In this document: in pieces, positions 1 to 22,017 of the stretch
Layout: the number at the start of each line of letters is the position of its first letter
How positions within the stretch are numbered: position 1 is the first letter of the stretch
DNA from: a virus
Reading direction: 5' to 3' (one strand)
DNA: 22,017 nucleotides
Virus record (IMG/VR): IMGVR_UViG_3300037196_000072
Coordinates: 1-22,017 of that record
Notes under the pieces: generated by a model
The model's input: only the letters and a program-made list of their open reading frames with translations
Told to the model about the DNA's origin: nothing
The model's database searches: none
Translations under genes and position numbers: made by a program

Positions 1-645
1 GATTGAGGCGTCCGTGTTTTCCAGGGCCTCGCTGAGCACGGCCACTTCCTTGCTGAAGGTCTGATCGGCCGTCAGGAACTTGAAGTCGTCGCCCAGGCAG
101 CGCTTCGGGACCGGAAGACCGTCGAAGCGGCCACCCCGCGAATTGAGCCGCTGGCGAATCCACGCCTCAATCGTGAGGTAATCGACGTGGCAGACCATGT
201 TGGCGTTCTTGATCTCGCCGGTGCCGAAGATCGCGCCCAAGGGCGGGGTGGAGTAGACCGCGAAGACGATCTTGTCGAAGCGCTCGTCCGGGGTGTCGCC
301 GCCGCAGATCGACCGGCAGAGTTGGAACTTGCCCCGCCCGGCCCACAACTCGCCGTCCAAGGGACAGCAGGGAAGCTGGTTGAGCCACCAATCCGGGGCC
401 ATGATCGGATTGCCGTAGCGGCTCCACAGGCCGGTTGACAGGGGTTTGACCTTGGCTTTCTTTTCGCCGGTCTTGGGGTCGATGATGCTGGCCCAGGGCA
501 CTTGTTCGGTGGGCAGTCCACGGGTCAGGCCGCCGTCCCAGAAGCAACGGGTGCCGTCCAGCTTTTCGGATATGAACCAACCGGCCACGTCATGCTTGCG
601 CGGATCGTAGTGGTCGGCCAGTTGGAGGAATTCGCGCTTTACCAT
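1..645 (-). CDS. ATP-dependent DNA ligase, 3' end cut off by window edge
   Basis: Joins nicks in duplex DNA through a lysine-AMP intermediate, probably sealing Okazaki fragments and repair nicks during phage replication. The 215 visible residues hold the nucleotidyltransferase domain. Motif I is EKLDGTRCFWDGG, with the adenylated lysine at about residue 28. Further on come SRYGNPI (residues 75-81, motif Ia-like) and LDGELWAGRGKF (96-107, motif III). The N-terminus is very short before motif I, so there is no DNA-binding N-domain, as in small viral ligases. The ATG at 645 is chosen because the domain begins directly after it; no strong ribosome site is visible. The C-terminal motifs and OB-fold lie outside the window. 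It is the last visible gene of the left arm and follows a 151-base gap holding an element shared with the gap before the methyltransferase. Family assignment is confident; exact subfamily is not. Confidence 0.9.
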   Translation of the reverse strand, partial: MVKREFLQLADHYDPRKHDVAGWFISEKLDGTRCFWDGGLTRGLPTEQVPWASIIDPKTGEKKAKVKPLSTGLWSRYGNPIMAPDWWLNQLPCCPLDGELWAGRGKFQLCRSICGGDTPDERFDKIVFAVYSTPPLGAIFGTGEIKNANMVCHVDYLTIEAWIRQRLNSRGGRFDGLPVPKRCLGDDFKFLTADQTFSKEVAVLSEALENTDASI

Positions 646-688
646 CGGTTACACCTGTGTGCCGAAAGACAGAATCCAAACGAAGCTT

Positions 689-733
689 TCACCCGGTCGC
701 ACCCCCGGCGGTAATGCACTCGCCGACGTGCAT
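689..733 (-). CDS. possible 14-residue leader peptide upstream of the ligase gene
   Basis: A tiny frame in the gap before the ligase gene. ATG at 733 is preceded by GGAG six bases upstream, the frame encodes MHVGECITAGGATG and it stops at 689. It lies just downstream of the conserved intergenic element on the transcribed strand. The ribosome site is better than that of the ligase itself, so it could be a translated leader, but a frame this short can arise by chance. No known leader peptide is recognised. Confidence 0.2.
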   Translation of the reverse strand: MHVGECITAGGATG

Positions 734-749
734 CAGCGACTCCGGGCAA

Positions 750-795
750 AAGGTGTGATAATCCGGTATTTAATGCGCCGAAAATGGCGCGAGTT
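750..795 (-). promoter_or_regulatory. shared intergenic element, copy A (hairpin plus TATCACACCTT box)
   Basis: Read on the minus strand, a hairpin (GCGCC, six-base loop, GGCGC; plus-strand 775-790) is followed by ATTAAATA and then TATCACACCTT. The same layout with identical spacing occurs at 15440-15481. This copy begins 2 bases past the nucleotidase stop and lies 105 bases before the ligase start. The fixed register, the gene-start location and a TATCAC box about 16 bases after TTCGGC suggest a promoter, possibly with a read-through-limiting hairpin. That role is inferred. The rest of the gap, 646-749, shows only the possible leader peptide. Confidence 0.45.
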
Positions 796-796
796 T

Positions 797-1366
797 TTAG
801 ACCATCGCCCGGAGTTTTTCTTCGAGATAGCGACGAGGGTCCGACGCCCAGTTGTCATTCCAGGGCCTCGGCACCAGGATGGCGTGGCCGCCGCGGGCCT
901 CGAACCGCTCGATGTTCTCGCTGTAGTCGTCGATCAAGAGCGCGTCAGAACGGGCAAAGAGGTGCTTGCGAGGCGTGATGGCAAACTGTCGGTGCATCCA
1001 TTCGGGAAAATGGTCGTGAATCCATTCCAGCTTGCCTGCCAGGCTCTCCGGGCACTTCGTCGGGCTGGTAGCAATGCAGACATTCTCACGGCCGACCGCA
1101 TTGGCGCACGCCTCCAGGAGCCACCGAAAGAATGGGGACTCGGGAACCTTGACCCAAATGGCACGCGGGATGGAGGCCCAGAGCGTAGCTGACGTGTACC
1201 GAGGCTCACCCAGCAGATAGTTGGCCACGTCGGAAATGGCGTACCCGAACTCGCGCGGATAATCCGTGTAGTCGGTCGGGCCGATGTTGCAACCGACCGA
1301 GTGCAGCACGAAGGGTGCCAGGGTGTTGCATACGTCATCCAAGTCTAGGAAGATGCGTCGGATCAT
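797..1366 (-). CDS. 5'(3')-deoxyribonucleotidase-like HAD phosphatase
   Basis: Predicted to dephosphorylate (deoxy)nucleoside monophosphates and so tune nucleotide pools in the infected cell. The 189-residue protein starts with the HAD motif I, FLDLDDVCNTL, with nucleophile and acid aspartates at residues 8 and 10. A middle segment IATSPTKCPESLAGK supplies the motif II Ser/Thr and a lysine. Near the end, LLIDDYSENIERF is motif III, followed by GGHAILVPRPWN. This order and spacing match the bacterial and phage 5'-nucleotidase (NT5C) family. The ATG at 1366 overlaps the stop of the sigma-like gene as ATGA, implying translational coupling. Substrate preference cannot be read from the sequence. 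Confidence 0.85.
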   Translation of the reverse strand: MIRRIFLDLDDVCNTLAPFVLHSVGCNIGPTDYTDYPREFGYAISDVANYLLGEPRYTSATLWASIPRAIWVKVPESPFFRWLLEACANAVGRENVCIATSPTKCPESLAGKLEWIHDHFPEWMHRQFAITPRKHLFARSDALLIDDYSENIERFEARGGHAILVPRPWNDNWASDPRRYLEEKLRAMV

Positions 1367-2028
1367 TCGTTGCGTATGGCCTCTAGCTTGTGTTGAACGC
1401 AGGCATCCAGCGCCTTTCCCATTCTGTAGGTGGACGCCACCGACCTGTTGATGGCCGCCGCAATCTCGGCAAGGGTGTAACCCGCTTCTCGCATGGTGAT
1501 AAAGGTCCGCTCCTCTTCACAGGCGCAGCAAGATTCAATCAGGTCGCGCATCTCTAGTTCCCTCTCATAGGACGGAACCTCGAATCGCTCGGGAATGACG
1601 TTGACAATAGTGGGCAAAGTCAGTTCTTTTCCCTGAGCACGCGCACGATGCTTCGAGGTATGAGGTGGAACGATGCCCTCAGTCTCGATCAACTCCCCTA
1701 ATTCACGATTGATCCACGCACCGATGCAGTCGGTCGGGTTCCAATTGCCCTCATATTTCAGTGCCGTGCCATCTGCCATCTGGTTGACAGCCTTAACCAA
1801 TCCAGTGAACGCGGAACTGGTTAGATCGTCCCGCAGGTGTGCAATTCCCGGAAGGCAACGAATGAAGCTCTCGACCTTAACAACAGCCAGCGGCATGTTG
1901 CCGACGATCATTTCTTCACGGGCGGCAGCATCTCCCGCAAGCACGCGCTCGAACAGAGTCACGTTTCGTTCGGCATCTAGCGGCTCACTCATTTGCGAGA
2001 CAAGAAGTGCGTTGTACCGATTACTCAT
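1363..2028 (-). CDS. sigma-70-like RNA polymerase sigma factor
   Basis: A 221-residue protein with a sigma region 2-like block (about residues 22-115). It contains LFERVLAGDAAAREEMIVGN, then LRDDLTSSAFTGLVKAVNQ, which is like the core-binding DDL..G..GL helix, and DCIGAWINRELGELI resembling region 2.4. A C-terminal helix-turn-helix (about 172-208, YTLAEIAAAINRSVASTYRM) resembles region 4. Such factors recruit host RNA polymerase to phage promoters. The ATG at 2028 is chosen because GGAG lies nine bases upstream and the ATG overlaps the preceding stop (ATGAGTAA). The frame could extend to a TTG at 2043, which lacks that support. Region 2 is divergent, so a non-sigma DNA-binding regulator remains possible. 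Confidence 0.7.
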   Translation of the reverse strand: MSNRYNALLVSQMSEPLDAERNVTLFERVLAGDAAAREEMIVGNMPLAVVKVESFIRCLPGIAHLRDDLTSSAFTGLVKAVNQMADGTALKYEGNWNPTDCIGAWINRELGELIETEGIVPPHTSKHRARAQGKELTLPTIVNVIPERFEVPSYERELEMRDLIESCCACEEERTFITMREAGYTLAEIAAAINRSVASTYRMGKALDACVQHKLEAIRNE

Positions 2029-2521
2029 GGATGCGTTCTCCAATGGGGTCGATCCGCCAGGCGCAGCGGGTGTAGAACTGGTGCGCCTCGCAGGCGAGCC
2101 GGCTGTAGTCGTAGACTGGCCCGCGCGGGTCGTAGATGCGGCCGTGGTCGTAGGCGACCGTGTGGCCGAGACGTGCGCCGGTGCCGTGAATCACGCCCCG
2201 GCTGGTTTGGACGGCGGCCTCGAACCGTCGCCAGTTGTTGTCGGGGTAGAGCACCGTCTTGTGAAATGGCCCTGCATCAGTCGGTTGCAGCGTGGGGAAC
2301 AATTCGACCGGCGTGACGGCCAGCCTGCGCGACAAGGCGACTTGAATTAGCTCTTGGATATGGAAACACCGCCGGCACAACGGCTCAGGAAGGCTCGGAA
2401 AGACGATCTCGCTGCCGTCGTGGCCGATGGCTGCAAGCAAATCAGCGACGGGCATGTTCAAGGCCATCGCAAAGGCCAAAGGCATACACATCCACGGTTC
2501 GGGTCGTTGTTGCAGTTCCAT
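2021..2521 (-). CDS. possible papain/C39-like cysteine peptidase-fold protein
   Basis: 166 residues with a layout that recalls papain-like (C39-type) peptidases. A glutamine (Q5) lies shortly before a cysteine in WMCMPLAFAMAL (C12, start of a helix). Much later comes a histidine in GHTVAYDHGRIYDP (H120), with an aspartate 11 residues on (D131). That Gln-Cys-His-Asp order is what the fold uses. A second pair of cysteines lies at 49 and 52. No signal peptide or membrane segment is seen, so a cytoplasmic role is likely. The ATG at 2521 follows GGAGAA 11 bases upstream. The stop overlaps the start of the sigma-like gene by eight bases. Fold call is from motif layout only; target unknown. Confidence 0.45.
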   Translation of the reverse strand: MELQQRPEPWMCMPLAFAMALNMPVADLLAAIGHDGSEIVFPSLPEPLCRRCFHIQELIQVALSRRLAVTPVELFPTLQPTDAGPFHKTVLYPDNNWRRFEAAVQTSRGVIHGTGARLGHTVAYDHGRIYDPRGPVYDYSRLACEAHQFYTRCAWRIDPIGERIHE

Positions 2522-2574
2522 CGGCGCAGGGTTTCTCCGCAGTTGGCGGTTCTTAGCGGGTTGAGAGAGGCGAG

Positions 2575-2970
2575 CTACCAGCCTTCGCGGTCTAGCTCGT
2601 CGAGAAGGGCGTCGATGTCAGGAACTTGACCCCACGACTCCCTCCAATAGCCGCGCCAGTTGGGCGGCCTGAACAGCTTGTCGTATTCTTCTTGCGAGGC
2701 AGCCGTAAGTATCCAGATGCCAGTGCCTTTGGCCGCCCACAGTGGCCACTTGAGCCGCTGGGCTTTGGTGAACGTGTACTTCTTCGGTTGCTTACAGTCG
2801 ATCCAGCGCGTGCCCCACTTCTCGTGCATCACGTACAGATCGGGAAAGCCGGTCTGATACAAATTGCCGTGGGTGTGCTCGACGTGCCAGCCTCGTGCCT
2901 TGAGGAAGGCAATCAAAGCCTGTTGGATGTACCACTCAGGACCATGCGCTGGCCGGCGGATTCTGCCCAT
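2575..2970 (-). CDS. VRR-NUC domain nuclease
   Basis: A 131-residue single-domain nuclease of the PD-(D/E)xK superfamily. Visible motifs are PEWYIQQALIAFLKARGW (the E..Q helix), HGNLYQTGFPDLYVMH (catalytic Asp at about 44) and RWIDCKQ (D58-C-K60), then TKAQRLKW. This is the arrangement of stand-alone VRR-NUC proteins of phages, which cut branched or flap DNA structures and may resolve replication and recombination intermediates. The ATG at 2970 is preferred because it overlaps the preceding stop as TGATG. An upstream in-frame start at 3018 would overlap the neighbour by 49 bases. It sits in the polymerase operon, which fits a replication role. Confidence 0.85.
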   Translation of the reverse strand: MGRIRRPAHGPEWYIQQALIAFLKARGWHVEHTHGNLYQTGFPDLYVMHEKWGTRWIDCKQPKKYTFTKAQRLKWPLWAAKGTGIWILTAASQEEYDKLFRPPNWRGYWRESWGQVPDIDALLDELDREGW

Positions 2971-3281
2971 CAGATCAGGTGCCCGCCAAACTGAGCGTCG
3001 ATCTCTTTCGTGAGCCACCAGCCGTTATGGCCGAACTCCCAGATGCGAAAACGCTCCCGTGCATCACCCTTTATCAGGCCCAGGGCAATGGCAGCGGCCT
3101 CGCACCGTGCCCGCAGCGCGGCGGCTTCGGCGTTGTTGACGATCTCAGCCCGGCAGACCAGGCCAAAGAAGAGCCAAAGGCGGCCTGTCCGCCACTGATA
3201 GTTCGGGTAGACCTCGGCGACACGCTCCCATACGCCGTCGTTGCTCCGGGATTCGATTTCGTAGTGGTCCACGTACTTCAT
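2970..3281 (-). CDS. hypothetical 103-aa protein
   Basis: Unrecognised. The protein is 103 residues, starts MKYVDHYEIESRSNDGVW and ends with a tryptophan-rich tail (WEFGHNGWWLTKEI). An alanine-rich helix (about residues 49-68, AEAAALRARCEAAAIALGL) lies in the middle. ATG at 3281 overlaps the polymerase stop (ATGA) and has GGAG eight bases upstream. Its stop overlaps the VRR-NUC start (TGATG). It is therefore translated between the polymerase and the nuclease and may be a small accessory factor, but nothing in the sequence states a function. Confidence 0.7.
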   Translation of the reverse strand: MKYVDHYEIESRSNDGVWERVAEVYPNYQWRTGRLWLFFGLVCRAEIVNNAEAAALRARCEAAAIALGLIKGDARERFRIWEFGHNGWWLTKEIDAQFGGHLI

Positions 3282-5773
3282 TTCATCATCTCCGGTGCGC
3301 GAATCTTGATCGTGCCACTTTTCTTCTCGGCCCAGTTTGCCATTTCTTCATTCCAGTCCATGCCGATCAGTGGTACTTTGGGACGGAAGTGCTCAACGGA
3401 ATCCCGCACGACCTGCGTGACGCTCGGCACCACGTCAGGACGGGTGACGCACATGATTTCGTCATGGATGTTCATGGGGGCAACGTGCCACTGGTTCACC
3501 CCGACCGGCTGCAAGTCCCAGATCGTCCGCTGGACGTGCTTCGTGATTTCGGCACCCGGCGACTGGATTTCATGGTTCGCCGCAGCCCGCATGTTGGCCG
3601 CTTGCATCGAGAAGGCCGCCCCGTAGAGGGCCGAGGAGACGGCACCACCGGCGGTCTGCACGCGGTCGCGGCGGACCACCTTGACCTTGCAATCTTTCCA
3701 GTGCTTGGGCGTGTTACGGGCCAGGTCGAAGATCGCGCGGGCGATGCGGTTCTCCAAGGTGAAATAGCGGCGGAAGCCAAGCATCGTCTCGGCATAGTCG
3801 GCCGGCTCTTTCCAGACGACTTTCGAGCCGATGCCACCGGGCTGCGTCATGGAGCAGAACAAATCGGCCACCCGCTTGCGCCACCGCTTGACGCCAACGA
3901 ATCGGCTGCCGAAGTCTTCGATGGCCTTCTTCGCAACCTCTTCGGTGATGCCCAGGCGATTGACCAGTGTGCTATGGTCGCCGCCGTAGAGCATCGTGCC
4001 GAAGAAGCCCTGCTTGCCCTTCGTATACATATCGTTGGTGGTGCTGCCGTCGCTCGACTTGACCTCTTCGTAGGTCGTGCCGGGGAAGATCGCCATGCCG
4101 AACAAGGCGTGAATCTTCCGGCCGGCGATCAACTCGGCGCGCAGGGCCTCGTCGTTGCACACGGCGTCGGCGATTGTCACCTCGAAGGAACTGAAGTCGC
4201 CGCCGCAGAGCAAATACCCCTCCCAGGTCAGGGGAAACGTCTGCCGGACTTCTTTGGTGTGCTTGATGCCCTGGGCATTGAGGCCGTCCGCCCCGGCCAT
4301 GCGGGACGAGAGGGCACCAATCACGACGAACGAGGCATGGAACTTGCCGGCCAGCAACAACTTGTCGTATAGCTCGATTTCCTTGGCGGCGAACTTGACC
4401 TTGAGGATTTCCAAGGCGCGGACGCCAGCCGGGTGCCGACCCACCTTCAGGACGCCCGTACCGCCGCAGCGAGCACACTGCGGATCATTGCCCTGGCACT
4501 TGCCGCACGGCTCCGGTTCACCGACGTAGCACACGCCGTTGCACTGCGGGCAGATGTCGGTTTCCTTATCCAGGTAGCCTTTGCCCTTGCACGTTGGGCA
4601 CATCTCGCCGATGCCCCACTTGCTGATCGCTTCGAGGTTGGCCTTCTTCGTGGACGTTTCGAGAATCACGCCCTCCGTGTCGTCCATCGCGGCCATGACG
4701 TAGGGGCGGACCTCACTCGGCTTGTTGATATTGATCGGGCTGGCGGCAACCACGGCCTGGGCCTTCGCCATCAGGGCCTTGATCCCTTCGCGGTCGATCG
4801 TGAAGCCGTGCCAGCGGACGGCGGCCACCATGCACGTCAAGGTGGAGTCGTTGTCGCCCGGCTCGGGACAGCCGAAGTGCTTGTCCAACTCGCGCGTATA
4901 AACGATGTCGTCGTTGGCATAGTCGCGGGCGTCCGCACGGGTTGCCCAATGGTCGATGAACTTGCGAATCACGCCCGGCCACGCATACTTCGTGACCTTC
5001 TTCCCCTTGTCCTCCCCATCATCCGTCTCAATCGCCCAGCCCTTCGCAGGACTCGACACGGCCAGGGCCGTGGGCGCATAGCCCAACTCGTAAGGCCGCC
5101 AGGCGGGCGACGGCTCCACGTCTTTGTAGTGATACTTGGGCTTGAGCTTCAGGGCGTGTTCGGCGAGGAACTTCAACCCGCCAGCCGGGTTGAACTTCAG
5201 GACGACATCCTTGAACTCGGTATCCAGGTCGCCAAAAGAATCGTGACGGTCGAAGACCTGCCACTTGGGCGCTTCCGGGTCGGCCGACTTGGCGAAGTAG
5301 ATGTTGTCGAACTGGACCCGGCCCTCTAGCTCGCGGGCCAGAGCGTAGGCGAGTGCCGTAGGCACGCGCTTGATGCGAACATCCTCGCGGGCCATCAGCG
5401 ATTGGTAGGGGCCTTTGCGGCTGTGGAGCATCAGGTCCATGACCGCCGCCGGCTTGACGCATGGGCCATCCTGCCCTTGCGGCTCCAGCATGGCGATCTC
5501 GTCGATGTGCTCGTCGGGAATCCAGTCCGGGTCACAGAGGCGGAAGATGGTGTAGACCTTGCAGACGTGAAACCAGTCGAAGGACAGGTTGAAGCCCACG
5601 ACCGTGTGCTGGCATATCCATTCGATCAGCGCCAGCGTTTCGTGGATCGGCCGCCGCCAGACCTCGTACAGGGTGATAGGCCCGTCTTCCACAGCGTACT
5701 GCAACAGCACCATCATGCTGTGCAGCCCGCAGGTTTCGGTATCGAGATAGAGCTTCGGCGGGTGATTGCTCAT
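3278..5773 (-). CDS. family A DNA polymerase with 3'-5' exonuclease and DnaJ-like zinc-finger insertion
   Basis: The replicative polymerase, 831 residues. The N-terminal proofreading exonuclease has YLDTETCGL (D11, E13), VGFNLSFDWF (D66) and DYANDDIVYT (Y285, D289). The polymerase domain has motif A GGDFSSFEVTIAD (D526, E531), motif B TKGKQGFFGTMLYGG (K587, Y596) and motif C MNIHDEIMC (H770, D771, E772). Between them, in the region that forms the thumb in this family, lie four CxxCxG-type motifs: CPTCKGKGY (392), CPQCNGVC (408), CGKCQGND (423) and CARCGGTGV (433). This layout resembles the DnaJ zinc-binding domain and is not part of standard Pol I. All catalytic residues are present, so the enzyme should be active. 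ATG at 5773 lies three bases past the previous stop; the stop overlaps the next start (ATGA). Confidence 0.95.
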   Translation of the reverse strand: MSNHPPKLYLDTETCGLHSMMVLLQYAVEDGPITLYEVWRRPIHETLALIEWICQHTVVGFNLSFDWFHVCKVYTIFRLCDPDWIPDEHIDEIAMLEPQGQDGPCVKPAAVMDLMLHSRKGPYQSLMAREDVRIKRVPTALAYALARELEGRVQFDNIYFAKSADPEAPKWQVFDRHDSFGDLDTEFKDVVLKFNPAGGLKFLAEHALKLKPKYHYKDVEPSPAWRPYELGYAPTALAVSSPAKGWAIETDDGEDKGKKVTKYAWPGVIRKFIDHWATRADARDYANDDIVYTRELDKHFGCPEPGDNDSTLTCMVAAVRWHGFTIDREGIKALMAKAQAVVAASPININKPSEVRPYVMAAMDDTEGVILETSTKKANLEAISKWGIGEMCPTCKGKGYLDKETDICPQCNGVCYVGEPEPCGKCQGNDPQCARCGGTGVLKVGRHPAGVRALEILKVKFAAKEIELYDKLLLAGKFHASFVVIGALSSRMAGADGLNAQGIKHTKEVRQTFPLTWEGYLLCGGDFSSFEVTIADAVCNDEALRAELIAGRKIHALFGMAIFPGTTYEEVKSSDGSTTNDMYTKGKQGFFGTMLYGGDHSTLVNRLGITEEVAKKAIEDFGSRFVGVKRWRKRVADLFCSMTQPGGIGSKVVWKEPADYAETMLGFRRYFTLENRIARAIFDLARNTPKHWKDCKVKVVRRDRVQTAGGAVSSALYGAAFSMQAANMRAAANHEIQSPGAEITKHVQRTIWDLQPVGVNQWHVAPMNIHDEIMCVTRPDVVPSVTQVVRDSVEHFRPKVPLIGMDWNEEMANWAEKKSGTIKIRAPEMMK

Positions 5774-5776
5774 CGG

Positions 5777-6133
5777 CTAGAAGACCTCGTAAGTCCAACG
5801 GCTGCCATCCTCGTGCTTCCCTTGCACACCGGCGGCCGTCACGGGCTGCGTGCGATAGAGGCCGTTGCGGAAGCGGATCTCCAGAGCGAGGCCCTTGCCG
5901 ATCCACAAGGGGATCGGTGCGCCCGGACTCGGCCAGTGGACGCTGTGAAGCAACTGGCCCACGGTGACGACTCGCAAATGCGGGTCGCTCGAACTGATCT
6001 CCACGATGCCGTGGACCGGATACACGACCTTGATCTCATAGAGGCTGGGTTCCGCCTCCAAGAGGATGATCGTGCCCGGCTTCAGCTTCCGTATGTCGAT
6101 CCCCGGCTCAGCGGGGGCAGTCGGCGTGTCCAT
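5777..6133 (-). CDS. hypothetical small beta-rich protein
   Basis: 118 residues, unrecognised. The first 23 residues are Pro/Ala-rich and likely flexible. After that the chain alternates short hydrophobic strands and turns (PGTIILLEAE, LYEIKVVYPVHGIVEI, LALEIRFRNG), suggesting a small beta barrel. The ATG at 6133 has GGGAG nine bases upstream, which favours it over a GTG at 6172. It overlaps the upstream ParB-like gene by 26 bases and ends three bases before the polymerase start, so the two are probably co-translated. No cysteine, signal peptide or catalytic signature is visible. A nucleic-acid-binding role is possible but is only a guess from fold and position. Confidence 0.65.
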   Translation of the reverse strand: MDTPTAPAEPGIDIRKLKPGTIILLEAEPSLYEIKVVYPVHGIVEISSSDPHLRVVTVGQLLHSVHWPSPGAPIPLWIGKGLALEIRFRNGLYRTQPVTAAGVQGKHEDGSRWTYEVF

Positions 6134-6974
6134 CACATTCGTCTCCCATAAACGCGCCGGAATCAACGGCACTTCTTAGACGTTCCGCCTGGATTTCTTT
6201 CAGCAGTTCCTCGTCAGGGACGTGGCCCGCACACCACGCGGCCACGCGGGGCGGCAGGCCGCCAATGCCGGCGGCCAACATCCGTTCGACCATGCGATTG
6301 ATCTCTTCTCGTGGACGAACGCCACGGCGGCGTTTGTACGTCTTGTCCAGACCGGGCAGGAACTTTCCCTTGCCTCTTTCCCGCGCCTCGACGATCTTGC
6401 GGGCGGCCGAAATCTGTTCCTCAGCCGATTCCATTCCCGCAAGTTGTTCCAGGTTTGCCTGCGAAAGCAGGCCGGCGGCAGCCTTCTGCTGGACCGCTTC
6501 CGGCATCCGCAGCAACCGCACGCGAACGTGGACCCACTTTGTCGGCTGCTTCAATTCCTGGGCGGCGTGCCGCACCCTCGCCCCTTGGGGATAAAGGTTC
6601 TGAATTGCACGGGCCTCTTCCAGGATGTTCAGGCTCTTGCGTTGCAGGTTCTCCACGAGGTTCAACATGCGGGCGTCGTGCTCGCTCAGACCCTCGCAGA
6701 TGTAGGCCGGTATCTCGATCCATTTCAGGAACTCGGTAATGGCGCGGAAGCGGCGGTGCCCGACGATCAGGCGGTACTCACAACCTCCGGCCTCGGTCCA
6801 CGGCTGCACGGCAACCGGGCAGATCAGCCGCCCGGCCTGGGTGATGCTGTCCGCCAGTTCCTTGACCGATTGCAGCGTGAACTCGCCCCGGCAGTTGAAA
6901 GCGGCGTCGTAATAGACGGCCGCCACCGGGATGGGATACGCCTGGTACTGTTCCAGTGGCTTCAGCGGCTTCAT
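6108..6974 (-). CDS. ParB/Srx-fold protein (ParB-like 1)
   Basis: 288 residues. The N-terminal ParB-type domain shows YRLIVGHRRFRAITEF (residues 67-82, the G-x-R-R box) and NLVENLQRKSLNILEEARAI (105-124, the EN..R box). In the ParB family these form the CTP-binding and phosphate-contacting surface. A helix-rich middle follows (QELKQPTKWVHVRVRLL, helix-turn-helix-like), then a basic stretch around KTYKRRRGVRPREE. Roles in the family range from partition to transcription control and nuclease activity. The ATG at 6974 overlaps the stop of the upstream phosphoesterase (ATGA). An in-frame upstream start at 7103 is rejected because it lies deep inside that gene. No ParA partner is visible in the window, so plasmid-type partition is unproven. 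Confidence 0.8.
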   Translation of the reverse strand: MKPLKPLEQYQAYPIPVAAVYYDAAFNCRGEFTLQSVKELADSITQAGRLICPVAVQPWTEAGGCEYRLIVGHRRFRAITEFLKWIEIPAYICEGLSEHDARMLNLVENLQRKSLNILEEARAIQNLYPQGARVRHAAQELKQPTKWVHVRVRLLRMPEAVQQKAAAGLLSQANLEQLAGMESAEEQISAARKIVEARERGKGKFLPGLDKTYKRRRGVRPREEINRMVERMLAAGIGGLPPRVAAWCAGHVPDEELLKEIQAERLRSAVDSGAFMGDECDGHADCPR

Positions 6975-7765
6975 CGCAACGCATGGGAAAACAGCGCCGG
7001 TCGATTGCTGGGTAGCCATTCCCAGACGGCAGTTCGGCCGTCCTCCTCGATCCGCACAAAGGTGTCGTTCGTCCTGGCCCAGCAACCGGAGTTGAAATGG
7101 CACTCGCCAATGCAGCCCGGCTCGTGCGTGTGGCCGTAGACCACTACGTCGGCCCCGGCTTCCTTGCGGTAGGCTTCCACGCCGTCGAGCATCTCGTCCC
7201 TGCGGCCGTGCTGAAGGGTCAAATGCCGCCAGAGGGTCAAGGCCCCTTCCAGCGTGCCGACAAATTGATCCTCTACGGCATGGTGGTTCGCAGTGAACGG
7301 CCCGCGGTTGCGGTCTTCCAGCATCCCGGAGATGATCGCGGTGATCTCACCGATGCCGGGGTTTGCGTCACGGCAGTAGGGGTCGGATTCATGGCCGTGG
7401 AGGAAGGCGAACCGCCGCCCACCGATGGTCTGCTCGAAGGCTCGAACCTCTCGCAGGAAGAATGGATGCCCCGGCATCAAGGCTGGCTGGCCAATGAACG
7501 CCGACAAGGCGCAGTCATGGTTGCCCATGACATAGACTGCCTGCATCTTGTCCAGTCGCGTGAGCAGGTCCAGGTACGCCACGACGGCCCGGCTCATGGT
7601 GGCTTGCCAGAAGTCGAACAAGTCGCCCAGGACATACAGTTGGCCACGCTCGGCCTCCACGTAGTCCAGGAACTTGTAGAAGCGGGCTTCGCGGCCTTCC
7701 ACGGCAAAATTGTCGCGGAAGCCACGGTCGCACAAGTGCAGGTCGCTCACGCAGAAGATAGGCAT
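6971..7765 (-). CDS. calcineurin-like metallophosphoesterase, LpxH-like
   Basis: 264 residues with the complete two-metal phosphoesterase signature: VSDLHL (D8, H10), LGDLFDFW (D48), MGNHD (N82, H83), HGHESD (H123, H125) and YGHTHEPG (H212, H214). The SDLH and GDLFDFW spellings are typical of the UDP-2,3-diacylglucosamine hydrolase (LpxH) branch, but phage relatives may act on nucleotides or DNA ends, so substrate is open. No signal peptide. ATG at 7765 has GGAG eight bases upstream and lies only 22 bases from the end of the tRNA, so both may share a transcript. The stop overlaps the ParB-like start. This is one of two metallophosphoesterases in the window; the other carries an N-terminal helix-turn-helix. 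Confidence 0.88.
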   Translation of the reverse strand: MPIFCVSDLHLCDRGFRDNFAVEGREARFYKFLDYVEAERGQLYVLGDLFDFWQATMSRAVVAYLDLLTRLDKMQAVYVMGNHDCALSAFIGQPALMPGHPFFLREVRAFEQTIGGRRFAFLHGHESDPYCRDANPGIGEITAIISGMLEDRNRGPFTANHHAVEDQFVGTLEGALTLWRHLTLQHGRRDEMLDGVEAYRKEAGADVVVYGHTHEPGCIGECHFNSGCWARTNDTFVRIEEDGRTAVWEWLPSNRPALFSHALR

Positions 7766-7787
7766 AGGCTGTGCTCCATATTTGAGG

Positions 7788-7860
7788 CTGTAGCGGCTGG
7801 ACTCGGACCAGCGACCCTGTGCTTAACGGGCACACGCTCTACCAACTGAGCTACGCTACA
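7788..7860 (-). tRNA. tRNA-Asn (GTT anticodon)
   Basis: A full 73-base cloverleaf on the minus strand. Acceptor stem TGTAGCG/CGCTACA is seven perfect pairs. The D arm is GCTC-AGTTGGTA-GAGC. The anticodon stem is TGTGC/GCACA with loop CCGTTAA, so the anticodon is GTT for Asn. The variable loop is GGGTC and the T arm is GCTGG-TCCGAGT-CCAGC. The discriminator base is G, as in Asn tRNAs. CCA is not encoded. Two positions are odd: base 33, normally U, is C, and base 55, normally U of T-psi-C, is also C. All stems are intact, so it is probably expressed, but the decoding consequence of C33 is uncertain. Confidence 0.9.
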
Positions 7861-7868
7861 GAGCGGCT

Positions 7869-7894
7869 CTCACCGTTGCTCATGCCACGGTGAG
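7869..7894 (-). other. perfect 8-bp hairpin upstream of the tRNA
   Basis: CTCACCGT and ACGGTGAG form a perfect inverted repeat around a 10-base loop, in the 62-base gap between the acidic-protein gene and the tRNA. No T-rich tract follows on the minus strand, so a classical intrinsic terminator is unlikely. It could be a processing or attenuation structure at the 5' side of the tRNA. Confidence 0.45.
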
Positions 7895-7922
7895 GGAATC
7901 GTTGCCACGCATGGTGGCTGGA

Positions 7923-8156
7923 CTACTCTTCGTATTCCTCGTCTTCGTCGTCCCAGTCCTCGTCCTCGTCTTCGTCGTCCCAGTCGTCGTCTTCATCCTC
8001 GAAATCGCCGTCCAGGTCGTCGTCCGGGTCGTCGAAGTCCGGGTCGTAATCGTCGTCGAAGTCTTCGTCTTCGTCCTCGAAGTCGTCGTCTTCCTCGATG
8101 GCGTCCGCGTCCGCTCGCAGGCGCTCGTCGGCGTTCAGATCGTTGGGGTCGGGCAT
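7923..8156 (-). CDS. extremely acidic 77-aa protein (possible DNA mimic)
   Basis: 51 of 77 residues are Asp or Glu, with only two Arg and no Lys. After a short start (MPDPNDLNADERLRADADAI) the chain is an acidic repeat punctuated by single aromatics, for example DFEDEDDDWDDEDEDEDWDD. The net charge is near -49. ATG at 8156 has GGGAG six to seven bases upstream, which supports a real translated gene. Phages use highly acidic small proteins as DNA mimics that block host nucleases, restriction enzymes or nucleoid proteins, and acidic tails also bind SSB or histone-like partners. That role is inferred from charge alone. Other options are a metal-binding or chaperone-like tail protein. Lacking a folded core, it may be disordered. 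Confidence 0.7.
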   Translation of the reverse strand: MPDPNDLNADERLRADADAIEEDDDFEDEDEDFDDDYDPDFDDPDDDLDGDFEDEDDDWDDEDEDEDWDDEDEEYEE

Positions 8157-8197
8157 GGGTTTCTCCCAGGAAAAGAAGTGGATCGAACACGCCGAAA

Positions 8198-8425
8198 CTA
8201 GCCGGCAAAAGTCTCGCGCTTGGCGGCACAGGCGGATTCAAGCATCCGCAGGGTGTCGTCGAGCAGGGTGGTGAACGTGTCCACGATTACGTCGTGGATG
8301 TAGTAGCACCGCCCGAACCACATCTTCCAGACGGCGAAGTGCAGCCGGCCGCCTTCGTCGCCGTAATAGGTCCGGTAGGTGCAAGGGAACAATTGCCAAA
8401 AGTACCAGCACAGTTTGCTCAGCAC
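8198..8425 (-). CDS. hypothetical 75-aa aromatic-rich protein
   Basis: Unrecognised small protein rich in Trp, Tyr, Phe and Cys (LSKLCWYFWQLFPCTYRTYY, then HFAVWKMWFGRCYYIHDVIV). The pattern suggests a compact domain rather than a membrane segment because charged residues are interspersed. The start is GTG at 8425, supported by GGAG eight bases upstream and by overlap with the stop of a possible 23-codon frame (GTGCTGA). It lies in a run of small minus-strand genes between the large phosphoesterase and the acidic protein. No function can be assigned. Confidence 0.6.
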   Translation of the reverse strand: MLSKLCWYFWQLFPCTYRTYYGDEGGRLHFAVWKMWFGRCYYIHDVIVDTFTTLLDDTLRMLESACAAKRETFAG

Positions 8426-8490
8426 GGTTTGATCTCCAGTTTGTTGAAGGCGATGGCCCGCATGTCGGCCAAGTGACGTAGCTCACGCAC
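8419..8490 (-). CDS. possible 23-aa coupled mini-gene
   Basis: A short frame that exactly bridges its neighbours. Its GTG start overlaps the upstream stop (GTGCGTGA) and its TGA overlaps the downstream GTG start (GTGCTGA). The product would begin VRELRHLADMRAIAF and end KLEIKPC. Double overlap is the same coupling style as the rest of the operon, but the frame is very short and could be incidental. Its last codons also supply the ribosome site of the next gene. Confidence 0.3.
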   Translation of the reverse strand: MRELRHLADMRAIAFNKLEIKPC

Positions 8491-8701
8491 CGTCGTCTCC
8501 GATGCAGTAGTGATTCACGAGCAAGTCCATGACCTGATACAACGTCAGGCCGTGGGCGTAGATCAGCGTGTCGCCGTATCGCATGAGCAGTTCGTAGCGG
8601 ACCATTTCCCCAGTCTGCATCCGCACGTCGCGGAATCGCTGGTCGCCGTTGGCAACTCGCTCTTGTGCATCACAGGGTCCGCCGAAGAAGACTGCTTTCA
8701 T
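8483..8701 (-). CDS. hypothetical 72-aa protein
   Basis: Unrecognised. Starts MKAVFFGGPCDAQERVANGD and ends in a helix-like stretch (LTLYQVMDLLVNHYCIGDD). The GGP.D opening followed by strands and YGDTLIYAH is a layout I associate with small phage proteins of unknown function, but I cannot name the family. ATG at 8701 has AGGT close upstream and GGAGG eleven bases away. It is part of the small-gene run and its stop overlaps the possible mini-gene. Confidence 0.6.
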   Translation of the reverse strand: MKAVFFGGPCDAQERVANGDQRFRDVRMQTGEMVRYELLMRYGDTLIYAHGLTLYQVMDLLVNHYCIGDDGA

Positions 8702-8738
8702 GGCACCTGGAGCCTCCGTCGCGTTAGACGCGCCCGCG

Positions 8739-9065
8739 CTACTTACGGCGGCCCTTTTTGCTGGCCGTCTTCGGGCTGGTCGGTCTCTGCATCATGGCGG
8801 CAATGTCGGCGGGGGATTGCGAAAGCATGTCTCCCATCAGCGTCATTCCGCTGGTCTTCGTCGGCACGACCTTGGGGGCCGGGGCCGATGCTGCCTTGCG
8901 GCCCGTGGGCTTCAACGCCCTGGCCGCGACAGTGACCGCAGGCGGCACTTGCCCCTCCCCGAATCGCATCATGCCGCTGTTTTGCAACCGTCCGATGATC
9001 GGCGGCGGGGCGACCGGCCCAATCGGCGTCCGGGCCGGTCTGCTCGTTGTCTTTCTCTTGGCCAC
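8739..9065 (-). CDS. hypothetical basic, proline-rich 108-aa protein
   Basis: Unrecognised and probably largely disordered. It is rich in Pro, Ala, Lys, Arg and Thr (MAKRKTTSRPARTPIGPVAP; tail KTASKKGRRK). A short methionine-rich helix-like segment (TLMGDMLSQSPADIAAMM) lies near the C-terminus. Basic ends suggest nucleic-acid contact, which is an inference. The start is GTG at 9065 with AAGGAG six to seven bases upstream, one of the best ribosome sites in the window. It lies 12 bases after the stop of the 57-aa gene before it. Confidence 0.6.
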   Translation of the reverse strand: MAKRKTTSRPARTPIGPVAPPPIIGRLQNSGMMRFGEGQVPPAVTVAARALKPTGRKAASAPAPKVVPTKTSGMTLMGDMLSQSPADIAAMMQRPTSPKTASKKGRRK

Positions 9066-9077
9066 GGGATTCTCCTT

Positions 9078-9251
9078 TCACAGGTCCGCAGGGACGCCGC
9101 TACGCCGCTGGATGGCGAGCGCCTGCTTGACGCATTTCTTCTTGGCTTCCTCGCGGCTCGCCTTATTGCCGGCGGTGTAGATGTACTTGGCACCCCGAGT
9201 GCCGTACTGCATCGCCGGTTTACCGTTCCTCGTGGTGCGATGAATCGGCAT
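9078..9251 (-). CDS. hypothetical basic 57-aa protein
   Basis: Small basic protein starting MPIHRTTRNGKPAMQYGTRG and continuing through KYIYTAGNKASREEAKKKC to a QALAIQRRS helix. ATG at 9251 overlaps the upstream stop as TGATG; the stop at 9078 precedes the next gene's ribosome site. Many phage replication blocks carry proteins with this RNGKPA..YG opening and a Lys/Arg-rich helix, but no function is established that I can name. DNA binding is possible given the charge. Confidence 0.65.
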   Translation of the reverse strand: MPIHRTTRNGKPAMQYGTRGAKYIYTAGNKASREEAKKKCVKQALAIQRRSGVPADL

Positions 9252-9451
9252 CAGTTGGTCTCTTTCACGTTCACGGGCGGTCCCGGAAACTCACGGCCAT
9301 TGGCCTCGGGCTGGTCCGGCGGCAAGTAGGGCGCTAAGCGGGCGGGCAGTTCATCCTCGTATCCCTGCTGCGTCGTCCGCAGGGCTTCCAGCCGGTCGCC
9401 CAGAGTGCTCGTGGTGATCGAAGGGACAAACGGTTGTTCATTCGCAGACAT
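9251..9451 (-). CDS. hypothetical 66-aa protein
   Basis: Unrecognised. Begins MSANEQPFVPSITTSTLGDR, then a short helix (LEALRTTQQGYEDELPARL) and a proline-rich tail. No cysteine or membrane segment. ATG at 9451 has AAGGAA about nine bases upstream, 17 bases after the stop of the phosphoesterase gene. Its stop overlaps the start of the basic 57-aa gene (TGATG). Confidence 0.55.
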   Translation of the reverse strand: MSANEQPFVPSITTSTLGDRLEALRTTQQGYEDELPARLAPYLPPDQPEANGREFPGPPVNVKETN

Positions 9452-9468
9452 TGCTTGGGTTCCTTTGC

Positions 9469-10785
9469 TCAGGATTTGAGCGGCCCGATGTCCCGGCCAC
9501 CGTCGATCAGGTAGCGTTTGGGTCCGCTCTTCTCGTTCTCATGCCGCAGCTTGACGTTCATTCGCCAGGTGATGCCGTGCTTCGGATTCACACCATGAAT
9601 CCATTGGGCCGGCTCACGGTAGCCGGACAGCGAGTTGTAAGCGAAAGCGTCGGTGCCCACCCAACTTCCGTTGACCAGCAGTTCGCCGTCCACGTCCGAC
9701 AGGGTGCTCGCTGCATGATGATGGCCGACGCAGAAGTACCGACACCGCTGGGCACCGGCCGCCGCACCCAGGGCGATCAGGCCCTTCTGCCGACGAACCA
9801 TGCCGTACCACGGGATACCCAGGTTCGAGCGCACGTCATCCCCGTGGGACACGTTGAAGCCGACGCCGTTGATGCTGACGTTGGCGCTCCACGCATCGGG
9901 GATGGAGAAATGGACGTTGCCCAGGTCACGGCAATGCAACCGGGCGACCTCGCCGCACAAATAATCCCAGTTGTCGTGCGCACCGAGGTAATCTTTCTTC
10001 GGCGTCCGCCGACCGTGGTTGCCGGCCAGATAAAGGACGTTCACCTGCTCGAAGTGGGCCGCCAGGTCGCGGTACATCAGGGCGTGCAACTGGCCGATGG
10101 CCAGGCAATTCTTGAACTGGTTGCGATAGTAGGACCGCTCGCACGCCTTGTGGATTTCGCCGCTGGTGTAGTCGCCGTAGGCCAGCACCCAGAGCACCGG
10201 GAAATAGAACTTCGGGGCCAGGGTGTCCTGGGTCCATTCCACAACCGTATTGACGTACCGCTCGGCGCGGGCGCAACTAACCGGGAAGTTGTAGTCTTCC
10301 AAGCCACCAACTTCGTCCGGCCGCACGACCTGATCGTGGTGGCCGTCCGAAAGGTGCATGACGCAGTGCTCGGTAATCTGGGCCTTGCGCCGGTACGCAA
10401 AGGCAGGCGGAAGCGCTGCAAACGGCTTGACCCGTTGCTCCATTTCAGCAGTGATGGCCTTGAACAGCCCGGTAATCTTCGCCCCCGCCTTGACCCTCTG
10501 CCGCTCTCGGTTCCGCTCGTCCGTCAGATGAACGATCTCGGCTTCCAACTCCAAAACACGCTTGTCGGTCGGGTCGTAGTCCGGGATGTTCTTGTGCTGG
10601 CCGCCCGCCCGCTTGGGCGTGGGCGGCTCGCCGTTGGGCCAATCCACGTCCTTGTGGACTCGACCCGTGGCGATGTCCGACACTACCGAGCGGCTGGCCT
10701 TGAACCGTTTGGCGATCTCGGTTTGCTTTGTGCCATCGGCGATGGCCTGCTTGATCTTCTCGACTTTCTTCTTGGTCAATCGCAT
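9469..10785 (-). CDS. metallophosphoesterase with N-terminal helix-turn-helix
   Basis: 438 residues. Residues 5-40 (KKKVEKIKQAIADGTKQTEI then AKRFKASRSVVSDIATGRV) form a resolvase-type helix-turn-helix. Residues about 75-118 are charged and heptad-like, probably a coiled coil. The catalytic part has HLSDGHHD (D147, H149), YGDYTSGEIH (D205), LAGNHGRR (N256, H257), VSHGDD (H314) and VGHHHA (H355, H357), the full two-metal set of calcineurin-like phosphoesterases. A DNA-binding head on such an enzyme suggests a DNA nuclease or phosphatase (Mre11/SbcD-like chemistry), although no ATPase partner is seen. ATG at 10785 has GGAG five bases upstream. A terminator-like hairpin lies just upstream, so it may begin a new transcript. 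Confidence 0.85.
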   Translation of the reverse strand: MRLTKKKVEKIKQAIADGTKQTEIAKRFKASRSVVSDIATGRVHKDVDWPNGEPPTPKRAGGQHKNIPDYDPTDKRVLELEAEIVHLTDERNRERQRVKAGAKITGLFKAITAEMEQRVKPFAALPPAFAYRRKAQITEHCVMHLSDGHHDQVVRPDEVGGLEDYNFPVSCARAERYVNTVVEWTQDTLAPKFYFPVLWVLAYGDYTSGEIHKACERSYYRNQFKNCLAIGQLHALMYRDLAAHFEQVNVLYLAGNHGRRTPKKDYLGAHDNWDYLCGEVARLHCRDLGNVHFSIPDAWSANVSINGVGFNVSHGDDVRSNLGIPWYGMVRRQKGLIALGAAAGAQRCRYFCVGHHHAASTLSDVDGELLVNGSWVGTDAFAYNSLSGYREPAQWIHGVNPKHGITWRMNVKLRHENEKSGPKRYLIDGGRDIGPLKS

Positions 10786-10826
10786 GATCTCTCCGTATTT
10801 GCCTCGCCGGTTATTGGTTTAGAGAG

Positions 10827-10856
10827 GCCGGGTGGCGCTGCCCATCGCCACCCGGC
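10827..10856 (-). terminator. GC-rich hairpin after the protease gene
   Basis: GCCGGGTGGCG and CGCCACCCGGC form a perfect 11-bp stem with an 8-base loop, 54 bases past the protease stop and 42 bases before the next gene. On the minus strand the bases after the stem are CTCTCTAAACC, only weakly U-rich, so termination may be partial or Rho-assisted. Confidence 0.5.
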
Positions 10857-10865
10857 TCAAGTGCT

Positions 10866-10910
10866 GTCGGTCACAAGAGGAGGGACAGGGGCAGACTCAA
10901 GAGGACCGAC
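10866..10910. repeat. 7-bp inverted repeat with repeated CAAGAGGA
   Basis: GTCGGTC (10866-10872) and GACCGAC (10904-10910) are inverted copies 31 bases apart. CAAGAGGA occurs twice between them. It abuts the protease stop codon. Short and possibly coincidental; it could be a regulator site or part of the 3' end structure together with the neighbouring hairpin. Confidence 0.3.
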
Positions 10911-11872
10911 TAGCCCGCGCGGAGCGAACGAGCAAACTTCTCGACCCACAGAATGGCGTCGTCGAAGTTGAAGGGCGGCTTGAAGCACGGCGCACCGCCT
11001 TCGTCGATGCCGCCGGCCGGATTGCGCTGCGGGTAGCCGCCCGGAGACTGGCCGGCGTCTTCCACGGGGATCGCGTCGATCTCCTTCAAGGTCGGCATCT
11101 CGGCATCAGGGTCGATGGCCCACTCGATCTTGGCGTCTTTCGACCAGGCGTGGATGCGCCGCACGGGAACAATGAAGTTGAAGCCTTGCAGCTTCATCAC
11201 GCCCTGGGTGAGCATCCCGATGTACTCGCCATTCTCTTTGAGGAACATGCCACCGCCCGACGAACCGGGAAAGGCAACTGCCGTCACCTGGTCGAAGACC
11301 TTGACGTTGGCACCCTTCATGGCAAGCGTGCGCCCTGTCTGGCTGAGAACGCCGGTCGTGTAGCTGTTGGCCCCAAACTGACCGAGGAGACTGCCGCAGT
11401 GGCTCAGCTCGACGCCGATGGGCGGGAGGTAATGGATGTCCTTATGGAACTTCGCGCAGACGTTCAGCGGGTAAGCGCCTTTGCAGCGGACCATCAACAC
11501 GGCGAGGTCTTCGCCGTAGTCGGCGTCACTCACCTTGACGATCTTGCAGTCATACTTGACCTCGCCCACCCGGCGGCCACCTTGCTGCCGCTCCTGGACG
11601 ATCTCGGCATCCCGGTACTCAACGACAATCCGGGGCGTGCCTTGCGGCGTGACGACCGTGCGCGTGGTGCGCAGGCCATCGACGACGTGAGCGGCCGTCC
11701 AGATGAAAGTCACGGTATCGTCGCCGATCTGGCGAGTGACGAGCGTACCCGAGCCTTGGGCATTGCCGGCCTTGATGGTGACGCTCACACGCTGCAAATC
11801 ATCGGGAACGCTGGCGATCGCTGGGCCAGCGGCCAGGGCAATCAGGGTCAGGACCAACAGCACGTACTTCAT
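10910..11872 (-). CDS. secreted trypsin-like serine protease
   Basis: 320 residues. An N-terminal signal peptide (MKYVLLVLTLIALAAGPAIA, probable cleavage after residue 20) would send the protein across the inner membrane. The catalytic triad is visible: TAAHVVDG (H62), GEDLAVLMV (D122) and FPGSSGGGMF (S205). Spacing matches the S1/DegP-type chymotrypsin fold. After the protease core a 70-residue Pro/Gly/Asp-rich tail follows with no PDZ domain. ATG at 11872 has GGAG eight bases upstream, favouring it over an in-frame start at 11911. It sits between a small gene and a hairpin, in the middle of replication genes, which is unusual. It may act on envelope proteins or be a passenger gene taken from a host. 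Confidence 0.85.
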   Translation of the reverse strand: MKYVLLVLTLIALAAGPAIASVPDDLQRVSVTIKAGNAQGSGTLVTRQIGDDTVTFIWTAAHVVDGLRTTRTVVTPQGTPRIVVEYRDAEIVQERQQGGRRVGEVKYDCKIVKVSDADYGEDLAVLMVRCKGAYPLNVCAKFHKDIHYLPPIGVELSHCGSLLGQFGANSYTTGVLSQTGRTLAMKGANVKVFDQVTAVAFPGSSGGGMFLKENGEYIGMLTQGVMKLQGFNFIVPVRRIHAWSKDAKIEWAIDPDAEMPTLKEIDAIPVEDAGQSPGGYPQRNPAGGIDEGGAPCFKPPFNFDDAILWVEKFARSLRAG

Positions 11873-11903
11873 CGTTGCAACTCCGCAGGTTAGGAAAAGG
11901 GTG

Positions 11904-12182
11904 TCAGTCAACAGCTAGGAAAACTTCGATCATGCTCTCGTACTCGGGCTTCCATTCCAGGAACGTCTTGAAGATGGTGTCGCAAACCCAATCGCAACTG
12001 TCTTCATCGCCATCCACGCCGATCTCCACTTCGACCGCGTTATCGTCGTCAGGGTCGTGAAAGGTCACGGCGAGCAGCGAATCCTCGAAGACCCGTCGCA
12101 ACGTTCGTCGCACCCGCGAACGATTGGGGCAGTAGCTCCACCGACCCCTGGACAAGACGATCTCGCACACAACATGGGTCAC
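11904..12182 (-). CDS. hypothetical 92-aa protein
   Basis: Unrecognised. A basic first half (SRGRWSYCPNRSRVRRTLRR) is followed by an acidic stretch (HDPDDDNAVEVEIGVDGDED) and a C-terminal helix region (VCDTIFKTFLEWKPEYESMI). Start is the GTG at 12182, which overlaps the helicase stop as GTGA, so translation is probably coupled to the helicase. A longer frame opening at 12347 runs through the helicase gene and is rejected. An accessory role to the helicase is plausible from the coupling but unproven. Confidence 0.6.
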   Translation of the reverse strand: MTHVVCEIVLSRGRWSYCPNRSRVRRTLRRVFEDSLLAVTFHDPDDDNAVEVEIGVDGDEDSCDWVCDTIFKTFLEWKPEYESMIEVFLAVD

Positions 12183-14215
12183 AGCGTCACTTCCTCCACT
12201 CGCATTTCGCCTTCTTCGCCGGCATCCTTCCAATCGACGCCGTGGAGGATTTCGCCCATCGTCATTAGCTCCAGCGTGCGGTTGGCACGAATCACATCCA
12301 GCACGCGGTTGTCGCTGGGCAGATGGATCAGGTCCACGATGGTGCATCCCAGGTTCTCGTCCATGCCCTTACGGTGGATGCGATCCTCGCTCTGCACGCG
12401 GTACTCCGGTTTCCAACTGTTGGACCAGTACACCGCCATGCGGGCCTCCACCAAGGTCAGGCTCATGCCGCCCGACTCGGGATTGGCCACGAAGGCAACC
12501 TTGCCGTGCCCCTCCATGTTGGCCCAGTAATCCAGCGGCTCTTCACCGGTGGTCAAGACGCCTTCCGGGCTGTCGCTCTTGGCCGTGAAGATTTGGAAGT
12601 TGCCCTGGTCGCAGCGCACCACGTCCCACTTTTCCTTGAGGCACAGCTTGACGATGCGATCCACGGAGCCCGTGAAGCCGGCGAAAACCACCAGCCGCCC
12701 GACTTCCTCGTTCTCGTCCAGCAGCATCTTCAGGGCGGCAGCCTTCGGGCAGGGCACTTCCCGCGTGATGCGCACCTTCCTGGGGACTTCCCGCTTGCCA
12801 TCGCACAGCGGGCAGGGAACCGTCTCCTTGACCAGGCGGCCCACCAGATCGGGGTCCAGCATGTCGATGGCCTGGTAGCGGGCGTCGGGATCGTCCGGGT
12901 CCACCCACTCGGCGACCGTGCCATCCGGGCAATGCGTGCAAGGCGTCATGCCATCCTGGACTTCCCGGTACTGGAAACCGTCGCTCAGTTCCCGCAGCAA
13001 GGTCATGCCCGTCACGGCGTTGGGGGCCGTATGGACGATGGATTCCGCCACGCGCAAGACACTGGCTGTAGGCTTGCACACGATCTTGCGGTATCGCTTC
13101 TCGGGCAGGTGCAAGCAGTCCTTCTTGTGCTTGACGATTACCAGCCCTTTGAGCCGCTGGTAGAGATAGGCGACTTCGTTGGTACTGGGGACGAACTTGT
13201 GGTAGTCGTCCGGGTCCGTTATGCCGTCCAATTCGTGCGGCCCTTCCTCGAAGGTGTCGCCGCACTCGGCACACTTTCGCTCGTCGTCTTTCCAGCCGAT
13301 GCGCTTCTTGAACTTGCCGGCATCGAATTGCTGCTCGACCATGAAAGCCAGCCGCTCTTCCATCGCCCGGCGGCTGCCTTCCTTGACGTAGCCCGGCCAG
13401 GTGATCTCGCACTGGCTCCACCAGTCGCAGGGCGTCTTGGGCGACGGCGTGCCGGACATTTCGATCACGTAGCCCTCGTAGCCGTACTGGTCGCGGATCA
13501 AGTCGGCGAGCTTCTGGCAGGCTTTCGAGCGTTGTGACGTGTCGTTCTTGCATCGGCTCGATTCATCGGCCACGAAGAACCGAGGCAAAGTCTGCGAGCC
13601 ATCCCATTCGTCCATCACACGCACGAGACCTTCATAGGTGAAGAACTCCACCTGGATGTGATCGAAGGGGAAGCCCCACAGCTTGAACTCGCGCTTGATG
13701 TTCGGGATGCTGGTCTTCGGCCCTGCCCACCACACCAAGTTGACGCCCGACTTCTCAATCACCATCTGGGCGGCTAGGGTCTTGCCGGTGCCCATTTCGG
13801 CACCGAATATCTGGTAGTGGTACGTCAGACCGGCATCCGCCATGTCCGCCTGGTGCGGCATGAAGGTCTGCGGCACGCCGCCTCGCGTCAGGGGCCGGTA
13901 CTGGTGGCGCACGAGTGGCCGGTCGAACCAGGCGTAAACATCCTCACCACAGAGATAGGCGATCTGGAAGCGGTTGCGCTGGCAGTCGTCCACCGACCAG
14001 ACCATCTTCTTGGCGTATTCGCCCTCGTCGTCGTAGCCGTGGAAGTGCGAGCCGCGCATGGCCTTGACTTCCGACGACAGGCCATAGCGGGTCTTCGTGC
14101 CGACCTTGCCGTCCCAGAAGTAGATGCGGCCATCTTTTCTCTCCAGCAAAACTGGCAGGCGAATCCGCGTACCGCTGGATGTCGTGGCTTCGATCTTCAC
14201 CGATTCAACCGACAT
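12179..14215 (-). CDS. SNF2-type superfamily 2 helicase/ATPase with zinc-binding insertions
   Basis: 678 residues. The ATPase motifs in order are FMPHQADMAD (Q-type motif, 118), GAEMGTGKT (Walker A, K145), VADESSRCKN (Walker B region, D217-E218), MSGTPSP (motif III, 253), NPESGGMSLTLVEA (motif V, 578) and QSEDRIHRKG (motif VI, R612 and R615). The DES and QSEDRIHR spellings match SNF2-like dsDNA translocases. Cysteine pairs CAEC (315), CTHC (426) and CPLC (468) lie between the two RecA lobes and could bind zinc. Phage members are thought to act in replication or recombination remodelling. ATG at 14215 has GGGAG six bases upstream. It lies 10 bases after the methyltransferase stop, so the two are likely co-transcribed. 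Confidence 0.88.
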   Translation of the reverse strand: MSVESVKIEATTSSGTRIRLPVLLERKDGRIYFWDGKVGTKTRYGLSSEVKAMRGSHFHGYDDEGEYAKKMVWSVDDCQRNRFQIAYLCGEDVYAWFDRPLVRHQYRPLTRGGVPQTFMPHQADMADAGLTYHYQIFGAEMGTGKTLAAQMVIEKSGVNLVWWAGPKTSIPNIKREFKLWGFPFDHIQVEFFTYEGLVRVMDEWDGSQTLPRFFVADESSRCKNDTSQRSKACQKLADLIRDQYGYEGYVIEMSGTPSPKTPCDWWSQCEITWPGYVKEGSRRAMEERLAFMVEQQFDAGKFKKRIGWKDDERKCAECGDTFEEGPHELDGITDPDDYHKFVPSTNEVAYLYQRLKGLVIVKHKKDCLHLPEKRYRKIVCKPTASVLRVAESIVHTAPNAVTGMTLLRELSDGFQYREVQDGMTPCTHCPDGTVAEWVDPDDPDARYQAIDMLDPDLVGRLVKETVPCPLCDGKREVPRKVRITREVPCPKAAALKMLLDENEEVGRLVVFAGFTGSVDRIVKLCLKEKWDVVRCDQGNFQIFTAKSDSPEGVLTTGEEPLDYWANMEGHGKVAFVANPESGGMSLTLVEARMAVYWSNSWKPEYRVQSEDRIHRKGMDENLGCTIVDLIHLPSDNRVLDVIRANRTLELMTMGEILHGVDWKDAGEEGEMRVEEVTL

Positions 14216-14225
14216 GCAATCTCCC

Positions 14226-15422
14226 TCAAGCCTGAAGGCGGGACTTGGCGATTTCGCAGTTGTGTTCGATCAACTCCACACCGATTGAGCGCCGGCCGAG
14301 TTGCTGGGCGGCCAACAGCGTGGTGCCGCTGCCGGCAAAGGGGTCCAGGATTACCCCGCCATCCGGGGTCGAGAGCAGCGTGAGCAGATACTTCATCAAG
14401 TCCAGGGGCTTGACGGTGGGATGATCGTTGCCCGGCCCGCGCTCTCGTTTCGTGGCCTTACCGCAGTAAAAGAAGCGGCTGGCCCCGCCGCTGTCGCCGT
14501 AGCTCACCTGGGCATCGCCCGCCCTGCCCATGCCGCCGTGGTAGCCGTCGCCGGGCTTCGTGCGGACGTTGTTGTTGCCGCTGGTGAGCGTGCCGGTCTG
14601 CTCGTCCAACTGGGCGGCGGCGTCCTCGTCGAGCAACAGGTTCGCCGGCCAGCGGCCTTTGGTCGATTCGATGGACTGGCTGCCCTTCTTCGCGGCCGTT
14701 TGCTTGATTCGCTCACCCTGTTTGCCGTGGAAGGTCGTCCCGTTGCGATCGGCGTTGTACTTGTAGCCGGGGTTCTCGCCGATGCGCGCGGCGTCGATGT
14801 TCATGCCCGCCACGCCCCAGGTCAGGGCATTGTGGACCTGCGTGCCGCCCATCGGCTTCATTGCCAGGATGATTGGCTCCCACGCCGGCTTCAGGGCCGC
14901 CGCCCAGCCGGTCCACTTCGCGGCCTCGGGAGTCGCCGGGGCGGTGATGGCGCACTCGGCCTCCGGGTTGTGCAGGTCGCCATAGATTTCGTTCGTGCGG
15001 CCGTTGTCGGCCAGAGAGTAGCCCCGCTGCCCGAGTTTCGTGCCTACGACCTCGCGCACGGCACCTTTCGCTTTGTCGATCATCTTGCCTACGTCGGCAG
15101 CCTTGGGGAAACCTTGGCCATAGAGCCACATGAGGCAGTCCCGAATCTCCCAGCCGGCGTCTTCGATCGCGCAGATCAGCCGGTGATAGGTCCGCGTGCC
15201 GCCGAAGGCCAGCAGCAACGCACCAGGCTTGCACACCCGCGCAATCGCACGCCAATACTCAGGTCCAGGAACATCGTGGTCCCAGTCTTTCTCCATGAAA
15301 CTGAGTCCGTAGGGAGGATCAGTACACACGAAGTCCACGCTGTTCTCCGGCACCGTCGGTAGGACTTGGCGCAAGTCCCCGCAGTACAGAGTCAGGTTGT
15401 CTTGCTCGAAGAAGGGCTGCAT
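14226..15422 (-). CDS. DNA (N4-cytosine or N6-adenine) methyltransferase
   Basis: 398 residues. The catalytic motif IV, CTDPPYGLSF, is at residues 33-42 and the SAM-binding motif I, DPFAGSGTT, at 360-368. This order (IV before I) is the beta-class arrangement of amino-methyltransferases. Between them is a long segment including the glycine-rich stretch YHGGMGRAGDAQ, probably the target-recognition part. No restriction endonuclease is adjacent, so it is a solitary methyltransferase that may protect the phage genome or regulate it. ATG at 15422 has no good Shine-Dalgarno sequence. It lies 18 bases past the shared intergenic element, so a nearly leaderless transcript is possible. Base specificity is not readable. 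Confidence 0.93.
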   Translation of the reverse strand: MQPFFEQDNLTLYCGDLRQVLPTVPENSVDFVCTDPPYGLSFMEKDWDHDVPGPEYWRAIARVCKPGALLLAFGGTRTYHRLICAIEDAGWEIRDCLMWLYGQGFPKAADVGKMIDKAKGAVREVVGTKLGQRGYSLADNGRTNEIYGDLHNPEAECAITAPATPEAAKWTGWAAALKPAWEPIILAMKPMGGTQVHNALTWGVAGMNIDAARIGENPGYKYNADRNGTTFHGKQGERIKQTAAKKGSQSIESTKGRWPANLLLDEDAAAQLDEQTGTLTSGNNNVRTKPGDGYHGGMGRAGDAQVSYGDSGGASRFFYCGKATKRERGPGNDHPTVKPLDLMKYLLTLLSTPDGGVILDPFAGSGTTLLAAQQLGRRSIGVELIEHNCEIAKSRLQA

Positions 15423-15439
15423 GGTGACGATTCGGTCGG

Positions 15440-15481
15440 AAGGTGTGATAGCGTGCTACTAAATACGCCGAAGAACAGGCG
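15440..15481 (-). promoter_or_regulatory. shared intergenic element, copy B
   Basis: The second copy of the element at 750-795. On the minus strand it shows CGCC, an 8-base loop and GGCG, then TATTTAGTA and TATCACACCTT. The distance from the hairpin core to the TATCAC box is identical in both copies. It lies in the 72-base gap between the unassigned 174-aa gene and the methyltransferase gene. If TATCAC is a -10 box, the leader would be about 20 bases. Confidence 0.45.
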
Positions 15482-15494
15482 CGAAATTAGACGG

Positions 15495-16019
15495 TCAGCG
15501 GCCCTTTTTATCTTCAAGAAGCAAGAACGTCTGATCCGGCGTGCTGCGGGGCGTGTAGTCCCGCCAGACGTTCAGGCCGGCAGCCGTGAACAGGCCGTGC
15601 AATTTGTTGAAGCAATGCCGCACCGGCGTGGGCACCCCTTTGGCACACCCCGACACCACGGCATCCTTCCATTGGGAGAGCGTGCCGGTGACGACCGCTG
15701 CCTGCACGCCTCGCACGATCGTCTCCGCCACTACGAAGGGCATCCCTGCGCAGAGTTGGAGGATTTCCAGCATGTCCCGCTCGTCGGCCCCGATGAAGGC
15801 GCTAAACGAAACATGCGTGAGCAGATGGGGCGACAAGCCCACGGGTGCCCCTTCGTCTCGCATCGCCGCCAGGCAACTCAGGAACCGCTCGGCATCCGAC
15901 AGTTCCCGCCGGCAGGCATCCGACGGCGCAGCCGGCGAGCGGCCGAGCACCTTATGGCTGAGGCCAATGAAGGTGCGAAAGTCGATCGACGGAACTTGAA
16001 TGAGCACAACGTCGGGCAT
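15495..16019 (-). CDS. hypothetical 174-aa protein
   Basis: Unrecognised. The start is MPDVVLIQVPSIDFRTFIGL. Hydrophobic and conserved-looking blocks include LTHVSFSAFIGADERDMLEI and then VQAAVVTGTLSQWKDAVVSG and VRHCFNKLHGLFTAAG. It looks like a globular alpha/beta enzyme or adaptor, with no signal peptide or obvious metal site. The TGTLSQWKDA segment faintly recalls thymidylate-synthase-like phage proteins, but the RHR signature of ThyX is absent, so I do not assign it. ATG at 16019 is chosen over the GTG directly before it; GGAG is 14 bases away. It follows a strong terminator, so it should have its own promoter in 16020-16148. Confidence 0.65.
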   Translation of the reverse strand: MPDVVLIQVPSIDFRTFIGLSHKVLGRSPAAPSDACRRELSDAERFLSCLAAMRDEGAPVGLSPHLLTHVSFSAFIGADERDMLEILQLCAGMPFVVAETIVRGVQAAVVTGTLSQWKDAVVSGCAKGVPTPVRHCFNKLHGLFTAAGLNVWRDYTPRSTPDQTFLLLEDKKGR

Positions 16020-16148
16020 CACGTTTCGCTAGACTCCGCTTGCTGGAATCCGTTTCACCGACAATCCGGTTGAGGCCGTGGCACACCTGTTGCGGCTTCC
16101 CACGGTCAGGCCGCGCTAAGGCCGCGGCCAAAACGGAAAAGAGAAAGA

Positions 16149-16183
16149 GAGCCAAGGGCGGTCGCCGGGGCCGCCCTTGGCTC
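16149..16183 (-). terminator. strong intrinsic terminator
   Basis: A perfect 13-bp stem (GAGCCAAGGGCGG and CCGCCCTTGGCTC, 9-base loop) followed on the minus strand by TCTTTCTCTTTTCCGTTTT. It lies 14 bases past the stop of the 246-aa gene. The rest of this 177-base gap (16020-16196) shows a few short GC-rich inverted repeats and must carry the promoter for the next gene, but I cannot point to it. Confidence 0.85.
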
Positions 16184-16196
16184 AGAAGGCGCGCTA

Positions 16197-16937
16197 CTAA
16201 CGGGCGCGAGCCGGGCGGTTGTCCTGGACCTTCTCGACGCCATTGTCCTTGACGGTCAGGAACTTCGTGATTTCCCGCCGGATTATGTCGTCGGAGGGCA
16301 ATGTGGTGAACGGCGAGGCGCACATCACCACGACGGGGACGTGCCAAGTGCCCTTGCGGTTCTCGGCCACCTTCGTCTTCAGCGTGACGGGGATCGGGCC
16401 GTGCGGCTTCAGGTCGCCGACCGCGTTGCCGTTTTCCGCCTTGGCGTCGATGTCCGCTTGACTGAGCGGCAGGAAGGGGAAGAGCTTCTTGGCCTCGATG
16501 CGGCTCGACTTGTTGCCACAGAAGAACTCCAGGAAGCGCTTGGTGCTCCGCTCGAAGACGAGGAAGCTGGGGCCGTACTGGCAGTGGGAATCGGACTCGG
16601 CGGACTTGGCGGCGATCCGCTTAAACTCTTCCGATTCCATGTCGTAGGAAATGACCAGGGCTTCCATGTCGGTCATGTCGATGGCCTTGGGCCGGCGGGC
16701 CAGCGGGAGCAGGTCCACGGTAGGCCCCAGGTCGATGATCTCCTCGTCGGACTCGGGGATGCCGTAGTGGCCCGAGGGGATCAAGCCCTTCATGTTGGCT
16801 TTGCTCTTGGTAAAGAGCTGCATCCGGCCGATGTAGTCGCCCCCCTTCGCCAGTTCGGCGAACTGATCGTCGGTGCCGATCTGGGTGGACGGAAGCTGGT
16901 CGAGATTGACGGGGACCATCGCGGTGTTGTTGGACAT
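16197..16937 (-). CDS. hypothetical 246-aa protein, possible ssDNA-binding replication factor
   Basis: Not confidently recognised. After a flexible start (MSNNTAMVPVNLDQLPSTQI) come IGRMQLFTKSKANMKG, HYGIPESDEEIIDLGPTVDL and LARRPKAIDM, then QYGPSFLVFERSTKRFLEFF and KLFPFLPLSQADID. The strand-rich middle and last third and the placement next to replication genes would fit an OB-fold ssDNA-binding protein, but no acidic C-terminal tail is present; the tail is basic (NRPARAR). So this is an inference. ATG at 16937 has only a GAGA-type ribosome site. A strong terminator follows, so high expression from the divergent promoter region is likely, as expected for an abundant binding protein. Confidence 0.65.
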   Translation of the reverse strand: MSNNTAMVPVNLDQLPSTQIGTDDQFAELAKGGDYIGRMQLFTKSKANMKGLIPSGHYGIPESDEEIIDLGPTVDLLPLARRPKAIDMTDMEALVISYDMESEEFKRIAAKSAESDSHCQYGPSFLVFERSTKRFLEFFCGNKSSRIEAKKLFPFLPLSQADIDAKAENGNAVGDLKPHGPIPVTLKTKVAENRKGTWHVPVVVMCASPFTTLPSDDIIRREITKFLTVKDNGVEKVQDNRPARAR

Positions 16938-16991
16938 TGTGGTTTTCTCGTTGGGGTTCAGGATTCAGGTCTCAAGATTCGAGAAGGTGCG

Positions 16992-17969
16992 TTACTCGTT
17001 GTCGTTCATGTTGCTCGTCTCGGTTTGGTCACATGGCCTTACCCTCCGTTCCAGTACAGTCGCGCGGGTTCGCGCTAGGAATTTCTCTCGTTGTTCGCGG
17101 ATGCTCTCCTCGTCCAGATTCAGCGCCCATTGCAGCGCCAGATACCAGCCGTCCACCGGCGTCTTGCACTCGGCCTTCACAATGGCCAAGCCGCCCAGGC
17201 GATGCTCGCGGTACTCGGCAAGCACTTCCTTCACAAAACGCAAGTAAGGCACTGGCTCGAAGTCCTTGCAGTAATCGTGCAGCTTCCCTTGGCGGGCCGC
17301 CTCTTGAATCTGCTTGACCAGCCGGGCAGCCACGGGAACGAACTCCCGCGCCGAGGCGGTTGTTGCCAAGTCCAAGAGCTGGGCTTGGTGAAATCGCGGC
17401 AACTTGGCGAGCACGTATGCCGAGCCAAGCGGTATCTCGCCGCGTTCCACGGCCTTCTGGATGTCCGCCCGCAAGCTGAGCAGATCAAGCTGCTGCCGGA
17501 CCCACTCCGGGGTCTTATGGACCAGGTTACTCACATCGGCCAGCGTGGCATCCCTTCCCTGCCGAGCCATGATGGCATCCATGATCCGCCTGATCTGGCG
17601 GGCATACTCGATCACGGTCGTCTCGGGCCGCAAGGCATTGGCCTGAATCTGGATCGCAAGCACGTCTTCGTCCGTAAGGTTGTGCTTGACGATGCAGGGC
17701 ATTGCCGGCCGCCGCAGTTCGCAACATGCCGCCCGCCGGTAAAGGCCGTCCACGACTTCCATCTTGCCCGGCGTTCGCGGCGATGGCCGCACGCAGATCG
17801 AGTTGAGGAGGCCCTGGTGGGCAATGGAGTCACGCAGTTCCAGGTACTCGACAGACTCCCGATTCACGACCCGCAGGACGACCCACGGCTCGACGATCTG
17901 GTCCAGCGGAATCAGGCGGAATTCGTCAGGTTGCTCGGGCATCGGTGCATCCGCGTCATACTTCGACAC
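16992..17969 (-). CDS. ParB-like DNA-binding protein (ParB-like 2)
   Basis: 325 residues. The N-terminal part (FRLIPLDQIVEPWVVLRVVN) leads to the ParB box EVVDGLYRRAACCELRRP (71-88; G75, R78, R79) and to QIQANALRPETT (108-118), which replaces the usual EN..R box by AN..R. A helix-turn-helix follows (TLADVSNLVHKTPEWVRQQL, 142-161), then a helical domain. It differs clearly from the other ParB-like protein at 6108-6974, which has the EN..R box. The start is taken as GTG at 17969, with GGGAG about ten bases upstream inside the palindrome arm; ATG at 17942 is the alternative. As the first gene of the left arm, overlapping a perfect inverted repeat, it is a candidate autoregulator or origin-binding protein. 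Confidence 0.78.
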   Translation of the reverse strand: MSKYDADAPMPEQPDEFRLIPLDQIVEPWVVLRVVNRESVEYLELRDSIAHQGLLNSICVRPSPRTPGKMEVVDGLYRRAACCELRRPAMPCIVKHNLTDEDVLAIQIQANALRPETTVIEYARQIRRIMDAIMARQGRDATLADVSNLVHKTPEWVRQQLDLLSLRADIQKAVERGEIPLGSAYVLAKLPRFHQAQLLDLATTASAREFVPVAARLVKQIQEAARQGKLHDYCKDFEPVPYLRFVKEVLAEYREHRLGGLAIVKAECKTPVDGWYLALQWALNLDEESIREQREKFLARTRATVLERRVRPCDQTETSNMNDNE

Positions 17970-18046
17970 CTACACATAACTCCCAAATCCGCGTTTTTTT
18001 TCAGACCTCCTGAAAAATCACGGCCGTTTGGGAGTTATGTGTAGGT
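17968..18046. repeat. 79-bp nested palindrome between divergent gene arms
   Basis: Outer arms are perfect 20-bp inverted copies (17968-17987 and 18027-18046, ACCTACACATAACTCCCAAA). Inner arms are perfect 8-bp copies (TTTTTCAG 17997-18004 and CTGAAAAA 18010-18017) around a 5-base centre. The two spacers between outer and inner arms are both 9 bases, so the design is exactly symmetric at 18007. It separates the leftward and rightward operons. The outer left arm overlaps the GTG start of the ParB-like gene, and each arm read outward contains GGGAG. Candidate roles are divergent promoter/operator, replication origin or ParB-binding centromere. No target-site duplication is seen, so an inserted element is less likely. 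Confidence 0.9.
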
Positions 18047-18080
18047 ATCTACGCGGACCAGTTTCGAGGCTCCGCGCGCG

Positions 18081-18275
18081 ATGCGTTTATACGCTCTGCC
18101 AAAGTCGCCGATGCCCGAGACAAAACCGATCCTCATCCTGACGCCTGAAGCGATCGACGGCTTCTGGTCCAAGGTGGACCGACGCGGCATTGGGTGTATT
18201 ACCCGGCATCGTCTCGTGCATCGTCAATCGTCGAACCTGGAAGCACATTGCATAGAGAGAGATCAATGCCTCTAG
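18081..18275 (+). pseudogene. truncated HNH-endonuclease-like N-terminal fragment
   Basis: The frame reads MRLYALPKSPMPETKPILIL then TPEAIDGFWSKVDRRG. The FWSKVDRRG box is typical of the start of small phage HNH homing-type endonucleases, where a CW.W segment normally follows. Here the sequence instead continues GCITRHRLVHRQ and stops at 18275 after 64 residues, with no HNH catalytic part. The 3' end overlaps the start of the primase-helicase. This suggests an old endonuclease gene was mostly deleted, leaving its leader and start before the primase gene. A functional short protein is possible but less likely. Confidence 0.5.
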
Positions 18276-20920
18276 TCAGCGAAGCCCTCTACAACTTCCT
18301 CCAGGCCCGTAAGACGCCGGCCAACGTCGATCTCGTGGATCGGTGGTCTGTTGCGATGGAGACCCAGGTAAACGTAATTGCCGGCGACGGCGAGCCTGTG
18401 GCCGGGAAGAAGTCCACTTGGTCCAACGGAAGCGACACCTGGCACAGCATCCGTATTCCTAAGAATGCCGCCACCGACCCGGCGTGGGACGACTACAAGA
18501 TCGGCTATCCCTTTGATCTCTACGCCGAAGGCATCGGCATGACGGGGTTCGATTGGGAGGCCCGCCGCTCGCGGCACTTCGGTTATGACTTCGACGCCTT
18601 GACCGGCCACGCCCAGGGCATCGGCATTGACGAAAAGGAGTTGGAGAAGGTCAAGCAGGCGGCTTGCGCCCTTCCCTACGTCGAAGTCCGCCGCAGCACG
18701 GGCGGCGGCGGCATCCACCTGTACGTCTACCTCGACGAGGCGGGCGTCCCGACCGCCAACCACACTGAGCACGCCGCGTTGGCCCGCTGCATCCTGGGAA
18801 TGATGTCGGCTGATGTGGGCTTCGACTTCGCCAGCGCAATTGACGCCTGCGGCCACGTTATGTGGATATGGCACAGGAAGATGTCGGCCGAGAACCACGG
18901 GCTGGAGATTATCAAGCCGGCCACCAAGCGGCTGGGTGTAGCCGACCTGCCGGCCAACTGGCGCGATCACATCGAGGTGGTCAAGGGCCGCCGCACGAAG
19001 GTCCGCATCAATGAAGTGGCCGAAAACGACATGGACCCCTTCGAGGCCCTGGCATCCAGCCGGAAGATCATCCCGCTGGATGAGAGCCATAAAGCCCAGA
19101 TCGAAGCCTTGATGCGTTCCGGGGCAACTACCCTCTGGGTCGCCGACCACCATCTGTTGCAGACCCATACCACGGCCCTCCGCGATCTGCTGGAAGGCCC
19201 CGAGGACAAGGCCCTGAAGCTGGTGGGCATCTTCAAGACGATCTCCGAGGGACGCGACCCCGGCACGCCCAACTGCTTCCTCTTCCCCCTGCCCAATGGG
19301 GCATGGCGGGTCTATCGCTTCTCGCCCGGCATCAATGAGGCCGACACTTGGACCCAGGACGGCCAGGGATGGACCACCTGCTATTTCAATCGTTACCCGG
19401 ACTTGGCCACCGCTTGTACGCGCTTGGGTGGCGTGGAGCGGGAACAAGGTGGCTACGTCTTCGCCTCGGCCGCCGCCGCCATCCAAGCCGCCAAGACTTT
19501 GGGCGAAGACCTAACATTGCCGGACAACATCGGCGACCGCAAGGTGACGCTCAAGGCCCACAAGGACGGCCGGCTGGTCGTGGAAATCGAACGGAAGAAA
19601 GAGGAGGGGTCAATAGAGGGCTGGGACGACAAGAAGGGAAAGTACGTCAAGATTTTCACGGTCAAGACGGACCCGAAGGAAGACGACGAACTCGATTTCA
19701 ACGAGTTTGATGGCGTCATTCGCGCCGTAGAGACGGCTGCCGTCGAGCACGCCGGTTGGGTAATGAAGAAGCAGAAGGAATGGGTCCGGCACCCCGCCTC
19801 GAACGTCAAGATGTTGCTGCAAAGCCTGGGCCACGCAAAGAACGAGGCCGAGGCCATCATGGGCGCAGCCGCAGCGCGGGGCTGGCGACTGGTCAATCTG
19901 CCCTTCCGCGAGGAGTACCCCGGCGGCCGACAATGGAATCTCGACGCCGCGCAGTTCAAGTACAAGCCAGCCGAGTTGGCGGACGACGAAGTTCCCTGCC
20001 ATCCGCATTGGGACTTGATCTTCGAGCACATCGGCCACGAGCTAACGCCTGTGCTGCGCGAACTGCCCTGGGCCATCGAGGCGAACATCAAGACGGGGGC
20101 CGCCTATCTGCGGAGTTGGGTCGCCTGTGCCTTCCGCGACCCCTTCCAGCCCCTCCCGTACCTTTTCTTCTTCGGCCCGGAGGACAGCGGGAAGAGCATT
20201 TTCTACGAGTCCTTGCAGCGGCTGGTAACGAAGGGCGTGGTCAAGGCCGAACGATCGCTCACCAGTGAATTCAACGGCGAACTATCCGGCGCGATCATTT
20301 GTGCTGTGGAGGAAACGGACATCTCCAAGGCCCCCGGTGCCCATGCCAAGATCAAGGAGTACAGCACCGGGCGAACCATCCTGATCCGCAAGATGCGGCA
20401 CGACTGCTTCGCGCAGCCCAACGCGACCCACTGGGTCCAGACGGCCAACAAACGTGAGAACTGCCCCGTCTTCCCCGGCGACACCCGCATCACGGCGATC
20501 TCTGTCGGCGATCTACTCGAAGAGCAAAAGATCGCCAAGCCGAAGCTGGAGCCACTTCTCGACCATGAAGCCCCGCACTTCCTTTACACGCTCATGCACA
20601 TGGAGTTGCCGCCCATGATCGACCGACTGCGGCTACCGGTGGTAGCGACGGCCAGCAAGAGGGAGGCTCAGGAGGATAATCAGACAGTCGTGGAGGACTT
20701 CATCGCGCAACGCTGCGCGCAGACGCCGGGCAAACACACCGTATTCGCAGAGTTTTATGACCGCTTCCAGCAATGGCTCGGTGCGTCCGAGAGATACGCC
20801 TGGTCGAAGAACCGCGTCGGCAGAGAACTGCCCGTGCGGCACAAGACCATTTCCGGCACAGACCACGCGAAGTTTGTTCCGCATCTGACCCTCAAGCCGG
20901 CGGAAAAGGAGAAGCCATGA
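18266..20920 (+). CDS. primase-helicase fusion (AEP-like primase plus SF3/D5 helicase)
   Basis: 884 residues. The N-terminal part resembles archaeo-eukaryotic-type primases: GYDFDAL (D108, D110, metal-binding) and VRRSTGGGGIHLYVYL (141-156, S..GxH motif), with a further conserved-looking CGHVMWIWHRK block. A linker of about 400 residues follows. The C-terminal part is an SF3 helicase: Walker A FFFGPEDSGKS (K643), Walker B AIICAVEET (E682-E683) and motif C TANKRENCP (N728). It would prime and unwind DNA at the fork. ATG at 18266 has GAGAGA just upstream; a longer frame from 18194 overlaps the fragment before it and is less likely. It is the first intact gene of the right arm and its stop overlaps the next start (ATGA). 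Confidence 0.9.
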   Translation: MPLVSEALYNFLQARKTPANVDLVDRWSVAMETQVNVIAGDGEPVAGKKSTWSNGSDTWHSIRIPKNAATDPAWDDYKIGYPFDLYAEGIGMTGFDWEARRSRHFGYDFDALTGHAQGIGIDEKELEKVKQAACALPYVEVRRSTGGGGIHLYVYLDEAGVPTANHTEHAALARCILGMMSADVGFDFASAIDACGHVMWIWHRKMSAENHGLEIIKPATKRLGVADLPANWRDHIEVVKGRRTKVRINEVAENDMDPFEALASSRKIIPLDESHKAQIEALMRSGATTLWVADHHLLQTHTTALRDLLEGPEDKALKLVGIFKTISEGRDPGTPNCFLFPLPNGAWRVYRFSPGINEADTWTQDGQGWTTCYFNRYPDLATACTRLGGVEREQGGYVFASAAAAIQAAKTLGEDLTLPDNIGDRKVTLKAHKDGRLVVEIERKKEEGSIEGWDDKKGKYVKIFTVKTDPKEDDELDFNEFDGVIRAVETAAVEHAGWVMKKQKEWVRHPASNVKMLLQSLGHAKNEAEAIMGAAAARGWRLVNLPFREEYPGGRQWNLDAAQFKYKPAELADDEVPCHPHWDLIFEHIGHELTPVLRELPWAIEANIKTGAAYLRSWVACAFRDPFQPLPYLFFFGPEDSGKSIFYESLQRLVTKGVVKAERSLTSEFNGELSGAIICAVEETDISKAPGAHAKIKEYSTGRTILIRKMRHDCFAQPNATHWVQTANKRENCPVFPGDTRITAISVGDLLEEQKIAKPKLEPLLDHEAPHFLYTLMHMELPPMIDRLRLPVVATASKREAQEDNQTVVEDFIAQRCAQTPGKHTVFAEFYDRFQQWLGASERYAWSKNRVGRELPVRHKTISGTDHAKFVPHLTLKPAEKEKP

Positions 20921-21090
20921 CGCTTCGCATTTACCGCTCCACCGACTTCCTCACACACTCCATAGTGCGGGCCGAATTGGTCGCCGAAGTCGAGACCGAC
21001 CAATGGCCGGAAGACGAAGCGGCCTTCGCGGACGACTATGGCGGCGACATCATCGAAGTAGCATCTACGAACCCTGGAGAAGATCAATGA
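20917..21090 (+). CDS. hypothetical 57-aa protein
   Basis: Small acidic protein (MTLRIYRSTDFLTHSIVRAE, then TDQWPEDEAAFADDYGGDII). Unrecognised. ATG at 20917 overlaps the primase stop (ATGA) and has AAGGAG five to six bases upstream, so translation is well supported. Its own stop overlaps the next gene's start (ATGA). It may be a small partner of the primase-helicase or of the diphosphohydrolase, which is a guess from coupling. Confidence 0.65.
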   Translation: MTLRIYRSTDFLTHSIVRAELVAEVETDQWPEDEAAFADDYGGDIIEVASTNPGEDQ

Positions 21091-21527
21091 GCAAGTACGG
21101 CATGACCGACAGCGGCAAACGTCAATCCTTCGGCAAGGGCATGGCGATCCGCGACACGGCCGACGACAAGCCCCGCCCCGACCTGATCTCACCGTTCGCC
21201 GAGGAACGGCAGGGCCACTGGCTCCGCATGGGCGCAGCAAAGTACGCCGAGCGCAACTGGGAAAACGGGATGCCGTTCTCGCGCTGCGTGGCCTCGCTCA
21301 AGCGGCACGTAATGAAGTACCAGCAGGGCAAGCGGGACGAGGACCACCTGGCGGCGATCATGTTCAACGCGATGGCATTGATCCACTACGAGGAGATGAT
21401 CGAACGCGGGCGGCTGCCGGCCGGACTCAACGACATGCCCAGCTACCAGGCGGTCGTGAAGACGAAGAAAGCCCGCAAGCCCGCCAAGAAGACCCGCACA
21501 ACGATTCGGAGGAAGAGCCGTGGTTGA
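21087..21527 (+). CDS. dATP/dGTP diphosphohydrolase-like protein (DUF5664 / MazZ-type)
   Basis: 146 residues. The signature of the dATP/dGTP diphosphohydrolase N-terminal family is visible: KPRPDLISPFAEE (28-40), RMGAAKYAERNWENG (47-61), RHVMKYQQGKRDEDHLAAI (73-91) and N..ALIHYEEM (94-104). In cyanophage S-2L a member (MazZ) removes dATP and dGTP and supplies dGMP for making 2-aminoadenine DNA; most other members are uncharacterised. A Lys/Arg-rich tail (KTKKARKPAKKTRTT) follows. ATG at 21087 overlaps the preceding stop (ATGA). Whether it supports modified DNA here is unknown, because PurZ is not in the window. Confidence 0.75.
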   Translation: MSKYGMTDSGKRQSFGKGMAIRDTADDKPRPDLISPFAEERQGHWLRMGAAKYAERNWENGMPFSRCVASLKRHVMKYQQGKRDEDHLAAIMFNAMALIHYEEMIERGRLPAGLNDMPSYQAVVKTKKARKPAKKTRTTIRRKSRG

Positions 21528-22017
21528 TTCGATTGTCTACCCCGGCCTGGTCCACCTCAACGGCTGCCTGATGGCGGCCGTGGACCTGGAGACGACCGGC
21601 ACGCGGCCCGGCCACCACGAAATTATCCAGATCGCCGTGGTGCCCTTGGACTCCGACTTCGAGCCCCTTGCCGACGTGCGGCCGTTCTACACGCTCGTCA
21701 AGCCGGAGCACCCAGAGCGGGAAAGTGAAGCCGCCAAGCAGAAGCACAAGATTCCGATGTCGGAACTGTTGCTACACGCGCCCGAGGCCAACCGCGTGGC
21801 CGACTGGCTGTTTGACTGGTTCGTGGCCCTGAAGCTGCCGTTCAAGAAGTGCCTGATCCCGCTCGCGCACAACTGGGCCTTCGAGTCGAGCTTCCTCAAG
21901 GCATGGCTGGGCGTGGAACAAACCGACCTGATTTTCCATAGCCATGCCCGCGACGGGATGCTCTACGCGATCTCGCTGAACGACAAGGCGGCCTTCGCGG
22001 GCGAGCCTGCCCCGTTC
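21520..22017 (+). CDS. DnaQ-like 3'-5' exonuclease, cut off by window edge
   Basis: The 166 visible residues form a DEDD-type exonuclease: AVDLETTGTRPGHHEIIQIA (motif I, D21 and E23), then LAHNWAFESSFLKAWLG (motif II region) and FHSHARDGMLYAISL near the edge. Motif II normally has Asp in HN..FD; here it is Glu (NWAFE). Start is the GTG at 21520, with GGAGG seven bases upstream and overlap with the previous stop; the coding frame runs on to the window end. It could proofread, trim primers or process recombination ends. The polymerase has its own exonuclease, so this one is likely for another task. C-terminal motif III lies outside the window. Confidence 0.85.
   Translation, partial: MVDSIVYPGLVHLNGCLMAAVDLETTGTRPGHHEIIQIAVVPLDSDFEPLADVRPFYTLVKPEHPERESEAAKQKHKIPMSELLLHAPEANRVADWLFDWFVALKLPFKKCLIPLAHNWAFESSFLKAWLGVEQTDLIFHSHARDGMLYAISLNDKAAFAGEPAPF

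Follow-up and report, generated by a model that had tools for sequence, protein, structure and literature searches.

A cysteine module in the H2-I thumb loop of a viral family A DNA polymerase, and J-domains nested in the same module of related polymerases

T7 gp5 with thioredoxin is the textbook case of an accessory function acquired through a thumb insertion in a phage polymerase. A cysteine-bearing module has been described in HMO-2011-type marine phages, in whose DNA polymerases the exonuclease and polymerase domains have a partial DnaJ central domain between them (PMC9038755, PMC6918029); the GenBank record of HMO-2011 gp12 (Puniceispirillum phage) notes PF00684. Among solved structures, the DNA polymerase I of Thermus phage G20c (PDB 7r0k) is the best match in both sequence and fold to the enzyme described here. 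Proteins with J-domains, the other element of this study, are also known from viruses and organelles. Phage RB43 Rki is a J-domain protein that binds DnaK, and the J-domain of T antigen is used in viral DNA replication among other tasks (PMC3486835). The J-domain of Mdj1 is required for the maintenance of mtDNA, and the mitochondrial polymerase Mip1 is protected by Mdj1 under extreme heat (PMC3750215).

The stretch of DNA analysed (the window) is a viral record of 22,017 bases. Its polymerase gene encodes a protein of 831 aa, assigned to DNA polymerase in PHROGs. The family A assignment made earlier from the letters alone held in Pfam, where DNA_pol_A (PF00476) was matched at 71.4 bits (curated cut-off 34.3), and motifs A, B and C are kept. 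An AlphaFold2 model based on a 77-row alignment has a mean pLDDT of 90.6 and a pTM of 0.88; residues 4-818 align to Klenow-type enzymes and to the phage G20c polymerase with Z of 17-20. Coordinates of the features are listed in Table 1.

Table 1. Features of the window polymerase, in window coordinates (residue numbers refer to the 831-aa protein).
Feature	Position	Strand	Basis or remark
Family A DNA polymerase with 3'-5' exonuclease	3278..5773	-	831 aa, open throughout; PF00476, AF2 model, fold match
Exonuclease motif I, D11 and E13	5735..5743	-	invariant, 82 sequences
Thumb helix H2 equivalent, residues 377-383 (STKKANLEAI region), directly before the insertion	4625..4645	-	DSSP on model; alignment
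Thumb insertion = cysteine module, residues 387-446	4436..4615	-	alignment of relatives, AF2 model
CxxC pair 1 (C392, C395)	4589..4600	-	8-Cys clade only
CxxC pair 2 (C408, C411)	4541..4552	-	gained or lost jointly with pair 1
CxxC pair 3 (C423, C426)	4496..4507	-	74-75 of 82 sequences
J-domain insertion site of relatives, between residues 427 and 431, empty in window	4484..4492	-	relatives' alignment, Pfam
CxxC pair 4 (C433, C436)	4466..4477	-	75 of 82 sequences
Thumb helix I equivalent, residues 448-475 (long helix), directly after the insertion	4349..4432	-	DSSP on model; alignment
Motif A aspartate D526	4196..4198	-	invariant
Loop after motif A, residues 549-552, second-module site in relatives, empty in window	4118..4129	-	alignment
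Motif B, K587 to F591	4001..4015	-	present in at least 80 of 82
Motif C, H770-D771	3461..3466	-	present in at least 80 of 82

Relatives were taken from a first scan of viral contigs (24 loci), from a profile scan of viral contigs (the best 80 of 105 confirmed loci) and from bacterial and archaeal genomes (six MAG loci); conservation counts cover 82 distinct polymerase rows. Named phages contained no close relative, since matches in the phage collection had 22-28% identity and covered no more than 54% of the protein, and the plasmid collection contained no relative of the window polymerase. The exonuclease residues D11, E13, D66, Y285 and D289 and the motif A residues D526 and E531 are invariant in 82/82 sequences, while K587, F591, H770 and D771 are conserved in at least 80. 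The cysteine module leaves both active sites untouched, as the sequence-only reading had stated for the catalytic residues.

Four CxxC pairs lie within residues 392-436 (window 4466-4600, minus strand), which confirms to the base the four motifs reported in that reading. The pairs read CPTCKGKG (from residue 392), CPQCNGVC (408), CGKCQGND (423) and CARCGGTG (433), and the full CxxCxGxG form is present in motifs 1 and 4 only. Chance cysteines were ruled out by shuffling the protein: four CxxC within 48 aa occurred in none of 20,000 shuffles (three CxxC in 16). The segment was modelled at a pLDDT of about 80-90. It is an insertion in the thumb between the exonuclease and motif A, conserved in relatives of an enzyme with intact catalytic residues, and the view of it as an added module and not decay stands. 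The module of the window is probably a compact zinc-knuckle of two CxxC...CxxC units in tandem, presumably with one zinc each.

Helices were placed by alignment with E. coli Pol I, T7 gp5 and HMO-2011 gp12, the names H, H1, H2 and I being those of the known Klenow and T7 structures. By this alignment the insertion lies in the H2-I loop in the window polymerase, in H1-H2 in HMO-2011 and in H-H1 in T7; since each lies in a different loop, three different thumb-tip loops have received modules. T7 gp5, like the window polymerase, is a phage family A enzyme with a module inserted in its thumb tip, but this insert, the thioredoxin-binding domain between H and H1, is without a zinc motif in the alignment. 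The window polymerase has no insertion between H and H1, which rules out a T7-like position; the proposal that its module occupies a place comparable to the T7 insertion was therefore not borne out. HMO-2011 gp12 is also family A and also has a DnaJ-like CxxCxGxG module between exonuclease and motif A, and in this general feature the window polymerase agrees with HMO-2011-type enzymes. The thumb loop differs, however: the HMO-2011 module precedes the STSKTNLELL helix, whereas that of the window follows the matching STKKANLEAI helix. HMO-2011 has two motifs and no reported J-domain, against four motifs in the window, and at E 1e-5 the phage records to which the window polymerase had a match did not include HMO-2011. 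In its alignment with the window polymerase, the G20c polymerase lacks a cysteine module in the thumb loop. Fold searches listed polymerases only and are uninformative on small modules.

The sequence-only reading knew of no description of such an architecture, and here it is contradicted by the HMO-2011-type papers, which describe a partial DnaJ central domain (PMC9038755, PMC6918029); the general architecture is already known. Apparently new here are the H2-I position, the tandem eight-cysteine form and the J-domain in sister polymerases. No report of these, of the second module described below or of any J-domain inside a DNA polymerase was found in the literature searched, which covered few subscription journals.

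In DnaJ, zinc pair 2+3 is nested inside pair 1+4. The window module resembles DnaJ (Hsp40 class I) in its CxxCxG repeats, and this part of the comparison made in the earlier reading stands. The full DnaJ layout probably does not: there are four CxxC pairs and not four complete CxxCxGxG repeats, and the differences among relatives favour two units in tandem, 1+2 and 3+4, with growth by addition of 1+2 to a 3+4 core, so that one zinc per tandem unit would be expected. The excised thumb segment scored 19.4 bits against the DnaJ central domain profile PF00684, below the cut-off of 32.7, and is thus not assigned to that family. Order and apparent nesting differ from DnaJ, the G/F linker and C-terminal domains were not seen, and the carrier is a polymerase.

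Among the 82 rows, two pairs are found in 49 polymerases and four pairs in 17, in both groups without a J-domain; seven rows have no pairs, five have a J-domain and four have other numbers of pairs. Motifs 3 and 4 keep their cysteines in 74-75 rows, with gaps in these columns in six, which rules out a variable, non-conserved linker, the outcome that the survey of homologues might have had. Motifs 1 and 2 form one block N-terminal of 3 and 4. This distribution suggests a core unit made up of motifs 3+4, to which motifs 1+2 were added in tandem in the clade of the window. In the cysteine-less relatives L095, L097, L105, L106, L107 and L109 the insertion is reduced to 4-9 residues; the polymerase family can dispense with the thumb module, since six or seven relatives lack it. 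The largest thumb module seen, with six CxxC pairs, is that of L086 (5977-8673). A second cysteine module with two to four CxxC pairs lies directly after motif A in about 22 of the 82 rows; its carriers include L083 (5992-8712), L050, L053, L054, L056, L066, L075, L078, L094 and L111. In L083 the second module scores 33.2 bits against PF00684, above the cut-off of 32.7. L010 (5001-7625) and L012 (5001-7622) have an additional insert, some 40 aa long and free of cysteine pairs, between motifs B and C. The reading of one relative, from a Pontiellaceae bin (L181, G047:C326:2523-4820), passes through a single TAG codon within the matched region.

Six contigs contain a J-domain within the polymerase frame: L043 (= L013), L046 (= L016), L053, L056, L091 (= L028) and L151. 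They represent five distinct phages, L053 and L151 being identical over 9,995 bases although from different data sets. In the carriers, motifs 3 and 4 are separated by about 52-60 additional residues, and in all six the insert matches PF00226 at 37.2-49.5 bits (cut-off 27.8). The HPD motif is intact in all six, and HPD together with the YRxL...FK core is kept in 5/5 distinct versions. In phmmer the inserts match DnaJ, Hsp40s and SV40 T antigens, with PDB entries of T antigens among the matches of the L046 insert. In the L046 model (pLDDT 87.8), helices 444-458 and 466-487 flank the HPD loop. By these profile and motif matches the insert is a J-domain with intact HPD. Pairwise dN/dS between the J-domains is 0.11-0.43 in nine of ten pairs, with dS saturated in the tenth, and on these values the J-domains are judged to be under purifying selection. 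An assembly artefact is unlikely, because there are five distinct in-frame versions, one of them identical in two assemblies.

The window polymerase itself has no PF00226 match in the Pfam search. No other J-domain above the PF00226 cut-off was found in the 42 viral records searched. In named phages the J-domain matches are annotated as DnaJ or hypothetical protein, none as polymerase, and in seven unannotated phage records that were checked the J-domains lie in DnaJ or other non-polymerase ORFs. A J-domain scan of viral contigs (best 80 of 478 confirmed) gave five polymerase contigs among the matches listed, all already known. One carrier, L028:3741-5882 (= L091:5995-8133), encodes a polymerase of only 713 aa, with an in-frame loss of the motif B stretch between HALFGMAL and NVHDE; this could reflect an inactive enzyme or a collapsed assembly.

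The sister of the window polymerase, L043, is 93% identical and has a J-domain. On the polymerase tree, built with inserts removed, the five distinct J-domain rows need five changes, all of which are forced by starred branches. The J-domains are 43-62% alike, as against 72-91% for the polymerases that carry them, and L053 and L056, with 90% identity outside the module, share 43% in the J-domain. J-domains that are scattered and less alike than their carriers suggest that the site was refilled or exchanged. Separate gains or exchange of J-domains appear to fit best; a single old gain, followed by many losses and fast change, fits less well.

Several explanations can be given for the module. The one favoured here, at slightly better than even chances, is that the zinc-knuckle in the H2-I loop is a docking or exchange site for accessory functions, and that the forms with a J-domain recruit host DnaK. 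The docking part is suggested by the use of one fixed thumb loop, by cysteines that are all present or all absent, and by J-domains at one place between pairs 3 and 4 in six contigs. DnaK recruitment is suggested by the binding of DnaK by Rki and by the need of mtDNA for the Mdj1 J-domain. Also in favour of this explanation are the confidently modelled segment, the J-domain matches above the Pfam cut-off, the retained HPD and YRxL...FK core, the low dN/dS values, the scattered and divergent J-domains and the version found identical in two assemblies. The absence of a J-domain from the window and most relatives, and of the thumb module from six or seven of them, is counted against it. It is unlikely, though the least so among the rivals, that the module is purely a DNA-gripping element, a longer thumb tip that holds the product duplex and raises processivity with no partner, to which J-domains were a later addition. 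The thumb tips of Pol I enzymes are known to touch the duplex, the module lies at the thumb tip beside helix I, and the four-cysteine form alone is the commonest (49/82); yet the presence of J-domains in just this loop in five distinct polymerases would be left unexplained. A T7-like arrangement, in which the module is bound by a processivity factor of host or phage origin, appears rather improbable: it shares with T7 a thumb-tip insertion in a phage replicative polymerase, and cysteine modules commonly bind proteins, but the loop is H2-I and not H-H1, the alignment shows no sequence likeness to the T7 domain, and no candidate partner was identified.

Quite improbable is descent of the module from the DnaJ cysteine-rich domain, with retention of unfolded substrate and with the J-domain forms as a near-complete DnaJ inside a polymerase. 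The CxxCxG spacing, the weak PF00684 match of the thumb segment, the L083 second module that exceeds the cut-off and the J-domains within the cysteine module of relatives speak for such a descent. The thumb segment stays under the curated cut-off, however, its pairs appear to have been added in tandem while those of DnaJ are nested, the J-domain is inside the module instead of N-terminal as in DnaJ, and the substrate-binding C-terminal domains were not seen. Least probable of all, by a little, are thumb-tip inserts as tolerated passengers, whose gain and loss would hardly affect the enzyme. The scattered J-domains (five changes for five rows), the divergence of the L053 and L056 J-domains within cores that are 90% identical and the relatives without thumb cysteines would agree with this; but the retention of the motif 3+4 cysteines, of HPD in all J-domains and of low dN/dS values argues that both elements are under constraint.

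Under the docking explanation, the module would be grafted into the H2-I loop, on the part of the thumb facing the product duplex, and a zinc site would clasp both ends of the loop; a whole domain could therefore sit there with the thumb undisturbed. The bare module of the window would most likely contact DNA or a replisome partner. J-domains bind Hsp70 (DnaK) and trigger its ATP hydrolysis, and the J-domain of the sister polymerases should do the same with host DnaK, bringing the Hsp70 machine to the polymerase or fork, where it might fold the polymerase, remodel partners or hold the polymerase on DNA. SV40 T antigens and Rki are comparable to these relatives (not to the window) in that a viral J-domain is expected to act on host Hsp70; they are not polymerases, and the T-antigen J-domain is N-terminal and not inside a thumb loop. 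The suggestion in the sequence-only reading of a chaperone-like host factor is thus supported by a true J-domain inside the module of sister polymerases, but not by the polymerase of the window, which has none. A bolder form of the docking explanation, thought possible at somewhat less than even chances, is that the zinc unit is a socket filled several times by J-domains, with host DnaK as polymerase accessory at the fork and the window as the empty socket. No Hsp70 gene was found in the six J-domain contigs, which are possibly fragments.

The family of the window adds a third thumb loop used for accessory insertions, with a J-domain there in some members. Lambda replication, SV40 T antigen and mitochondrial Mdj1 have all posed the question of whether and how Hsp70 works at the replication fork; for this question, natural polymerases of about 92% identity that differ in the presence of a J-domain are a ready comparison.

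One relative, L116, lies at 23.8-26.2 kb of a 444-kb contig (QQVP01000119.1) from a Planctomycetota MAG. Translations read by eye placed genes resembling those for terminase and portal at 60-75 kb and efflux and permease genes of the ordinary bacterial kind at 150-162 kb, along with a tyrosine-recombinase-like gene at 6.4-7.4 kb. The L116 polymerase region (also L267-L269) is likely a prophage, on a putative Planctomycetota bin. In the window, an SNF2-like helicase (12179-14215, minus strand) has the CxxC pairs CAECGD, CTHCPDG and CPLCDGK, which raises the possibility that such modules are a repeated feature of the phage's replication proteins. Two different ParB-like genes (6108-7103 and 16992-17969, both minus strand) occur within the 22-kb fragment, as does a tRNA-Asn (gtt) at 7786-7860 on the minus strand.
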